Shown: positions 1 through 64,000 of the stretch, one piece after another | Position numbering within the stretch: position 1 is the stretch's first letter | How the letters are laid out: every line of letters begins with the position of its first letter | Assembly (NCBI GenBank): GCA_029222685.1 | Contig: JARHVB010000031.1 | Span: 1-64,000, forward strand | Origin: Terripilifer ovatus | GTDB taxonomy: Bacteria > Pseudomonadota > Alphaproteobacteria > Rhizobiales > Beijerinckiaceae | Reading direction: 5' to 3' | DNA length: 64,000 bases | Program-made: the position numbers and the translations under genes | The notes under the pieces: model-generated | What the model was told of the DNA's origin: nothing | The model's input: the letters and a program-made list of their open reading frames with translations, nothing else | The model's database searches: none

Positions 1-97
1 CGCCCTTCTTCAACCCTATGACCACAAGACTCCGATGCCAATGAATTGAAGCACCCAATCAATCCGCCTCTTCTTGACACACCCCCCATACAAGGAT

Positions 98-183
98 GAG
101 GGCTACCGTACAAACATCCTTATCCTGAAGGAGCGCCGTCAGGCGCGTCTCGAAGGACGTAGGACGAGACCAGCCCTCATCCG
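98..183. repeat. Degenerate copy of palindromic repeat family A
   Basis: The stretch contains GATGAGGGCT, then CGTCTCGAAGGACG, then AGCCCTCATCC, so its ends are inverted relative to each other. The same words recur near 22.0, 22.2, 35.9, 36.0, 36.2 and 43.0 kb. It sits just after the oxidoreductase gene on the minus strand, as such intergenic palindromes often do. I see nothing else in the first 176 bases. Confidence 0.6.
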
Positions 184-1586
184 TTTGGCACTAAATCGAC
201 CAGCAAGGTCGGGATCAGCTCGGACACCGTGGGATGGATCGGCACCGCCCAACGCAGGGCGTCGATGGGCTGGCCCGCGTTCATCATGTCGAGGATGCCG
301 TGGATGGCCTCGTCGCCGCCCGTGCCAAAAATCGCCGCGCCGAGGATGCGCTGTGTATCGGCATCGGCGATGATTTTCATGAAGCCCTGCGTCTCGCCTT
401 TCTCGATGGCGCGGCTGACGTTCGTCATCGGACGTTTCGAATGCAGCAGCCGGCGGCCTGTCTTGACGGCCTCCGCCTCGGTCATCCCGACCCGTCCAAG
501 CGGCGGATCGATGTAGAGCGCATAGCCTTGAATGCGGCTGCTGACCTTACGATCGCCGCCGTCCAGAAGATTGGCGGCGACGATCTCGAAATCATTATAG
601 GCGGTGTGAGTGAAGGCGCCGCGGCCGTTGCAGTCTCCCAACGCCCATACGCCCGGCACGCTGGTCTCAAGCCGATCATCCACCGTTATATAGCCGCGCG
701 CATCGGTGACGATCCCGGCCGCTTCAAGGCCGAGATCATCCGTGTTGGGCCGCCGTCCGATGGCGAGCAGGACATGACTGCCGGTGACGGCCGGCGAGCC
801 TTCCGTGCAATTCACAGAGACAGTGACGCCATCGGCATGCGGGCGAAAGCCGATGCAATCGGCCCCCGTGCGCACGATAATGTCCTCAGCCTCCATGATT
901 TCGCGCACCGTCTGCGAGACATCCGGGTCCTCGCGCGCGATCAAACGGTCCTGCCGCTCGATGATCGTCACCTGGGCGCCAAAGCGCCGGTACATCTGCG
1001 AGAACTCGAGGCCGATATAGCTGCCGCCCACCACGACCAGATGCTCAGGTATCGCGTCGAGCCCGACGATCCCGGTATTCGTCATGAACGGCACATCATG
1101 AACGCCAGGCATGTCCGGCACGGAGGCACGTCCTCCGACATTGATGAAAATCTTCGGCGCCGTCAGCCGCTGTCCGTTCACGGCCACCGTATCGGGACCG
1201 GTAAAGCGGGCATGGCCGCGGATCAACTCCACGTGGGGCATGCCGACAAGCCAGTCCTCGCTGCCCTTGCGCGAATCGAGAATTATCTTGCGCGCGCGGG
1301 CCGCCACCGCCGGCATGTCGACCACCACATCGCCGGTTGAAAAGCCATATTCGCCGCCGCGCCGCGCCGTGTGGGCGGCATAGGCGCTGGCGACGAGCGT
1401 CTTCGTCGGCTTGCATCCAGTGTTCACGCATGTGCCGCCGACCAGATGACGTTCGATAATGGCGACCTTCATCCCCGCGTCGTTCAACCGGCCCGCCAGC
1501 GACGGACCTGCCTGGCCCGCGCCGATGATGATCGCATCGAAGCGGCGAGCGTTGTCGGAGCCGGTGTCTGCTGGATCGTTTGACAT
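177..1586 (-). CDS. FAD-dependent pyridine nucleotide-disulfide oxidoreductase (class I, mercuric-reductase-like)
   Basis: The 469-residue product is a cytoplasmic flavoprotein of the lipoamide dehydrogenase/mercuric reductase family. An N-terminal FAD-binding GAGQAG motif is followed by the redox-active disulfide in GGTCVNTGCKPTKT. A second dinucleotide fold (VVVGGSYIGLEF) binds NAD(P)H, and the dimerisation domain carries the active-site HPTVSE near the C-terminus. It lacks a heavy-metal-binding N-terminal domain and a C-terminal vicinal cysteine pair, so it is unlikely to be a true mercuric reductase, and its substrate is unknown. The ATG is preceded by AGGA. The next gene upstream on this strand is an aldehyde dehydrogenase 129 bp away, possibly co-transcribed. 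Confidence 0.9.
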   Translation of the reverse strand: MSNDPADTGSDNARRFDAIIIGAGQAGPSLAGRLNDAGMKVAIIERHLVGGTCVNTGCKPTKTLVASAYAAHTARRGGEYGFSTGDVVVDMPAVAARARKIILDSRKGSEDWLVGMPHVELIRGHARFTGPDTVAVNGQRLTAPKIFINVGGRASVPDMPGVHDVPFMTNTGIVGLDAIPEHLVVVGGSYIGLEFSQMYRRFGAQVTIIERQDRLIAREDPDVSQTVREIMEAEDIIVRTGADCIGFRPHADGVTVSVNCTEGSPAVTGSHVLLAIGRRPNTDDLGLEAAGIVTDARGYITVDDRLETSVPGVWALGDCNGRGAFTHTAYNDFEIVAANLLDGGDRKVSSRIQGYALYIDPPLGRVGMTEAEAVKTGRRLLHSKRPMTNVSRAIEKGETQGFMKIIADADTQRILGAAIFGTGGDEAIHGILDMMNAGQPIDALRWAVPIHPTVSELIPTLLVDLVPNG

Positions 1587-1715
1587 GATGTCTTTCCTGA
1601 TCGTGCAGCATCATCGCCGACGCGATGCCGCCAAAACGCCAGGACGTCATCACCCATCGCCCGCAGGCGTCAAGTCATCGCGCGGCAATTTGATCAAACA
1701 GTTTCCTGTTCGTGA

Positions 1716-3203
1716 TCAAACTCCGGCCCAGGGCAGCGGAGCGCCGCTGGTGTCGATGTAGTACGACTTCTGCTGCATGTAGGCGCGCAGGCCGTCGCGG
1801 CCCTTCTCACGGCCGACGCCGCTCGCCTTCATGCCGCCGAAGGGCGTCGAGATCGAGAACTGCTTGTAGGTGTTGATCCAGATTGTCCCGGCCGTGATGT
1901 CGCGGCCGACGCGCAGCGCCTTGACGACGTCACGCGTCCAGATTCCGCAGGCGAGGCCATAGTCATTGTCGTTGCCGGCGCGGATGACATCTTCTTCCGC
2001 ATCGAATGGAAAGACCGCGAGCACCGGTCCGAACACTTCCTCGCGGCAGATCTCGGATGCGGGATCGGCGTCGGCGATGATGGTCGGTTCGAGATAGATG
2101 CCCTCGTCGTAGCCGGCGCCTGTCGGCCTTTGTCCGCCGGCAAGAATGTTGCCGCCGTCGCGCCGCGCGCCGGCGATGAAGCGCTCGACGCTGCCGCGAT
2201 GATCTTCATGGATCAGCGGCGCCACCTGCGTCGAAGCTTCGAACGGATGGCCGACCTTCAGCGCGCGCGTCGCCGCCACAAGCTGCTCGACGAACTCCCT
2301 GTAGATGGCGCGCTCCACATAGAGCCGCGACCCGGCGATGCACGACTGCCCGCTCGACGAGAAGATGCCGAAGAGAATGCCGGCGATGGTCTGCCGGATG
2401 TCCGCATCGGCGAAGACGATGGTCGGCGACTTGCCGCCGAGTTCGAGCGACACCGGCATCAGCTTCTCCGCCGCCTTGCGCGCCAGCGCGCGACCGACCG
2501 CCGTACCGCCGGTGAAGGAGACGCGGCCGACGGCGGGGTGTGTCACCAGCAGATCGCCGACCACGCTGCCCGAGCCCGGCAGAACCGAAAGCAGGCCCTT
2601 GGGCAGATCGGTCTCATCGATGATGCGCGCCAGTTCCAGCGAAACCAGCGGGCTCCACGAGGCCGGCTTGAGGATCACCGCATTGCCGGCAGCGAGCGCC
2701 GGCGCGATCTTCTGCGCATCGCTGGCAATCGGCGAATTCCACGGCGTGATCGCGGCGACGACACCGATCGGCTCCCAGCGGGACAAGGTCAGGTAATCGC
2801 CGCGCGACGGCGTGATCTGGTCTTCTTCCGTTTCACACACGGCGGCGAAATAGCGGAACGTGCCGGCGGCGCTCATAGCCAGGGCGCGCGTCTCGCCAAG
2901 CGTCTTGCCGGTGTCGCGGGTCTGGATATAGGAGATGCGATCCACGTTGCGCGCGATGCCTTCGGAGATCCGATAGAGATAGCCGGCGCGCTCGTGCGGC
3001 TTCAGCCGCTTCCACGCCGGCGCGTTCGCTGCGGCCTGCGCCCGTGCGATGGCTTCTTCCACATCGGCGGCCGAGGCACCCGAGATCGTCGCGTTAGGAC
3101 TGCGGTCGGCCGGGAACACGGAAGAGATTTCGGCGCCGTTGCCCTTGCGCCATTCACCGCCCAGATAGAGCGTGTCACGCGGCATATCGATCTTGTCGAG
3201 CAT
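1716..3203 (-). CDS. NAD(P)-dependent aldehyde dehydrogenase
   Basis: This 495-residue protein has the full aldehyde dehydrogenase superfamily set: the oxyanion asparagine N156 in TPWNSP, the general base E254 in LELGGKSP, and the nucleophile C288 in GQSCIAG. It oxidises an aldehyde to the acid with NAD(P)+. Length is normal for the family. The ATG lies 8 nt after GGAGA. Substrate cannot be read from sequence; the closest general types are betaine-aldehyde and hydroxymuconic-semialdehyde dehydrogenases. It is followed on the same strand by the disulfide oxidoreductase. Confidence 0.92.
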   Translation of the reverse strand: MLDKIDMPRDTLYLGGEWRKGNGAEISSVFPADRSPNATISGASAADVEEAIARAQAAANAPAWKRLKPHERAGYLYRISEGIARNVDRISYIQTRDTGKTLGETRALAMSAAGTFRYFAAVCETEEDQITPSRGDYLTLSRWEPIGVVAAITPWNSPIASDAQKIAPALAAGNAVILKPASWSPLVSLELARIIDETDLPKGLLSVLPGSGSVVGDLLVTHPAVGRVSFTGGTAVGRALARKAAEKLMPVSLELGGKSPTIVFADADIRQTIAGILFGIFSSSGQSCIAGSRLYVERAIYREFVEQLVAATRALKVGHPFEASTQVAPLIHEDHRGSVERFIAGARRDGGNILAGGQRPTGAGYDEGIYLEPTIIADADPASEICREEVFGPVLAVFPFDAEEDVIRAGNDNDYGLACGIWTRDVVKALRVGRDITAGTIWINTYKQFSISTPFGGMKASGVGREKGRDGLRAYMQQKSYYIDTSGAPLPWAGV

Positions 3204-3318
3204 CGCTTATCTCCAACGTTTTTCACTGGTGGAACAACGCTCTACGTTGCCACCGTCACATTGGCGCCAGATGCGCTTTCGCCGCGGAGCCGTCAAGAAA
3301 AACCGGCGGGAGAAGGGT

Positions 3319-4455
3319 TCACGCGCGCCACTCGCCGCCCAGCGCCATGTCGTCGCGATGGATCATCTCGGCCCTGCCCGGCACGCCGAGAATGCTTTCG
3401 ATCTCGCGGGAGTTGCGGCCGACGAGTTGGCCGGCCTCGGCCGCATCATAGGCGATCAGCCCGCGCCCCAGTTCGGAGCCGTTCGGATCGCGGATGACGA
3501 CGCAATCGCCGCGCGCGAACGCGCCTTCGATCAGGGTCACGCCCGCCGGCAGCAGGCTCTTGCCGCCGCCAAGCGCCCGCGCCGCGCCGGCATCCACATG
3601 CACCGTGCCGCGCGGCTCGAGCGAACCGGCGATCCAGCGCTTGCGCGAGGTGAAGGGATTCGACGGCGTCAGAAACCATGTGCACGGGCCGCCGGCAGCG
3701 ACCCGTGCGATCGGATGTTCGATGCGCCCGTCGGCGATCACCATATGGGTGCCCGCCGTCGTCGCGATCTTCGCCGCCTCGATCTTGGTGAACATGCCGC
3801 CGCGCGAAAATTCCGACGCCGCGCCGCCCGCCATCGCCTCGATCTCCGCCGTCACCCGCGACACGACGGGAATGAGTTTCGCCTCGGGATCAAGATGCGG
3901 CGGCGCCGTGTAGAGCCCGTCGATGTCGGACAGCAGCACCAGCAGGTCGGCGCTCGCCATGGTGGCCACGCGGGCGGCGAGACGATCGTTATCGCCGTAG
4001 CGGATTTCGGTCGTCGCCACCGTATCGTTCTCGTTGATGACCGGCACGGCTCGCATGTCGAGGAGGCGGCCGATGGTCTCGCGCGCGTTGAGATAGCGGC
4101 GGCGTTCCTCGGTATCGTAGAGCGTCACCAGGATCTGTCCGGCCGTCATGCCGCGCTCGGACAGAACCTCGGCCCAGATGCGCGCCAGCGCGATCTGTCC
4201 GACGGCGGCCGCTGCCTGGCTGTCCTCCAGCCGCAGCGCGCCGCGCGGTAGTTTCAGCACCGTGCGCCCGAGCGCGATGGAGCCGGACGAGACGACCAGC
4301 ACATCCTTGCCTTCGCGATGCAACCCGGCGAGATCGTCGGCCAGCGCCTCGAGCCAGGCGCGCTTGACTGCCCCCTGCTTCTGGTCGACGAGCAGCGACG
4401 AGCCGACCTTGACGACGACGCGGCGGAACGAGGTGAGGGTGGGAAGCAGGGTCAT
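3319..4455 (-). CDS. proB: Glutamate 5-kinase
   Basis: ProB phosphorylates glutamate to glutamyl-5-phosphate, the first step of proline synthesis, in the cytoplasm. The 378-residue protein has the amino-acid kinase domain ([10 protein letters not shown] near the N-terminus, VINENDTV and SDIDGLYT in the middle) followed by a C-terminal PUA domain with [13 protein letters not shown], the standard two-domain form. In related alphaproteobacteria proB usually follows obgE directly and precedes proA. Here obgE is about 5 kb away and proA is absent, which marks a rearranged locus. The ribosome binding site before the ATG is weak. Confidence 0.95.
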
Positions 4456-4679
4456 GACAGGTTCAGGTCGAGGATAAATCTAAAGGCAAGAAGATCGAAG
4501 GCACGGCAGCGCCGCCCTTATAGGGCAATGGCGCGTCGGCGACACGGCCATTGCATAGGACATACGGCCGCCGAAGTTAAGCTTCGGCAACCGGACTATC
4601 CCGGCTGCTGCTTCTACACGTAAATGCTACCATGCGCCCTGAAACCGATTATTCATGGACTTGGCTTTAGGACGAACAA

Positions 4680-5447
4680 GTGGCCGCCAAACGCTCCCGC
4701 CCCAGAGGTCTGCCCGCGCCTTATCTGAAGCGGGTATGGCTCGACCCCTCGCGCGTGAGCGACCGCGCCGCCTATCCCTTCTGCCTGCCGTGCCTGGAGG
4801 ACGATTTCGAGCTGAGCTTCGACCGCGCCATCACCGTCATCGTCGGCGAGAACGGCACCGGGAAATCGACCCTGCTGGAGGGAATCGCGGTTCTCGCGGG
4901 CTATGACGAGGCCGGCGGCGGCAAGGGCTATATGCCGGTCGATCACTCCAGGGCGATCGAGGCCATGGGCGGAGAGCTTGCCAAGGCCTTGCGCGCGAGC
5001 TGGCTGCCGAAGATCACCAAAGGCTGGTTCTTCCGGGCCGAGAGCTTCTTCACGGTGGCGAGGTTTCTGGATGACATGGCGATCACCTACGGCGGCGGAC
5101 CGCCGCCCGACTTTCTCTCGCATTCGCACGGCGAAGGGTTTCTGCGCTTCTTCGAGGAGCGTTGCCAGCGGCAGGGCATCTTCATTTTCGACGAACCGGA
5201 ATCCGCTTTGTCGCCGTCGCGTCAGATCGAGTTCCTCAAACTGCTGAAGCGCATGGACGATTCAAAAGTCTGCCAGGTCATCATGGCCACCCATGCGCCG
5301 ATGCTGATGGCTTATCCCGGCGCGCGCCTGCTGCGATTGTCGAAATACGGGCTCGAGACCGTCAGGGTCGAGGACACAGACCACTTCAAGCTGCTGCGCG
5401 AGTTCTGCGCCGATCCGGACCTGTTCGTCGAATCCGTCATCAGCTAG
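4680..5447 (+). CDS. AAA/ABC-type ATPase, soluble, function unknown
   Basis: The 255-residue protein is a stand-alone ABC-fold ATPase of the type often labelled AAA family ATPase. The Walker A motif is GENGTGKST (residues 56-64), a signature-like SHGEG lies before Walker B, and the Walker B FIFDEPES has D171 and E172, followed by the switch histidine in MATHAPML. No transmembrane segment or second domain is visible, so transport is unlikely. The start is a GTG at 4680. It is transcribed opposite to its neighbours, and its 3' end overlaps the convergent TPR regulator by 8 bp. Cellular role not known. Confidence 0.8.
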   Translation: MAAKRSRPRGLPAPYLKRVWLDPSRVSDRAAYPFCLPCLEDDFELSFDRAITVIVGENGTGKSTLLEGIAVLAGYDEAGGGKGYMPVDHSRAIEAMGGELAKALRASWLPKITKGWFFRAESFFTVARFLDDMAITYGGGPPPDFLSHSHGEGFLRFFEERCQRQGIFIFDEPESALSPSRQIEFLKLLKRMDDSKVCQVIMATHAPMLMAYPGARLLRLSKYGLETVRVEDTDHFKLLREFCADPDLFVESVIS

Positions 5448-7212
5448 TAGCGCTGGCGATCCTGTCTTGCAGACTTTGGCATTGCGCCGTCAGTTTGGCA
5501 GAGCCCAGCGCCCGCGCGGCAACCTGCGCCGCGCGCAGTTCCGCCGCGGCGCCCGTATGATCGCCGCTTGCCAATTGCGCATCAGCGATCAGTAGGCGCA
5601 GCCGCGCCGCGTTCGGCTGCGATTCCATGCTGGTCCAGAGCTGGCGCGCCAGCTGCCAGCGCCGCAGCGCCTCCGCCGCATATCCCTGTTGCTGCGCGAG
5701 CAGTCCGGCCGCCTCGTTGGTCAGCGCCCGGATCGACGCCATCGGCCAGCGCTCGTTCTGGCCGGCCAGGTCTTCGATGAGCGCCTGCGCCTTTTCCGGC
5801 CGGCCGGCATGCACGGCCACAAGCGCCAGATGTGCCAGCAGCATGCCCTGCCGCTGCAACGTCCACCAGTTCTGCCCGATGAGGCTGCGTTCGAGACTGG
5901 CATAAGCCGCCTCCGGCTCGCCGCGTTCGAGCAGCAGCATCGCGTGGCCGGGTTCCGGATCCCATCCGAGCGCGTAGGACTTTTCATAAGCGGCGAAGGC
6001 GGGATCACTGTTGCCCATCGCCGCATGGATATCGCCCATCACGCGGTGCGCATCGCCGACGGACCATGGCGCCTCGTCCGACAGGCGTGTGAGCGCATAC
6101 TGGATATGCTCGAGCGCATCGGCCAGCGAGCCGCGAACGCCCAGCACCTCGGCCCGATGCAACTGGCACGAACCCGAGAATTGCATGCCGCTCGTGGTGC
6201 AGAACTGCTGATAGCCGAGCGTCCATTCGTTGGCGCGGTTCCAGTCGCCGAAGGTGCGGCAGGCCCACAGGATGTTGCAGATCAGATAGCCGCCGGTGAC
6301 CGGATCCACATGGTTGGAAAGCGCGAGAGCGGATGCATGATCCTGATCCGCCAGCCCTGCGCGCGTGTCGCCCAGGCTGAGACGGTAGAAGCCGCGATAC
6401 ATCAGGCCGAGCGCCTGCGTCGGAATATTGTTCCGGCGCAGGCCGAAACTGTATGTCTCTTCCGCCAGCTCGAGCGCGCGCGGCAGCTCGCCCTCGAAAG
6501 CCGCGATCCGCGACCGCAGCCAGATGATGCGGCCGACGGCCTCCGACTCCGTATCACCGGCGATCAAGTCCTGCGCGCGCGCCAGCCAGCCTCTGGAGAC
6601 GGCGGTTTCGTTGCGTTCGAAATGGATCGTCGACAGCGTGACGGCCGCAGCCGCAGCCGCCTGATTCCGCGCGTGTTGCGTGTAGGCAGTGACAGTCCGC
6701 ATCAGTACCTTGATGGCCTCGGGCTGCTTGCCGAGACATTGCAGCGCCAGCGACCATCGCTCCAGATCTTCCCCGCTTAACGCCCCACGGGCGGCCAGCC
6801 GTTCGTAGATCGCCTGCGCGTCGCGCCAGCGCTGCTCGTCGATCGCAAGCCTTGCGTCTTCAAGGTCGCCGCGCGCATCGGGCATGTCCTCCGCCGGGAC
6901 CGCCTCGTCCGGCTCCACATCCACGCAAAAGCGATACCCCTTGCTCGGGAAATTTCGGACGGCGCCGTCCATCCCGCCTTCGCGCAATGTCCTGCGCAAT
7001 GTGCTGACCGCCCGCTGCAGCGAGTTCTCCGTGACCGTGACATCGGGCCAGAGGGTATCGAGCAACTCGTCTTTCGGGACGACGCGATCGCGATGACGGA
7101 TCAGATAGGCCAGAAGATCGAATGCCAGCGGCTGCAACGGCAGTTCGCGCGCGCCCAGCCTGAGGGCGCGGGCCGGTTCGTCGAGAAGATATGGACCGAA
7201 TACGAACGTCAC
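5440..7212 (-). CDS. Winged-helix (OmpR/CadC-type) regulator with TPR-rich C-terminal region
   Basis: Residues about 1-95 form a Trans_reg_C winged helix (LPLQPLAFDLLAYLIRH, then ENSLQRAVSTLRRTLR, then SKGYRF), the DNA-binding domain of OmpR-type regulators. The remaining roughly 480 residues are alpha-helical, with repeats resembling tetratricopeptides (for example RGEPEAAYASLERSL). There is no receiver domain and no clear membrane helix. I place the start at a GTG at 7212, 7 nt after GGAGG; an upstream ATG at 7239 is in frame but has no ribosome binding site. It is divergent from the DUF4242 and TTC38-like genes, which it may control. Confidence 0.8.
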   Translation of the reverse strand: MTFVFGPYLLDEPARALRLGARELPLQPLAFDLLAYLIRHRDRVVPKDELLDTLWPDVTVTENSLQRAVSTLRRTLREGGMDGAVRNFPSKGYRFCVDVEPDEAVPAEDMPDARGDLEDARLAIDEQRWRDAQAIYERLAARGALSGEDLERWSLALQCLGKQPEAIKVLMRTVTAYTQHARNQAAAAAAVTLSTIHFERNETAVSRGWLARAQDLIAGDTESEAVGRIIWLRSRIAAFEGELPRALELAEETYSFGLRRNNIPTQALGLMYRGFYRLSLGDTRAGLADQDHASALALSNHVDPVTGGYLICNILWACRTFGDWNRANEWTLGYQQFCTTSGMQFSGSCQLHRAEVLGVRGSLADALEHIQYALTRLSDEAPWSVGDAHRVMGDIHAAMGNSDPAFAAYEKSYALGWDPEPGHAMLLLERGEPEAAYASLERSLIGQNWWTLQRQGMLLAHLALVAVHAGRPEKAQALIEDLAGQNERWPMASIRALTNEAAGLLAQQQGYAAEALRRWQLARQLWTSMESQPNAARLRLLIADAQLASGDHTGAAAELRAAQVAARALGSAKLTAQCQSLQDRIASATS

Positions 7213-7382
7213 CGAAAAGCCTCCGGCTCGCCGGCGCATGTTTCAGCGCACGATCAGCAAATGGTCAGGCCGGCGTAAGGACACCCCGCCAGACCAGCGA
7301 CTATACCATGGAAATCACTGCGGAATATCCCGCGGCGAGCGTCGGCGAGGCCGCCGCACACATCAACGAGTGGAGATTGACC

Positions 7383-7688
7383 ATGGACCTTTATGTGATC
7401 CGCCGCCCCAGCGCCTGGGCTAATATGAGCGAGCTCGAGAAGGCCGGCGCCAAGTCCGCCCGCATCGGCGTCGAGGAAATGCCTGACCGGGTGCGCTGGA
7501 TCCGCAGCTACGTGGTGCACGAGCCCGATGGCCGCATCGGCACCTTCTGCGTCTACGAGGCGCGCGACGGCGAGTCGATCCGCGAACATGCCCGCTGCGT
7601 CGGCATGCCGGGTGACGAATTCTACAAGGTCGCCACCACGGTCATCGTCAACGCCGATCCGGCGGAGCGTGCCGCCGCGGCGGAATGA
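7383..7688 (+). CDS. DUF4242 (SCO4226-type nickel-binding) family protein
   Basis: The product has 101 residues. The body MDLYVIRRPSAW...IRSYVVHEPDGRIGTFCVYEARDGESIREHARCVGMP matches the small ferredoxin-like DUF4242 fold, some members of which bind nickel. The start at 7383 has GGAG 8 nt upstream; an in-frame ATG at 7308 adds 25 unconserved residues and is less likely. The gene lies between a divergent winged-helix/TPR regulator and a TPR protein 73 bp downstream, probably in one transcript with the latter. Biological role is not established. Confidence 0.75.
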   Translation: MDLYVIRRPSAWANMSELEKAGAKSARIGVEEMPDRVRWIRSYVVHEPDGRIGTFCVYEARDGESIREHARCVGMPGDEFYKVATTVIVNADPAERAAAAE

Positions 7689-7761
7689 CCGGTTGAATGG
7701 CGCACCGCTTCCGGAACGGCCCGGAAGCGGCAGCTGCCTTCCATCAGCCTGGGAGACCGTC

Positions 7762-9114
7762 ATGAACGCAACCGTCGGACCCTTCGAAGCGACACAGATG
7801 ACGACGCCCGCCAACCTCGATCTGGAGTCACGGTGCGAGCACACGCTTGAACTCCTGCTGACCCATCGCGGCAATCCCTCGGCCGAGGTTGAGCGGGTAC
7901 TCGCCGACGATCCTCAATACGTGCCCGGCCATTGTCTGCGTGCGGCGCTGATCGTGCGCGCGGACAAGGCCTCCGGGCGCTCCAGGCTTGCTGACAGTCT
8001 GGCGGCCATCGAGGCGGCGTGCCCGGATGTGCGGGACCGCATGCATCGTCACGCCGCCGCAGCGCGGGCCTGGCTCGACGGTGATCCGGCGCTCGCAGCC
8101 GAACGGTACGGCGCCATCGTCGGAGACTGGCCGAGTGACCTTCTGGCGCTCGCCGTTGCACATGCGCTCGATTTCCATCTCGGCCAGCGCCGTATCATGC
8201 GCGATCGCATCGCCAGGGTGCTGCCCGCATGGACCGCCGCCATGCCCGGCTATGCGAGCGTCCTTGCCATGTATGCGTTCAGCCTCGAGGAGAACGGCGA
8301 GTACGATCTTGCCGAACAGATGGCGAAGCGCGCGCTCGCCCTCGACGCCCGCCATGCAGGCGCCATTCACGTCGTCGCTCATGTCATGGAAATGCAGGGT
8401 CGCGTCAGCGAAGGCCTCGCATTCCTGTCCGCCTACGAATCCGCCTGGCAGGACGGCACCGACCTTTCCATCCATCTCGCCTGGCATCGCGCCCTGTTCC
8501 AGCTTGACGCCAACGATGCGAAGCCCGCGCTGGCAACCTACGATGCCCGGATATCGGTCGCACGTCCTTCGGACATGACCGCGCTGGCGGATGCCTCGGC
8601 GCTGCTGTGGCGGCTCAAGCTCCGCAACATCGACGTGAGCGTTCGATGGCGGCAACTGGCCGACCGCTGGGAGAAACTGGCCCTGACCGGCGCGCGGCCC
8701 TTTTACATCGTGCATGCGATGATGGCGTTCGCTGCAACGAGCCGGACCGAGCCTGCGGCGCAAGCCCTTGGGGCGCTGCAGCGCATCGACACCGCCGATC
8801 CCTCGCCGCCTCTGACCGAAGATGCGCTTGCGCTGCCGTTCTGCGAGGCGCTGCTGGCCTTCGCCAGCGGTGACTATCGATCCTGCATCGTCTCGCTGAC
8901 GCGCGTGCGCCACATCGCCAACCAATGCGGCGGCAGCGTCGCCCAATGCGATGTCGTTCATCTCACCTTTACGGAGGCCGCCATACGCGCGGGCGCGCTT
9001 CGCCTCGCGGAAGCATTGGTGGCGGAGCGTGTGGCGGAAAGGCCGGCGAGCCGGCTCAACCGGTTGCTACGGCGGCGCTTGCGTGTGGAAAGCCAACATC
9101 GCGCTGCCGCCTGA
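7762..9114 (+). CDS. TTC38-like tetratricopeptide repeat protein
   Basis: This 450-residue soluble protein is helical throughout and resembles the TTC38 family: the segment MYAFSLEENGEYDLAEQMAKRAL followed by HAGAIHVVAHVMEMQGRVSEGLAFL is typical of its TPR core. No signal peptide or catalytic motif is visible, and family function is unknown. The chosen ATG has GGGAGA upstream; the same frame stays open back to 7528, but that part overlaps the DUF4242 gene. It ends 7 bp before the convergent panE-like pseudogene. Confidence 0.8.
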   Translation: MNATVGPFEATQMTTPANLDLESRCEHTLELLLTHRGNPSAEVERVLADDPQYVPGHCLRAALIVRADKASGRSRLADSLAAIEAACPDVRDRMHRHAAAARAWLDGDPALAAERYGAIVGDWPSDLLALAVAHALDFHLGQRRIMRDRIARVLPAWTAAMPGYASVLAMYAFSLEENGEYDLAEQMAKRALALDARHAGAIHVVAHVMEMQGRVSEGLAFLSAYESAWQDGTDLSIHLAWHRALFQLDANDAKPALATYDARISVARPSDMTALADASALLWRLKLRNIDVSVRWRQLADRWEKLALTGARPFYIVHAMMAFAATSRTEPAAQALGALQRIDTADPSPPLTEDALALPFCEALLAFASGDYRSCIVSLTRVRHIANQCGGSVAQCDVVHLTFTEAAIRAGALRLAEALVAERVAERPASRLNRLLRRRLRVESQHRAAA

Positions 9115-9120
9115 TAGAAC

Positions 9121-9552
9121 TCAGGCGGCCGCCTCCGGCAGCGCGACGATCATGCCGTTCACCGGCGTTGCGATGCCATGCTTGCGGCCGAGGCGGACGA
9201 CAGCGCCATTGCGCGCATCGATCTCGACGGGGCAGCCTGCAAGCAGATCGGCATGCAGCGAATTGATCGCATCGCCGGGCGTGTCTGCGGCCCCAGCAAC
9301 GCCGGCAGCCGTGCCGCTATCGGCACGACGCCATAGGCCTTGGTCGCAACGAAGATCCAATCGCAGGGCTGCGCCTGTTGCGGCGCGACGATCACCTTTG
9401 GCGTCGTCGTCAGGTCGCCGTCAGCCGTCTCGATCGTCAGATGATCGAGCGGCGAGCGTGCGCAGACAAGGATGGAATGGCGGGCTGTCCCCTCAAGCCG
9501 AACCGCGACGGTTGCGCCGATGGCGCCGGACCGATCAGCGCGATGTTGGCCA

Positions 9553-9553
<1 letters not shown>
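9121..9553 (-). pseudogene. Decayed ketopantoate reductase-like gene (panE family)
   Basis: The reading frame starts MANIALIGP at 9553, the TGATG of the obgE stop, so it was once translationally coupled to obgE. One missing G shifts it; in the next frame it continues GATVAVRLEG...DWIFVATKAYGV, the Rossmann part of 2-dehydropantoate 2-reductases. After LPALLGPQTRP the middle of the gene is missing. A third frame gives the family C-terminus ARNGAVVRLGRKHGIATPVN. Only about 144 codons remain of roughly 300. It cannot make a working enzyme. Confidence 0.8.
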
Positions 9554-10689
<1,136 letters not shown>

Positions 10690-10721
10690 TCAAGAAATTC
10701 GCAAACGCTCAGGCGTTAGCG

Positions 10722-11342
10722 TTAACCGGCGGAACGCACGCAGTCGGCGTGGAGCAGGGCCGCGTCGCGCACCTGCTGCGCCGCCATCCATCCGGCCCTA
10801 TCCAACTGGAAGCGCTGGCAGTCGAAAGCGCCGCCGCGCACCGGCATGTCGACCAGCCCGACGCCTTCGAGCCGGAAGCCGCTGTCTTCCAGCACCGCCC
10901 GCGACGCCGGATTGTCGACCCGCACCTGGGCGTCGATACGCTCGACCTCCGACGTGCGGAAGGCCAGGTCGACGAGTTCACCGACAGCTTCCCGCGCCAG
11001 GCCCTGGTTCCAGAACGGCTTGCCGATCCAGTAGCCGAGCACCGCGCGGCCCGGCCGGGTCTGGTGGATGCCGACCATGCCGATCAGATCCTCCGGCCGG
11101 GTCTTGAGCGTCAGCGCCAGCACCGCCGCACTGCCCTGGGCGTTGCCGACCCGGCTTTCGAAAATCCACTTTTCCGCCGCCGATGGCGGATAGGGATGCG
11201 GCAGGCGCTCGGTCATCTGCGCGACGTCTTTGTCTCCGGCGAGGCGTACGATGGCTGCGGCGTCGGCCATGCGCGGCCAGCGCAGCCAGAGGCGCTTCGT
11301 CTCGAGACGGAAAATATCGTCGCGCAGCAAATCCGGGAACAT
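10722..11342 (-). CDS. GNAT family N-acetyltransferase (RimJ/RimL type)
   Basis: The 206-residue protein starts with the ETKRLWLRWPRMAD segment common to RimJ/RimL-like acetyltransferases, and contains GYWIGKPFWNQGLAREAVGELVDLAF, the acetyl-CoA-binding motif A region, and the closing NPASRAVLEDSGFRLEG. It transfers an acetyl group from acetyl-CoA to an amine, possibly a ribosomal or translation-related protein given the neighbours. The start at 11342 has GGAGAAGG upstream. Genes of this type commonly sit between rpmA and obgE in this group. Confidence 0.88.
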   Translation of the reverse strand: MFPDLLRDDIFRLETKRLWLRWPRMADAAAIVRLAGDKDVAQMTERLPHPYPPSAAEKWIFESRVGNAQGSAAVLALTLKTRPEDLIGMVGIHQTRPGRAVLGYWIGKPFWNQGLAREAVGELVDLAFRTSEVERIDAQVRVDNPASRAVLEDSGFRLEGVGLVDMPVRGGAFDCQRFQLDRAGWMAAQQVRDAALLHADCVRSAG

Positions 11343-11386
11343 GGTCCTTCTCCAGTCCGGCGGGCGGTTCTCGCCCAAACAGCGAA

Positions 11387-11410
11387 GGGGAAATGGTCTC
11401 CCATTTCCCC
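11387..11410. terminator. Perfect 10-bp stem hairpin between rpmA and the GNAT gene
   Basis: GGGGAAATGG (11387-11396) and CCATTTCCCC (11401-11410) are exact inverted repeats around a 4-nt loop. On the transcribed minus strand there is no T-run after it, so it may be a partial terminator or an RNA-processing or stability element that lowers expression of the distal genes relative to rpmA. Confidence 0.55.
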
Positions 11411-11458
11411 GGCTGGCCCTTTGCGGGCTTGGACTGGATTTCAGGCTTTAGTCTTCCT

Positions 11459-11501
11459 GAAGGAACCGTCCACCGGGGTCTGGGAGCCGGTGGGGTCCTT
11501 C
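11459..11501. terminator. Second hairpin downstream of rpmA
   Basis: Nested arms GAAGGA (11459-11464)/TCCTTC (11496-11501) and CCACCGG (11470-11476)/CCGGTGG (11487-11493) form an interrupted stem starting 14 bp after the rpmA stop. With the 11387-11410 hairpin it makes a two-stem intergenic structure, suggesting attenuation or processing between rpmA and the downstream genes. Confidence 0.5.
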
Positions 11502-11514
11502 GCTAGACCTCACC

Positions 11515-11790
11515 TCACTCGGCGGCTTGCATTTTCTGCGCCGTTACGACGTCAATGTAAGCTCGGCCGTTGCCTTTGGTTTTAAAAAGCACGGTGCCTT
11601 CACAAAGCGCGAACAGGGTATGGTCCGTGCCCATGCCGACATTCTGGCCGGGATGCCACTTGGTGCCGCGCTGGCGCACGATAATATTGCCGCCGACGAC
11701 CGACTGGCCGCCGAACTTCTTCACGCCCAAGCGGCGTCCGTCTGAATCGCGGCCGTTGCGGGACGAGCCGCCTGCCTTTTTATGAGCCAT
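11515..11790 (-). CDS. rpmA: 50S ribosomal protein L27
   Basis: The 91-residue sequence begins [20 protein letters not shown] and contains GVKKFGGQ, both diagnostic of bacterial L27, whose N-terminal tail reaches the peptidyl-transferase centre. It has the usual alphaproteobacterial length, has no N-terminal cleavage extension, and follows rplU by 123 bp on the same strand. Confidence 0.98.
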
Positions 11791-11913
11791 AATCCTGCTC
11801 CGAACCTGTTTTCCGCTGGCGCGCCACGCTATCGGGCACTGCCTCGCGGGAGAAATGACTATATTTCAGGCTATATACCCGAAATATGGCGACGTGGAAA
11901 CCGCTGTTTGCGC

Positions 11914-12228
11914 TTAGCTCAGCGAGATTCCGGTGATCTTCACCATCGTCAGGTCCTGACGGTGGCCGCGCTTGCGCTTCGAATTCTTGCGGCGGCGCTT
12001 CTTGAACGCAATGACCTTGGGGCCGCGCGCGTGCTCGACGATCTCTCCCGAAACCGTGGCGCCGCTCAGGAAGGGCGCGCCGAGCTTGGTCGTATCGCCG
12101 TCGACGAACATCATCACGTCGCCGAACGTCACCTTGTCGCCGGCATCGCCGGCGAGAGACATAACCGTAATCACTTCATCGGCAGCAACACGATACTGTT
12201 TGCCACCGGTTTTGATCACTGCGAACAT
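11914..12228 (-). CDS. rplU: 50S ribosomal protein L21
   Basis: The 104-residue protein starts MFAVIKTGGKQYRV, and the C-terminal KRRRKNSKRKRGHRQ stretch is the L21 signature region; it binds 23S rRNA in the large subunit. The start at 12228 has GGAG upstream; a longer frame to 12246 adds six unconserved residues. It heads the rplU-rpmA group, with a terminator-like hairpin in the leader at 12344-12359. Confidence 0.98.
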   Translation of the reverse strand: MFAVIKTGGKQYRVAADEVITVMSLAGDAGDKVTFGDVMMFVDGDTTKLGAPFLSGATVSGEIVEHARGPKVIAFKKRRRKNSKRKRGHRQDLTMVKITGISLS

Positions 12229-12338
12229 CGTTTTCTCCGTGTTCAATTCCGACCTACGGGGGGATTCCCGTGACCGGCTTCTTTGCAGGACTTACCGACT
12301 GCTGAGTGCTCCAATTCGCCAAGCGCGAGCGCACAACG

Positions 12339-12359
12339 AAAAACGCGGCCTTCGCCGCG
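12339..12359 (-). terminator. Terminator-like hairpin in the rplU leader (possible attenuator)
   Basis: Read on the minus strand, CGCGGC (12359-12354), a 4-nt loop and GCCGCG (12349-12344) are followed by five T (12343-12339). This is the form of an intrinsic terminator placed 111-131 nt upstream of the rplU start. It could end a transcript coming from upstream, or act as a ribosomal-protein leader that tunes rplU-rpmA expression. Confidence 0.6.
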
Positions 12360-12455
12360 CTGGAACGCGGCTTCTATAGTCGCAATGACGGCAAAATGTC
12401 AAACCGAACGTCAAGCGTCTCGACGTGCCCCGGCGAATCCGTATGATCCGCCGCA

Positions 12456-12962
12456 ATGTCAGAAGCCCCTTCCCATACGCCCCAAGCCCCTGTCCATACA
12501 CCCAACGGCGCGGCCGTCACCGACCTTTTCCGCATGATTTTCCAGGTCAACGCCCGGCTGATCGCCGATGGCGATGAGCTCGGCCGTGACCTTGGTTTCA
12601 CCAGCGCCCGCTGGCAGGTGCTGGGCGCCGCCGGCGACGCCGTGAGATCGGTGGCACAGCTCGCGCGCCATATGGGCCTGGCCCGGCAAAGCGTCCAGCG
12701 CCTTGTCGACTGGCTGGAGGAGCGCGGCTTTGTGGTTCTGGTCGACAATCCCGACCATCAGCGCGCAAAACTCGTGCAATTGACCGAAAAAGGCATCGAA
12801 ACCCGCAGCAAATTGAAATCTCGGCAGATCGCCTGGGTCAACGAGCTTGGCCTGGCGCTGTCGGGCGATGATCTCGAAACAGCCCTGAACGTCTTGATCG
12901 GCCTCCGCCAGGGACTCGACAAGGCGCGACCGGCCCGCAGGGGCGCTAAAACCGACCTCTGA
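12456..12962 (+). CDS. MarR family transcriptional regulator
   Basis: The 168-residue protein has the MarR winged helix: GFTSARWQVLGAAGDAVRSVAQLARHMGLARQSVQRLVDWLEERGFV and the wing VDNPDHQRAKLVQLTEKG. The first 20 residues are a proline-rich extension. MarR dimers usually repress neighbouring genes and are released by small, often aromatic, ligands. It lies 125 bp upstream of the dioxygenase-like operon on the same strand, with a TGTCA palindrome between them, and divergent from rplU, so it is the obvious candidate regulator of that operon. Confidence 0.9.
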   Translation: MSEAPSHTPQAPVHTPNGAAVTDLFRMIFQVNARLIADGDELGRDLGFTSARWQVLGAAGDAVRSVAQLARHMGLARQSVQRLVDWLEERGFVVLVDNPDHQRAKLVQLTEKGIETRSKLKSRQIAWVNELGLALSGDDLETALNVLIGLRQGLDKARPARRGAKTDL

Positions 12963-13012
12963 AATCATTCGATGCGGACCCAAGCATTGTCACGGCCATA
13001 ATGATCCTATCC

Positions 13013-13037
13013 TGTCATATTGACAGAATACTGTCAT
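13013..13037. promoter_or_regulatory. Candidate operator: TGTCA inverted and direct repeats
   Basis: TGTCA (13013-13017), a 3-nt spacer and TGACA (13021-13025) form a palindrome, followed by a further TGTCAT (13032-13037). It lies between the MarR gene and the dioxygenase operon and overlaps a TTGACA (13020-13025) that could be a -35 box, a sensible place for repressor binding. Confidence 0.5.
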
Positions 13038-13087
13038 CATGGCATGGCTCTCGGCAGCAAGATGCTCGTCTGCGAGCCGGGAGGACG

Positions 13088-14488
13088 ATGGACATGCGCC
13101 GTAAAAATCGCGCCGATCTCTTTGCCGAGGCCGTCGCGCGCCGAAATTTCGATGAAATGCCGATCCTCGAACTCGGCATCGACCCGCAGCTTCATCTCAG
13201 CCGCAACGACGTCGCGCAGCCGTTCTTCCTGATCTGCGAGCATGATTGCGTCATCGCCCAGATGTCGGGAACGGCGCGTATCGAGTTCCGCGCGGCTTCG
13301 GTCAATTATTTCGATCTCGTCCTGGGCGACTTCGTCTATGTGCCCGGCGGCACGCCACATCGTCTCGTGCCGTCGAGCACCAGCGTGCATCTGCGCTACA
13401 AGGCCGACGATCCGGGCCTCGAAGCCGTCGCCTGGTTTTCGCCCGCGACCGGCCGCGAGATCAGCAGGGTCGTCTGGGACTGCGCCACCGAACTGCCGCA
13501 GGAGGCCTATCTGCGCGCCTGCACCTCGTTCAACGCGACGCCGTCCCTGCGCACATGCCGGGCCTCCGGCGAGGTGCTGCCGCCCATCGACCTGACACCG
13601 TTCAACTGGCAGGCGGTGGCCCAGGAGATCCGCGCCGCCGAGGTGAGCGAGCGCGAGCGCGCGGCAAGACGCGGCCTGTCGTTCGAGGTCAAGCCGCGCG
13701 ATGACCGCACGTTCTGCCCGCCGCCGACCCATACCGAGCCGCTGCGTACCAATGTCTATGACTTCGTGCGTTCGGCGACGACGCAGCTCAACCCGCTGTT
13801 TCCCTATCTCGGCCCCGGCTGCATCGTACCCTGTTCGGCCATGCACGATCCCGATTTTCGCGGCGCCATGGGCTACTTCCTGCACGAGAATACCCAGCAG
13901 GAAGTCAATGTCTGCTTCGGCGCCCGCAGCAGTTTCCGCGCACCGGGCCAGGTCTTCGTCGGCCCGCTGCATCACGGCGTCGGCAACAAGCCATCGCCCG
14001 ACGATATTGATCTCGACAAACATGGTGTCGGCGAACGGCCGGGCAACGGCGATCGCGCCGACATGATCGCCATCGCCGTCATCACCCAGCGCCAGGCGAT
14101 CGACACGCCGCAGCGTGAAGCCGTCTCCATCGTCTGCGAGAAATGCGACACGCAATTGCATCGCCATCCCTACGATGCCCATGCCTTCCCTGATGCGATC
14201 GAGACAGACGATCCGGTTCTTCTTGGTCTGCCGACAATCTCCCAGGATGCGTGGATGTTCGAGCAGGTCAACCGCGATCCTTCCATGCGCACCTGCAAGA
14301 GCTGCGGCCACGTCAATCCGAAGTTCCCTATGCAGTATTGGGGCTGGGCCGACTACCGGCGCCGCACCCATGTGGCGGTGCAGGCGCGCAAGACCATGGC
14401 CGACGCGGCCCCGTCTTCTTCCGTCTCCCGTTCACGGGAAAAGATGACCCTTGCCCAGCAAGGATCGGATGAGGGAAGCAGGCAATGA
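13088..14488 (+). CDS. Two-cupin protein related to 3-hydroxyanthranilate 3,4-dioxygenase
   Basis: The 466-residue protein looks like two fused cupins. The N-terminal half keeps GDFVYVPGGTPHR (H91) but lacks a clear HxnE metal set. The C-terminal half has H266-x5-E272 (HENTQQE) and H295-H296 in GPLHHGV, resembling the iron ligands of 3-hydroxyanthranilate dioxygenase, and then two cysteine pairs, C350/C353 and C403/C406 (RTCKSCGHVNP), like the rubredoxin-type site of the bacterial enzyme. Usual enzymes are about 175 residues, so this is a distinct, longer relative. Ring-cleaving or related oxygenase chemistry on an aromatic is inferred. The start has GGGAGG upstream. It overlaps the Rieske gene by ATGA, and its last ~30 residues come from repeat DNA. 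Confidence 0.7.
   Translation: MDMRRKNRADLFAEAVARRNFDEMPILELGIDPQLHLSRNDVAQPFFLICEHDCVIAQMSGTARIEFRAASVNYFDLVLGDFVYVPGGTPHRLVPSSTSVHLRYKADDPGLEAVAWFSPATGREISRVVWDCATELPQEAYLRACTSFNATPSLRTCRASGEVLPPIDLTPFNWQAVAQEIRAAEVSERERAARRGLSFEVKPRDDRTFCPPPTHTEPLRTNVYDFVRSATTQLNPLFPYLGPGCIVPCSAMHDPDFRGAMGYFLHENTQQEVNVCFGARSSFRAPGQVFVGPLHHGVGNKPSPDDIDLDKHGVGERPGNGDRADMIAIAVITQRQAIDTPQREAVSIVCEKCDTQLHRHPYDAHAFPDAIETDDPVLLGLPTISQDAWMFEQVNRDPSMRTCKSCGHVNPKFPMQYWGWADYRRRTHVAVQARKTMADAAPSSSVSRSREKMTLAQQGSDEGSRQ
14419..14478. repeat. Repeat family C copy inside the 3' end of the dioxygenase-like gene
   Basis: The segment is bounded by CTTCC and GGAAG, and contains GTTCACGGG and CCCTTGC...GCAAGG followed by TCGGATGAGG. 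The same core words form the hairpin at 60304-60338. Here it lies inside the coding frame and supplies the low-complexity C-terminal tail. Confidence 0.45.
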
Positions 14489-14805
14489 CTGAAGCCGATT
14501 ACCACCGCGTCGCCACGACAACCGATCTCCACGACGGCGATGTCATCGAAGTACAGGTCGGCAAGACCCTGCTGGCGATCTACAAGATCGACGGCGGCTT
14601 CTACGCCACAGAAGGCGTCTGCACCCATGCCTATGCGCGCATGGCGGAAGGCTATGTGGAAGGCGACGTCATCGAATGTCCCTATCACGGCGGCGCCTTC
14701 GACATCCGCAGCGGCAAGGCCGTCGCTGCGCCGTGCACGCAGGACCTGAAGACCTTTCCGGTACGCATCGACGGCGATGCGGTTCTCGTCGGCATCGCGT
14801 CATGA
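14485..14805 (+). CDS. Rieske [2Fe-2S] ferredoxin
   Basis: This 106-residue protein carries the two Rieske motifs C46-T-H48 and C65-P-Y-H68, the cluster ligands of a small electron-transfer ferredoxin of the naphthalene/biphenyl dioxygenase type. It would shuttle electrons in the cytoplasm to an oxygenase. It overlaps the cupin gene and the following gene by ATGA at both ends, so the three are translationally coupled. A Rieske ferredoxin beside a cupin dioxygenase is unusual, since cupin enzymes normally need no external electrons. No ferredoxin reductase is in the cluster. Confidence 0.93.
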   Translation: MTEADYHRVATTTDLHDGDVIEVQVGKTLLAIYKIDGGFYATEGVCTHAYARMAEGYVEGDVIECPYHGGAFDIRSGKAVAAPCTQDLKTFPVRIDGDAVLVGIAS

Positions 14806-15791
14806 GCATCAACATCCCGCCGCCCCGCATCGAGCGCCCGCTCACCCTGCAGTTCCAGGGCGACTGGGGCCGCGCCAATCTGCATAGAGTCATGGGCTGG
14901 CTCGGCTATGAACTCGGCCGCCTCACCAGCCCGCGACTACGCTTCGCCATCTGGAACGGCACCGGCGGCATGGATGCCGTGCACGCCCTTGGTAGCGGCG
15001 AGATCGATGTTTCGATCATGACGCCGGCCTGCTGCGCGAAAATGGCGCTCGACGGCACGGGAATGAGCGCCGGCCAGGCCTTTGCCGACCTGCGCGCGCT
15101 CGGCCTCGTACCGCAGAACGATCGCCTCATCCTGGCGATCCGCCGCGACCATGACATCCGCAGCTTCGACGACCTGCGCGCCAGGAAACCATCGCTGCGC
15201 ATTGCCGCCGCACGCGACGACGGCACCAATCCCATCGGCATGATGACGCAGGAATTCATGCGCGCCTCGGGCATTCCACGCGCGATGCTCGAAAGCTGGG
15301 GCGGCAGCTATCTCGAACGCGACGAGCCGATCGACTGTTTCCGCGACGTGATCGCAGGCCGCACGGACGCCATCATCATGGAAGCGGTGATGAGCGAGTT
15401 CTGGCATGACATGGCGCGCCAGGTCGACCTGTTCTACCTGCCGATCGAAGCGGCAACGAAGCAGCAGTTGCAGCGCACCTTCGGCTGGACCTGCGCCACC
15501 CTGCCGGCAAATTTCCAGCCCGGCCTCGACGCGGACACCGAGTTCCTCGATTTCTCCGATTTCATCCTGCTGACCACCACGGCGCTACCCGACGACATCG
15601 CCTATGCCATGGCCTGGAGCCTGGTCGAGCGATACGAAGGCCTGGCGCGGCAGTACAGCCACATCCCTTCGCAGCGCAGCCCGGTCAACTATCCGATCGA
15701 TCCGAAAGCCGCCTGCCGCACGTCGATTCCACTGCATGCCGGCGCCGAACGCTATTATCGCGATGCGGGACATCTCACCGAACAATCATAA
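14802..15791 (+). CDS. TAXI/NMT1-like substrate-binding-fold protein without signal peptide
   Basis: The 329-residue protein resembles TAXI-type TRAP solute receptors and NMT1-like binding proteins: GTGGMDAVHALGSGEIDVSIMTPA is the usual early lobe, and FDDLRARKPSLRIAAARDDGTNP the hinge region. Such proteins are normally exported, but this one starts MSINIPPPRIERPLTLQFQGDWG with no hydrophobic leader, so it should stay in the cytoplasm. No TRAP membrane subunits are nearby. It is coupled by ATGA to the Rieske gene and followed 29 bp later by an MFS transporter. It may be an intracellular ligand-binding or enzyme-accessory protein. Confidence 0.7.
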   Translation: MSINIPPPRIERPLTLQFQGDWGRANLHRVMGWLGYELGRLTSPRLRFAIWNGTGGMDAVHALGSGEIDVSIMTPACCAKMALDGTGMSAGQAFADLRALGLVPQNDRLILAIRRDHDIRSFDDLRARKPSLRIAAARDDGTNPIGMMTQEFMRASGIPRAMLESWGGSYLERDEPIDCFRDVIAGRTDAIIMEAVMSEFWHDMARQVDLFYLPIEAATKQQLQRTFGWTCATLPANFQPGLDADTEFLDFSDFILLTTTALPDDIAYAMAWSLVERYEGLARQYSHIPSQRSPVNYPIDPKAACRTSIPLHAGAERYYRDAGHLTEQS

Positions 15792-15820
15792 ACACAGGCA
15801 GAAATCCGGGGAGGGATTTC

Positions 15821-17167
15821 ATGGAAACCAGACAGACCATTCACATCGCGCCCCTGCTCGATGACATGAAGATCGGCCGCACCCACATCGGCGTGTTCAT
15901 CCTCTGCTTCGTGATTCTGTTTCTCGACGGCATGGATTTCGCCGCCATTCTCGTCACCGCGCCCGCCATCCTGCGCGACTGGCAGCTCGAACCAAAAGTG
16001 ATGGGCACGATCTTCGGCGCCGGCAATCTGGGGCTTCTGATCGGCGCGGTGGTCTTCGGCAAGCTCAGCGACGTTTACGGTCGCCGCATCGGCATCATCG
16101 CCGGCGTCCTGATCTATAGCCTGCCGGCCCTCGCCACGGCTTTCGCCGACAGTTACGCCCATCTGCTGGCGTTGCGCTTCCTCACCTGCATCGGCCTCGG
16201 CGGCGTCCTGCCCAATGTCGTTACCTTGCTCACCGAGGGCGCACCGCAACGCGTGCGCGGCAGCTCTGTTCTCCTGGCCTCGATCGGCTACGCGCTGGGG
16301 CCGGCTGCGGTCGGCGCCCTCGCGGCCGTGCTCATTCCGCGCAGCGGCTGGTCCTCGGTGTTTCTCGTCGTCGGCATCGCCGGCACCTTGCTCGGCATCC
16401 TGCTTTATTTCGTCCTCCCGGAATCGATCCGCTTTCTCGCGTTGAAGACGCCGCAGTCGGAAGACCTGCGCCGGGCGCTTCGCCGCCTCGCACCCGATCT
16501 CGCCATCGGCCCGCAAACGCAATTCATTCTCGACAGCGATCCCGGCAGGAAACCCGTACTTGCCGATCTCTTTCATGGCCGGCTGGCGGTGATCACGCCG
16601 CTGCTCTGGGCCGTCTTCTTCGCCGAAACCCTCACCTTCATGACGCTCGTCAGTTGGGTGCCCATCCTGATCCAGCGCAGCGGCGTGTCGCCGGCCATGG
16701 CCTCACTGGCCTTCGCCTACGGCGCAGCCGGCGGCGGCGTCGCGCAACTGCTGTTCTCCAGAATCATCGACAGCTTCGGCTGGCTGACCACATTGACCGC
16801 GGCGATCGTCACGATTCTCGCTCTCTTCGGTCTCGGCATGGCGGAGCTGACACCGGCCATGATCATCGGCCTCATCGCCGCCGCCATGTCGTTTGCGACA
16901 GCCGCGCATAATTCGCTCTACAGCCTGGTGGGGCCGTTCTATCCAACAGCGATCCGCGGCAACGGCATCGGCCTCGCCAGCGGCGCCGGGCGCATCGCCG
17001 CCATCATCGGGCCTGTGGTCGGCGGCCTTCTTGTATCGCAACTCTCGCTCAGCGGCATGGGCATCGCCATGGCGCTGCCCTACATCGCCACCGCCGTCCT
17101 GTGCCTGATCTTCTACGTCCTGCGCACTCGGCCAACGCCCGGCGTCAGCGAACGCGCAGCGGCCTGA
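15821..17167 (+). CDS. MFS transporter, aromatic acid:H+ symporter (AAHS)-like
   Basis: The 448-residue inner-membrane protein has about 12 hydrophobic helices. Helix 1 carries LFLDGMDFAAI, like the D-G-x-D motif of AAHS transporters such as PcaK and BenK, and the loop 2-3 motif GKLSDVYGRRIG is the MFS signature. It is expected to import an aromatic or related carboxylate, consistent with the upstream dioxygenase-like gene. The ATG follows GGGAGG and lies 29 bp after the TAXI-like gene, so it belongs to the same operon. Confidence 0.9.
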   Translation: METRQTIHIAPLLDDMKIGRTHIGVFILCFVILFLDGMDFAAILVTAPAILRDWQLEPKVMGTIFGAGNLGLLIGAVVFGKLSDVYGRRIGIIAGVLIYSLPALATAFADSYAHLLALRFLTCIGLGGVLPNVVTLLTEGAPQRVRGSSVLLASIGYALGPAAVGALAAVLIPRSGWSSVFLVVGIAGTLLGILLYFVLPESIRFLALKTPQSEDLRRALRRLAPDLAIGPQTQFILDSDPGRKPVLADLFHGRLAVITPLLWAVFFAETLTFMTLVSWVPILIQRSGVSPAMASLAFAYGAAGGGVAQLLFSRIIDSFGWLTTLTAAIVTILALFGLGMAELTPAMIIGLIAAAMSFATAAHNSLYSLVGPFYPTAIRGNGIGLASGAGRIAAIIGPVVGGLLVSQLSLSGMGIAMALPYIATAVLCLIFYVLRTRPTPGVSERAAA

Positions 17168-17212
17168 TCGATTTCAAACCTGACGACCGAAGGACTTAAA
17201 CAGGAGGGGGAT

Positions 17213-18655
17213 ATGAAGCATATGAAAACGGCGCTCATTTGCGCCGGCGCTACTCTTTTGCCCATTGCAGCCGCGCAAGGCGCAGATCTGCCGTCGCGCA
17301 AGGCCGCTCCCGTCGAATATGTGCGGGTCTGCGATGCTTATGGCACCGGCTTTTACTGGATTCCAGGCACCGACACCTGTTTGAAAGTCGGCGGCCGTGT
17401 CCGCATCGAGGCCTGGTACACGCCGGCCAAGAATGCCGTCGTGCATCGCTCGACCGGCACCCCCGCAATGCCTGCCGGCACATTCGCCGCTGCCAACGGC
17501 ATCGACACGACCGGCTGGTTCGCCCGCGGCATTCTCAACATGGATGCGCGCACCCAATCGGCCTGGGGCACGGTGCAGACCGTCTTCGCCCTACGTCTCG
17601 CCTCGGCCACCGGCCTCGCCAATGCGCCGTTCGGCTACGCCACCAGCGTCTTCTCGGCCGGCAATGTCGGCAATGCAACGATCGAGGCAGCCTATATCCG
17701 CTTCGCCGGCTTCACCGTCGGCCAGGCCGCGTCCAGCTTCTTCCTGATCCCGCCCTATCAACTTCATTCGATCTACAATGGCGGCTTTCCCAACGGCGTC
17801 CGCCAGTTCACCTACACCGCAAGTTTCGGCAACGGCTTCTCCGCCACCTTGGGCCTGGAAAACCGCGGCGACCAGATCCTGACGTCGGGCGTCAATACGC
17901 TCGGCGCCAATCCGTTCACCGCGACGGCGGCGACGGCAGGCGCGATCACGCCGCAGCATCTGCCGGCGCTCGTCGGCAACATCCGCGTCGACCAGGCCTG
18001 GGGCACGCTCATGGCGTCGGCGATGGTGCAGGAGAACACCGGCAACTTCACCAATGCGGCCCTCGTCAACACCGCGCCGCAGGTCCGCCGCACCGGCTGG
18101 GCGATCGGCGGCGGCGCCCGCTTCAACCTGCCGATGATCGCGGCGGGGGACCAGATTCAACTCTGGACCAACTATGGTGTCGGCACGCTCGACTACATGT
18201 ACGGCCTGGGGCTGAACGGCAATTTCGCGATGACCTCGAACTTTCTCGGCGGCTTCCTGAGAGTCGATCGCGACCTGACCCTGTATTGCATCAACGTCGC
18301 CTGTACCGCCGGTGGCGTCGAACAGACCAGGGCCTTCGGCGCCACGGCACTCCTCACGCATTACTGGACGCCGTCGCTGCGATCTTACTTCGTCGGCACC
18401 TATGTGCAGGTGACTCCGGGCACCGTGACCCAGAATACCGCCTGGGCGATGGGCGGCCTGTCGAAAGCCCACCTTTGGAACGTCGCCGGCAGCCTGTTCT
18501 GGTCGCCGGTGCGCAACTTCGACATCGGCGCCGAACTGTCCTACGCCAAACTGACCCAGAGCCTGCCGCTCTCGGCACCGGCCGGCCTCGGCACCCTGGC
18601 GCAGGTCAGCCCAAGCAACTGGACGACCCGCGTGCGCGTCGAGCGGACGTTCTGA
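17213..18655 (+). CDS. Outer-membrane porin, Porin_2 family
   Basis: The 480-residue protein begins with a Sec signal peptide (cleavage near AAAQGADLPSRKAAP), followed by VEYVRVCDAYGTGFYWIPGTDTCLKVGGRVRIEAWY, the hallmark start of alphaproteobacterial Porin_2 proteins, and ends with RVRVERTF, the terminal phenylalanine of beta-barrels. It forms a general or semi-selective channel. A strong AGGAGGGGG precedes the ATG; a second ATG at 17222 is possible. It lies 45 bp after the MFS gene, so it may serve outer-membrane entry of the same substrate. Confidence 0.92.
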   Translation: MKHMKTALICAGATLLPIAAAQGADLPSRKAAPVEYVRVCDAYGTGFYWIPGTDTCLKVGGRVRIEAWYTPAKNAVVHRSTGTPAMPAGTFAAANGIDTTGWFARGILNMDARTQSAWGTVQTVFALRLASATGLANAPFGYATSVFSAGNVGNATIEAAYIRFAGFTVGQAASSFFLIPPYQLHSIYNGGFPNGVRQFTYTASFGNGFSATLGLENRGDQILTSGVNTLGANPFTATAATAGAITPQHLPALVGNIRVDQAWGTLMASAMVQENTGNFTNAALVNTAPQVRRTGWAIGGGARFNLPMIAAGDQIQLWTNYGVGTLDYMYGLGLNGNFAMTSNFLGGFLRVDRDLTLYCINVACTAGGVEQTRAFGATALLTHYWTPSLRSYFVGTYVQVTPGTVTQNTAWAMGGLSKAHLWNVAGSLFWSPVRNFDIGAELSYAKLTQSLPLSAPAGLGTLAQVSPSNWTTRVRVERTF

Positions 18656-18668
18656 TTGCTTCAGACCT

Positions 18669-18695
18669 CGGCCGGGAAACGCAATATCCCGGCCG
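18669..18695. terminator. Hairpin after the porin gene
   Basis: CGGCCGGG (18669-18676) and CCCGGCCG (18688-18695) give an 8-bp all-GC stem with an 11-nt loop, 13 bp after the porin stop. There is no T-run, so it is a likely 3' stabiliser or weak terminator for the dioxygenase-transport-porin operon. The rest of the 214-bp gap to the next gene shows nothing recognisable. Confidence 0.6.
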
Positions 18696-18869
18696 GCACA
18701 ACCGACAGCGGAGAGACATTCGAGATTAAGGCTTCAACTCTGAGTTATCGGGCATTGAAACGGCGATGACAGCCCTCACCTCTCAATAGCCCTCGCTTCG
18801 TGGCACACGGTCCGCGGACGGGTCGCCTCGCCGAAACATCGGAAAGCGTCTCCGGCATGGAGCCACACA

Positions 18870-19721
18870 ATGAATCCCATCACCCTGTTCCTCACAATCG
18901 TCTGCATTGCGATCGGCGCCGCCCTGGGCGCCGCCGGACATGTCAGTCTGGCAATATGCTTCGCGCTCCTGGCGGTCATCATCGCCGCTGCATTGAAGAT
19001 GGCAAACACCTGGCAGAGATTCGTAATTCTTCGCGCCGGCAAGCTGCTCGGCGTGAAAGGCCCCGGGCTTTTCCTGATTGTTCCGGTGCTCGACAATGTC
19101 GTTGCCGTCATCGATGAGCGCATTCAGACCACCGCCTTCAGTGCCGAGGCGGCGCTGACCAAGGATACGGTGCCGGTGAATGTGGATGCGATCATCTTCT
19201 GGTTCGTCCACGACGCGCAAAAGGCCGCCCTCAATATCACGAACTACCGCGAAGCGATTGACCGCGTGTCGCAAACGTCGCTGCGCGAGATGATCGGATC
19301 ATCGATGCTTTCAGCTCTCCTGTCGGACCGAAGCACAGCCGACGAGAAACTGCGCATCGAAATCACGCGCAAGACCGCCGATTGGGGCATCTCGGTGAAG
19401 TCCGTCGAAATCCGCGACGTCGCCATCCCCGTGGCGCTTCAGGACGCGATGTCGAGGCAGGCCCAGGCCGAACGGGAAAAGGAAGCCCGCGTCATTCTGG
19501 GATCGGCGGAAGCCGAGATCGCCGGCAAATTCGTCGAAGCCGCCAGGACCTATGCAAACGATCCCGCGGCGCTGCATCTGCGCGCGATGAATATCATCTA
19601 CGAGACGACCAAGGAACGCGGCGCCACGATCCTGATGCCCACGTCGATGGTCGACAGCATGAATCCTGTTGTGGCGATGGCTTTGGCGGGACAGGACGCG
19701 GCGCGCACTGAATCTTCTTGA
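18870..19721 (+). CDS. SPFH/Band 7 (slipin-type) membrane protein
   Basis: The 283-residue protein has two adjoining hydrophobic helices at its N-terminus (residues about 1-45) and then the SPFH domain: QRFVILRAGKLLGVKGPGLFLIVPVLDNVVAVIDERIQTT, followed by SVEIRDVAIPVALQDAMSRQAQAEREKEARVI, typical of slipins and stomatins. Such proteins scaffold membrane microdomains and often work with an NfeD partner, which is not present here. It stands alone on its strand. Function in this organism is not known. Confidence 0.9.
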   Translation: MNPITLFLTIVCIAIGAALGAAGHVSLAICFALLAVIIAAALKMANTWQRFVILRAGKLLGVKGPGLFLIVPVLDNVVAVIDERIQTTAFSAEAALTKDTVPVNVDAIIFWFVHDAQKAALNITNYREAIDRVSQTSLREMIGSSMLSALLSDRSTADEKLRIEITRKTADWGISVKSVEIRDVAIPVALQDAMSRQAQAEREKEARVILGSAEAEIAGKFVEAARTYANDPAALHLRAMNIIYETTKERGATILMPTSMVDSMNPVVAMALAGQDAARTESS

Positions 19722-19749
19722 AATGGGCGAAGGAAGTGCGCGGAGGGGG

Positions 19750-19884
19750 TGTTGAGATTCACGTCAGACCGTGCCGAAAATGGCGGCTCTCGAGAACCGG
19801 AGCGGAACGTACTTAAGTACGTGAGCACCGGAAGCGCAGAGAGCCGGCATTTGCAGGCCGGTATCACGTGAAGATCAGCACGCC
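19750..19884. repeat. Large imperfect palindrome with a 16-bp perfect core
   Basis: ACGTACTTAAGTACGT (19807-19822) is its own reverse complement. It is enclosed by GGCTCTC (19785-19791) and GAGAGCC (19839-19845) and further weakly matching arms. It occupies the convergent gap between the SPFH gene and the binding-protein gene and could act as a bidirectional terminator or be a dispersed repeat; no second copy was seen in the window. Confidence 0.55.
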
Positions 19885-20910
19885 CTAGCCGAACGCCAGC
19901 TTCCTTGCCTTGTCATCATAGAAGCCGCGATCGTTCAGTGGCTGGATGATCTTGGCTTTCACCATCAGCTCGTAAGCGCTTTCCCACGGCCCCGGCTTGG
20001 AGGCGAACTTGTCGCGGAACACCGGCTCGAAGGTGCCGGGCATGGCATTGGCGAGAATGCCGACGCCTTTGTCCGCCCGTTTGGTCTCCGCGATATCAAA
20101 GTCCTTCATCATCGATTCGATGACCGGCAACAGATTGGCCTTCTTCTCGATCATGTCGCCGATCGCGGCCTGGGTGCCGCGCATGAATTTGGCGAGATTC
20201 TCGGTCTGCGCCTCGAGGCCCTTTTTCGACACCATGTAGACCTGTCCCGGAGACGGCGCGAAATCATCCGCCGAAAAGCCGTAGACGGGCAGCTTGTCCG
20301 ACTGCAGGGCGAAGAATGTGTCGTTCGTCGCGATGAAAGCGTCGACCCGGCCGAGCTTGACGAACTCGAACGCTCCCGGCGCATTGCCGACGACCTCGCG
20401 CGGCACCGAAGCGATCGGCACATCCTTGCTCACCAGCATCATGTCGAGCAGGTTTTCGGTGGCGCCGCCGGTCGATACGACGCCGATCTTCTTGCCGGCC
20501 ATGTCGGTCGGCGATTTGATCGGCTTGTCGGCATGGCTGATGACGTAGAAAATGTCTTTCTGGAAACACTCGCCGACGGCCACCATGGACGGCTCCTTGG
20601 CATAGGCCTTGATGAGGTCGGTGCCGCCGGTGCGCGAGACAAGCGCATTGCCCGCGCTCACCTGCTGCACAGCCATGGCCGACCCGCGCCCGCCTTCCAC
20701 CTCGACGTCGAGGCCCTGCTTGGCGAAAAAGCCGCCGGACTTGGCGTAGAGCACTTCGGTAAAGCCCAGGATGAATCCGAAGGGCGTCAGGTATTTGACC
20801 TTTGTCAGGGGCTGTGCCGCCGCGCCGCGGATCAGCGCCGGCATCAGCAGGCCTGACCCGGCGGCGGCAAGCGAAGTCTGAAGGAGATGCCGACGATCAA
20901 TGCCTGTCAT
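19885..20910 (-). CDS. ABC transporter substrate-binding protein, NMT1/THI5-like
   Basis: The 341-residue protein starts MTGIDRRHLLQTSLAAAGSGLLMPALIRGAAA, a twin-arginine-style leader, so it is periplasmic. The mature part (VKYLTPFGFILGFTEVLYAKSGGFFAKQGLDVEVEGG...) matches NMT1-type receptors of nitrate/sulfonate/pyrimidine-type ABC importers. The start at 20910 removes a 16-residue unconserved extension. No permease or ATPase is adjacent. It is divergent from a nitrilase gene 141 bp away, which hints at uptake of a nitrile or amide, but this is inference. Confidence 0.88.
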   Translation of the reverse strand: MTGIDRRHLLQTSLAAAGSGLLMPALIRGAAAQPLTKVKYLTPFGFILGFTEVLYAKSGGFFAKQGLDVEVEGGRGSAMAVQQVSAGNALVSRTGGTDLIKAYAKEPSMVAVGECFQKDIFYVISHADKPIKSPTDMAGKKIGVVSTGGATENLLDMMLVSKDVPIASVPREVVGNAPGAFEFVKLGRVDAFIATNDTFFALQSDKLPVYGFSADDFAPSPGQVYMVSKKGLEAQTENLAKFMRGTQAAIGDMIEKKANLLPVIESMMKDFDIAETKRADKGVGILANAMPGTFEPVFRDKFASKPGPWESAYELMVKAKIIQPLNDRGFYDDKARKLAFG

Positions 20911-21051
20911 GTGCGTCTCGTTTCTGGATAGTGGTGGAAGACGCGATAGTATGCGCAAGCGCCAGCGGCTTAGGCAATTGAGAAATCGTCCGGCCGCTAC
21001 GCCATGAATGTATACAACTGATCCGGCGAAAGGGTTTCCGAAAGGGTTTCA

Positions 21052-21987
21052 ATGACGAAACACACCATTGCGGCGACACACAGCTCATCGGTGTTGCTCG
21101 ACCGCGCCGCCAGCATCGCCAAGGCCTGCGATGTGATAGCGGAGGCCGGCCGCAGCGAGATCGAACTGCTGTGCTTTCCCGAGACCTATATTCCGGGCTT
21201 CCCCTACTGGATCAACCTTTACCCGCCGGGCCAGCAGCACGGCATCTGCGTGCAATACGCGAACCAGTCCGTCGATCTAGCGGGCTCCGACCTTGTTCCG
21301 GTCTGCGAGGCCGCCGCCAGGGCGAAGACGAATGTGGTGATGGGCATCAGCGAGCGCGACGGCGGCACGCTCTACAATACCCAGGTCTTCATCGGCCGCG
21401 ACGGTGAAATCCTCGGCAAGCATCGCAAGCTGCAACCGACCTTCGCCGAGCGGATATTGTGGGGCCAGGGCGACGGCTCGACGCTCGGCGTGTTCGACAC
21501 ATCGGTCGGCAGGATCGGCGGCCTGATTTGCTACGAGCACATGATGAACCTGGCGCGCCAGGCGCTCATCCTGCAGCGGATCGAGATTCATTGCGCCAGC
21601 TGGCCGACCTTCGCCAGCAGCCAGCAGCGCGGCGGCACTTACGATCTCACCGTAGAAACCCTGATGCGGGCGCACGCCATCACCGGCCAGTGCTTCGTCG
21701 TCGTGGCGCAGAACCCGGTGACACAGCAGTATCTCGACGCCATGGAAGCGGTGATGGGCAGGCAGGACATGCTCAAGACCGGCGGCGGCTGTTCGACAAT
21801 CTTCGCGCCCGGCGGCGCCACCATCGCCGGGCCTCACACCGGGCTTGAGGAAAAGCTGGTCATCGCCGAGATCGACCTTGCCGACATCATGCGCGCCAAG
21901 GTCCTGGTCGACAGCGCTGGGCACTACGCGCGGCCCGATGTGCTCGAACTGGCGCTCGACCGGACGCCGCGCAACGGCTGGGCGTAG
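21052..21987 (+). CDS. Nitrilase-family carbon-nitrogen hydrolase
   Basis: The 311-residue protein shows the nitrilase triad: glutamate in CFPETYIPGFPYW, lysine in GKHRKLQPTFAE, and cysteine in GGLICYEH. The tryptophan usually following the cysteine (CWE) is a tyrosine here. Family members hydrolyse nitriles to carboxylate and ammonia; length and the PGFPYW motif favour a true nitrilase over an amidase. It stands opposite the NMT1-like receptor, suggesting a two-gene uptake and breakdown unit. Substrate unknown. Confidence 0.9.
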   Translation: MTKHTIAATHSSSVLLDRAASIAKACDVIAEAGRSEIELLCFPETYIPGFPYWINLYPPGQQHGICVQYANQSVDLAGSDLVPVCEAAARAKTNVVMGISERDGGTLYNTQVFIGRDGEILGKHRKLQPTFAERILWGQGDGSTLGVFDTSVGRIGGLICYEHMMNLARQALILQRIEIHCASWPTFASSQQRGGTYDLTVETLMRAHAITGQCFVVVAQNPVTQQYLDAMEAVMGRQDMLKTGGGCSTIFAPGGATIAGPHTGLEEKLVIAEIDLADIMRAKVLVDSAGHYARPDVLELALDRTPRNGWA

Positions 21988-22007
21988 TCTACAAAGAAGG
22001 AGACTTA

Positions 22008-22210
22008 CCAGAAGCCCTCATCCTGAGGAGCGCCTGAAAGGCGCGTCTCGAAGGACGGGGCGTCACGCCGCAGCGTCGCAATCCGCTTAGGATGTCCAAT
22101 AGTCATCGGTACTTTGTGCTCCTGCAAGGCCGCTCTGCATGATCTCCCACACGCCCCCGTCCTTCGAGACGCAACGCGATGCGTTGCTCCTCAGGATGAG
22201 GGCTTCTGAG
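22008..22210. repeat. Two opposed copies of palindromic repeat family A
   Basis: One copy (22010-22057) reads CAGAAGCCCTCATCCTGAGG and continues to CGTCTCGAAGGACG; the other (22157-22210) is its inverted form, starting CGTCCTTCGAGACGC and ending CTCAGGATGAGGGCTTCTG. About 100 bp separate them. Together they fill the 244-bp convergent gap between nitrilase and SDR genes, which contains no other recognisable feature. Confidence 0.8.
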
Positions 22211-22231
22211 GGCTTACTACCGCTCGCAATC

Positions 22232-23233
22232 TCAGATCACGCGCGCCATCGATGCATCCACCACGCTCGCCGCTTCCCGCGCGCCGATACATCCCAATCC
22301 AACCAGTGTCGCCTGCACCGCTTGATCCAGCGGGGTATGCGGCTCCGCTCCAAGCTCTGCCACCAGCCGCGCATTGCGCAGGCGGATCGGCTCCTGCCAG
22401 AGGTATTTCATCTCGCCGAGCTCGCGGAACAGCTGCACGAACGGCGATGCCAGTCTCACCGCCAGCCAGGGAAAGCGGCGTTCGCGAAGGCGCGGATCGC
22501 CGACCGCGCGCTTGATCGCCTCGATCATCTGGCGGCCGTCATGATCCCAGTGCCCCTCCATGTGGAAGCGGGCGAAATCGGCGAGATCGTCGCGCTCGAT
22601 CAGGCGCACCATGGTTTCGGCCACGTCGGGCAGATAGGCCCATTGATGCCCGATGCCCGGCCTGCCCGGATAGGAAACCGAGCGGACCGGCTGGCCCGGC
22701 TTCACCAGCCCCTGCGAGAACCAGTTGTTGGCCGCTTGCGGGCCGAAGAAATCGCCGGCGCGCACGATCAGCGCTTTCGCATCGCCCGCCCTGGCGGCGG
22801 CTCCGAGACGGGCCTCCATATCGACGCGGATTTTGCCTTTCCTGGTTTTGGGAGCTTGCGGCGCATCTTCATCGATGAGCGGGAAGGTCTCCGGCCCGAA
22901 ATTATAGACCGTGCCCGGCAGCACGATGCGCGCGCCAGCCTGCTGCGCCGCCGCCAGCGCATTCTCAAGCATCGGCACGGCCAGCTCGCCCCAGTTGCGA
23001 TAGCCCGGCGGGTTGACCGCGTGGACGACCAGCGAGACGCCATTCGCCGCGGCCGCAACATCGGCCGCTACCATGGCATCACCTTGAATCCAGTTAAAAT
23101 CCCCGCGTCCGCCGACCTCGCCGGGTCGCCGATGCAGGGCGCGGATGTTCCAGCCCCGCTGGCTGAGACGGCGGGCCACTTCGCCGCCGATGCCGCCAGT
23201 TGCACCAAGGATCAATGCGGTTCTGTTTTGCAT
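22232..23233 (-). CDS. NAD-dependent epimerase/dehydratase (extended SDR) family protein
   Basis: The 333-residue protein begins MQNRTALILGATGGIGGEVARRL, the Rossmann GATGGIG motif of atypical/extended short-chain dehydrogenases, and continues with VVHAVNPPGY and GTVYNFGPETFPLIDED, as in NAD(P)H-binding epimerase-like proteins. The start at 23233 has GGAG 8 nt upstream; alternatives at 23239 and 23242 are too close to it. It is divergent from a LysR gene (92 bp) that probably regulates it. Substrate cannot be predicted. Confidence 0.85.
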   Translation of the reverse strand: MQNRTALILGATGGIGGEVARRLSQRGWNIRALHRRPGEVGGRGDFNWIQGDAMVAADVAAAANGVSLVVHAVNPPGYRNWGELAVPMLENALAAAQQAGARIVLPGTVYNFGPETFPLIDEDAPQAPKTRKGKIRVDMEARLGAAARAGDAKALIVRAGDFFGPQAANNWFSQGLVKPGQPVRSVSYPGRPGIGHQWAYLPDVAETMVRLIERDDLADFARFHMEGHWDHDGRQMIEAIKRAVGDPRLRERRFPWLAVRLASPFVQLFRELGEMKYLWQEPIRLRNARLVAELGAEPHTPLDQAVQATLVGLGCIGAREAASVVDASMARVI

Positions 23234-23325
23234 GACCATCACTCCGTTTCCTATGAAACGAAGAATGCGCCTGCCGGGAATAAAACGAAATTGATGAAAT
23301 ATCTGGATATGCTATACAGAAATAG

Positions 23326-24300
23326 ATGAAGTCAGATCCAAGCTGGGACCTTTATCGGACCTTTCTGGCCGTCGTCGAGGAGGGCTCACTCTCCGGCGCG
23401 GCGCGCCGGCTCGATCTCACCCAGCCGACCGTCGCCCGCCATATCGATGCGCTGGAATCCGCCGTCGGCTACGACCTGTTCCTGCGCTCGCAGCGCGGAT
23501 TGATCGCCACGGAAGCCGCGCTCGAACTCAAGCCCTATGCGGAGACGCTGGCTTCGACCTCCGCCGCCCTGCTGCGCGCCGCATCGGGATACGCCCGGAC
23601 GACGGATGGCGGGAGCGTGAAGGGCACGGTGCGGATCACCGCCAGCGAAGTCGTCGGCGCCGAACATCTGCCGCCGATCCTGGCCCGGCTGCGCCAGCGC
23701 CATCCGCAGCTCGTCATCGAGCTGGTGCTCTCCAACGAGGTGAGCGACCTGCTGCGCCGCGATGCCGATATCGCCGTCCGCATGGTCGAGCCGGCGCAGG
23801 ATGCCCTGATCGCACGGCGGCTTTCCGGCATCGGGCTTGGGCTCTTTGCCCATCGCGACTATCTCGACCGGCGCGGCGTGCCAGCGTCGATGACCGACCT
23901 CGCCGGCCACGACCTCATCGGCTTCGACCGAGAGACCCCGGCGCTGCGTGGCATCCTGCGCCGGTTTCCCGTCTTGAACCGGGCAGCCTTCGCCCTCCGT
24001 GCCGACAGCGATCTCGCCCAGATAGCGGCAATCCGCGCCGGCTTCGGCATCGGGGGCTGCCAGATACCGGTGGCGAGGCGGCATCCAGATCTGGTCCATG
24101 TGCTGGCCCGCGAATTCGAACTGGAACTTGGCATGTGGATCGTCATGCACGAAGACCTGAAGACAAGCCCGCGCTGCCGGGCTGTTTTCAACGCCCTGGT
24201 GGAAGGCATGGACGCGACAATGGACAAATCCGCAGCCCAGACCACAGGATCGGGCACTTCAACCTGCGATTCGCGCTCCGCCACAATCGCGCCTATGTAG
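23326..24300 (+). CDS. LysR family transcriptional regulator
   Basis: The 324-residue protein has the LysR winged helix (FLAVVEEGSLSGAARRLDLTQPTVARHIDALESAVGYDLFLRSQRGL) and a periplasmic-binding-like effector domain (VRITASEVVGAEHLPPILARLRQRHPQLVIELVLSNEVSDLLRRDADIAVRM). It is divergent from the SDR gene, the usual arrangement for a LysR protein and its target. A TetR gene starts 5 bp after its stop. Confidence 0.92.
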   Translation: MKSDPSWDLYRTFLAVVEEGSLSGAARRLDLTQPTVARHIDALESAVGYDLFLRSQRGLIATEAALELKPYAETLASTSAALLRAASGYARTTDGGSVKGTVRITASEVVGAEHLPPILARLRQRHPQLVIELVLSNEVSDLLRRDADIAVRMVEPAQDALIARRLSGIGLGLFAHRDYLDRRGVPASMTDLAGHDLIGFDRETPALRGILRRFPVLNRAAFALRADSDLAQIAAIRAGFGIGGCQIPVARRHPDLVHVLAREFELELGMWIVMHEDLKTSPRCRAVFNALVEGMDATMDKSAAQTTGSGTSTCDSRSATIAPM

Positions 24301-24305
24301 ACGCC

Positions 24306-24977
24306 ATGCACAACTTCGGGCCTCGATTCTTTGGCGGCGAGAAGCGCGGCTACCATCACGGCCATCTCAAGGAGGCCCTGCTGGAGGCCGCCCGCCGGCT
24401 CGTCGCCGAGCGCGGACCCTCAGGTTTCACCCTCGCGGAAGCGGCCAAGCTGGTTGGCGTCACCGCCGCCGCGCCCTACCGCCATTTCACCGACCGCGGC
24501 GCCCTGATCGAGGAACTGGCGCGGCGCGGCTTCGAGCAATTCGCCGAAAAGCTCAACGCGGCCTGGGACCAGGGCCGGCCCAACCCCATCCAGGCCCTGC
24601 GCCGCATGGGTTCCGCCTATCTCGAATTCGCCCGCGAGGAGCCGGGGCTCTATTCGTCCATGTTCGGCAATGTGCAGACGCTGAACGCACCGGAACCGGG
24701 CGCTGCAGCCGACAAGGCGCTGGACAGCATCCGCCAGGCCTGCGCCACGGTCCTCGAACATAACGGAGCTGGCCGCGACGGCGCCAAGGCGCTGGCCTTT
24801 GAAATGTGGGCGCTGTCGCACGGCCTGGCCATGCTGATGCTCTCCGGCCATCTCGACCCCGTCCGCACCGGCAGCGACCCCGTCTCCATTCTCGAAACCG
24901 CAGCGACCAGCCTGGTCGAGGGTGCGATCGCGCGTCACGCCGCCAGCAAGGCACCCAAAGGCCCTTGGGCGCGCTGA
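24306..24977 (+). CDS. TetR/AcrR family regulator with WHG-type C-terminal domain
   Basis: The 223-residue protein starts MHNFGPRFFGGEKRGYHHGHLKEALLEAARRLVAERGPSGFTLAEAAKLVGVTAAAPYRHFTDRGALIEELARRG. The YHHGxL lead and VTAAAPYRHF helix are typical of TetR proteins with a WHG C-terminal domain. It follows the LysR stop by only 5 bp and is probably co-transcribed with it. The same frame is open upstream inside the LysR gene, but residues there are not TetR-like. Target not known. Confidence 0.88.
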   Translation: MHNFGPRFFGGEKRGYHHGHLKEALLEAARRLVAERGPSGFTLAEAAKLVGVTAAAPYRHFTDRGALIEELARRGFEQFAEKLNAAWDQGRPNPIQALRRMGSAYLEFAREEPGLYSSMFGNVQTLNAPEPGAAADKALDSIRQACATVLEHNGAGRDGAKALAFEMWALSHGLAMLMLSGHLDPVRTGSDPVSILETAATSLVEGAIARHAASKAPKGPWAR

Positions 24978-25114
24978 CCTGGGCATCGACCCTTGCGCTT
25001 TGCCGCGGCCCTTCCAATTTTTCTTCAGGCCGGCCTTGCACCCCCTAGACTGACGCCTCATGTTAATGTACGTTACATTCACATTGAGCCCCACGGGCGA
25101 TAATGGAGAGACAC

Positions 25115-25690
25115 ATGAGTGCGACTGCGGACTATGCGGACAATGATCGCGGCCGGGAGAGACGCGGTCGCTGCGGCTGGAGGGGTGATGGCTTCCGCCG
25201 CCATGGGGCGCCCTGGCGTCCGATCGAACTGATCGCGATGATCCTCGGCTTCATCGTCTTCTGGCCGATCGGCCTGGCGATCCTGTTCATGAAATTCTGG
25301 CAGAGGCGTTCGGGCTACGAGGGCGACATGGTCGGCTTCGCGCACACCCGCTTCGACGAGATGCGCGAGCGCTCGCGCGCCAACTGGGACCGTTTCGGCG
25401 GTTTTGGCGGACGCGGTCCCGGCTGGGGCGGCTATAGCAACACCGGCAACCGCGCCTTCGACGAATGGAAGAAGATCGAGCTCGAGCGCATCGAGGAAGA
25501 GCGCCGCAAGCTCGAGGCGGCCCAGCGCGAATTCGGCGAGTATATGGCCCATCTGCGCATGGCCCGCGACCGCGAAGAGTTCGAGCGCTTCAAGACCGAA
25601 CGCAGCGCCGCCCAGGCGCGTGGCGAAAGCGGCTGGAAGCCCTTCGACGAGAGCAAGCCGGAACACCGTCAGGAAGGCCCGACCCAGTAA
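25115..25690 (+). CDS. DUF2852 membrane protein
   Basis: This 191-residue protein has one strong hydrophobic stretch (IELIAMILGFIVFWPIGLAILFMKFW, about residues 35-60), then a glycine-rich linker (FGGFGGRGPGWGG) and a charged coiled-coil region (FDEWKKIELERIEEERRKLEAAQREFGEYMAHLRMARDREEFERF). This order is characteristic of DUF2852, a family largely restricted to alphaproteobacteria and without known function. The start at 25115 has GGAGA upstream. A clear intrinsic terminator follows the gene. Confidence 0.88.
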   Translation: MSATADYADNDRGRERRGRCGWRGDGFRRHGAPWRPIELIAMILGFIVFWPIGLAILFMKFWQRRSGYEGDMVGFAHTRFDEMRERSRANWDRFGGFGGRGPGWGGYSNTGNRAFDEWKKIELERIEEERRKLEAAQREFGEYMAHLRMARDREEFERFKTERSAAQARGESGWKPFDESKPEHRQEGPTQ

Positions 25691-25714
25691 GCGTCGGCCT
25701 TGAATATCGAGACG

Positions 25715-25752
25715 AATGCCGCGACGGAGTCCCCGTTCGCGGCATTTTCTTT
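25715..25752 (+). terminator. Intrinsic terminator after the DUF2852 gene
   Basis: AATGCCGCGA (25715-25724) and TCGCGGCATT (25737-25746) make a perfect 10-bp stem with an internal CGG/CCG pairing, followed by TTCTTT. It lies 24 bp after the stop and before the convergent DHFR-like gene. Confidence 0.9.
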
Positions 25753-25774
25753 GCTGGTCGCTCGCTCTCGACGA

Positions 25775-26407
25775 TCAGCGCGTCAGCACGACGTGGGTCG
25801 CGAGGTCTGTGGGGACTGTTTCCGTCACCCGATAGCCAAGGCCGGGCAGGTCGATGTCCGCGAACAGGGATTCACCACGGCCCAGAACGACCGGCGACAG
25901 CGCCAGGTGCACCTCGTCGATCACGCCGGCGCGCAGATACTGGCGGACCGTCGCAACGCCGCCACCGATCTTCACGTCCAGGTCGCCCGCGGCGGCCTTG
26001 GCCTGGGCGAGCGCCGCCTCGATCCCATCGGTGACGAAATGGAAGGTCGTCCCGCCCTCCATCACGATTGGCGCCCGCGCGTAGTGGGTGAGGATGAAGG
26101 TTGGCGCGTGATACGGAGGATTGTCGCCCCACCAGCCCTTCCAGTCGGGTCCGCCCCAATCGTCGCCGGCCGGCCCGAACATATTGCGGCCGAGAATGAA
26201 GGCGCCGAAGCCTTCCATCGCCGCGCTTGCGAAACGATCGTCTGTCCCGCCGTCTTTCCCGATCATGGCTCGAAAGGTCCGGGTGGGAAAAAACCAGTTC
26301 ATCAACTCCGGCCCCCGTTTGCCGAGCGGATGCTCCAGGCTCTGCTCAGGACCGGCGCCAAAACCGTCGATCGACACGCCAAAACCGGCGACGCGCACCT
26401 TGCCCAT
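25775..26407 (-). CDS. Dihydrofolate reductase-like (RibD C-terminal domain) protein
   Basis: The 210-residue protein begins GKVRVAGFGVSIDGFGAGPEQSLEHPLG and has FILGRNMFGP, VMEGGTTFHFVTDGIEAALAQAKAAAGDLDVKIGGGVATVRQYLRAGVIDEVHLALSPVVLGRGESLF, the usual pattern of RibD-C/YyaP-type reductases rather than true FolA. These bind NADPH; physiological substrate is mostly unknown. The start at 26407 has GGAGGG upstream. It stands alone on its strand. Confidence 0.88.
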   Translation of the reverse strand: MGKVRVAGFGVSIDGFGAGPEQSLEHPLGKRGPELMNWFFPTRTFRAMIGKDGGTDDRFASAAMEGFGAFILGRNMFGPAGDDWGGPDWKGWWGDNPPYHAPTFILTHYARAPIVMEGGTTFHFVTDGIEAALAQAKAAAGDLDVKIGGGVATVRQYLRAGVIDEVHLALSPVVLGRGESLFADIDLPGLGYRVTETVPTDLATHVVLTR

Positions 26408-26615
26408 GGGGCCCTCCATCTGACAGTGAACTGCAATCAGTCGGCTTTTACCAGACCGATCTTATATTGCAACTAGTCGTTTGCGAAAGCTTCTGCGCAG
26501 GCCGGGGCCCCCTGTCAACAATTCATGTGACGATCCGCCTGACTTGCTGGCGTCACCTGCGGGATGCTAGGCCTCAGCGCCTTTCCGATTCCCGTCCTCC
26601 CTGATCCCGGCCCGC

Positions 26616-27197
26616 ATGTTCAAACGTCTTTACGAGTGGACTCTCTCGCTCGCCGGATCGCCACGCGCGACGCCGGCGCTTGCCGCCATCTCCTTCGCGG
26701 AATCCTCGTTCTTTCCTATCCCGCCCGACGTCATCCTCATTCCCATGGCGCTGGCGAAGCCGGAGCGGGCCTATTACTACGCCACAGTCTGCACCATCTC
26801 CTCGGTGCTCGGCGCCATGCTCGGCTATGCCATCGGCCATCTGCTTTACGATACCGTCGGCATCTGGCTGATGAACCTCTACGGATATACCGAGAAGGTC
26901 GAGGCGCTGCGCGCCTTCTACGCCGAATGGGGCTGGGCCTTCATCCTGGTCAAGGGCGCGACGCCGATTCCCTTCAAGCTCGTCACCATCGTCAGCGGCC
27001 TGCTCGAATATAATTTCCTGCTCTTCGTGCTGTTGTGCACGATTACGCGAGGCATCCGTTTCTTCGTCGTCGCCGGCCTGCTCAATCGCTATGGTGTTCA
27101 GGCGCGGGCCCTGCTCGACCGCCATTTCGCCCTGTTCATGGGCATCATCCTGTTCTTTATCGTGGCGGGCTTCTGGGTGGCGTTGAAGGTGATCTGA
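26616..27197 (+). CDS. YqaA/DedA (SNARE-associated-like) family membrane protein
   Basis: The 193-residue inner-membrane protein carries AISFAESSFFPIPPDVILIPMALAKPERAYYYATVCTISSVLGAMLGYAIG and FILVKGATPIPFKLVTIVSG, the conserved features of YqaA-type members of the DedA superfamily, thought to move lipids across membranes. Several hydrophobic helices are evident. Its stop overlaps the start of dsbB (TGATG); this pairing is common in alphaproteobacteria. Confidence 0.9.
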   Translation: MFKRLYEWTLSLAGSPRATPALAAISFAESSFFPIPPDVILIPMALAKPERAYYYATVCTISSVLGAMLGYAIGHLLYDTVGIWLMNLYGYTEKVEALRAFYAEWGWAFILVKGATPIPFKLVTIVSGLLEYNFLLFVLLCTITRGIRFFVVAGLLNRYGVQARALLDRHFALFMGIILFFIVAGFWVALKVI

Positions 27198-27685
27198 TGT
27201 TGAATTTATCGCCGCTGCGCACGGCCGCGCTCATCTTTGTGCTGGCCTTCGCCACCATCGCCGGCGCCTGGATTTTCGAATATTTCGGCTATCTGCCGTG
27301 CGAACTCTGCCTGCAGCAGCGCTGGGCCTATTACATCGGCGTACCGGTCGCGGCGCTTGCCACGCTCAGCGCCTGGCGCGGTCCGCAGACGGCGACGCGC
27401 GTTCTCTTTGGCCTCGTCGGCATCATCTTCATCGGCAGCATGATTTTCGGCATCTATCATGCCGGCGTCGAATGGGGCTTCTGGCAGGGACCGACCGGCT
27501 GCACCGGCGCGGTGCCGCAGCGCGCCAACGACATGAACGATTTCATGAACCAGTTGAAGACCACGAAGGTCGTGCGCTGCGATGCCGTCGCCATCCGCAT
27601 TCTCGGCCTGTCGCTGGCGGGATGGAATGCCGTTATCTCGGCCGTCATTGTTGCACTGAGCTTGCGCGGCATGCGCCGCGTTTGA
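27197..27685 (+). CDS. dsbB: Disulfide bond formation protein B
   Basis: DsbB re-oxidises DsbA, passing electrons to quinone. The 162-residue protein has four hydrophobic helices, a first cysteine pair in YLPCELCLQQRWAYY and a second pair in PTGCTGAVP and VVRCDAVA, matching the periplasmic loops of DsbB. It is translationally coupled (TGATG) to the YqaA/DedA gene. DsbA is not in the window. Confidence 0.93.
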   Translation: MLNLSPLRTAALIFVLAFATIAGAWIFEYFGYLPCELCLQQRWAYYIGVPVAALATLSAWRGPQTATRVLFGLVGIIFIGSMIFGIYHAGVEWGFWQGPTGCTGAVPQRANDMNDFMNQLKTTKVVRCDAVAIRILGLSLAGWNAVISAVIVALSLRGMRRV

Positions 27686-27710
27686 CGGACTGCCCGCTGC
27701 ATAGTGCAGC

Positions 27711-28685
27711 TCATTTCGCCTGCGCGAACTCGGTCTCCAACAGCGGAAAATTGAGTTCATCCAGCGGCGCCAGCAGATTGAGTATGATGCCGCGCAACCA
27801 GGCATGCTCGCGATTGAACGTATCGCGCTTATGCCAGTAGAGCTGCAAGCGCATCATCGGCATCTCCAACGGCAGGCGGTAGAGCTGCAGGCCAAGCCGG
27901 CGCGCGATCGACAGTGCAAAACGTGTCGGCAGGACGCCGAGAAGATCGCTCTGCGCCAAGACGCGGCCGACGCCGTAGAATCCCGCAACGGACACGGTGA
28001 TACGGCGTTCGCGGCCCAGGCGTGAGAGGGCTTGATCCTCAAGCCGTGCGAAATCCTCCTGGACTGAAAAAACCGCGTGCGGAATGCCACAGAACAGCTC
28101 GATCGGTAGGGTTTGACCCCAGGCCAATCCGGCGGCCTGCAGGCGTGAATGACCGTTACGAGCCGCCACCACGAAAGAGGAATGAAAGACGGGCACCTGC
28201 TCGATCCAGTCCGGCACCTGGGCTGGAATCAGCAGCACCACGTCGGCGCTGTCGGCTGCAAGTAGGGTCGCGGCCTGGGCGACATCAGCCGGCAGCGTTT
28301 TCAGGGTCACATTCGGCGCCGTGTTCATGAGAACGTTCGCCAGCTCCGGCATCAGCATTTCGGTGAAATAATCCGAACCCGCCAGCGTAAAGGCGCGTGC
28401 ATTGGTGGCCGGATCGAAGTTGCCGCCGCCGGACAGCGCATGCTCCAGGTTCATCAGCGCTGTTCGGACCGGTTCCTGTAGATTCAGCGCAAGACTGGTG
28501 GGAACCAGCGTGTTGCCTTGGCGGATGAATAGCGGATCGCCCAGCGCATCGCGCAGTCGGGCCAGTCCGGCGCTCACGGCCGGCTGGCTGAGACCGAGCA
28601 TCTCACCCACGCGGGTTGTATTGCGGGCGATCAACATGCCGTTGAGCACGCGCAGCAGATTGAGATCGAAGTTTCGGAAATTCAC
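27711..28685 (-). CDS. LysR family regulator, NodD-like subgroup
   Basis: The 324-residue protein starts MNFRNFDLNLLRVLNGMLIARNTTRVGEMLGLSQPAVSAGLARLRDALGDPLFIRQGNTLVPT, the winged helix of LysR proteins of the NodD/SyrM/LinR type, followed by an effector-binding domain. The gene is divergent from a small cupin gene 114 bp away, the likely target. The AT-rich gap between them holds both promoters. Confidence 0.9.
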   Translation of the reverse strand: MNFRNFDLNLLRVLNGMLIARNTTRVGEMLGLSQPAVSAGLARLRDALGDPLFIRQGNTLVPTSLALNLQEPVRTALMNLEHALSGGGNFDPATNARAFTLAGSDYFTEMLMPELANVLMNTAPNVTLKTLPADVAQAATLLAADSADVVLLIPAQVPDWIEQVPVFHSSFVVAARNGHSRLQAAGLAWGQTLPIELFCGIPHAVFSVQEDFARLEDQALSRLGRERRITVSVAGFYGVGRVLAQSDLLGVLPTRFALSIARRLGLQLYRLPLEMPMMRLQLYWHKRDTFNREHAWLRGIILNLLAPLDELNFPLLETEFAQAK

Positions 28686-28799
28686 GTGGTGAATACCCTA
28701 AATAGAAACAATCGATTTTATTTATGACGGAATCTGGGCCAGAAGTCACATCGCGTCACCGGCCGGCGACCACCCGCAACTCGAGATACGCGAGACATC

Positions 28800-29252
28800 A
28801 TGAACGCTCACGCTCAGATCGCTGCGCCGGCGGAGGTCATCACCTGGCTGGACTCGACCTACAAAATCCTGCTGACGACCGCCGAAACCCGCGGCCGGGC
28901 CGGTATGTTCGAATCGATCGGCGAACCGAACACCGGCCCCCCTCGGCACATCCACCACAGGGAAGACGAGATAATCTATATCTGCGAGGGCGAAGCCCTG
29001 TTCTGGGTGGAGGGGCGGACATTCCTGCGCCAGGCGGGCGCGGTTGTGTTCGTGCCGCGAGGAAAGGAGCATGCCTTTCGTGTGACGGGCGACGGACCGG
29101 CTCGCTTCCTGGCTACGCTCACGCCGGGCGGCTTTGAAGGGTTTTTCCCGGCGGTAGCCCGGAATGCTCTGAAGGTGCCGGAAGACATGCCGGACATTTG
29201 CAGGATCGCCGGAGATTTCAATTGCGAATTCACCGGACCGCCGCTGGCATGA
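28800..29252 (+). CDS. Small cupin-domain protein (quercetin-dioxygenase-like)
   Basis: This 150-residue single cupin has metal-site motif 1 GPPRHIHHREDEIIYICEGE (H, H, E) and motif 2 PRGKEHAFRV (H), as in quercetin 2,3-dioxygenase-like proteins. No signal peptide is present. It may be an oxygenase, isomerase or sensor; family membership does not decide. It is divergent from the NodD-like LysR gene. Confidence 0.85.
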   Translation: MNAHAQIAAPAEVITWLDSTYKILLTTAETRGRAGMFESIGEPNTGPPRHIHHREDEIIYICEGEALFWVEGRTFLRQAGAVVFVPRGKEHAFRVTGDGPARFLATLTPGGFEGFFPAVARNALKVPEDMPDICRIAGDFNCEFTGPPLA

Positions 29253-29275
29253 ACCCACACGCGTGAGGCCATCAT

Positions 29276-30331
29276 TCAGGCGGCTTCGCGCGTCTTCTCG
29301 TTCAGGCTTTTCGCGACAAGCATGATCAAGGTACGCACGCTGTCGCGCAGGTCCCTGACCTCAGCTTCCAGCTGGCCGTTCTGATCCTCGGTCGCATCGC
29401 GTGCGACAGCGGCAGGTGCGGCGGTGACAGGCTCGACGACATGCTGCGGGATCGCGGTCCGCAGTTCGGCGAGTTCGGCTTTCAATTGCGTCAGTTGCAA
29501 CTGCGTCTTCTGATTGTCTTCCGCAGATGCTTGCGACGGCGCTTCCACCGGTGCCTGGTCTTCGGCGGCCGGCTCGATGAGCGCGCCCAGCGCAGCGCTC
29601 AGGCGCTCCATTTCGGACTTCAGCTCGACGACATCCTGTTGCGTCTCGGCGACGGGCGCCAACATCGCGGCAACCTGCGCCGCGGGCACGGAAACGTCCG
29701 GGGTTGCGCCGCCGTTTGCATTCACGGCGGCGGTGAGATCGGCGAGCTGGCTTTTCAGCACCTGGATATCGGTGCTGTGATCGATCTGCGGTTCGCGCCG
29801 GGCGATCGACATCACGAACGTCGTCTGCAGATCCGCCAGGCTCTCGGCCAGTGCATCGAGCCGCTGTTCGAGATGCGCCGTACCGGCGCCGATCAGTTCC
29901 GGCGCGATTGCGGCTTCCGGCAACAGCGGCAGTTCGGCCTGCGGTGCATCGTCATGGCGGCGTTCGCCGGCTGCGGCCGGGAATCCGGCTTTCTTCAACT
30001 CGCTATAACCGCGCTCCAGCCGGGCCAGCCGCTCGACGATCGACTGCAGCACCAGCGGATCCTCGTGCCGCGACTTCAGGAATGCGACGCCGGCGACATT
30101 GTCCTCCTGCCGCCGCATCTTGGCGATCTTGGTTTCCGACCGCGAAGGAATGAAGAGATCGAAATCCTCCGGGCATTCGAAACCGTCCGGCAGCTGGACG
30201 CGCGCGCCCGTGGCGCTGATGTCGATGACCGTGCATTCGATCGGCACACGGCCGTCGAGGAAGCGCATTTCCGCGCGCATATGGCACGTCTGCCGCACGG
30301 CCTGCCGCCGGCCGATCCATTCGTTACGCAT
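29276..30331 (-). CDS. PilZ-domain protein with long coiled-coil region
   Basis: Residues about 1-95 form a PilZ domain: RRQAVR near the start, then CTVIDISATGARVQLPDG give the RxxxR and DxSxxG motifs that bind cyclic di-GMP. The rest (to 351) is acidic and heptad-rich (KSEMERLSAALGALIEP, LTQLKAELAELRTAI, LEAEVRDLRDSVRTLI), predicted coiled coils. The ATG at 30331 has GGAG 8 nt upstream; a GTG at 30340 is also possible. It may transmit a c-di-GMP signal to a polar or surface structure. Partner unknown. Confidence 0.85.
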   Translation of the reverse strand: MRNEWIGRRQAVRQTCHMRAEMRFLDGRVPIECTVIDISATGARVQLPDGFECPEDFDLFIPSRSETKIAKMRRQEDNVAGVAFLKSRHEDPLVLQSIVERLARLERGYSELKKAGFPAAAGERRHDDAPQAELPLLPEAAIAPELIGAGTAHLEQRLDALAESLADLQTTFVMSIARREPQIDHSTDIQVLKSQLADLTAAVNANGGATPDVSVPAAQVAAMLAPVAETQQDVVELKSEMERLSAALGALIEPAAEDQAPVEAPSQASAEDNQKTQLQLTQLKAELAELRTAIPQHVVEPVTAAPAAVARDATEDQNGQLEAEVRDLRDSVRTLIMLVAKSLNEKTREAA

Positions 30332-30423
30332 CAAACCCACTCCGCCGCGAACCGATACACCCCGAGGCCCTGCCCCCGAGCATGGGGCACAGAGGTTTAA
30401 TTAATCTTGCGTCTTGCCCGGCA

Positions 30424-31410
30424 CTACCGCTCGAGCTGAAACGTGTAGCTCGCGTTGACGCCGACGCTGAACTGGTTGCGGCTGCCGGTCGCCTTCACGA
30501 TCGGGCTGTTGGCGGCGCCGTTGGTCAGGCGGTCCCAGCCGCCGTGCGCGGTGAACGACCAGTCCTTCGAATAGCGCCAGGTGAGCGAGCCGTAGGCGCC
30601 GGCCGAATAGAGACCCGCGCCGGGCTGATAGGCGGCGAAGACCGGATTGTTGAGCGAATCCTGCGCCGTGACGCCGAACCGCGAGCGCATCGAGCGCGCA
30701 TCGGCGAAATCGGCGCGCGGGCCGATGGCGAAAGTGAAATCCTGCCAGTTGGTCAGCCAGTCGGCGCCGAAGCTCGCGACGAACCCGTCCTCGCTGCGGA
30801 AGCCGCGGCGCAGTTCCACTTTCGCGCGCAATACATCGGGCAGCAGCCAGACGCTGGCGAAGACGCCGGGCTCGAGCGTCCAGCGCACATTGTGAATGCC
30901 CATCAATTCGCGGTTGCCACCATCGTAACGGCCGCCGCGATAGGCGACGACCGGGCCGATGTTGAATCCGCCGCTCGAAAACGCGGCAAAGCCGACACTG
31001 TCATCCGGTGACGACCATTGCAGCGGTTCGCCAGGACGCCGGAACGACAGGGTCGGAAAGGCGATGAAGGAATAGCGATCGGCGCCGACATAGCGCGGCG
31101 ACACGAACGTCTTGGCGTTGACGGTGATGAGCCAGCCATAAGGCGAAAAAGGCGAGACGACGGTCTGCTGCGGCGCCGGCGCGAAGGATTGCTGCGGCAT
31201 GACTGCAGGCATGGCGCGATAGACCGGGTGACGGCGCGGCGCGGCAGCGTGCCGGACTGCCGGCTTCTTCACCGGCTTGCGCGCATGCGAAGATTTGGCG
31301 TGCCGCGCCTTCGATCTCTCGGCAGCGGCCGCTGCGTGCGGGACGAGTTGAACGGACAAAAAGGCAGACGCAACAAAGGCAACGGAAGCAATTGATTTAA
31401 AATGAGCCAT
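30424..31410 (-). CDS. MipA/OmpV family outer-membrane protein
   Basis: The 328-residue protein has a signal peptide (cleavage near PHAAAAAERS), a basic Lys/His/Ala-rich linker (residues about 30-65), and then a beta-barrel beginning WLITVNAKTFVSPRYVGADRYSFIAFPTLSFRR, typical of MipA/OmpV proteins, ending VGVNASYTFQLER. Family members are outer-membrane scaffolds or channels linked to murein enzymes. A cellulose-synthesis BcsS-like barrel is an alternative label. The family B repeat lies just upstream. Confidence 0.75.
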   Translation of the reverse strand: MAHFKSIASVAFVASAFLSVQLVPHAAAAAERSKARHAKSSHARKPVKKPAVRHAAAPRRHPVYRAMPAVMPQQSFAPAPQQTVVSPFSPYGWLITVNAKTFVSPRYVGADRYSFIAFPTLSFRRPGEPLQWSSPDDSVGFAAFSSGGFNIGPVVAYRGGRYDGGNRELMGIHNVRWTLEPGVFASVWLLPDVLRAKVELRRGFRSEDGFVASFGADWLTNWQDFTFAIGPRADFADARSMRSRFGVTAQDSLNNPVFAAYQPGAGLYSAGAYGSLTWRYSKDWSFTAHGGWDRLTNGAANSPIVKATGSRNQFSVGVNASYTFQLER

Positions 31411-31504
31411 CGTTCCAATCGATTCATAAACGCTACAGCGATTGCTAGAACGTCAAGGTTAATGGCGCTGGAAAAAACAAGGTTAGCGAAAGGTAACCGA
31501 ACGT

Positions 31505-31617
31505 TGTCATTCCCGACGCACCGCAGGTGCGAGCGGGAATCCAGAAGCCAGGGCTCGCAATGAATCGTCACGTTGCTTCTGGATTCCCGCCCTGCGCTTC
31601 GCTTGGCGGGAATGACA
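31505..31617. repeat. Repeat family B copy (TGTCATTCCCG element)
   Basis: The element opens with TGTCATTCCCG and closes with CGGGAATGACA, inverted ends, and has a second internal inversion (GCGGGAATCCAGAAGC / GCTTCTGGATTCCCGC). Three other copies of 105-106 bp lie at 36089, 42854 and 44949. It fills most of the gap between the MipA-type gene and rlmN. Confidence 0.85.
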
Positions 31618-31659
31618 CCAAGACCGAAGCCGAACCACATTGCAGATGGCGCACGCCGC

Positions 31660-32874
31660 CTAGTCTTCCGCTTCCATCATCCTTGCACGCGCCCGCAGCT
31701 TTTCCGTCTCGCTCTTCAACTGGCCGCAGGCGGCGAGGATGTCGCGGCCGCGCGGCGTGCGCACCGGACTGGCATAGCCGGCCTTGAAGACGATGTCGGA
31801 GAAACGCTCGATCGTCTCCCAGTCCGAACACTCATACTTGGTGCCTGGCCAGGGATTGAACGGAATGAGATTGATCTTCGCCGGAATGCCCTTGAGCAGG
31901 CGCACCAGCGCGATCGCATCGGCCGGCGTATCGTTGACGCCCTTCAACATCACGTACTCAAACGTGATGCGGCGCGCATTCGACAGGCCGGGATAGTTGC
32001 GGCAGGCGTCGAGCAGGTCCTTGATCGGATATTTCTTGTTGAGCGGCACCAATGTGTTGCGCAGATCGTCGCGCACCGCATGCAGCGAGATCGCCAGCGC
32101 CGTCCCGGTCGCTTCACCCAGCGCCGCGATCTGCGGCACCACGCCGGAGGTCGAGACGGTGATGCGCCGCTTCGACAGCGACAGGCCTTCGCCATCGGAC
32201 AGGACCGAAATCGCATCGGTGACATTGTCGAAATTATACAGCGGTTCGCCCATGCCCATGAAAACGATGTTCGACACCGCGCGCACGCCCTCGCCCGAGG
32301 GAATAAGCCCGTTGGTCGGCGGCGTCTGGCCGGGGAAATCGCCGAGCATGTCGCGCGCCACCACCACCTGCAGCACGATCTCCTCGGCGCTAAGATTGCG
32401 CACCAGCTTCTGCGTGCCCGTGTGGCAGAACGTGCAGGTGAGCGTGCAGCCGACCTGGCTCGACACGCAAAGCGTGCCGCGATCGCTCTCGGGGATGTAG
32501 ACGCATTCGATCTCGGCGCCCTTATCCTTAACATCCACGGGATGCATGCGGATGAGCCATTTGCGGGTGCCATCGCTCGACACTTGCTCGGCGACGACCT
32601 GCGGCCGCGCCAGCGAATAATGCTCGATCAGCTTTGCCCGCAGCGGCTTGCCGACATTCAGCATCTGCGCGAAGTCGCGGGCGCCGTGGAAATAGATCCA
32701 GTGCCAGATCTGCGCCACGCGCATGCGGATTTCGCGCTCCGGCACCTCGATGGCGCGCAAGGCGTCGGCCAGCCGCGCCCGCGTCATGCCGACGAGGGAG
32801 GGAAGCTGCGGCTCGGCCGGGGCTAGGGGCGCGACCGGCGGCGCGGCAATGGCAATATCCTGAAGCTCAGGCAT
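31660..32874 (-). CDS. rlmN: Dual-specificity 23S rRNA A2503/tRNA A37 C2-methyltransferase RlmN
   Basis: RlmN is a radical-SAM enzyme that methylates C2 of A2503 in 23S rRNA and of A37 in some tRNAs. The 404-residue protein has the 4Fe-4S motif in [13 protein letters not shown] (CxxxCxxC), the [12 protein letters not shown]-binding motif, and the methyl-carrying cysteine of the C-terminal [10 protein letters not shown]. The N-terminal extension [23 protein letters not shown] is longer than in enterobacteria but usual for this group. Confidence 0.96.
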
Positions 32875-32984
32875 TCAATCGTCTCGATGGAAGGGGTGTC
32901 GCGGCCGCAAAAGCTGGCCTGTTGCGGCGACGCATACACTAATTCCCGTCCGGGCGCACTCGCGAAAGCTGGTCGTGATAACGC

Positions 32985-33013
32985 TTGACGTTAGTATCGC
33001 ATAACGTTAGCAT
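32985..33013 (+). promoter_or_regulatory. higBA promoter with 16-bp-spaced operator repeats
   Basis: TTGACG (32985-32990), a 17-bp spacer and TAGCAT (33008-33013) form a sigma-70-like promoter. ACGTTAG occurs at 32988-32994 and again at 33004-33010, 16 bp apart, a good layout for cooperative antitoxin binding. Transcription would begin about at the higB ATG (33019), so the message may be leaderless. Confidence 0.65.
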
Positions 33014-33018
33014 ACATC

Positions 33019-33300
33019 ATGATCGCTTCTTTCAGAAACGACGCTGCTCTGGCAGCCTGGGAAAGGCGATTCCTGAAGGGCTACGCGAACGAAGTCATCA
33101 AGACCGCTCACCGGAAGCTCGTGCAGATTCATTATGCCCGGAAGCTGGAAGACTTACGCGCGCCGCCCGGCAACCGCCTCGAAGCGCGCAAGGGCGACCG
33201 ACGCGGACAACATTCGATCCGGATCAACGACCAATGGCGCATCTGCTTCGTCTGGAAAGACAGCGATGCTCATGATGTCGAAATCGTGGATTATCACTAA
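33019..33300 (+). CDS. higB: Toxin HigB (RelE/ParE superfamily)
   Basis: The 93-residue protein ends QHSIRINDQWRICFVWKDSDAHDVEIVDYH, the classic HigB closing strand set; these toxins are ribosome-dependent mRNA endonucleases. The start MIASFRND aligns with other HigB proteins. The toxin gene precedes its antitoxin, the reversed order typical of hig loci, with a 10-bp gap. The start lies only about 5 nt after the predicted -10 box. Confidence 0.93.
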   Translation: MIASFRNDAALAAWERRFLKGYANEVIKTAHRKLVQIHYARKLEDLRAPPGNRLEARKGDRRGQHSIRINDQWRICFVWKDSDAHDVEIVDYH

Positions 33301-33310
33301 AGGAATTCAC

Positions 33311-33604
33311 ATGGCCGACTTTCCCCATGCTCATCCCGGCGATGTCCTGCGCGAGGATTTCCTTAAGCCGCTGGGACTGAGCCAATATGCGCTCGCCCAG
33401 GCGCTCGGCGTGTCGCAACTGCGCATCAGTGAAATCTGTCGTGGCAAGCGGGCCGTTTCAGCCGACACCGCGCTGCGTCTCGCGCGCTATTTCGGGACGA
33501 CGCCGGAGTTCTGGCTTGGCATGCAGAGCGGTTACGATCTCGCCGTCGCGCGCGATCGAAAAGGTGCGCAGATCGAAGCATCTGTAAGCCCTCGCGCTGC
33601 GTAA
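33311..33604 (+). CDS. higA: Antitoxin HigA (XRE-type helix-turn-helix)
   Basis: This 97-residue protein has HPGDVLREDFLKPLGLSQYALAQALGVSQLRISEICRGKRAVSADTALRLARYFGTTPEFWLGMQ, the HigA/VapI helix-turn-helix family. It neutralises HigB and represses the higBA promoter, probably via the repeats at 32988-33010. The start is supported by AAAGGAATTCAC upstream. Confidence 0.94.
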   Translation: MADFPHAHPGDVLREDFLKPLGLSQYALAQALGVSQLRISEICRGKRAVSADTALRLARYFGTTPEFWLGMQSGYDLAVARDRKGAQIEASVSPRAA

Positions 33605-33624
33605 TACGCAGCGAACGGCGATTA

Positions 33625-34020
33625 TTACGCGGCTTCGATATCCGTCTGGGGGAAATCGGCGCCCTTGAACATCAGCGGCTCGCCAAAATGCCGGGCGCAG
33701 GCATAGGCGAAGCAATCCCCGAAATTGAGACGGGCGGGATGCCGGCCTTTGCCGTAACGGTCGAAAGCCTCAAGCGCGATCCGCCCGGTCTCCGGCGGGA
33801 CCGCGATGGTCTCGATCTCCATCAGAGCGAGATAGCTTTCGACCGCATCCGCCGCCTCGGTGATCGGAAGATCGAGCATTCGCGCGACGGCGATCGCGGC
33901 CTCCCAGACCGCCAGCGCCGACGTCAGGCGTCTGGGATCCTGTTGCAGGCGCGCCAGGAGTTCGCGCGCGTCATCTTCGCTGGTCAGCAGCGCGGTTAGC
34001 GCAGAGGCGTCGATGAACAT
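33625..34020 (-). CDS. vapC: Toxin VapC (PIN-domain ribonuclease)
   Basis: The 131-residue PIN protein has the acidic active-site set: D4 in MFIDASAL, E in VWEAAIA, D in NFGDCFAYA and D in [11 protein letters not shown]. VapC toxins cleave tRNA or rRNA. The ATG at 34020 overlaps the vapB stop (TGATG), so the pair is coupled. A TTG one codon upstream is also in frame. It converges with higA across 20 bp, so two toxin-antitoxin loci lie tail to tail. Confidence 0.93.
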
Positions 34021-34265
34021 CAATTGTCCTCATACAGGTTGTCGCGGAACGCTTTGTCCGCCGGCCGGCCTTTTGTCGGATTGCCCCTGGCGCGCAGATC
34101 GCGCGCGAACTGGATGCCGAGGTCTACCAGGGAAGGCTTTCCCTGTTCGCGCTCAAGCTCATGGGCGAGGGCGGTGTGAACAGCTTCGGTAAGGCTGATT
34201 TTTTTGAGCGCGGCAACCCTGCGGGCCAGCGCATCCGTCTTGGCGTTCTTGATATGGAAGGCCAT
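34020..34265 (-). CDS. vapB: Antitoxin VapB
   Basis: The 81-residue protein starts [40 protein letters not shown], a ribbon-helix-helix DNA-binding antitoxin of the Rv0623/VapB type, followed by a toxin-binding tail. It is upstream of vapC in the usual order. A strong inverted repeat at 34292-34317 probably serves as its operator. Confidence 0.92.
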
Positions 34266-34291
34266 GGGCGCATCTTTCTAGATCAAGCAAT

Positions 34292-34317
34292 GTATCCTTA
34301 TATACCATAAAGGATAC
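34292..34317. promoter_or_regulatory. vapBC operator
   Basis: GTATCCTT (34292-34299) and AAGGATAC (34310-34317) are perfect 8-bp inverted arms around an AT-rich 10-bp centre. It lies 27 bp upstream of the vapB start, where the promoter must be, as expected for autoregulation by the VapBC complex. Confidence 0.75.
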
Positions 34318-34336
34318 ACCACGACCAGAAATCCGT

Positions 34337-34879
34337 TCAGACCACCTCCAGCTTCTTCAGCGCCCCTTCCGGCAGCTCGACAGCAATCGCATCCCCCGCC
34401 TTCACATCGCCGCCGGCGACCACGATCGCCATGACGCCGCTCTTGCGGATGAGATTGCCGGCTTCATCGCGGCCGAGCACGGCCTGGGTCAGGCCTTTCT
34501 GGAAACGGTCGATCTGCAGGCAGGGATTGCGCAGGCCGGTGACCTCGACCACCGCATCCGCGCCGAGCCGCAAGCGCGCGCCCTGCGGCAGCGCCAGCAG
34601 GTCGAGCCCGCGCGTGGTGACGTTCTCGCCCATCTCGCCGGGGCCGACAGTGAAACCCTGCCCGCGCAATTCCTCGAACAGCTCCTCGTGGATGAGATGC
34701 ACCTGGCGCAGGTTGGGCGCCTCCGGCGTCTTGGCCACACGGGAGCGATGCTTCACCGTGACGCCCATATGCGCATCGCCCTCGACGCCGAGCCCGGCGA
34801 GAAGCCGGATCGACAGCGCATTCGCCTTGCTGAACTTGTGACGCGGACTGAGGCTGACGGCTGTGATGCGGGCGGTCAT
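34337..34879 (-). CDS. MOSC domain-containing protein
   Basis: The 180-residue protein is a stand-alone MOSC (molybdenum-cofactor sulfurase C-terminal) domain: VSLSPRHKFSKANALSIRLLAGLGVEGDAHMG, VHLIHEELFEEL, GEMGENVTTRGLDLLALPQGARLRLG and EVTGLRNPCLQIDRF, the last holding the conserved cysteine. These proteins handle Moco or sulfur-carrier chemistry. Its start overlaps the stop of the thioesterase gene by ATGA. Confidence 0.92.
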   Translation of the reverse strand: MTARITAVSLSPRHKFSKANALSIRLLAGLGVEGDAHMGVTVKHRSRVAKTPEAPNLRQVHLIHEELFEELRGQGFTVGPGEMGENVTTRGLDLLALPQGARLRLGADAVVEVTGLRNPCLQIDRFQKGLTQAVLGRDEAGNLIRKSGVMAIVVAGGDVKAGDAIAVELPEGALKKLEVV

Positions 34880-35328
34880 GGGACATCTCCTTGCATCTGC
34901 AGCGCGGCCAGAACCGTTCGCGTGGCCTCGGGAATGCGGGTCGAGGCGCCGCTGGCGCGCGTCACATAGACATGGGTGAAGGCGCCCTGCGCGCTCGCCT
35001 CCGCCGCGCCGTCGCAGAAGATCCCCAGCGCATAGCGCACCGACGCATTGCCCAGATGCTCCACCCTGACGCCGACCTCGATGACGGCGGGAAACGCCAC
35101 CGGCGCGAAATAGGAACAGCGCGTCTCGACGACGAGGCCGATAACCGGGCTCAGCACCGGATCGAGCACGCCGGCCTCGACCAGCAACTGGTTCACCGCC
35201 GTATCGAAGAAGGCGTAATAGACCACGTTGTTGACGTGGCCGTAGATGTCGTTGTCGTGCCAGCGCGTGGTGATGCGCACGAAGCGGGCATAGTCCTGCC
35301 GTTGCGATCTCGCCTCACGCTCCGCCAT
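34876..35328 (-). CDS. Acyl-CoA thioesterase, 4HBT hot-dog family
   Basis: The 150-residue protein has ITTRWHDNDIYGHVNNVVYYAFFDTAVNQLL, the 4-hydroxybenzoyl-CoA thioesterase motif with the catalytic aspartate (WHDND), and later VETRCSYFAPVAFPAVIEVGVRVEHLG. It hydrolyses an acyl-CoA of unknown type. The start at 35328 gives the normal length; the frame stays open to 35424. It is coupled to the MOSC gene and divergent from the META gene. Confidence 0.9.
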   Translation of the reverse strand: MAEREARSQRQDYARFVRITTRWHDNDIYGHVNNVVYYAFFDTAVNQLLVEAGVLDPVLSPVIGLVVETRCSYFAPVAFPAVIEVGVRVEHLGNASVRYALGIFCDGAAEASAQGAFTHVYVTRASGASTRIPEATRTVLAALQMQGDVP

Positions 35329-35415
35329 CGTCCCGTCCTGCCGGTTGGTATAGCCTGGAATCAGCTTATTATAATCCAATCCCGCCGCGTCGTCGGATAA
35401 TCTGGAGGGAGGCCG

Positions 35416-35847
35416 TTGCGCCATCTGTCACGCCGAACGCCGGGGCGTCTTGCCGGAATTCTCGTGCCCACGCTGATGCTTGCGGCGCTCCCCGCCCGGG
35501 CGCAGCAGGCCGCCTCGCCGGCGGGGCGCTGGCTCGCCGAGGACATTCAAGGCGGTGGCGTCATCGACCGGTTGCAATCAACGCTCGAGATCGCCGCCGA
35601 CGGCAGGACCAGCGGCAGCGGCGGCTGCAACCGCATCGGCGGCAAGGCAGTGATCAACGGCAACAACATCGCTTTTGGCGCCATGTTCGGCACCAAGATG
35701 GCCTGTTCACCGGCAATCATGGCTCAGGAGGACAAGTTCCTGAAAGCGCTCGGGCAGACACGCAGCTTCCGCCTCGATCCGCGCGAGCGGAAGCTTTACC
35801 TGATGGATGCGGCGGGCACAGTCGTGGTGCGGCTTGTGGCGATGTGA
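35416..35847 (+). CDS. META (HslJ-like) domain secreted protein
   Basis: The 143-residue protein has a signal peptide (LAGILVPTLMLAALPARAQQ) and one META domain: GRWLAEDIQGGGVIDRLQSTLEIAADGRTSGSGGCNRIGGKAVINGNNIAFGAMFGTKMACSPAIMAQEDKFLKAL, with the conserved GGCN and MACSP cysteines. Relatives include the heat-shock lipoprotein HslJ. The start is a TTG at 35416, supported by the strong GGAGGGAGG just upstream. Confidence 0.82.
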   Translation: MRHLSRRTPGRLAGILVPTLMLAALPARAQQAASPAGRWLAEDIQGGGVIDRLQSTLEIAADGRTSGSGGCNRIGGKAVINGNNIAFGAMFGTKMACSPAIMAQEDKFLKALGQTRSFRLDPRERKLYLMDAAGTVVVRLVAM

Positions 35848-35873
35848 GGGATTGCTTCAAGCGGTAGAACGCG

Positions 35874-36235
35874 CCCAGAAGCCCTCATCCTGAGGAGCCT
35901 GCGCAGCAGGCGTCTCAAAGGACGGAGCGTTTTGCCGAAGCGTCCAAGTTAGCATGACACAGTTGGGAAGTGCGAGCCTGACGCCCGTCCTTCGAGACGC
36001 GCCTTTCAGGCGCTCCTCAGAGTCTCACTGAAAATTCACGCCCATTTTTCGGGGCTTTCTATCTCTCTGTTTTGACTCGACCTTAGTGTGTCATTCCCGC
36101 CAAGCGAAGCGCAGAGCGGGAATCCAGAGGCAACAAGGGAGACCTTGGCCTTCTGGATTCCCGCTCGCCCGCTTCGCGGACGTCGGGAATGACAGCGTGA
36201 ATTTTCAGTCAGACTCTCAGGATGAGGGCTTCTGT
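35874..36235. repeat. Composite repeat cluster: three family A pieces and one family B element
   Basis: This 370-bp stretch between META and rimM is almost entirely repeat. Family A occurs at 35876-35928 (CAGAAGCCCTCATCCTGAGG...GTCTCAAAGGACG), inverted at 35984-36025 (CCGTCCTTCGAGACGCGCC...) and partly at 36205-36235 (CTCAGGATGAGGGCTTCTG). A family B element, TGTCATTCCCG...CGGGAATGACA, occupies 36089-36194. The last piece runs into the 3' end of rimM. Confidence 0.82.
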
Positions 36236-36792
36236 TGGCTTTCAGGAGTGAGCAACCCACCCTCTTCCTCACCATCCACCTCCACCGGCGGCGCGACGGT
36301 GATCGCGCGCCCGGCGATATCGACCCTGGGCACGACCCTCTTCGTGAACGGCAGCAGCGCCGTGCCGCCATCGGGCGTTTCCACCGTCAGGAAGTCGCCG
36401 GCGCCGAAGTTTTCCACGGCGCGCACGGTTCCGAACCGCTCGCCGCTCTCCAGCATTGCCGCCAGGCCAATGAGATCAGTGAAGTAGAATTCGTCTTCGT
36501 CCGGCGGCGGCAGATTGGCGCGCGGCACGTAAATATCGACGTTGACGATCGTTCCGGCTGAGTCACGATCGTCGATGCCCTGAATCTGGGCAACTAACAT
36601 ATCGTCTTTGAGGTAACGTGCCTTCCGGAACGCGAAATTGCGCGTCCCGGCGGCGTCTGTCAGGCCCCGGTAGCCGGCGATGGCCATCGGGTCCGCGGTG
36701 AACGATTTTACCCGGATTTCGCCCCGTACCCCATGCACCGCACCGAAGCGGCCGACGAGGACGAGGCCGGAGGTTTCCCCTCCTTCCGCCAT
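36217..36792 (-). CDS. rimM: Ribosome maturation factor RimM
   Basis: RimM assists assembly of the 30S head domain. The 191-residue protein has the N-terminal RimM barrel (LVGRFGAVHGVRGEIRVKSFTADP) and the PRC-barrel (DLIGLAAMLESGERFGTVRAVENFGAGDFLTVETPDGGTALLPFTKRVVPRVDIAGRAITVAPP). Its ATG overlaps the rpsP stop (TGATG). The last residues (ESQQKPSS) are encoded by the flanking family A repeat. trmD, the usual next gene, is not there. Confidence 0.95.
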   Translation of the reverse strand: MAEGGETSGLVLVGRFGAVHGVRGEIRVKSFTADPMAIAGYRGLTDAAGTRNFAFRKARYLKDDMLVAQIQGIDDRDSAGTIVNVDIYVPRANLPPPDEDEFYFTDLIGLAAMLESGERFGTVRAVENFGAGDFLTVETPDGGTALLPFTKRVVPRVDIAGRAITVAPPVEVDGEEEGGLLTPESQQKPSS

Positions 36793-37154
36793 CAGGCGGC
36801 CGGGGCTTCAGCTGCCTTGGCGGCAGCGGCGGCCGCCGCAGCGGCGCGTTCCTGCGCCTTCTTCTTCGGCTGCGCCTTCTGCGGGTTATTGTGCGCTTCG
36901 CGCTTCAGCACGCCGAGGCCGTCGAGCAGGCGGGTGACGCGGTCGGTCGGCTGGGCGCCCTTGGCGATCCAGTCCTTGGCCTTATCGACATCGAGGACGA
37001 GGCGGGCGGCATTGTCCTTGGCGAGCAGCGGGTTGAACGTGCCGAGCTTCTCGACGAAGCGGCCATCGCGCGGCATGCGCGCATCGGCAACGACGACGCT
37101 GTAGAACGGGCGCTTCTTGGCGCCGCCACGGGCGAGACGGATTTTCAGAGACAT
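36792..37154 (-). CDS. rpsP: 30S ribosomal protein S16
   Basis: The 120-residue protein starts [43 protein letters not shown], the S16 signature. The C-terminal tail is Lys/Ala-rich ([24 protein letters not shown]), as in other alphaproteobacteria. It lies between ffh (66 bp) and rimM (1-nt overlap), the conserved order. Confidence 0.98.
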
Positions 37155-37220
37155 ATTTACTTCCTTTCAAAGTCCAATTGAGAGCCCGGCGAACCGGGCG
37201 GTTGTTTCAGTGTTGCGTAG

Positions 37221-38789
37221 TCACTTCTTCTTGCCGAACGGGTTGAACCCGCCGGAAAATCCCCCGCCGAGACCCGGCAGCTTCGGGCCGCCAAGTCCGG
37301 GGAACGCGCCGGGCAACCCCGGCTTCGGCCCGCCGGTGAGACCGGGCGGCGGTGTTGACGGCAAAGCCGGCGGCGCACCTGCACCGCCCATCTGCTTCTG
37401 CATCTCGGCGATCTGCTCCGGCGAGGGCATGCCACCACCGCCACCAAGCCCCATCATCTGCGCCATCTTGGCCATCGGGCCGCGTTTGCCGGCGCCGCCC
37501 ATGGCCTTCATCATGTCGGCCATCTGCCGGTGCTGCTTCAGCAGCCGGTTGACGTCCTCCACCCGCATGCCCGAACCGGCGGCGATGCGCTTCTTGCGCG
37601 AGGCCTTCAGCATGTCCGGGTTGCGCCGCTCCTCCCGCGTCATGGAAAGAATGATGGCGCGCTGGCGCTTGATCACCTTGTCGTCGAGACGCGAGGCCGA
37701 GATCTGGTCCTTCATCTTGGCGACGCCGGGCAGCATGCCCATGATGCCGCCGAGCCCGCCGATCTTCTCCACCTGCGCCAATTGCTCGGCGAGATCGTTG
37801 AGATCGAACTTGCCCTTGCGCATGCGCTCGGCAATCGCGGCGGCCTTCTCGGCGTCGATCGACTGCGCCGCCTTCTCCACCAGGGCGACGATGTCGCCCA
37901 TGCCGAGAATCCGGTTGGCGATGCGCTGCGGGTTGAAGTCGTCGAGATCCTCGACCTTTTCACCGGTGCCGATGAGCTTGATCGGCTTGCCGGTGACGGC
38001 GCGCATGGAAAGCGCCGCGCCGCCGCGCCCGTCGCCGTCCGTGCGGGTCAGGACGATGCCGGTGATGCCGACGCTCTCGTTGAAGTTGCGCGCCAGATGC
38101 ACGGCATCCTGGCCGGTGAGCGCATCTGCGACGAGCAGGATTTCATGCGGGTTCGTCGCCCGCTTGATCTCCGCCATCTCCTGCATCAGCGGCTCGTCGA
38201 TATGCGTGCGGCCGGCGGTGTCGAGCAGCACCACGTCATAGCCCTGCAGGCGCGCGGCCTGTTCGGCGCGCTGCGCGATCTGCACCGGCGTCTGCCCGGC
38301 GATGATCGGCAGGGTATCGACGCCGACCTGGCGGCCGAGCACGGCGAGCTGTTCCTGCGCGGCCGGGCGCTTCACGTCGAGCGAGGCCATCAGCACCTTG
38401 CGCTTCATGCGGTCGGTGAGGCGGCGGGCGATCTTGGCCGTGGTGGTGGTCTTGCCGGCGCCCTGCAGGCCGACCATCATGATGGCGACGGGCGGCGCGG
38501 CGGAAAGATCGATCGGCGAGGCGTCGGAACCCAGGGTCTCGATCAGCACGTCGTTGACGATCTTGACGACCATCTGCCCCGGCGTGACCGATTTCACCAC
38601 ATTGGCGCCGACCGCCTGGGCGCGCACCTTCTCGGTGAAATCGCGCACCACATCGAGCGCCACATCCGCCTCGAGCAGGGCGCGCCGCACCTCGCGCATG
38701 GCCGCGTTCACGTCGCTCTCGGAGAGAGCGCCGCGGCGGGTCAGCGTATCGAATATGCCGGAGAGCTTCTCGGAAAGGCCCTCGAACAT
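37221..38789 (-). CDS. ffh: Signal recognition particle GTPase Ffh
   Basis: Ffh binds 4.5S RNA and signal sequences and directs nascent membrane proteins to FtsY. The 522-residue protein has the N domain, the G domain with GLQGAGKTTTTAK, DTAGRTH and TRTDGDGRGG, and the methionine-rich M domain (GDIVALVEKAAQ, GSGMRVEDVNRLLKQHRQMADMMKAMGG). The C-terminus is a long Gly/Pro-rich tail, common in this group. It heads the ffh-rpsP-rimM set. Confidence 0.97.
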   Translation of the reverse strand: MFEGLSEKLSGIFDTLTRRGALSESDVNAAMREVRRALLEADVALDVVRDFTEKVRAQAVGANVVKSVTPGQMVVKIVNDVLIETLGSDASPIDLSAAPPVAIMMVGLQGAGKTTTTAKIARRLTDRMKRKVLMASLDVKRPAAQEQLAVLGRQVGVDTLPIIAGQTPVQIAQRAEQAARLQGYDVVLLDTAGRTHIDEPLMQEMAEIKRATNPHEILLVADALTGQDAVHLARNFNESVGITGIVLTRTDGDGRGGAALSMRAVTGKPIKLIGTGEKVEDLDDFNPQRIANRILGMGDIVALVEKAAQSIDAEKAAAIAERMRKGKFDLNDLAEQLAQVEKIGGLGGIMGMLPGVAKMKDQISASRLDDKVIKRQRAIILSMTREERRNPDMLKASRKKRIAAGSGMRVEDVNRLLKQHRQMADMMKAMGGAGKRGPMAKMAQMMGLGGGGGMPSPEQIAEMQKQMGGAGAPPALPSTPPPGLTGGPKPGLPGAFPGLGGPKLPGLGGGFSGGFNPFGKKK

Positions 38790-38936
38790 GCGGAATCTCC
38801 AGTTCTTTTCGTCAGTTCAAGTTCTTAAGGGATACCCCAAAGCCAAACGCACCCGGGGGCGCATCGCGCTGCCGGATGTTGACCCTGAACCTCTAGGATT
38901 CCCTAGGCCTGTGGCGAAAGAACGTCTCTGACGAGA

Positions 38937-38967
38937 GTGGGAGGGGTTTTAGGGAGGTGGGAGGGGG
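38937..38967 (+). other. G-rich tract with G-quadruplex potential
   Basis: Four or more runs of at least three G (GGG, GGGG, GGG, GGG, GGGGG) lie within 31 bases, separated by 1-5 nt. It stands in the 281-bp gap between ffh and the divergent unknown gene, at the edge of a lower-GC segment. The rest of the gap holds the promoter at 39013-39041. Confidence 0.6.
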
Positions 38968-39012
38968 ATGTCAAATGAGAAATAGATTCCGTCGATCCGA
39001 TAAAAAACCTAC

Positions 39013-39044
39013 TTGACACGGATGAATATCTTACATATATCCGT
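39013..39044 (+). promoter_or_regulatory. Strong sigma-70-like promoter with overlapping inverted repeat
   Basis: TTGACA (39013-39018), a 17-bp spacer and TATATC (39036-39041) closely match consensus. ACGGAT (39018-39023) and ATCCGT (39039-39044) are inverted arms overlapping both boxes, so a repressor bound there would block the promoter. The downstream gene product may itself bind it. Confidence 0.75.
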
Positions 39045-39070
39045 CCTTGTTAATAACAAGGAGCAAACAT

Positions 39071-39604
39071 ATGACGCTTTCAACCATCCCACTCAAGTAC
39101 ACGGTCCCCTTCACGATCGCCGCGAACGATGGCCTGCTGGGCGCCGCAGCGGCCGAGCGAAAGGAGCCAACCGAGATTATCCAGCGCGCCACAATCAACT
39201 ATCTCATTGAAAAAGGATATATCGATGCCGACGAGGCGGAACGATTCAAACTCTTTTGGAAGCTGGTCGATCAGACCGTTCTAGCGGCACAGACCATCTG
39301 CCGCGAAGGCGGTTTCAGCCGGTCGATCACGCTCGACGCGATTCATCTCTGCATGAAGGATGAGAACTGGCTCGACGGATATCGCCGTTATGTGAAAGAC
39401 GACATCTTCAAAAACGGCAACCCGGAAAAGGGTCCAATCAATCGTGAAATCGGCTTCCGCATCCGCGCAGGCATTGGTGGCGTGGTCGAAAAGGGCGACA
39501 ACAACAAGTCGGCGACGGTCAAGGTCTTGGGTGAGATCATCCAGAGCTACACGCCAATGGCGGACTACGACCGAAAAGCTTTTGGGCCAAAGGCCGCTGC
39601 TTGA
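39071..39604 (+). CDS. Unknown 177-residue protein of a lower-GC segment
   Basis: I do not recognise a family. The product starts MTLSTIPLKYTVPFTIAAND, then has a helical stretch PTEIIQRATINYLIEKGYIDADEAERFKLFW; a strand followed by helices could be a ribbon-helix-helix-like DNA-binding fold, but this is a weak impression. The rest is mixed and charged with no catalytic motif or membrane segment. AAGGAG precedes the ATG, and a near-consensus promoter with an operator-like palindrome lies upstream, suggesting autoregulation. Its base composition is lower in GC than the surroundings, consistent with transfer. Confidence 0.7.
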   Translation: MTLSTIPLKYTVPFTIAANDGLLGAAAAERKEPTEIIQRATINYLIEKGYIDADEAERFKLFWKLVDQTVLAAQTICREGGFSRSITLDAIHLCMKDENWLDGYRRYVKDDIFKNGNPEKGPINREIGFRIRAGIGGVVEKGDNNKSATVKVLGEIIQSYTPMADYDRKAFGPKAAA

Positions 39605-39668
39605 TAGCTGAGTGGCAGCTCTGGCCGCCACTTGCTGAGAGCCGGGGTTTCAAATTTGGAGCCTCGAC

Positions 39669-40100
39669 ATGAGCAAAATCAATATTGTTTCCGAAGCTCG
39701 TAACCTGATGGAGAACGCAACCAAAAGGGGTCGTCAAGACATCTACCAGCTCGTATTTCTCCGTCTCTGCGAATTGGAGGGCAAAAACTATGAAGACCCC
39801 GTTGTAGGGCAATTCTGGATGGCTGTGGCAGCTGTAGAAGAGGTTTTGCGGCTGAAGCACGGAAAGGCGGTTAAAGCGAACTACACTCGCAGAAAGGCGG
39901 CGAACGTGGGGGAAATCGCCTGCCTGACGGATTGGGCTTTGAAAAAAGAAGACACAGAGGGGTTCACAATGCTCGTAAATGCGGGTCTTGGCGATCAAAC
40001 AGGAGAATTCGTCGTGGTCCAAAACGCCGACAGATTCACAGCAGAGGCTGTTTCATCCGCAAGGGAGCGGCTTATCGCCCATGGTGTGATTGTGGCCTGA
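39669..40100 (+). CDS. Unknown 143-residue protein, probably co-transcribed
   Basis: The protein starts MSKINIVSEARNLMENATKRGRQDIYQLVFLRLCELEGKNYEDPVVGQFWMAVAAVEEVL and is largely helical with no motif I can name. It follows the 177-residue gene by 64 bp on the same strand, has GGAG 7 nt before its ATG, and shares its lower GC. The two look like an operon of an imported module. Confidence 0.68.
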   Translation: MSKINIVSEARNLMENATKRGRQDIYQLVFLRLCELEGKNYEDPVVGQFWMAVAAVEEVLRLKHGKAVKANYTRRKAANVGEIACLTDWALKKEDTEGFTMLVNAGLGDQTGEFVVVQNADRFTAEAVSSARERLIAHGVIVA

Positions 40101-40224
40101 GGATCCTAACCTTTCAAAAGTCTTGGTTTATGCACCACCGCACGCGATTCATAGCGCACTCCGGTGCAAGTTATCGGTCCATGGCTCGGAAAGCGCACAG
40201 TGATTTTCTTGACGCCTTTTGATG

Positions 40225-40431
40225 CTAACTGGTGAGGCCATAATATAGATGCCAAATCCATTGCGTGCGCGTTTCAGCTTTCTGCACACATACCAAGTCC
40301 GGAATGCTAGGACTGATTGTGCCCGGACACATTCCGAGCTGAAGGGCGTATCGCTGATTTTCAACAACAACCAAGCGATAACTCAGCACCAAAACGGCGC
40401 CGACTAGCAGGACGATTAAAGCATTTTTCAT
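40225..40431 (-). CDS. Small membrane-anchored protein of unknown function
   Basis: The 68-residue product has one N-terminal hydrophobic helix (KNALIVLLVGAVLVLSYRLVVV, residues 2-23) and a short outer part with two cysteines (GMCPG and LVCVQ) that could form a disulfide. GGAAAGAG lies upstream of the ATG at 40431. The frame stays open to 40515, but the extra part is polar and unlikely. No homologue recognised; a real gene is plausible but not certain. Confidence 0.45.
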   Translation of the reverse strand: MKNALIVLLVGAVLVLSYRLVVVENQRYALQLGMCPGTISPSIPDLVCVQKAETRTQWIWHLYYGLTS

Positions 40432-40511
40432 AGCAAACTCTTTCCGTAGAAGTCTTGTCAAATCGAAGCAGTCTTTTTGGGTTGAGGCTGCGATATGCCC
40501 CCTTATTCTCC

Positions 40512-40823
40512 TCACACCTTCGCCTTCCGCAAAACCTCATTCATCCGCGATTGCCAGCCCGGCCCTGTTGCCTTGAACTTCTCCAACACATCGTTGTCGA
40601 GCCGGATCGACACAGCGCGCTTCGGGTTTTCCGATTTCGGCCGGCCGCCGAGGTTCTTGCGCATGGTGTCGGCAAGCTCCGGAAACACCTCGGCGAAGGG
40701 GCCCGCCTTTGCCAACTGCGCGTCCGTCGCTTCCGGCGCATCGGGATCGGACCCAATCAGTTTCTGAATGCGCGCCTCTTCCTCGTTGCTCAACGGCCGG
40801 GGCTTTGTGTTCTTTGCGGTCAT
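40512..40823 (-). CDS. brnA: Antitoxin BrnA (ribbon-helix-helix type)
   Basis: The 103-residue protein has GGRPKSENPKRAVSIRLDNDVLEKFKATGPGWQSRMNEVLRKAKV at its C-terminus, the BrnA DNA-binding and dimerisation region; the N-terminal half binds the toxin. Its ATG overlaps the stop of brnT by ATGA. The frame is intact, whereas the toxin gene upstream is frameshifted, leaving an orphan antitoxin that may still repress the shared promoter. Confidence 0.88.
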   Translation of the reverse strand: MTAKNTKPRPLSNEEEARIQKLIGSDPDAPEATDAQLAKAGPFAEVFPELADTMRKNLGGRPKSENPKRAVSIRLDNDVLEKFKATGPGWQSRMNEVLRKAKV

Positions 40824-41047
40824 AGCATCGCCCTTTCCTTGCGGCTCGCCGGGCGCATCGAGACAACCGACAAGCCCTGAACACGACGGCGATCGTTCCA
40901 TCCGCCAATATGCCGATGGCCATGAAGCGGCCCTGCCTGGCGGGAACGACCATTGCGTTGAGGAGAACTCGTAGTCGAGAGCGGCGAATCCATGCCGTGC
41001 TTGGCGATGTTCTGTTCGCGCTTCGGTTCATCCCACGTAATCAGCAT
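40820..41047 (-). pseudogene. brnT: Frameshifted toxin gene brnT
   Basis: The frame starts MLITWDEPKREQNIAKHGMD, a normal BrnT beginning. One base is then missing (GATTCGCC for GATTTCGCC), a second near GAGTTCTCC, after which frame B reads NAMVVPARQGRFMAIGILADGT and IAVVF as in BrnT. A further small deletion restores the first frame for SVVSMRPASRKERAML. At least three lesions, so no functional BrnT ribonuclease is expected. Sequencing error should be excluded, but three independent lesions make it unlikely. Confidence 0.82.
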
Positions 41048-41055
41048 GGGTTTAT

Positions 41056-41098
41056 GTATATACAAAAACAATAAAAGTCAAACAGTTTTTGTATGTAC
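41056..41098. promoter_or_regulatory. brnTA promoter/operator with 14-bp inverted arms
   Basis: GTATATACAAAAAC (41056-41069) and GTTTTTGTATGTAC (41085-41098) are inverted repeats matching at 13 of 14 positions around a 15-bp centre. On the minus strand the centre holds TTGACT, with TACATA 17 bp further on, a possible promoter. This is the expected binding site for BrnA. Confidence 0.7.
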
Positions 41099-41200
41099 GA
41101 AAACGCGCGAACATACCCCGGTCGCTTGCGTGGCTTCACTCCGGCCGAATGATCCGCGATCAACACGCGGACGTGACACGGCAATTCAGGGAGGGAATGC

Positions 41201-41620
41201 ATGTCGGCTTCACCGATCAGCACAGCATCGCGCACATCAGCCCGCCCCTCCCGCCGCACTGTCCTCGCCTGCGCCTCGGCAGGCCTCGCCTCCCTCGCCT
41301 TCAGCAACGCTCCCACCTTCGCCCAGACCCAGCCCCCACGCGAGAACCGCACCCTCATCAAGAACGGAGTCGTGCTGACGATGGACGCTGGCCTTGGCGA
41401 TTTCGAGCGCGCCGATGTGCTGGTGGAAGGCGGCAAGATTGCCGCCGTGCGGCCCGATCTTTCGGCGGGGGCGACGGTCATCGATGCCGACAACCGCATC
41501 GTTCTGCCGGGCTTCACCGATACGCATCATCATTTCTACCAGAGCGCCATGCGCAACCTGCTCGGCAACGGCCTGCTCGATGATTATGTCCGCGATATCG
41601 TGGCGAAGGCGACGCCGTGA
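41201..41620 (+). pseudogene. N-terminal remnant of a Tat-exported amidohydrolase
   Basis: The 139-codon frame has a twin-arginine leader (RPSRRTVLACASAGLASLAFSNAPTFAQ), then the amidohydrolase start TLIKNGVVLTMDAGLGDFERADVLVEGGKIAAVRPDL, and the first metal-binding motif FTDTHHHFYQSAMRNLLGNG, before stopping after IVAKATP. Relatives have about 450-500 residues, so two thirds are missing. A matching C-terminal piece lies at 42680-42829, beyond the carbonic anhydrase gene. A good AGGGAGGG ribosome site remains. Confidence 0.82.
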
Positions 41621-41635
41621 CTGGCTTCTGAACGC

Positions 41636-41746
41636 AGCCTCCTTCTCGTCGCTCACCGCCGAAGCTTTATGGTCTTTGCTGTCATAGCATCGGCCTTTGC
41701 CTCAATCTTTCCTTGCGGCTCGCCGGGCGCGTCGAGATCACCGGCA
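41636..41746 (-). pseudogene. Second, decayed brnT-brnA junction copy
   Basis: The plus-strand text near TCATAGCATCGGCCTTTGCC and TCCTTGCGGCTCGCCGGGCG closely matches the brnT/brnA junction at 40790-40862. Read on the minus strand it gives the BrnT end VISTRPASRKERLRQRPML, a stop, then the brnA start MTAKT, which soon frameshifts to SDEKEAA (compare SNEEEAR). It abuts the point where the amidohydrolase breaks off. Confidence 0.75.
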
Positions 41747-41940
41747 CGCCCTCGTCGCGGAGAAAACTGAAGGGCAGCATACGATCATAAATCGATGCAC
41801 TCTCTCCAATTTGCATCAAAAGCGGGCCGATACTCATGATCCGCGATTAACAATGCGGAAATTTCCCGTCTCCGTTTTCTTGTATTTTTATCTGGCGCAT
41901 GCAACCGTCCTGGCAGCGGGCAACTCTGGGGGAGACTGCG

Positions 41941-42642
41941 GTGCTTTCACGTCGATTGTTTTGTGGCTGCGTTGCAGCCGGTTCTTTCATGGCAACATCT
42001 GCCCGGGCGCAGTCCGTGTGTGAAGTCTTCACGCCGGATATGCAGAAGGCGACATCGCCCGAGCGCGGGATCGCTCTGCTCAAGGAAGGCAACGAGCGTT
42101 TCCTTGCGGGCAAATCGGTCAACTGCGATCTCCTGGCCCAGGTCAAAGGCACCGCGGCCAATCAATCGCCGTTCGCGGCCATCGTCGGCTGCATCGATTC
42201 GCGCGTGCCGCCGGAACTGGTGTTCGACCAGAAGATCGGCGACGTGTTCTGCGCGCGCGTGGCGGGCAATTGCGTCAACACCGACATCGTCGGCAGCCTC
42301 GAATATGCGGTGAAGGTCGCCGGCACGCGCACCATCGTCGTGCTCGGCCACGGCAATTGCGGCGCGATCAAGAGCGCGGTCGACGGCGTGAAGATGGGCA
42401 ACATCACTGCGCTGTTGAAGAATTTCGAGCCGGCCTTGAAAACCCTTACGCCGGCGGACGGCCATCGGGATTCGCACAATTATCCGCTCGTGGAAAAAGT
42501 TGCCGAGGCCAATGCCCGGCTGACCGCGCAGAGCCTCCCGAAACGCTCCAAGATCATCGGCGATCTCTACGCGGCAAAGCAGCTCGTCATCGCGGCGGCG
42601 ATGCACGACGTCACCACCGGCAAGGTGACTTGGTTGAGCTGA
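41941..42642 (+). CDS. Exported beta-class carbonic anhydrase
   Basis: The 233-residue enzyme interconverts CO2 and bicarbonate. Zinc ligands are seen in AAIVGCIDSRVPPE (CxDxR) and VLGHGNCGAI (HxxC), the beta-class pattern. The N-terminus LSRRLFCGCVAAGSFMATSARAQS has twin arginines and a hydrophobic leader, so export to the periplasm is likely. I choose the GTG at 41941 with GGGGAG upstream; an ATG at 41899 is possible but spoils the leader. The gene sits between two pieces of a broken amidohydrolase. Three 14-bp tandem repeats span its stop codon. Confidence 0.88.
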   Translation: MLSRRLFCGCVAAGSFMATSARAQSVCEVFTPDMQKATSPERGIALLKEGNERFLAGKSVNCDLLAQVKGTAANQSPFAAIVGCIDSRVPPELVFDQKIGDVFCARVAGNCVNTDIVGSLEYAVKVAGTRTIVVLGHGNCGAIKSAVDGVKMGNITALLKNFEPALKTLTPADGHRDSHNYPLVEKVAEANARLTAQSLPKRSKIIGDLYAAKQLVIAAAMHDVTTGKVTWLS

Positions 42643-42668
42643 CTTGGCTGAGCTGACTTGGCTGAGCT
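42627..42668. repeat. Three tandem 14-bp repeats across the carbonic anhydrase stop codon
   Basis: GACTTGGTTGAGCT (42627-42640) is followed by two copies of GACTTGGCTGAGCT (42641-42654, 42655-42668). The TGA stop lies at 42640-42642. Such short tandem copies suggest slippage or a joining event at this point. Confidence 0.85.
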
Positions 42669-42679
42669 GAGCGGCGTGT

Positions 42680-42829
42680 CGTGTCCTCGTCGATGGCGGT
42701 CAGTTGACCGGCGTCGACGTGCCGGCGCTGCAGAAGCGTATCACCGCTTCGTGTGATCCCATCCTCGAACAGGCAGGCTGGAAGAAGAATGTCGTCGATG
42801 GCGTGGTGACGGACGCGAGTGCGCGGTGA
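42680..42829 (+). pseudogene. C-terminal remnant of the split amidohydrolase
   Basis: Translated in the frame ending at 42829, the stretch gives RVLVDGGQLTGVDVPALQKR and ITASCDPILEQAGWKKN, which looks like the closing part of amidohydrolases (a VxVDGxxV segment, then a helix ending with the enzyme). It has no start and is preceded by the tandem repeats. It most simply belongs to the N-terminal remnant at 41201-41620. Confidence 0.65.
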
Positions 42830-42853
42830 GGATAGGCCGCTCTGACGCAACGC

Positions 42854-43036
42854 TGTCATTCCCGACGTCCGCGTAGCGGGCGAGCGGGAATCCAGGAGCC
42901 AAGGTGTACAATGTTGCCCCTGGATTCCCGCTCTGCGCTTCGCTTGGCGGGAATGACACACGGAGGACTGCGGCGTGACGCCCTCGTCCTTCGAGACGCG
43001 CCCTTTCGGGCGCTCCTCAGAATGAGGGCTTCTTTA
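42854..43036. repeat. Family B element followed by a family A element
   Basis: Family B spans 42854-42958 (TGTCATTCCCG...CGGGAATGACA), and an inverted family A copy 42984-43036 (CGTCCTTCGAGACGCG...GATGAGG-type end AATGAGGGCTTCTTT). They fill the gap between the amidohydrolase remnant and the YkuD-like gene. Confidence 0.82.
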
Positions 43037-43060
43037 TGCAGCCACCATGCAGCCCCCGCC

Positions 43061-43732
43061 TTACGCCGGCAGCACGACAACCTTCGTATTCACCGGCGTC
43101 TTGTTGTACAGGTCAATCATGTCCTGCGTCAGCAGGCCGGTGCAGCCGCTGGTCAGGTTGGTGCCGATCGTCTCCGGCGCGCTGGAGGCGTAGATCGTGT
43201 AGAGCGTGTAGCGGCCCTTCTGGTAGAGATAGAGCGTGCGCGCGCCGAGCGGATTGTCGAGGCCGCCGGGCATGCCCTTGGCATAGGCCGCGGCTTCCGG
43301 CTGGCGCTTGATCATTTCCTTCGGCGGCGTCCAGGTGGCCCATTCGCCCTTGCGGCCGACATAGGCATCGCCGCTCCACAGGAAGCCCTGACGGCCCACA
43401 TTGGCGCCATAGCGCGTGGCGTCGCCGTCGCCCTCGATGCGGTAGACATAATAGTTGGCGGGATCGACGACGATGGTGCCGGCCGCTTCCTTGGAGGGGT
43501 AGCGCACCCGCTTGCGGTAGTATTTCGGATCGACCTTGGAGATATCGACCGCCGGAATCTTGAATCTCTTGTCGTCGACCGGCCCGTAGAGCGCCATCGC
43601 CTCTGAGTTGTCGACGGTCGCGCAGCCGCCCAGGGTCAGCGCGCCGAGCGCGGCGGCGGAGCCGAACAGCACCGAGCGGCGATTCAGCAATCCCATGTCG
43701 CCGGAACCGGCCATCCTTTCGTCTGTAAACAT
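43061..43732 (-). CDS. YkuD (L,D-transpeptidase)-like lipoprotein with altered catalytic motif
   Basis: The 223-residue protein has a twin-arginine lipoprotein leader (LLNRRSVLFGSAAALGALTLGGCATV) and the YkuD fold (AGTIVVDPANYYVYRIEGDGDATRYGANVGRQGF, WTPPKEMIKRQP, DNPLGARTLYLY). In active enzymes the end reads IHGT...SSGCIRM; here it reads IYASSAPETIGTNLTSGCTGL. The cysteine is kept, but the histidine and arginine positions are changed. It may therefore be catalytically weak, or have a binding role at peptidoglycan. The start at 43732 is followed by in-frame ATG codons at 43714 and 43696. Confidence 0.82.
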   Translation of the reverse strand: MFTDERMAGSGDMGLLNRRSVLFGSAAALGALTLGGCATVDNSEAMALYGPVDDKRFKIPAVDISKVDPKYYRKRVRYPSKEAAGTIVVDPANYYVYRIEGDGDATRYGANVGRQGFLWSGDAYVGRKGEWATWTPPKEMIKRQPEAAAYAKGMPGGLDNPLGARTLYLYQKGRYTLYTIYASSAPETIGTNLTSGCTGLLTQDMIDLYNKTPVNTKVVVLPA

Positions 43733-43880
43733 ATTGAAGGTTCCCCTTGTCGTGTTGTTAACCAGAGGAAACTCCAGCACAGACACGCTAACGCAATTTG
43801 CACGGACATTGCCGCCTCGCAGCGAGATTGGCAAGTCTGGTTAACGGCCGGTTAAGGCTCTGATCGCGTTACGACAAAGC

Positions 43881-44918
43881 TCAAGGCGCCGGCGCCGAAA
43901 TCTGGATGGCCCGGGCCACGATGTCCTTGGGCAGGGCATAGCTCTCGGCCAGCAGCCGGTCGATCTCCTCCCCCGTCATCAGGTTGATGACCCGGCGGGT
44001 GCGGGCGGCGAAGTCCTTCATCGCCTCGTCCCCGGCTGTAGCGACGAAGGCCTCACGCAGGGTTTTCAGCACGCCGGGCGGCAGGTCGGGCGGCGCCACG
44101 AAGGGCCGGCCCATGGCGAGGTTGGCGAGCACGAGATGGGCGGCGCGCCGGTCATTCTCATCCTTGATGAGATCGAGCACGAAGGGCACGCCCTGCATTT
44201 CGGGGTCCGGCCTGTCGCCGATCTGGGCCAGGAACAGCGCCGTCCTGTCGGTGATGAACTGCGGCTTGTCGGCCTTCACGCAGGTCCAGCACCACCCGAC
44301 GATGCCGTCGATCTCGCCGCGCTCGATGGCGAGCGCTATTTCATTGGATCCCTTGTAGCCGCGCACCGCCTTCAGCTTGGTGCCGAGCAGGGCATTCATC
44401 AGCTCCGCATAGGATTCGCCGCCGCTGGCCGGACCGCTGGAGCCATATTTGAACTCGCGCGCCTTGAGATCGTCGATCGTTTTGAAGCCGGACGCATGCC
44501 AGGCGAGCGCGATCGGCGTGAAGGATTCGAGGCTGCCGAGCCAGCCCAGCTTGCGCGCGTCGAATTTCGCCGCCGCCATCTCGCGCTCCGAGCCGATGAG
44601 CGAGACGAAGGCGGTGCTGGCGGCGGGAATGCCGAACGTCAGCCCGTCGCGCGGCGCCACATTGGCCATGTAGTTCATCATCGCCAGCGAGCCGGCGCCG
44701 GGCATCTGGCGCACGATGACCTTCGGCTCGCCGGGGATGTGGCTCCCCATGAACTGCGACAGCATCTGCGCATAGCCGTCATAGCCGCCGCCGGCGCCGA
44801 AGCCGACGACGATCGAGACGACCTTGCCGCGGAAATAGGCTTCCATGTCCTGCGCCGGCGCGTGCGTTATCTGCGAGAGAAACGCCAGCACGCATAGGCC
44901 CATCAACGATCTGCGCAT
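43881..44918 (-). CDS. TctC/Bug-type extracytoplasmic solute receptor
   Basis: The 345-residue protein has a signal peptide (LMGLCVLAFLSQITHAPAQD) and the tripartite tricarboxylate receptor body: FRGKVVSIVVGFGAGGGYDGYAQMLSQFMGSHIPGEPKVIVRQMPGAGSLAMMNYM, with later KYGSSGPASGGESYAELMNALLGTKLKAVRGYKGSNEIALAIERGEIDG. It binds a carboxylated solute in the periplasm. No TctA/TctB membrane genes are in the window. A family B repeat lies upstream, between it and the MetE-like gene. Confidence 0.9.
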   Translation of the reverse strand: MRRSLMGLCVLAFLSQITHAPAQDMEAYFRGKVVSIVVGFGAGGGYDGYAQMLSQFMGSHIPGEPKVIVRQMPGAGSLAMMNYMANVAPRDGLTFGIPAASTAFVSLIGSEREMAAAKFDARKLGWLGSLESFTPIALAWHASGFKTIDDLKAREFKYGSSGPASGGESYAELMNALLGTKLKAVRGYKGSNEIALAIERGEIDGIVGWCWTCVKADKPQFITDRTALFLAQIGDRPDPEMQGVPFVLDLIKDENDRRAAHLVLANLAMGRPFVAPPDLPPGVLKTLREAFVATAGDEAMKDFAARTRRVINLMTGEEIDRLLAESYALPKDIVARAIQISAPAP

Positions 44919-44948
44919 CTCTGCCTCCTTTTCTCACCAGCCTCCGTG

Positions 44949-45053
44949 TGTCATTCCCGACGCGCGAAGCGCGAGCGGGAATCCAGTCCTTGCGAGCGCT
45001 TGAATCATCAGGTCTGGATTCCCGCTCGCGCCTGCGGCGCGTCGGGAATGACA
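44949..45053. repeat. Repeat family B copy
   Basis: It has the same ends as the others (TGTCATTCCCG / CGGGAATGACA) and the internal inverted halves AGCGGGAATCCAG and CTGGATTCCCGCT. It fills the gap between the TctC-type gene and the MetE-like gene. Confidence 0.85.
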
Positions 45054-45061
45054 AGGTTGCA

Positions 45062-46177
45062 TTAGCCCCAGATCTCGCGCGCGACATCGACGCAGAGCCG
45101 CAGCTTTGCGTATTCGATCTCGGGCGTGATGCCGCGCTTGCCCTCGGCGCCGGAGCCGAAGCCGCAATGCGGGCTCAGTGCAAGCTGGTCGAGGCTGATG
45201 TATTGCGCCGCTTCCTCGATACGCCGCTTGACCGCATCGGCAGCCTCGATCTCGAGCGTGCGCGCCGCGACCACGCCGAGCACCACGGTCTTACCCTTGG
45301 GTACATGCCGCAGCGGCGCGAACGTGCCGGCGCGCGGATTGTCATATTCGAGCAGGTAGAGATCGGCCTTCAGGTCGTTGAAGAGCTCGGGCGCGATCGG
45401 ATCGTAGCCGACATCAGACTGCCAGTTGGGGTCCTGGCTGCGGCAGATGTGCACGCCGACTTTCATGCCGGCGGGCGCGCCGGCGATGACGCGATTGAGC
45501 ACGTCGATATAGACGCGCAACAGGTCGCGCCAGTCATCGCCGCGTTCCTTCAGGAGTGCGCGCACGCGCTCGTCGCCGAGTTTTACGAGCGAGGTCTCGT
45601 CGAGCTGCAGATAGGTGCAGCCCGCCTCTGCCAGCGAGCGCATCTCCTGATGATAGGCCTCGACGAGATCGGACCAGAATGTATCGAGATCGGGATAGGC
45701 CGTCTTGTCGATATTGGCGCGGCCCGAGCGGTAATGGATATAGGCCGGCCCCGGCAAGGTGATCTTGCAGGTGCGCGAGGTCAGCGATTTGAGGAAGGCG
45801 AAGTCCTCGCGGTTCTGCGGCCCCTTCCACGACACCTTGCCCACGACGCGGGGAATGCGTCGCGCCGTGCGATGGCCATGGCTCTGCGACGTGGACCAGC
45901 CGGCGTCCTCCGTCAGTTCGATGCGCACGCCGTTGATGCCGCCGACGGTGAAGGAATCCGAATAGGTGCCGCGGCGGAATTCGCCATCGGTGATCACCTC
46001 GATGCCGGTCGATTCCTGCAGGCGCACGACATCGCGGATAGCCTCGTCCTCGACCGCGCGCAGGGCTTTCGCATCGAGCGTGCCGGCCGCATGGGCGCGC
46101 CGCGCTTCGAGCAGGCTCAGTGGCCGCACCAGCGAGCCGATATGATCAGCGCGATGGACGCGCATGGTCTCCGTCAT
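45062..46177 (-). CDS. MetE C-terminal-like (cobalamin-independent methionine synthase II) protein
   Basis: The 371-residue protein matches the zinc-binding catalytic half of MetE: HRADHIGSLVRP at the start, ITDGEFRRGTYSDSF, LPGPAYIHYRSG, YLQLDETSL, GVHICRSQDPNW and LSPHCGFGS, the latter two holding zinc ligands. Stand-alone proteins of this type are annotated as methionine synthase II or used in transfer of alkyl groups to thiols; the true methyl donor and acceptor are not known. AAGGAGGAAACG precedes the ATG at 46177. Confidence 0.87.
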   Translation of the reverse strand: MTETMRVHRADHIGSLVRPLSLLEARRAHAAGTLDAKALRAVEDEAIRDVVRLQESTGIEVITDGEFRRGTYSDSFTVGGINGVRIELTEDAGWSTSQSHGHRTARRIPRVVGKVSWKGPQNREDFAFLKSLTSRTCKITLPGPAYIHYRSGRANIDKTAYPDLDTFWSDLVEAYHQEMRSLAEAGCTYLQLDETSLVKLGDERVRALLKERGDDWRDLLRVYIDVLNRVIAGAPAGMKVGVHICRSQDPNWQSDVGYDPIAPELFNDLKADLYLLEYDNPRAGTFAPLRHVPKGKTVVLGVVAARTLEIEAADAVKRRIEEAAQYISLDQLALSPHCGFGSGAEGKRGITPEIEYAKLRLCVDVAREIWG

Positions 46178-46380
46178 CGTTTCCTCCTTGCGCGGCCTTG
46201 AGGCAGCCGTGCTTGATTTGCTGGCTATACGAAAACACAGTTTGCGGCCGGGCAGAAGCAATGTTCGCAGGTGGGTTTAAAAAAGATTCCTGCCCACTGT
46301 CGATTTGACGCGCGCCCAATCGACATGGGTGTAGACGCACGAAACGGTTTCGTGCGGCACGCAAGCAAGGAGTTATCCCA

Positions 46381-46695
46381 ATGGCGAAAATGGTCGTGAT
46401 CTATCAGAAGCCCGACGATGTGGCGGCGTTCGAGCGTCATTACTTCGAAACCCACATCCCGATGGCGAAGCGCCTGCCCGGCCTCCGCAAATATGAAGTG
46501 AGCTACGGGCCGATCGTCTCGCCCGCCGCGCCTTCGGACGCCTGGCTTGTCGGCACGCTGTATTTCGACAGCATGGCGGCGATGCGCGAAGCCTTCGCCT
46601 CCGATGTCGGCAAGGAATGCGCCGCCGACCGGCGCGCCTATGCGCCCGATCCCTCGAAGTTCCAGATGCTCCTGTTCGACGACAAGGAGGTGTGA
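46381..46695 (+). CDS. EthD family protein
   Basis: This 104-residue dimeric alpha-beta-barrel-type protein has MVVIYQKPDDVAAFERHYFETHIPMAKRLPGLRKYEVSYGPI, the EthD domain, found in ether-degradation clusters and in various hydroxylase pathways, though usually of unknown role. AAGGAG lies just before the ATG. It is isolated on its strand. Confidence 0.9.
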   Translation: MAKMVVIYQKPDDVAAFERHYFETHIPMAKRLPGLRKYEVSYGPIVSPAAPSDAWLVGTLYFDSMAAMREAFASDVGKECAADRRAYAPDPSKFQMLLFDDKEV

Positions 46696-46768
46696 TCGAA
46701 GATCGAGTCCGCGGCGACGGAAGCACCCGCTTCCCTCGCCGATCGCCGCGTCCCTCAGGCGTAATGCG

Positions 46769-47752
46769 TCAAAGAGGCTCGATCTTTGCGAGCTTGACGT
46801 ATTCGCTCCAGGCGCGCGTGTCCTTGATCAGGAGTTCCTTCAACATCGTCGAGTTGCCGAGGAAGGGATCATTGCCCAGGGACGCAGCAAACTTAAGGTG
46901 CTCCTCGCTCGCCGCGATTGCGTTGAACTCCTTTTCGAGGCGATCGAGAATCGGCTTCGGCGTACCTTTGGGCACTTCGACGGACCACCACGCGATCAGG
47001 TCCGAGTTCGCGATGCCGGCTTCGGCTGCGCTCGGGACATCGGGTAGCGCCTTGAAACGCTCCTTCGATGTCGTCGCCAAAGCCCTCACCTTGCCGGACA
47101 ACATCTGACCCGACGACGTACCCGGATCGAGGTGCACGAAATCAATGTTCCCGCCAAGCAGATCGTTGAAAAGCGCACCAGCGTCCTTGTACTTCACTTC
47201 GACGCTGGAAAGACCGAAGTTCACCTTGAACAGTTCACTGCCCACGAGGCCCGTATTCGCCAGCGACCCATACGTGCTCTTGTCTCCCTTTTCCCTGAGC
47301 GCCTTCACCAACCCGGCCACATCCTTGTATGGGCTGTCGCCGGCTACCAGCAGGAGGAACGGCAATTTCGCCAGCGTGGTCACGTGCTCGAAATCATTGA
47401 TCGGATCGAAGGGCAACTTCTTGAACAGCGCAGGCGCCGCGGCCAGGAACGATGAGCCGGGATTGATATAGATCGTGTAGCCGTCGGGCTTGGATTTGGC
47501 GACATATTCGCTCGCTATATTGCCGAACGCGCCGCTCTTGTTCTCGGTGATGACTGTCCTTCCGACGCGGTCCTGGAGCATTTTTCCATAGAAGCGCACG
47601 AAGACGTCCGCACCCGTTCCCGGCGGAAAACCGCAGATGGCGTGGATGTCGCGATTTGGCCAGGCTTGCTGGCCGGAGGCACTATCCATAAGGGCCGGCG
47701 CAGCCAATGATGCGCCGGCGGCGCCCAGCAATATTTCGCGACGTGAGATCAT
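46769..47752 (-). CDS. TctC/Bug-type solute receptor (Tat-exported)
   Basis: The 327-residue protein starts MISRREILLGAAGASLAAPALMDSASGQQAWPNRDIHAICGFPPGTGADVFVRFYGKML, a twin-arginine leader then a TctC body with ENKSGAFGNIASEYVAKSKPDGYTIY and the typical YGSLANTGLVGSELFKVNFGLSSVEVKYKDAGALFNDLLGGNIDF. AAGGAGGATTCGA gives a strong start. It is the gene downstream of a luciferase-like monooxygenase, 117 bp apart, so it may import the monooxygenase's substrate. Confidence 0.92.
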   Translation of the reverse strand: MISRREILLGAAGASLAAPALMDSASGQQAWPNRDIHAICGFPPGTGADVFVRFYGKMLQDRVGRTVITENKSGAFGNIASEYVAKSKPDGYTIYINPGSSFLAAAPALFKKLPFDPINDFEHVTTLAKLPFLLLVAGDSPYKDVAGLVKALREKGDKSTYGSLANTGLVGSELFKVNFGLSSVEVKYKDAGALFNDLLGGNIDFVHLDPGTSSGQMLSGKVRALATTSKERFKALPDVPSAAEAGIANSDLIAWWSVEVPKGTPKPILDRLEKEFNAIAASEEHLKFAASLGNDPFLGNSTMLKELLIKDTRAWSEYVKLAKIEPL

Positions 47753-47869
47753 TCGAATCCTCCTTTTTTGTGTTCAGTGTTGCTACATCACCAAGACTAC
47801 CACGGGCCCGAACGTTTCGATCGTGTTTGTTCCCGCAGCAGTCGAAATTCCGAGTCCTGCCGCCGCAAG

Positions 47870-48958
47870 CTAAAACGGGTCGAATGCACGCAATGCAGGG
47901 ATGACATGTGTGCCGAACAGCCGGATCGAGCGCATCAGGTCTTCTTCAGGCAGATCGGAGAAATTGAACTCGCCGAGGAACGTATTGAAGTGGCCCGTTT
48001 GCGCTGCGTTACGGAGCTTCTCCGTCACCGTTTTCGGCGATCCAATAAACACGAGTTCGTTCTTCAGGAGAAAATCAGGATTGAAAAGATTGGCCATGAT
48101 TGCGGCGGCCGACGGCTCCCCGCGGCCAATGAAATGCGCGGCGTGGGCTTTTACTCGTTCCTCGAACGTTTCGCCATCCTTGGCCGGCGCGAGAAACCCC
48201 TCATAAGCGCGGCTGGCCCGCACCAGCGCAACCTCCACAGCCTTTTCATCGGTCTCGTCGACATACACGGGCACGGAATAGGCAATGTTGGGTTTGCGCT
48301 CCCAACCGGCGCGCTGCCAATCCTCGTAGTACTTGGCGTAGCGCGGCGCCGCGTCCTTGCGCGGATTGACGATGAAGTAGCCAGTGTTGATGCCGTTCCT
48401 GGCGCAGAACTCCAGTGTGGCGGGATCACGGCTCTGCATCCAGACATTCGGATGCGGCTTCTGCATGGGTTGGACGGAAATCTCGGCACTCAGCGTCTTG
48501 TGATTTTCGCCTTCAAAAGAAAACGGCTGCTTCTCGCCAAATGCTGCGCGCATGTAGTCGATGAACTCGAGAGTCGGGGATTTCCGAAAGCCGTAATCCA
48601 ATCCAAAGGGGGTGAAATACGCGGGATTGATGCCAGGCACGAGGCCCAGCTCCATGCGCCCGCCAAGCATCTGATCGACGATGGCGATCTCCTCCACCAG
48701 TCGAAGCGGATTATACAGCGGAACGATATAGCCCATAGGCCCGATCCGGAGCCGCTTCGTACGCGCGCCGGCGCCGACGGCGTAAAGGCTCGGCGAAGAC
48801 ATCCAGCTTTCGTCCGGCCGGAAATGATGCTCTACGCAAAAACTGTAGTCGAAGTCGAGCGTGTCGCAGAGCTGCAGCTCCCGCCAAAGCTGCTCGTAGC
48901 GCTGGTGCGGCGTCATGCCGGGCTTCATCCAGACATGGCTGAAATGGGCAAATTTCAT
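47870..48958 (-). CDS. LLM-class flavin-dependent oxidoreductase
   Basis: The 362-residue protein is a bacterial-luciferase-like monooxygenase: FAHFSHVWMKPGMTPHQRYEQLWRELQLCDTLDFDYSFCVEHHFRP, then PYNPLRLVEEIAIVDQMLGGRMELGLVPGINPAYF and VWMQSRDPATLEFCARNGI. It uses FMNH2 from a separate reductase and O2. Substrate unknown. A MarR gene is divergent from it, with a nested palindrome between them, and a TctC receptor follows it. Confidence 0.92.
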   Translation of the reverse strand: MKFAHFSHVWMKPGMTPHQRYEQLWRELQLCDTLDFDYSFCVEHHFRPDESWMSSPSLYAVGAGARTKRLRIGPMGYIVPLYNPLRLVEEIAIVDQMLGGRMELGLVPGINPAYFTPFGLDYGFRKSPTLEFIDYMRAAFGEKQPFSFEGENHKTLSAEISVQPMQKPHPNVWMQSRDPATLEFCARNGINTGYFIVNPRKDAAPRYAKYYEDWQRAGWERKPNIAYSVPVYVDETDEKAVEVALVRASRAYEGFLAPAKDGETFEERVKAHAAHFIGRGEPSAAAIMANLFNPDFLLKNELVFIGSPKTVTEKLRNAAQTGHFNTFLGEFNFSDLPEEDLMRSIRLFGTHVIPALRAFDPF

Positions 48959-49053
48959 CTCGAAGCCTTTCCAAGCACAGTTGCCGTTTGATACCGGGCG
49001 CGCCGCCCCGATCCATCCGGGGCTGTTCGAGTGTCATTCGATCACAAGCGCAT

Positions 49054-49087
49054 ATCGTTGTCAAGACAATGATGTCTAGACAACGAT
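49054..49087. promoter_or_regulatory. Nested palindromic operator between LLM and MarR genes
   Basis: Outer arms ATCGTTGTC (49054-49062) and GACAACGAT (49079-49087) are perfect inverted repeats, and inside them AGACA (49064-49068) and TGTCT (49073-49077) form a second pair. It lies 96 bp from the LLM start and 70 bp from the MarR start, a natural site for MarR control of both. Confidence 0.72.
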
Positions 49088-49156
49088 TTTCGGCAAACTG
49101 GATTGGTTGGACGGCACAAGTCAGTTATGTCTGTGGAGTTAGCGGAGTTAAAAGGC

Positions 49157-49636
49157 ATGACGCGGAAAGCTGCGGGGTCAAAGCAGGTCGTCTCACAAGA
49201 TCGGTTCCCCTTGACCGATCTGGTCGCGTTTCGTCTGATTCATCTTGCCGACGTGATCAGCCGGGCTGCCACGGCCGTCTTTGAAGCCCGGTTCAACTTG
49301 AACAATTCCGAGCTGCGTGCGCTCATCGTTTTGCGGGAGGAACAACCTCTCACTTCCGCGGAACTCAGCCGCCGCGGCCGGATAGACAAGGCCTGGATCA
49401 GCAGATCGATCGACAGGCTTGAAAAAAGGCGGTTGGTCAATCGCGAGGCCCATCCCACGGACAGCCGAATGACCCTTATTTCGCTGACCACGCAAGGCGT
49501 CGAATTGATGACTGAGCTCACGCCGATCGCAACACAGCGCCAGAAGCGTTTGCTGTCCGGGCTATCTCCCAACGAAGCTTTTCGCGTTATCGAAATCCTC
49601 GAGCGAAATGCCCAGGATCTGCTGTCGAACCCCTGA
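49157..49636 (+). CDS. MarR family transcriptional regulator
   Basis: The 159-residue protein has the MarR core RFNLNNSELRALIVLREEQPLTSAELSRRGRIDKAWISRSIDRLEKRRLVNREAHPTDSRMTLISLTTQGVELM. I select the ATG at 49157, preceded by GGAG at 9 nt; upstream ATG 49127 and TTG 49103 are in frame. It is divergent from the luciferase-like monooxygenase gene and probably represses it and the TctC receptor. Confidence 0.88.
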   Translation: MTRKAAGSKQVVSQDRFPLTDLVAFRLIHLADVISRAATAVFEARFNLNNSELRALIVLREEQPLTSAELSRRGRIDKAWISRSIDRLEKRRLVNREAHPTDSRMTLISLTTQGVELMTELTPIATQRQKRLLSGLSPNEAFRVIEILERNAQDLLSNP

Positions 49637-49871
49637 TTTGAAACTCATGGATAAGGCAAGCGCCTCCGTGCAAGGCATGGTTTGGCGCTCGTCATGGGCT
49701 CGAGGTTCTCGACGCTGCTGTTCGACGAAAGGGAAGTTTGAACTCGGCAAAGGCGGCGGCTAACTGGCATCAACTTGCAGGGCGTGGCGCGGTTGCATGC
49801 CGCGAGGCCGGGTGGCGAAGCGCTTCGGACTGGTGTAGCCTGAGGCAGAACCAGTCTGGAGGAACGCGCCC

Positions 49872-50678
49872 ATGTCCGACCACGACAAAGTCTTCGCCGG
49901 TTCGATCCCGAAATTCTACGACAGCTACATGGTGCCGCTCATCTTCGCCGGCTATGCCGAGGATATGGCCGAGCGCGTCGCGGCGCTCAAACCAGCCGCC
50001 GTTCTCGAGACCGCCGCCGGAAGCGGCGTCGTCACGCGCGCGCTGGCGGCGAGGCTGGCGCCGGAAGCGCGCTATGTGGTGACCGATCTCAACCAGCCGA
50101 TGCTCGATCACGCCGCGCAACGGCAGGGCGCGGATGCAAGGATCACCTGGCGGCAGGCGGATGCGCTGGCCGTGCCGTTCGACGACGCCTCTTTCGATGT
50201 CGCCTGCTGCCAGTTCGGCGCCATGTTTTTCCCAGACCGCGTGGCCGGATATCGCGAGGCAAGGCGGGTTCTGAAACCGGGCGGGCATTTTGTCTTCAAC
50301 GTCTGGGACCGCATCGAGGACAACGTCTTCGCCGACGATGTGACGAATGCGCTTGCCGGGATGTTTCCGGCCGATCCGCCGCGCTTCCTGGCACGCACGC
50401 CGCACGGCTATCACGACGCAGTCCTGATCCGCGACGACCTGGAAAAGGCTGGCTTCTCCGACATCACGATCGAGACGCGCAGCGAGCAGAGCCGGGCGCC
50501 GTCCGCGCACCATGTCGCGCTGTCCTACTGCCAGGGCACGCCGTTGCGCAACGAGATCGAATCGCGTGGCTCATTGCAGGAGGCAACGGAGCACGCGGCG
50601 GCGGCGCTCGCCAAGCGCCACGGCCCCGGCGAGGTGGCGGCGAAGATTCAGGCCCTCGTCGTTACGGCCATGAACTGA
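49872..50678 (+). CDS. Class I SAM-dependent methyltransferase
   Basis: The 268-residue protein has the SAM-binding motif VLETAAGSGVVTRALA, then VTDLNQPMLDHAAQRQGADARITWRQADALAVPFDDASFDVACCQFGAMFFPDRVAGYREARRVLKPGGHFVFNVWD, the UbiE/Coq5-like pattern. A methyl acceptor cannot be named. GGAGG precedes the ATG. It converges with the cupin gene. Confidence 0.92.
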   Translation: MSDHDKVFAGSIPKFYDSYMVPLIFAGYAEDMAERVAALKPAAVLETAAGSGVVTRALAARLAPEARYVVTDLNQPMLDHAAQRQGADARITWRQADALAVPFDDASFDVACCQFGAMFFPDRVAGYREARRVLKPGGHFVFNVWDRIEDNVFADDVTNALAGMFPADPPRFLARTPHGYHDAVLIRDDLEKAGFSDITIETRSEQSRAPSAHHVALSYCQGTPLRNEIESRGSLQEATEHAAAALAKRHGPGEVAAKIQALVVTAMN

Positions 50679-50699
50679 CGCCGCCGCCTACGGTCTCCG

Positions 50700-51161
50700 C
50701 TACTTCGTCGTCAGCGCCGAAAGCTGCTCGGTGTCGTAACGGCGGCGCAAGTCGCCGATCGCCTGGGCGTCCGGCGGCCCGCCGCGCGAGGCCACCTCGA
50801 CCAGTTCCTCGAAGTAATGTTCATGCCCCGGCGGCGAGACGGTCATGATCACCCGCGCCGGCCTGTCGCTGGCATTGGCGATGTTGTGCGGCACCCCCGG
50901 CGGCAGGAAGAGATAGGTACCGGGTTTGGCTTGAATCTTGTTGCCGTCGACCGTCCATTCGCATTCGCCCTCCAGCACATAAAAGGTTTCCTCCTGCACG
51001 CGATGCACATGCAGCCCGGTTGAAAAGCCGGCCGGCAAAGTCCAGTCGAACATGCTGGTGTGCTTCGAATCTTCTCCCGTGACCAGGAAGGCCATCGGCT
51101 TTCCCGCCAGGGAGAGTTCCCTGCCCTCGCCCGGCATGCGGATGACTGCTTTTGCACTCAT
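50700..51161 (-). CDS. Single-domain cupin protein
   Basis: The 153-residue protein has motif 1 GLHVHRVQEETFYVLEGECEW (H, H, E) and motif 2 LPPGVPHNIANA (H), a complete cupin metal site. It resembles small quercetinase-like cupins without assigned reactions. GGGAG precedes the ATG at 51161; the frame remains open far upstream, but that is antisense to the divergent regulator gene. Confidence 0.88.
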   Translation of the reverse strand: MSAKAVIRMPGEGRELSLAGKPMAFLVTGEDSKHTSMFDWTLPAGFSTGLHVHRVQEETFYVLEGECEWTVDGNKIQAKPGTYLFLPPGVPHNIANASDRPARVIMTVSPPGHEHYFEELVEVASRGGPPDAQAIGDLRRRYDTEQLSALTTK

Positions 51162-51287
51162 GATTTTCTCCCATGTCTGCTGCTTCGATTCGCACCGATG
51201 CCGCCACCATGCTCCCTCCCCCGCCCAAGGTCGTGAATCGGTTGCGAAAATGTTGCAAAATATCTCCGAATGAGGCCCACTTGCGCC

Positions 51288-52838
51288 ATGGCGACGATCC
51301 ACGCATTCGGTCCGTTCCGCCTCGACGCGGACACCCGGATCCTCTTTCGCGATGCTGAACCGACCGTGCTGGGCCAACGCGCGGTTGCGCTGCTTGGGCT
51401 GTTGCTGGAGCGGGCCGGCGCGCCGGTGTCCAAGGAAACGCTGATCGAGGCGGCCTGGCCGGGACTTGCCATCGAAGACAGCAATCTGACCGTGCAGATC
51501 GCAGCCTTGCGCCGCGTGTTCGAGGAGGCAGCCGGAGGGGCGGCCTGGATCGAGACTTTGCCGCGCCGCGGCTACCGCTATGTCGGGCCGGCAGTCGCGA
51601 CGGTCCATTCGGGCGACGAAGCAGGCCCGGCTTCCCCGACGCTTGCACTGCCCGACAAGCCCTCCGTCGCGGTGCTTCCATTCGCGAATCTGAGTGGCGA
51701 CCCCGAGCAGGCCTATTTCGTCGATGGCATCGTCGAAGACGTCATTGCCGGACTGTCGCGCATCAAATGGCTGTTCGTCGCCGCCTGCAACTCGAGTTTC
51801 ACCTACAAGGGCCGGGGCGTCGACATAAAGCAGGCCGGACGCGAACTCGGCGTGCGTTACCTGCTCCAGGGCAGCCTGCGTAAGGACGGCAACCGTGTCC
51901 GCATCTCCGCGCAGATGATCGAGGCCGAGACCGGACGCCATGTCTGGGCCGAGCGCTTCGATCGCGCATTCGACGATATTTTCGCGCTGCAGGACGAGAT
52001 CGCCTTGTCTGTCGTCGGTGCCATCGAACCGAGTCTGCGGTCCGTCGAAATCGAGCGGGTCACGCGCAAGCGGCCGGACAGCCTCGATGCCTATGATCTC
52101 GTCCTTCAGTCGCAGGCCGACGTCTATTCAGGAATGCCCGATCGCGTGACCAGGGCGCTGGTGCTCCTCGAGCAGGCCCTCGCACTCGATCCCGTCTATC
52201 CGCTGGCGCATGCGTTTTCCGCCATGTGCCATCATTGCCTGTTCCTGCGCGCAGGCCTGCGCGAAGAAAGCCGCGCTGCCTCGGTCGGCCACGCCCGCAC
52301 CGCCATCATGCATGGACAGGATGATGCGCTGGCGCTGACGTTCGCCGGTTTCTCCATCGGCATGGACGGCCACGACCATCCTGCCGCCTTCGCCGCCCTC
52401 GAGGCAGCGCTTGCCATCAGTCCCTCGTCGGCTCTCACCTATATTGTGGGAGGCGTCATGTTTGGCTGGGCCGGACAAGCCGAACGCGCCATCGAATGGG
52501 GCGAGCGGGCGATGCGCCTCAGCCCGTTCGATCCCTGGGCCTGGTCCGCCTGCCACGCATTGACGCTTGGACACTTCCAACGCGACCGCTGGGGGGAGGC
52601 GGCCAAGGCTGCCCTCAAAGCCGTGCAACTCAATCCCGGCCACAGCATTTCACATATGCTGCTGGCCGCACCGCTCGCCAAACTCGGGCGGCTCGAAGAA
52701 GCCAGGGCCGCCGCCGCGCGCGTTCTGGAACTGCAACCCACATTTCGTTACAGCCGGCAATTCGCCGGCGTGGATTGCGCGCCGGCGCTGGCTGCGTCTC
52801 TCGGCGAGGCGCTGCGCGCGACGGGGCTGCCGGAATAG
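51288..52838 (+). CDS. Winged-helix/TolB-like/TPR regulator
   Basis: The 516-residue protein combines a Trans_reg_C winged helix (residues about 1-95: HAFGPFRLDADTRILF, QIAALRRVFEE, LPRRGYRYVG), a TolB- or FlgO-like domain (DKPSVAVLPFANLSGDPEQAYFVDGIVEDVIAGLSRIKWLFVAACNSSFTYKG) and TPR repeats to the end. This is the arrangement often called adenylate-cyclase-like regulator, but no cyclase domain is present. Neither in-frame ATG (51270 or 51288) has a clear ribosome site. It is divergent from the cupin gene. Confidence 0.84.
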   Translation: MATIHAFGPFRLDADTRILFRDAEPTVLGQRAVALLGLLLERAGAPVSKETLIEAAWPGLAIEDSNLTVQIAALRRVFEEAAGGAAWIETLPRRGYRYVGPAVATVHSGDEAGPASPTLALPDKPSVAVLPFANLSGDPEQAYFVDGIVEDVIAGLSRIKWLFVAACNSSFTYKGRGVDIKQAGRELGVRYLLQGSLRKDGNRVRISAQMIEAETGRHVWAERFDRAFDDIFALQDEIALSVVGAIEPSLRSVEIERVTRKRPDSLDAYDLVLQSQADVYSGMPDRVTRALVLLEQALALDPVYPLAHAFSAMCHHCLFLRAGLREESRAASVGHARTAIMHGQDDALALTFAGFSIGMDGHDHPAAFAALEAALAISPSSALTYIVGGVMFGWAGQAERAIEWGERAMRLSPFDPWAWSACHALTLGHFQRDRWGEAAKAALKAVQLNPGHSISHMLLAAPLAKLGRLEEARAAAARVLELQPTFRYSRQFAGVDCAPALAASLGEALRATGLPE

Positions 52839-52864
52839 CGCAGGATTCGACTCAGGATCGGCCG

Positions 52865-54331
52865 CTACACTCCCGCCATCGAATAGGTCCGCGCTGTGGA
52901 GGCTGCATGTCTCAGTACGTTCGCAAGGCGCGACACGCCTTCCTCATAATCTTCCGGGCGGGTCAGGCCAAATGAGATGCGGATGGCGCTCTGCCTGTTC
53001 CGGGTCGGGCTGAAACTGTCGGCGACGGCAAAACTGACGCCGTGGCGGACGGCGTTGAAATAGACATCGCCGGCTTTCATCTCGTCGTTGAGCCGCAGCC
53101 AGAAACTCAGGCCTCCATCCGGCAGGTCGACTTCGGCATAACCGCCGAGATGCTTTTTCAGAATGGCGAACAGGCGCTCCTGACGGTCCTTGTAGGTCGC
53201 GCACAGGCGTTGGAGATAGCTCGTCCAGTCCGTCCCGCTCAGATAGTCCGCCAGCGCGCCCTGCAACAGGGCTGAGGACTGCAGATCCGTCGTCGCCTTG
53301 ATGTCGAGACAGCTCTGCATGGCTTTCGCCGGAGGAATCAGAAACCCGAGGCGGACGCCGGGAATGAAAGCCTTGCCGAACCCTCTCGTATAATAGACCA
53401 CCTGGTCGCCGCCCTTCAGCGATCGCAACGACGGCAACGGTTCGCCGCGAAAACGGATTTCCGGGCAGTGGTCGTCTTCCAGGATCGGCGTGCCTGTCCT
53501 GAGCGCGATATCCAATATGCCCTGCCGCTGTTCCAGCGGCATGGTGCGGCCTGTGGGGTTGTGGAACGTCGGATTGAGCACGATGAGCTTCGGCCTGCGC
53601 TCGGCGATCAGTTGCGGAAGCCTGCCCAGATCTATTTCGCCCGTCGGCGTATCCGGCGAGATCGCCGTCGCGCCTGCTGCGCGCACGACATTGATCGCGC
53701 CGAAATAGGCCGGCTGCTCCATCAGCACGCAATTGCCCGGCCGCAGCAGATGGCGCGCGACAATGTCCATGCCCTGCTGGCCGCCGGACGTGATCAGCAC
53801 ATCGGCCGGGCGCACCGCGATCGAGTGGCCGGCAAGGAACGGCACCAGCGCCTCGCGCAACTCGTCCCGGCCCGCGGGCGGGTCGTAGCGGAACAGCTCG
53901 GACCGCCGCGCGCTGAGCGATGTTTCGAGAAGGCGGGCATAGGCGAACGCGTCCGAGAGCTCCGGCGTCGGATAATTGCCGGTGAAGGCAATCACGCCTG
54001 GCGCATGCGCCAGTTCGAACAGCCGGCTGCTGATGCTGCCGAGATCCGACAATCCGCCGTCGTTCGCCGGCGCATCCGAGACCGTGCCAGGCTCGGCGAC
54101 GAAGGAGCCGCTGCCCGGCCGGGCATGGATGAGGCCGAGGTCGGCAAGCTGCGCATAGGCCTTGGCGACCGTCATCGGATTGATGGAACGCTCCTTCGCC
54201 AGGGCCCGAACAGTGGGAAGCTTTTCCCCCGGCGCCAGGGAACCGGCGGCGATCCGGCCGGCCAGTTCGTCGCGCAGCCGCGCATAGAGGGGAGAACGCG
54301 GCCCGCCCGCGCGATCGGATTTTGCAGACAC
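52865..54331 (-). CDS. MocR-type regulator (GntR helix-turn-helix fused to aminotransferase fold)
   Basis: The 488-residue protein has an N-terminal GntR winged helix (PLYARLRDELAGRIAAGSLAPGEKLPTVRALAKERSINPMTVAKAYAQLADLGLIHARPGSGSFV) joined to a fold-type-I aminotransferase domain with LITSGGQQGMDIVARHLL and the PLP-lysine region YYTRGFGKAFIPGVRLGF. Such proteins sense PLP or amino compounds. The start is a GTG with weak ribosome site. It is divergent from the ABC/amidohydrolase operon, with TGTATTA-type palindromes in between, so it most likely regulates that operon. Confidence 0.92.
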   Translation of the reverse strand: MSAKSDRAGGPRSPLYARLRDELAGRIAAGSLAPGEKLPTVRALAKERSINPMTVAKAYAQLADLGLIHARPGSGSFVAEPGTVSDAPANDGGLSDLGSISSRLFELAHAPGVIAFTGNYPTPELSDAFAYARLLETSLSARRSELFRYDPPAGRDELREALVPFLAGHSIAVRPADVLITSGGQQGMDIVARHLLRPGNCVLMEQPAYFGAINVVRAAGATAISPDTPTGEIDLGRLPQLIAERRPKLIVLNPTFHNPTGRTMPLEQRQGILDIALRTGTPILEDDHCPEIRFRGEPLPSLRSLKGGDQVVYYTRGFGKAFIPGVRLGFLIPPAKAMQSCLDIKATTDLQSSALLQGALADYLSGTDWTSYLQRLCATYKDRQERLFAILKKHLGGYAEVDLPDGGLSFWLRLNDEMKAGDVYFNAVRHGVSFAVADSFSPTRNRQSAIRISFGLTRPEDYEEGVSRLANVLRHAASTARTYSMAGV

Positions 54332-54368
54332 TCTTCACATCTCAACAGTCAGGCCATGGCGGCCTACT

Positions 54369-54392
54369 TTGTATTATGCATATGCAATACAA
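54369..54392. promoter_or_regulatory. Operator-like palindrome near the MocR gene
   Basis: TTGTATT (54369-54375) and AATACAA (54386-54392) are inverted arms, with the perfect palindrome TGCATATGCA (54377-54386) inside. It lies 38-61 bp upstream of the MocR start. The same half-site recurs at 54582-54593, suggesting one protein binds both. Confidence 0.65.
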
Positions 54393-54517
54393 TTTGCAAG
54401 GACGTGCCAGCGACCCGCCCGGAAAACTGCGTCTAAGAGTATCGTAGCAACAGCTGCTGCCCAAGACTTACGCGCATTCTGCCCAATTTTGAGCCGCACA
54501 CCGCCGTTTATTTGGAG

Positions 54518-54545
54518 TTGACGTTACTGACCTTCGACCTAATGA
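54518..54545 (+). promoter_or_regulatory. Possible promoter of the importer/amidohydrolase operon
   Basis: TTGACG (54518-54523), a 16-bp spacer and TAATGA (54540-54545) would serve as a sigma-70-type promoter about 50 bp upstream of the permease ATG. A half-site TTAATACAT follows at 54547-54555. Confidence 0.4.
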
Positions 54546-54581
54546 TTAATACATATTTCCTCTCCGACACAGACGATAAAT

Positions 54582-54593
54582 TGTATTAATACA
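54582..54593. promoter_or_regulatory. Operator palindrome touching the permease start codon
   Basis: TGTATTAATACA is a perfect 12-bp palindrome whose last base is the A of the permease ATG (54593). It occupies the place of a ribosome binding site, so bound protein would block the start of the gene, and translation may be leaderless or weak. Confidence 0.65.
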
Positions 54594-55246
54594 TGGATTT
54601 TCAATTCGACATCTTCCTGGCCTCTCTCCCTTCGCTCCTGCGCGGCGCGGCGACGACGGCCAGCCTTGCGATCGTCTCGATCGTCATCGGCGCGGCGATC
54701 GGGCTGATCGGCGGCATCTGCCGCGTCTCGCGCCGGGCGGTGCTGCGCTACCCAGTCATTCTCTATGTCACGGTGATGCGCGGCGTGCCGCTACTGGTGA
54801 CGCTGATGTTCCTGTACTACGGCCTGCCCTCGGCCGGGATTCTGCTCGAACCCGTGACCGTCGCCATCATCGCGCTCGCCGCCGTCAACGGCGCCTATGT
54901 CACGGAAATCGTCAGGGGCGGCATCCAGTCCATCGATCCCGGCCAGATGCGCGCGGCCCGTTCGCTCGGCATGTCCTACTCGCTGGCCATGCAGCGGATC
55001 ATCCTGCCGCAGGCCAGCCGCCGCGTGCTGCCGCCGATCACCAATGAATCGCTGACCCTGCTGAAGAACACGGCCCTGGTCTCGACCATCACCCTGTCCG
55101 ACCTGCTGCGCTCGGGGCTGGAGGTGATGACGTGGAAGGCCAATACCTTCAGCCCCTTCGCCGGTGTCGCCCTGATCTACCTGCTGATGACCCTGCCGCT
55201 GGTCTGGCTGAACAGCTTCCTCGAGAAGAGGTATCGCCTTCGATGA
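54593..55246 (+). CDS. Amino-acid-type ABC transporter permease
   Basis: The 217-residue inner-membrane protein of the HisM/GlnP type starts MDFQFDIFLASLPSLLRGAATTASLAIVSIVIGAAIG and has the EAA loop region GGIQSIDPGQMRAARSLGMSYSLAMQRIILPQASRRVLPPI. It would form the channel of a polar amino acid-type importer, probably as a homodimer as it is the only permease here. No Shine-Dalgarno is visible; the start touches the palindrome at 54582. It overlaps the amidohydrolase gene by ATGA. Confidence 0.92.
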   Translation: MDFQFDIFLASLPSLLRGAATTASLAIVSIVIGAAIGLIGGICRVSRRAVLRYPVILYVTVMRGVPLLVTLMFLYYGLPSAGILLEPVTVAIIALAAVNGAYVTEIVRGGIQSIDPGQMRAARSLGMSYSLAMQRIILPQASRRVLPPITNESLTLLKNTALVSTITLSDLLRSGLEVMTWKANTFSPFAGVALIYLLMTLPLVWLNSFLEKRYRLR

Positions 55247-56601
55247 GCAGCGCGCGCTTCGACCTCATGGTCCGCAATGTCTCGATGGCGAGTTCGTCGA
55301 CCGCATGGCGGCCGCGGACCGGATGGCTCGCCTGCAACGGCCATACAATCGCTGCCGTCGGTGCCCCGGACGATCCCGTTCCATCGGCCCGGACCGTCAT
55401 CGACGGCGACGGCGGCACCTTGCTGCCGGGCCTTCGCAACGCCCACACCCACGGCAGCGAGTTTCTCGCCAGAGGTCATGCCGACGGGGAGACGCTGGCG
55501 GTCTGGCTTTCCTCCGTCTGGTCGCGGCTCGACGGACTGAGCCCGCAAGACATGCGCCTCGCCGTCACCTGCGGCGCCCTGCTGTCGATCCGCTCCGGCG
55601 TCACCAGCATCGTCGACCATCTGCGTCGCAACCCGATGACCGACGAGGTGCTGCAGGCCGCCATCGACGGCTATGAGGCGACAGGCATCAGGGCGCTGCT
55701 GGCCGTCATGGTGCGCGACCGGCTCGGCTCCAACAACAAGCCGGTCGGTGCCGGACATCTGACCAGCCTTGAGCCGGCAGCACGCCAGATCGACCGCATC
55801 GCGCGCTTCGCGGCGCGCACCCCGGATCGTATCAGAATCGGCATCGGCCCTTCCGCTTCGATCCGCTGCACGGATGATCTGCTGCTCGCAGCCAGGGACC
55901 TGTCACGCGATGCGCAAATCCCCATTCATATTCACGTCGCTGAAACGCAGGACGAAGCCACGTCGGAACGCGCCGAATTCGGCATGACGGCCTTCCAGCG
56001 TCTCGCGCAACTCGGGCTGCTGTCCGACATGACGGCCTGCGCTCATTGTGTCTGGATGACACGAGAAGACTTTGAGATCATGGCAAGGAGCGGTGCTGTC
56101 GCCGTGCACAATCCGGTGTCGAACCTCCGCCTCGGCTCAGGCATCGCCGATCTGCCGGCGCTGACGGCGGCAGGCGTGCCGGTCGCCATCGGCACCGATG
56201 GCGCCGCCAGCAACGATGGGGTCGATGTCTGGGAAGCGCTGAAATATGCCGCGCTGCTGCCGCGCCGCAACGGCGCGCTGGACGGCATCTCGAGCGAGAC
56301 CTTCCTCGACATGGCGACCGTCTCCGGCCCGAAAGCGCTCGGCGGGCAAAGCTCGACACAACTTGGGATAACGCAGCTCGAGCCCGGCGACCCCGCCGAC
56401 TTCTGCATCTATCCGGCCATCGATGCGCCGTTCGTCGCCAACGATCTCTTCGCCTCCGGCCTCGTCCTGTCGTCGCCGCGGCGGCCGCGCCATGTCGTCA
56501 TCGACGGCGTCCACATCCTCGATAACGGCGCGTTCCGCCTCATCGACGAAGCCAAGATCGTCGCCGAGGCCCGCCAGACCGCAGCCAGGCTTTTCTCATG
56601 A
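55243..56601 (+). CDS. COG0402 amidohydrolase/deaminase
   Basis: The 452-residue cytoplasmic enzyme is of the cytosine deaminase/chlorohydrolase group. Metal ligands: [11 protein letters not shown] (HxH), [12 protein letters not shown] (H), ACAHCVWMT (H) and [11 protein letters not shown] (D). It hydrolyses a C-N or C-Cl bond, typically on a nitrogen ring compound. It is coupled by ATGA to the permease before it and the ATPase after it, so it is built into the transporter operon. Substrate not predicted. Confidence 0.88.
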
Positions 56602-57440
56602 GCGAACCCCGCATGAAGGACGTATCGTCGCCTGTCCCCGCCCTCGTGATCCGACGCCTGTGGAAGAGTTACGGACAGAACGACGTTCTCAAGGGCGTCT
56701 CCCTGCAGGTCGAGCCGCAGGAAGTTGTGACGATCATCGGCCCCAGCGGATCGGGCAAGAGCACGCTGCTGCAATGCATCAACTTCATGGAGCCGTTCGA
56801 CGACGGCGAGGTCATCGTCAACGGCAAGCATATCGGCTACCTGCCGAACACCGGCTCGACCCGCGTGCGCATGCCCGAAAAGCAGTTGAACCTGCTGCGC
56901 CGCGACATCGGCATCGTCTTCCAGCAGTACAACCTGTTTCCCCATCTGACGGTGCTCGGCAACGTCATCGAAGCGCCGATCCACGTGCGCGGCCTGTCGC
57001 GCGAGGAGGCCATCGCCAGGGGCCGCCAGCAGCTCGACAAGGTCGGCCTGCTGGTGAAGCAGAATGCCTATCCGTCGGAACTCTCCGGCGGCCAGCAGCA
57101 AAGAGTGGCAATCGCCCGTGCGCTGGCCATGAGCCCGCAACTGATGCTGTTCGACGAAGTCACGTCGGCCCTCGACCCGGAACTCGTCGGCGAGGTTCTT
57201 GCCACCATGCGGACGCTGGCCCAGGAGGGCATGACGATGATCGTCGTCACCCACGAGATGGCCTTTGCCCGCGACGTGTCCGACCGGGTCATCTTCATGG
57301 ACGACGGCAATATCGTCGAATCCGGCCGTCCCGACGTCTTCTTTTCAAACCCCACCCATGATCGAAGCAAAGCATTCCTGCGGCGGCTCAACGGACGCCA
57401 TGAGCCGTCGATATCATCCGCACTGACGACATCTGCCTGA
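56598..57440 (+). CDS. Amino-acid-type ABC transporter ATP-binding protein
   Basis: The 280-residue protein has Walker [11 protein letters not shown]-loop [16 protein letters not shown], signature LSGGQQQR and Walker [15 protein letters not shown], the GlnQ/HisP group. It powers the permease at 54593. A region after Walker A ([33 protein letters not shown]) is somewhat longer than in GlnQ. Coupled by ATGA to the amidohydrolase gene. Confidence 0.94.
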
Positions 57441-57475
57441 ATGAGTAAATCAGCTATCAACCGAGGAGTCCTGCA

Positions 57476-58246
57476 ATGAAGCCGAAGAATAAAAGCGTCT
57501 CCGTTGCCGCCTTCGTCGTGACGGTGCTAGCCTCGTCCGCATTCGCTCCCGCCGTTGCCGACACCTTGTCGGATGTGAAGGCAAAGGGCGTCATGACCGC
57601 CGGCAACAGCGGCTCCTATCCGCCCTTCGAATACATGGCTGACGGCAAGCTGACCGGCTTCGACGTCGATCTCGCCGAGGAACTCGGCCGCCGCATGGGC
57701 ATCAAGATCCAGTTCACCATCATCGACTTCAAGGGCATCGTCGCATCCCTGACCTCCAAGCGCGTCGACGTCCTGATCACGGCGCTCACCAAGACGCCGG
57801 AGCGGGCGCAGCAGATCCTGTTTTCCGAGCCCTATTACGACGCGGGCACAGGGGCCGCCGTCCTCGTCAGCAGCAACATCAAGAACCCCGAGGACCTGGA
57901 AGGCAAAACCATCGGCCTGCAGATCGGCAGCAGCGGCGAGCGCTACGCCAGGACGGAATTGACGAAATATACCTTCAAGACCAAGACCTATGACGACTTC
58001 GTTCTTGCCGTGAACGACCTCAAGAACAAGCGCGTCGATGCGGTGCTGAATTCGCTGCCGTCGCTGAAGTACAATACCAGGAACGATCCGGCCATCACCA
58101 TCACACAGACATGGAGCCCCAGCGACGTCGGCATCAACACGCGCAAGGAAGACACCGCCCTGATGGACGAGATCAACAAGCACCTCGTTGCCATGAAGAA
58201 CGACGGCTTCCTGAAGTCGCTCGACGTCAAATGGTTCGGGCGGTAA
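57476..58246 (+). CDS. Amino-acid-type ABC transporter substrate-binding protein
   Basis: The 256-residue periplasmic protein has a signal peptide (SVAAFVVTVLASSAFAPAVAD) and the family start VKAKGVMTAGNSGSYPPFEYMADGKLTGFDVDLAEELGRRMGIKIQFTIIDFKGIVASLTSKRVDVLI. It captures the ligand for the importer. GAGGAG precedes the ATG. It lies 35 bp after the ATPase gene in the same operon. Confidence 0.94.
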   Translation: MKPKNKSVSVAAFVVTVLASSAFAPAVADTLSDVKAKGVMTAGNSGSYPPFEYMADGKLTGFDVDLAEELGRRMGIKIQFTIIDFKGIVASLTSKRVDVLITALTKTPERAQQILFSEPYYDAGTGAAVLVSSNIKNPEDLEGKTIGLQIGSSGERYARTELTKYTFKTKTYDDFVLAVNDLKNKRVDAVLNSLPSLKYNTRNDPAITITQTWSPSDVGINTRKEDTALMDEINKHLVAMKNDGFLKSLDVKWFGR

Positions 58247-58298
58247 CGCCGGACTTCACTCAAATCGAGCGACCTACCCTGGTTTCCGAGGAACGACG

Positions 58299-59741
58299 AT
58301 GCATAACGGCAGCAGCGCGCTTCGTGCGCTTAGTGAACGAGTCCAGCATGAATTGGATATGCTGTCCTATCCGGTTTCACCCTGGGTCAAGCCGCTCGGC
58401 CACCGCAGCGGCCAGCATGTCTTTGATGTGCTGATCGTCGGCGGCGGTCAGTCGGGCCTGACCGTCGCCAACGGGCTCCGGCGCGAAGGCGTCTCCAACA
58501 TCCTTTGCATCGATCGCAATGCGCATGGATACGAAGGTCCGTGGGAGACGTTCGCGCGCATGGGGACCTTGCGGACGCCGAAGTTCCTGGTCGGGACAGA
58601 GATCGGATATCCGTCTCTTTCCATCCAGAGCTACTACACCGCCAGGTTCGGAGCGCAGGCCTGGCACGATATCGACCGCGTGCCACGCACCCACTGGATG
58701 GATTACCTCCGATGGTATCGCGACACCCTGTCCCTGCCGGTCAGGAACGACACCACCGTGCGCTCGATCGGCCATAGCGAGCACGGTATCATTCCCGTCG
58801 AAGTGGAAAGCAACGGCCGGCTGGAGCGATTGCTGACGCGCCGGCTGGTGCTGGCCACGGGCTATGACGGCTGCGGCGAATGGGCTTTGCCGGATCACGT
58901 CGCGCAGGCCGTCGGTTCCGATCGCGCCTTTCATTCCAATACGGTGTTCGATTTCGCGCCCATGCGCGGCAGGCGCATCGGCGTTCTGGGTCACGGCGCA
59001 TCGGCCTTCGACAGCGCCGCCCGCGCTCTGGCGGAAGGTGCCAGCGCCGTCGATCTCTGCTTCCGCCGCCCGGCGCTCCCCACCGTCAATCCACATCGCT
59101 GGATTGAGTTCGTCGGCTTTTTGAAACACTTTCCGGACTTGAGCGACGAAACGCGGTGGCGCGTCAATCTTCATTTCAAGAAGATCGACCAGCCGCCCGC
59201 CCGCTGGGGATTCAACGAAGCGCACAAATACGGCAATTTCCGCATGCATGCCGGCTGCCCCTGGCTGCAGGTCCGGCAGAAGGAGGACAGGACGGTCGAG
59301 GTCCTGACGCCGCAAGGAGCGATGACTTTCGACTATATCATCTGCGCTACCGGCTCGCGCCTCGACTTCGGCCTGCGCCCGGAGCTGCAAATGTTCCGCG
59401 ACGACATCCTGTCCTGGAACGATGTCTACAAACCGGCGAAATCGGATTATCATCCGACGCTGGGCCTGTTTCCCTATCTCGGCCGCTATTATGATTTCCG
59501 CTCGCGCTCTGGCGCGAATGCCGAAACCCTGAGCCGCATCTATGCGTTCAATTTCTCGGGCATCGTGTCGATGGGGCCGCATTCGACCTCGATCAGTGGA
59601 CACAAATATTCGGTGCCGCGCGTCCTGCGCGGCCTGACCCGCTCCTTCATGCTGGAACAGGAACACGAGCTGATGCCGGACCTGACTGCCTATGACGAGA
59701 GCGATCTCGATGTCACACCAGCGCTCACCGGCGCGTTGTAG
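58299..59741 (+). CDS. FAD-dependent monooxygenase-like flavoprotein
   Basis: The 480-residue protein has a first dinucleotide fold VFDVLIVGGGQSGLTVANGLRREGV, then a second with RRIGVLGHGASAFDSAARALAEGA, and TFDYIICATGSRLDFGL, the layout of flavin-containing monooxygenases and related NAD(P)H-flavoproteins. The first 40 residues form an unusual lead before the FAD motif. It may hydroxylate the imported compound or an intermediate. It is not of the HpxO urate hydroxylase type by motif. It lies in the MocR-linked operon. Confidence 0.85.
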   Translation: MHNGSSALRALSERVQHELDMLSYPVSPWVKPLGHRSGQHVFDVLIVGGGQSGLTVANGLRREGVSNILCIDRNAHGYEGPWETFARMGTLRTPKFLVGTEIGYPSLSIQSYYTARFGAQAWHDIDRVPRTHWMDYLRWYRDTLSLPVRNDTTVRSIGHSEHGIIPVEVESNGRLERLLTRRLVLATGYDGCGEWALPDHVAQAVGSDRAFHSNTVFDFAPMRGRRIGVLGHGASAFDSAARALAEGASAVDLCFRRPALPTVNPHRWIEFVGFLKHFPDLSDETRWRVNLHFKKIDQPPARWGFNEAHKYGNFRMHAGCPWLQVRQKEDRTVEVLTPQGAMTFDYIICATGSRLDFGLRPELQMFRDDILSWNDVYKPAKSDYHPTLGLFPYLGRYYDFRSRSGANAETLSRIYAFNFSGIVSMGPHSTSISGHKYSVPRVLRGLTRSFMLEQEHELMPDLTAYDESDLDVTPALTGAL

Positions 59742-59756
59742 AGGGAGGAACCTGAC

Positions 59757-60275
59757 ATGAGCCAGCAGCAAGCTGATCTTCAGACCAGACCGATAACGGT
59801 CCGGAAACTGACTGCCGAAGGTTTCTCGGCCTTTGGCCAGGTGATCGAACCGACGTTCGACGGCAAGGCGTTCGATGCCGAAGATGCGCAGTTGAATTTG
59901 AGCGAGGGTACACCGCGCCTTTACATCATGCAGCTCGACGGCAAGGGGTTACGCTTCCGGCAGATCACCAGGCACCGGCACGTCACCCAATGCCTGATGG
60001 CAACGGGCGCCGATCCCTGGTTCATCGCCGTCGCACCGCCGTATGATCTCGCCGTCACGGATGCCGAGCCGAAGCTGGAGGACATCGTCGCCTTCGAGAT
60101 ACCGCCCGGCACCGCGATCAAGCTCCACACCGGCACCTGGCACGCTGGCCCTTACTTTCGCGCCGCGAAGATGGATTTTCTCAACCTCGAACTCGCCGAC
60201 ACCAATCAGGTCGATCACCACAGCTGCTTTCTCGACAAGCGTTATGGCGTGCAGTTCGAGTTCGCAGCGGCGTGA
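59757..60275 (+). CDS. Ureidoglycolate lyase (AllA) family protein
   Basis: The 172-residue protein matches the AllA family: ITVRKLTAEGFSAFGQVIEPTFDGKAF at the start, ITRHRHVTQCLMATGADPWFIAVAPP, and FEIPPGTAIKLHTGTWHAGPYF, a cupin-like site. AllA releases urea and glyoxylate from ureidoglycolate. The preceding monooxygenase gene ends 15 bp upstream, with GGGAGGAACC between. In this cluster it supports a ureide- or purine-type pathway, although no allantoinase or allantoicase is present. Confidence 0.85.
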   Translation: MSQQQADLQTRPITVRKLTAEGFSAFGQVIEPTFDGKAFDAEDAQLNLSEGTPRLYIMQLDGKGLRFRQITRHRHVTQCLMATGADPWFIAVAPPYDLAVTDAEPKLEDIVAFEIPPGTAIKLHTGTWHAGPYFRAAKMDFLNLELADTNQVDHHSCFLDKRYGVQFEFAAA

Positions 60276-60303
60276 GGAGCAATCTGGAAGCGCAGAAGGC
60301 CCG

Positions 60304-60338
60304 CTCATCCGACCCTTGCTGCGCAAGAGTCGGATGAG
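60304..60338. terminator. Long hairpin between AllA-like and deaminase-like genes (repeat family C)
   Basis: CTCATCCGACCCTTGC (60304-60319) and GCAAGAGTCGGATGAG (60323-60338) pair at 15 of 16 positions around a 3-nt loop. No T-run follows, so it may stabilise or process the operon mRNA. Its core recurs at 14448-14474 inside another gene. Confidence 0.7.
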
Positions 60339-60372
60339 GGCGGGGTTTGCATGAGCATCAGGAGAATCTGAG

Positions 60373-61785
60373 GTGCCGACAACGCTGCTTCATTCCATCC
60401 AGCGGCTTTACACCTGCGATGACAATGAAACTATCCTCGACGACGCCTGGATTCTCGTCGAGGGCAACGTCATCAAGGCGCTCGGTCAGGGTCCGGTCGA
60501 TCCGGCGATGCGAGCCGATAAGATGCTCGACCTGACGGGCGCGATCGTCACGCCCGGCCTGATCAACATTCATCATCACTTCTTTCAATCGATCACCAAG
60601 GCGCTGCCCTTCGTGCAGAAGTCATTCGTTCTCGACTGGCTGCTGAAGCTCTATCCGCTCTGGGTCGAAATCGGACCCGACGAGATGGTGGCGGCGACGC
60701 AGGTTGCCGCCGCCGAACTTCTGCTGAGCGGCGGCACCACCAGCGTCGATCACAGCTACATGGTGCCGGGCGCCGACTTCGACATCCTGCGCGCCCAGGT
60801 CGAGACCTGCCGCGACATCGGGTTGCGGCTTCATTTGGTCGTCGGCTCCATGCCGACGCTCGAAGGCAACCTGGAAGAACAGCTGAAACCGGTCATCGGC
60901 GACAAGATCCATCGGCTGATCGACCCGGTCGAGCGCGTCTATGAAACCATGCGCCGATCGGCGCGCGCCTTTCACGACGCTTCCGCCGGTTCCATGACGA
61001 AGGTCGCGTTCGGCCCTGTCGGCGTCACCTATACGCTGCCGGACATGATGCGCGACATCAGCGCCCTTGCCGCTGACTACGGCTGCGGCCTTCACACCCA
61101 TCTGCACCCGCGGCCCGACGAGCGGGAGAAGGCGAGCACGCACCTGCGCAGCGACCCGGTCGCCTATCTCAAGGCGAGCAAATGGATGAAGCCCGGAACC
61201 TGGTTCGCCCATTGCAGCCAGTTGACGGACGACGAAATGAAGGTGTTCGCCGACAACGGCGTCGGCATCGCCCATTGCGCCCATACCATCGCCCGCCTCG
61301 GCTTTCCGCTGACCCGCATCTCCGCCATGCGGAGATACGGCGTCGCCGTCGGCATCGGCGTCGACGGCTGCGCCAGCAACGATAGCGGCTCGATCCTGCA
61401 CGATCTGAGGCTGGCGCTCATCCTGCATCGCATCGGAACGCCCCTGGGCACGGACACGCAAGAGGCCTGGCTCTCACCCTATGACGCCTTGCTGATGGCG
61501 ACGCGCGACGGCGCGCGCATCATCGGGCGAAACGACATCGGCCGGATTTCGGTGGGCTGCGCGGCCGACATCGCGGCCTTCAGACTGGACCGCGTCGGCT
61601 ATGCCGGCAGTTGGGGCGATCCCTTGAGCGCGCTGTTGCTCGCTGGCTGCGATCCCTATGCCCACCTGACCATGGTGAACGGCGCAGTCGTCGTCTGGAA
61701 CGGACGGCTGGTGAATGCCGATGAGACTGCGATCATCTCAAAGGCGTCCCAGGCCACGCGGCGCATCATTGACCGGGCGTCGTGA
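60373..61785 (+). CDS. 8-oxoguanine deaminase-like amidohydrolase
   Basis: The 470-residue protein has TPGLINIHHHFFQSITKALPFVQKSFVLDWLLKLYPLW, close in style to 8-oxoguanine deaminases, then SGGTTSVDHSYMVPG, GLHTHLHPRPDE (H), WFAHCSQLT (H) and IGVDGCASNDSG (D), giving the metal site. That enzyme makes urate from 8-oxoguanine; related proteins act on other hydroxylated triazines or purines. The start is a GTG at 60373 with GGAG upstream. It closes the MocR-linked operon. Confidence 0.85.
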   Translation: MPTTLLHSIQRLYTCDDNETILDDAWILVEGNVIKALGQGPVDPAMRADKMLDLTGAIVTPGLINIHHHFFQSITKALPFVQKSFVLDWLLKLYPLWVEIGPDEMVAATQVAAAELLLSGGTTSVDHSYMVPGADFDILRAQVETCRDIGLRLHLVVGSMPTLEGNLEEQLKPVIGDKIHRLIDPVERVYETMRRSARAFHDASAGSMTKVAFGPVGVTYTLPDMMRDISALAADYGCGLHTHLHPRPDEREKASTHLRSDPVAYLKASKWMKPGTWFAHCSQLTDDEMKVFADNGVGIAHCAHTIARLGFPLTRISAMRRYGVAVGIGVDGCASNDSGSILHDLRLALILHRIGTPLGTDTQEAWLSPYDALLMATRDGARIIGRNDIGRISVGCAADIAAFRLDRVGYAGSWGDPLSALLLAGCDPYAHLTMVNGAVVVWNGRLVNADETAIISKASQATRRIIDRAS

Positions 61786-61805
61786 CAACGACCCGCGGCG
61801 CGAAG

Positions 61806-63395
61806 CTACTCCCAGAATTTCTCAACCTTGCGGAACGACTTCCAGCTTTCCGCCAGATGCGTCTCGGCCTCCGCCGCGCCTCTGGCGCACCAGCCCAGCA
61901 CCAGACCCGCCGCCCGGTCCATCGGACCGTTGGCTGTTTCGAGCGCGGCGACGATGGCGTGCGCCGAGATCGTGTCGTTATAGGCGCCGAACACGTCCTG
62001 CAGGCTCGATAGCGTGCGGGTGAATTGGCGCGCCGATTTCTGACTGTAGAGCGGCGCGAAGAATTCGGCGGCGTAGCGCAGGTCCTTGAAGGCGATGCGC
62101 AGGCGATGGCGATCCTCGGGGGTCAGATGTTCGAGATCCTTGCCGCGTTTGCGGGCGCGCTTGTGCAGCCGCTCGAGCGTACGGGCAGCGAACACCGGCG
62201 CAGGTTCCGACAGTTTGCCGAGGCCGGCCACATCCAGCGCGCCGCGCCAGCTCCGCCGCAGGGTCAGCGCGTGCAGTTCGAGCACGAAGCGCGTCGTCGC
62301 CGGCGCGAGCAGGATGTCGCGCACATGCCCGTAGCCCTCCGTCCGGCGCTTGGCTGCGCCCTCCAGCAGGCCGGCATAATGCGCGTCGTTCGGCAGCGCC
62401 GCCTGCGGGCCGGTCTCGACCAGGTCGATGAAAGCGTCCATGTCGCGGGCCGGCCCCATCGCCGAGGCGATATCACGGGCGCGCTGCTCGAAGCGCGCGA
62501 ATTCGGAACAGGGAAACTCGCGCTGGAACAGTTTGATGGCGGCGCGCAGGCGGCGCAGCCCCACCCGCATTTGGTGCACCGCCTCCGGCAGCTCGGCCTG
62601 CAGGAAGCCCGGCCAGTTGGCGACGAATTGTTCGACCGTGTCGCCGAGGATGGCGCCGATCAGATGTTCGGTCGCCGCATCCTCCGCCAACGACATGGCG
62701 CCGGCGCGCACCGCCTTCGGTCCCTTTTGCGAAGCCAGCAGATAGCCGCGCTCGGACTTCGTCTGCGCGCCCAGCGTCAGCCCGCAGGCGTCGGAAATCC
62801 GCACCGCGAGATCGAGCACGTCGCCAAGCTCGCCCTCGACCAGCTCGAATTCGATTTCCTCGATGTTCTCCTGATGTTCGCCGGCGATCACCTTGCCGCG
62901 GTCGATGGCGACCTCGATCGTCGACAGGCCGGCGCGCAGATCGGCGACCCGGCGTTTGATCTCGGTGGTAAAGCGCGGCAGCAGCGGGCTGTCGCCGCAG
63001 ATCTCGCGGATGCGGTCGGCCGCCGCCTCGCCGAGGAGGCTGATATCCGGCTCCGGACCCGGCAGCCGCACCTCGACCTCGCCGCGCTCGAACGGGTTCG
63101 AAGCGTCCGGATTGCGCCATTTGAACGTCAGCAAATGGCGGCTGCGCACCTTGCGGACCCGCAAAACCATATCGGCGGCGCGGAGGGCCTCGTTTTCAGT
63201 GTCGAAATAGGTCGAATAGAGATTGGTGGCGCGGGGCCATAATTGCGCGCCGTTTTCCGCGAGCCATTGCACCGCCCGCTCCATCCGCGCGGAGTCGCCG
63301 ACAAGTTTGACCTCGATTTCCCGCTCGCTGACGCTCGGTGCGGCGACAGGGCCCGCTTCCGGCGAACCTGGATTCGGCGCAGCCGTCTCACTCAT
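61806..63395 (-). CDS. CYTH-CHAD domain protein (inorganic polyphosphate/triphosphate related)
   Basis: The 529-residue protein has an N-terminal CYTH domain with the ExExK motif (EREIEVKLVGD) and ERGEVEVRLPG, then a CHAD domain with conserved histidines (EAVHQMRVGLRRLRAAIKLFQREF and HRLRIAFKDLRYAAEFFAPLY). CYTH proteins hydrolyse triphosphates and CHAD domains bind polyphosphate. The start at 63395 removes a 12-residue unconserved lead. It converges with the deaminase gene. Confidence 0.93.
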   Translation of the reverse strand: MSETAAPNPGSPEAGPVAAPSVSEREIEVKLVGDSARMERAVQWLAENGAQLWPRATNLYSTYFDTENEALRAADMVLRVRKVRSRHLLTFKWRNPDASNPFERGEVEVRLPGPEPDISLLGEAAADRIREICGDSPLLPRFTTEIKRRVADLRAGLSTIEVAIDRGKVIAGEHQENIEEIEFELVEGELGDVLDLAVRISDACGLTLGAQTKSERGYLLASQKGPKAVRAGAMSLAEDAATEHLIGAILGDTVEQFVANWPGFLQAELPEAVHQMRVGLRRLRAAIKLFQREFPCSEFARFEQRARDIASAMGPARDMDAFIDLVETGPQAALPNDAHYAGLLEGAAKRRTEGYGHVRDILLAPATTRFVLELHALTLRRSWRGALDVAGLGKLSEPAPVFAARTLERLHKRARKRGKDLEHLTPEDRHRLRIAFKDLRYAAEFFAPLYSQKSARQFTRTLSSLQDVFGAYNDTISAHAIVAALETANGPMDRAAGLVLGWCARGAAEAETHLAESWKSFRKVEKFWE

Positions 63396-63667
63396 GGCAC
63401 TTCCTGAACGCAAAATATCCCCTGCACGCACCGACGCCCGCGCCCCGGCAAAGCATAGACCTGCATGTCGACAACCCGGAATCGACGGGTCCGCTAAGGC
63501 GCATAGGGCTTCACATCCTTGTCACAATCAACCCCTCGCGGGGCCGCGGCAGAAGCGGGAATTCCGGCCAGAAGTTTTGACGTATTGTCGTGTTCCGCCG
63601 GTAGCCAGTATAAAGGACAAAGAAAATTCAGGACAAATTCAGGGCAGGAAACCAGGGTAGGGCCTCA

Positions 63668-64000
63668 ATGAACGCGACAGATCACCGGCGCATGACATCG
63701 GCTTCGCGCAAAGCCGCTTTTCCGCGAAAGATTTGGCTTCTGGGCAGCGCGCTTGCGCTCGCCGGCGCCATCTCCGGAACCGCAGCGGCCGACCCGGTGG
63801 AGGATTTTTACAAGGGTAAAAACCTCCAGGTCCTTGTCGGGGTCAGCGCCGGCGGCGCCTATGACCTGCAGATGCGACTCGTGGCCCGCTACATCACCAA
63901 ATACATCCCCGGCCATCCGGTCGCCGTGCCGCAGAACATGACCGGCGCCACCGGCCTGGTGATGGCCAACTATCTTTACCGGGTCGCCCCCAAGGACGGC
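63668..64000 (+). CDS. TctC/Bug-type solute receptor, cut by the window end
   Basis: The first 111 residues are present. A basic lead and hydrophobic stretch (RKIWLLGSALALAGAISGTAAAD) form the signal peptide, followed by DPVEDFYKGKNLQVLVGVSAGGAYDLQMRLVARYITKYIPGHPVAVPQNMTGATGLVMANYLYRVAPKDG, the TctC start. It is most like the receptor at 43881-44918 (FRGK..., GGGYD...). A later ATG at 63692 is possible. The 272-bp gap before it shows no clear feature. Confidence 0.88.
   Translation, partial: MNATDHRRMTSASRKAAFPRKIWLLGSALALAGAISGTAAADPVEDFYKGKNLQVLVGVSAGGAYDLQMRLVARYITKYIPGHPVAVPQNMTGATGLVMANYLYRVAPKDG

Follow-up and report, generated by a model that had tools for sequence, protein, structure and literature searches.

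Gene order and conservation at the locus

The window, a 64,000-nucleotide stretch of DNA from Terripilifer ovatus (contig JARHVB010000031.1, positions 1 to 64,000), contains the following features.

12456..12962, + strand: MarR-family regulator that probably represses the operon (MarR_2, 45.3 bits; cut-off, 27)
13012..13037, no strand: overlapping inverted repeats CTGTCATATTGACAG / TGACAGAATACTGTCA, candidate MarR operator, including TTGACA (-35-like)
13088..14488, + strand: tandem 3-HAO-like cupin (hhalign, Foldseek, and alignments)
14485..14805, + strand: Rieske [2Fe-2S] ferredoxin (Rieske, 76.8 bits; cut-off, 20.3; motif CTH-x16-CPYH)
14802..15791, + strand: TAXI-fold protein lacking a signal peptide (NMT1_3, 63.7 bits; cut-off, 27; TRAP_TAXI, 53.6 bits; cut-off, 84.35)
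15821..17167, + strand: MFS transporter, presumably an importer, of the aromatic acid/H+ symport type (MFS_1, 145.6 bits; cut-off, 33.4)
17213..18655, + strand: outer-membrane porin (Porin_2, 152.9 bits; cut-off, 22)

The gene order is thus marR, cupin, Rieske ferredoxin, TAXI-like, MFS, and porin, and all six positions agree with the original prediction, which described a catabolic operon of no recognized pathway. On re-reading, the two overlaps said to join the cupin, ferredoxin, and TAXI-like genes were exact: the cupin stop codon overlaps the ferredoxin start codon as ATGA, and the ferredoxin stop codon overlaps the TAXI start codon in the same way. The spacings before the transporter (29 bp after the TAXI-like gene) and the porin (45 bp after the MFS gene) were also exact, and domain scores above the Pfam cut-offs upheld the identities first given to the MarR, Rieske, TAXI, MFS, and porin genes. 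The catabolic look of the operon is supported; cotranscription is suggested by the spacing alone.

A search for the gene set in other genomes recovered the same set in two genus-mates and a shorter form in a third. The related locus L002 has the same gene order, but a 6-kb block separates marR from the cupin gene. Protein identities between the six genes and those of L002 are 64 to 84%, and dN/dS values (NG86) are 0.18 to 0.30; because the order is kept with these values, the genes look real. We conclude that the five genes plus marR are probably a cluster for the breakdown of an aromatic acid. No matching pathway was found in the open-access literature or the curated family libraries that we used, as the original prediction had supposed, and no account of an operon of this type turned up in the open-access literature searched. 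Dipicolinate and hydroquinone pathways were considered and found no match in the literature searched.

Eight loci of the cupin family, including the window, were readable. Locus L004 was left out because it is the same DNA as L003 (99.95% over 4,266 bp), on a contig that breaks off within the cupin gene. Seven Phaeobacter plasmid records were counted as one locus, and a match in one class genome (G869; E, 7.9e-4; partial, with one stop) was taken as chance.

Candidate operator and MarR control

The likely control by MarR proposed originally is supported by the MarR_2 score and by relatives of the regulator at L002, L003, L004, L037, L038, and L039 (44 to 64% identity). The 15-bp core of the candidate operator has one exact copy in the 7.2-Mb genome and one more site at 1 mismatch; the control gave 0. 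The 26-bp form was matched at ≤3 mismatches in 0 of 100 shuffles. This form is kept before the cupin gene of L002, and the core is kept in L037; an operator-like repeat was not found before the L003 cupin gene or in L038 or L039. The operon in the window may be controlled by the MarR protein acting as a repressor on the repeat at 13012 to 13037. Promoter and terminator scans were uninformative and showed no sigma-70-type promoter ahead of the cupin gene.

The cupin is a diverged tandem relative of 3-HAO

The cupin gene probably starts at 13088 or 13094, behind GGGAGG; the relatives have the N terminus MRRKNR, and residues are numbered here from the MRRK methionine at 13094. The mechanical open reading frame start at 13001, which precedes the operator-like repeat, was rejected. 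The protein had been called a two-cupin dioxygenase. It is indeed a cupin of a ring-cleaving family, but the description can be refined to a diverged tandem of two units resembling 3-hydroxyanthranilate-3,4-dioxygenase (3-HAO), an N-half (about residues 1 to 190) and a C-half (about residues 200 to 440). It matched no Pfam model above any cut-off, and its scores against the 3-HAO models PRK13264 (30.5 bits; cut-off, 220) and TIGR03037 (22.8 bits; cut-off, 145.95) were far too low for the 3-HAO of the kynurenine pathway; since the genome also encodes a separate true 3-HAO elsewhere, that identity was rejected.

The relationship to 3-HAO emerged from local profile matches (hhalign), which covered 107 columns for the N-half-like region (E, 7e-12) and 88 columns for the C-half-like region (E, 9e-8), the latter spanning only the second part of the C-half. 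The two halves resemble each other across 80 columns (hhalign probability, 93.9). Structure predictions were weak (pLDDT, 42.2 and 51.4). The best 18 Foldseek matches of the low-confidence cupin model were all 3-HAO, with TM-scores by query of 0.15 to 0.17, and we retained this result only because the profile searches agree with it. Of two PDB sequence searches, one gave a single chance-level match (E, 0.85) and the other none. PnpCD/HapCD, the two-subunit hydroquinone 1,2-dioxygenase, is a heterodimeric cupin ring-cleaving enzyme; it was not named among the 50 Foldseek matches listed for the cupin.

Residues H264 and E270 (His-x5-Glu) fall in the exact 3-HAO alignment columns and are kept in all eight C-halves. 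H294 is also invariant in the eight, yet its column differs from that of the third 3-HAO iron ligand. It is H89 of the N-half that aligns with this third ligand, but the N-half has Pro at the Glu-ligand position and lacks the first His, so that two of its three iron ligands are lost. All eight C-halves have C348, C351, C401, and C404, which form a rubredoxin-like Cys4 site, as well as Q332-R333-Q334. The Cys4 site of the N-half is whole at the 4 loci where the cupin is split into two subunits, whereas 3 of its 4 Cys are gone at all 4 single-chain loci. The enzyme may derive from two 3-HAO-like subunits: the C-half would carry catalytic Fe(II) via His264, Glu270, and probably His294, together with its Cys4 site, and the N-half would be a noncatalytic partner.

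Two features, the H-x5-E iron motif and the C-terminal Cys4 site, are common to the cupin and to 3-HAO (NbaC/HAO; TIGR03037, PRK13264). The cupin family differs in having two 3-HAO-like units, either on a single chain or as separate subunits, in having a redox partner, and in lacking the substrate arginines and catalytic Glu, which we take to be R47, R99, and Glu110 of 3-HAO (Cupriavidus numbering). Judged by eye, the C-halves have Gly at R47 in seven of eight cases (Arg in AntQ-1 only), a gap or a residue other than Arg at R99, and the invariant Gln332 at Glu110. Because the substrate-anchoring residues are not kept, 3-hydroxyanthranilate itself is unlikely to be the substrate that is cleaved.

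Putative uptake genes and a cytosolic TAXI-fold protein

The MFS transporter scored 293.6 bits against the aromatic acid/H+ symport model TIGR00895 (cut-off, 418.55) and 205.5 bits against PcaK (cut-off, 770), in both cases under the cut-off. An anionic aromatic acid would enter through the porin and then through this transporter.

The TAXI-like protein matches TAXI structures in profile searches (best E, 1.1e-11) and belongs to the same sequence family as the solute-binding proteins of TAXI-TRAP transporters. In contrast to these, it has no signal peptide, has a distinct N-terminal motif, and has no TRAP permease among the nine proteins scanned (12456 to 21987). The lack of a signal peptide, claimed originally for the window's protein, was borne out across 7 loci: none of their 8 proteins has a hydrophobic N terminus. 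By simple hydropathy, rather than a trained predictor, the best 12-residue mean near the N terminus was ≤1.03 in all eight and 1.3 to 2.5 in four binding proteins presumed to be exported; the control with the lowest value (1.3) is Tat-like and was read from an upstream start. The motif GDWGxANxHR is present in the same eight proteins, and at 7 of 8 loci a GDWG protein without a signal is encoded no more than 4 kb from the cupin. At the eighth, AntQ-1, its place is taken by a protein of the 4,5-dihydroxyphthalate decarboxylase family. In 289 class genomes, a profile search gave 3 with matches at an E of 1e-30, T. ovatus itself and two others, whose proteins have no GDWG at the N terminus (by eye).

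These features suggest that the TAXI-fold protein is more likely a cytosolic enzyme than part of a transporter, and it may act on the substrate or product, perhaps as a decarboxylase. It could instead work in the cytosol as a sensor or as a chaperone for the substrate, or be a binding protein with a different export route, a reading that falls not far short of even; it accords with the assignment to TAXI binding proteins and with the fact that no catalytic residues are known for the protein, but it sits poorly with the missing signal peptides and permease, the motif common to the family, and the decarboxylase of periplasmic-binding-protein (PBP) type in the same place in AntQ-1. As a cytosolic enzyme, it may exemplify a transport protein recruited for catalysis. 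The known 4,5-dihydroxyphthalate decarboxylase (Pht5; PDB 9jp7) is likewise a cytosolic PBP-type protein of similar length, but no similarity between it and the TAXI protein was detectable (hhalign probability, 0.3), and homology with Pht5 was rejected on this profile comparison.

Redox partners of the cupin

The pairing of cupin and Rieske ferredoxin noted originally is real and extends beyond the window, in that an electron-transfer protein is adjacent or fused to the cupin at all 8 readable loci. The ferredoxin is a gene of its own beside the cupin in the window, L002, and L037, and in L003 a Rieske domain is fused to the cupin. At both L038 and L039, 79 bp separate the split cupin pair from a BphA4-type FAD reductase; in Phaeobacter such a reductase is one gene away, and in AntQ-1 a PDR-type reductase follows the pair by 4 bp. 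In G1024, no PF14759 gene other than the BphA4-type reductase was found, and in G1022 there was one other. Credible Rieske ferredoxins beside the cupin were seen at single-chain loci only; since these loci form one clade, the exchange of Cys4 site for Rieske ferredoxin was probably one event.

The models nearest to the window's ferredoxin are AndAb (95.9 bits, under the cut-off of 150) and HcaC. The ferredoxins and BphA4-type reductases belong to the same sequence families as those of aromatic-ring dioxygenases, but the partner here is a cupin instead of the alpha subunit of a Rieske oxygenase. No PF14759 reductase was found in the T. ovatus genome, nor, by inspection, any reductase adjoining the Rieske loci, and on paper the electron chain here therefore has a gap. 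A phthalate-type gene precedes the reductase of AntQ-1, as does a nadC gene, which is also present in the phthalate region of pCAR3, and a Polaromonas phthalate cluster likewise contains a PDR reductase; given this context, the AntQ-1 reductase could instead belong to a phthalate 4,5-dioxygenase. An anthraquinone or phthalate pathway by analogy with AntQ-1 was rejected: the ANTQ gene figure spans 68,745 to 106,725 of the plasmid and so leaves out the cupin pair (116,486 to 117,736), and the main text of the AntQ-1 paper does not contain the word "cupin."

Whether the locus serves to take up an aromatic acid and oxygenate it, with a cupin oxygenase that depends on electrons and a TAXI-fold protein in the cytosol, is in our judgment evenly balanced. 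In such a system, and unlike in 3-HAO, a dedicated partner would supply electrons to the cupin. Where the cupin is split, a rubredoxin-like Cys4 site would probably receive its electrons from an NADH-dependent FAD reductase; in the single-chain form of the window, the Cys4 site of the N-half is lost and the Rieske ferredoxin would act in its stead. The electrons might power mono- or dioxygenation or maintain ferrous iron between cleavages. We suggest more tentatively, and as less likely than not, a new class of electron-dependent cupin oxygenase built on a 3-HAO-like scaffold, in which rubredoxin-like sites, or a Rieske ferredoxin replacing one, relay electrons from NADH to the cupin iron, plus a TAXI-fold binding protein turned cytosolic enzyme.

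To our knowledge, textbook cupin ring-cleaving dioxygenases need no outside electrons, and the role of the rubredoxin-like site of 3-HAO is unsettled. The cupin is an uncharacterized iron enzyme and a distant relative of 3-HAO, accompanied by an electron carrier that such enzymes normally do without. A family with a redox partner at every readable locus, once fused, would mean either a new type of multicomponent oxygenase or a dedicated repair system, and it would also lend the rubredoxin-like site of 3-HAO a testable function in electron transfer.

The repair system has a precedent in XylT, which re-reduces the oxidized iron of catechol 2,3-dioxygenase. The cupin would then be an ordinary O2-driven ring-cleaving dioxygenase, and its ferredoxin or reductase would only re-reduce iron oxidized by mishap. 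We consider this possible but not probable. Relatives of 3-HAO cleave rings without external electrons, and both the profiles and Foldseek indicate 3-HAO. FAA hydrolases often follow ring cleavage; they occur near the cupin in L002 and about 7 kb away in Phaeobacter, and L037 has a look-alike of the L002 hydrolase (by eye). However, a partner at 8 of 8 loci, one of them fused, is more than repair would predict; the type of partner varies among loci, and the catalytic Glu of 3-HAO is swapped for an invariant Gln. That the ferredoxin serves another oxygenase elsewhere in the genome and lies here by chance is improbable, for although ferredoxins are exchangeable in many systems and the genome has no PF14759 reductase, the ferredoxin and cupin genes share a start-stop overlap in the window, the two are fused in L003, and the ferredoxin gene is kept in L002 and L037.

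The scan for the Rieske motif had additional matches: single frames in L005 and L038 that we do not take for genes, and another Rieske-type ferredoxin far upstream in L004.

Operon structure and operator-like repeat

The operon is real, conserved and rare, and it is centred on a diverged cupin protein, related to 3-hydroxyanthranilate-3,4-dioxygenase (3-HAO), that travels with a redox partner. We found no description of such a system in the open-access literature searched. The window sequence agreed exactly with the original prediction: the six genes are in their places, with both ATGA overlaps and gaps of 29 and 45 bp.

12456-18655: operon; marR, tandem cupin, Rieske ferredoxin, TAXI-like gene, aromatic-acid-type MFS transporter, porin
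13012-13037: CTGTCATATTGACAGAATACTGTCAT, two overlapping inverted repeats between marR and the cupin gene
13088 or 13094: cupin start agreeing with the ribosome-binding site and with relatives (13001 is the mechanical start)
18657-22280: SPFH protein, Tat-like NMT1-type binding protein and a Nit6803-type nitrilase relative scoring under the model's cut-off

The 15-bp core of the repeat has one exact copy in the 7.2-Mb genome and one further site at one mismatch. Its 26-bp form is kept upstream of the cupin of L002 (a locus in Rhizobiales 62-17), where 6 kb of other genes intervene between it and marR. No copy of the repeat was detected upstream of the cupin of L003, a metagenomic locus, nor in L038 and L039, loci of two genus-mates. 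In L037, another fused-cupin locus, the core recurs upstream of a truncated cupin copy; this stretch (11013-12438, upstream of the intact cupin), which holds the core, the first 27 cupin residues and a broken Rieske-oxygenase-like stretch, is the remnant of a rearranged copy. The last segment in the list looks like an insertion beside the operon, because L002, otherwise syntenic, has no counterpart.

The cupin is a tandem of 3-HAO-like units

The cupin matched no Pfam family above its cut-off, and its NCBIfam match, to 3-HAO, was weak. In profile comparisons with seven 3-HAO sequences, the N-like part matched with probability 97.5 (E = 7e-12, 107 columns) and the C-like part with probability 94.4 (E = 9e-8, 88 columns); the two parts matched each other with probability 93.9 (E = 1.5e-7, 80 columns that lie largely in the Cys region). 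When a low-confidence model of the cupin was searched with Foldseek, the first 18 rows were 3-HAO and were all of the rows with E < 0.001. The protein therefore consists of two 3-HAO-like units in tandem. Separate adjoining genes encode the units in L038, L039, Phaeobacter and Sphingobium sp. AntQ-1, where the order is reversed and the C-like unit comes first.

H264, E270, H294, the QRQ motif at 332-334 and four Cys (numbered from the methionine at 13094) are present in the C-like unit of every one of the eight readable loci. H264 and E270 align exactly with 3-HAO ligands; H294, though invariant, falls in a different column from the third. The N-like unit at all eight loci has Pro at the position of the Fe-binding Glu of 3-HAO and lacks the first His.

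3-HAO uses two arginines for its substrate and a catalytic Glu. These are not kept as a set in the cupin (the exception is an Arg at one position in AntQ-1), so its substrate should be other than 3-hydroxyanthranilate.

Distribution

The cupin is rare. Among 297 genomes from the order, full-length searches found it in its own genome alone, and among 121 relatives in 5, all from the window's genus. With the C-half profile, 398 genomes from the phylum gave one match (again its own) and 385 from the class gave two, one of them weak and partial; these samples overlap one another. The genome collection added three loci (L002, L003 and L004), and eight of 72,556 plasmid records carry the cupin, seven of them from Phaeobacter gallaeciensis and the eighth from Sphingobium sp. 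AntQ-1. The genus-mates G1022 and G1024 each have an additional paralogous cupin locus (L038, L039). L003 1-4266 and L004 4935-9200, from MAGs labelled Beijerinckiaceae and Rhizobium, share 4,266 bp at 99.95% identity, reflecting either recent transfer or a labelling matter; the shared segment carries marR, a luciferase-like monooxygenase, a TctC protein and the greater part of the cupin.

Redox partners

An electron-transfer protein lies beside the cupin at all eight readable loci.

Table. Redox partner of the cupin by locus
Window, L002, L037: Rieske ferredoxin gene
L003: Rieske domain fused to the cupin C terminus, single 570-residue frame
L038, L039: divergently oriented BphA4-type reductase (Reductase_C domain present) at 79 bp from the split pair; L038 also has a flavodoxin
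Phaeobacter: BphA4-type reductase with Reductase_C domain, one gene away from the split pair
AntQ-1: PDR-type reductase, 4 bp behind the split pair

Chance adjacency of the FAD reductases is not likely, because PF14759 genes number only one in G1024 and two in G1022; none was found in the window's own genome. The AntQ-1 reductase could alternatively serve a phthalate dioxygenase, since a Polaromonas phthalate cluster holds such a reductase.

All four split loci retain the complete N-like Cys4 site, and no credible Rieske ferredoxin was found in the 17 to 25 kb examined there. In the four fused loci, where a Rieske ferredoxin is present, three of the site's four Cys are gone. One electron carrier may have been replaced by another in the fused loci, a reading to be taken with caution because they form one clade.

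Neighborhoods and the TAXI protein

Between marR and the cupin, on the opposite strand, L002 has TetR, a metallo-beta-lactamase-fold hydrolase, an FAA hydrolase and an NMT1-type binding protein (domain scan), plus an ABC ATPase and permeases (by eye); by eye, this block recurs in L037. The neighbours in L003 include a luciferase-like monooxygenase and a TctC-type binding protein, and those in L004 additionally a branched-chain-type ABC importer (by eye). Uptake systems vary while the core (cupin, redox partner, TAXI protein) is constant, a pattern that suits the breakdown of several acids of one family better than that of a single compound.

The TAXI protein belongs to the TAXI binding-protein family but carries no signal peptide. 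The seven relatives compared have none either, and all eight share GDWGxANxHR. In AntQ-1, a 4,5-dihydroxyphthalate decarboxylase-family gene (80% identical to one so annotated) precedes the cupin pair in the TAXI gene's stead. That decarboxylase is a PBP-type enzyme of solved structure (9jp7). Profile comparison detected no homology between it and the TAXI protein. The shared position hints, without proving it, that the TAXI protein is an enzyme.

Elsewhere in the window's genome there is another TAXI-like protein (L010; 26% identical), seemingly without a signal peptide (by eye). The Phaeobacter locus (L005) has two signal-less GDWG TAXI proteins (1029-2018 and 7568-8557) in a single aromatic-catabolism island, one adjoining a VOC protein/FAA hydrolase/hydroxylase set and the other with a dienelactone hydrolase next downstream.
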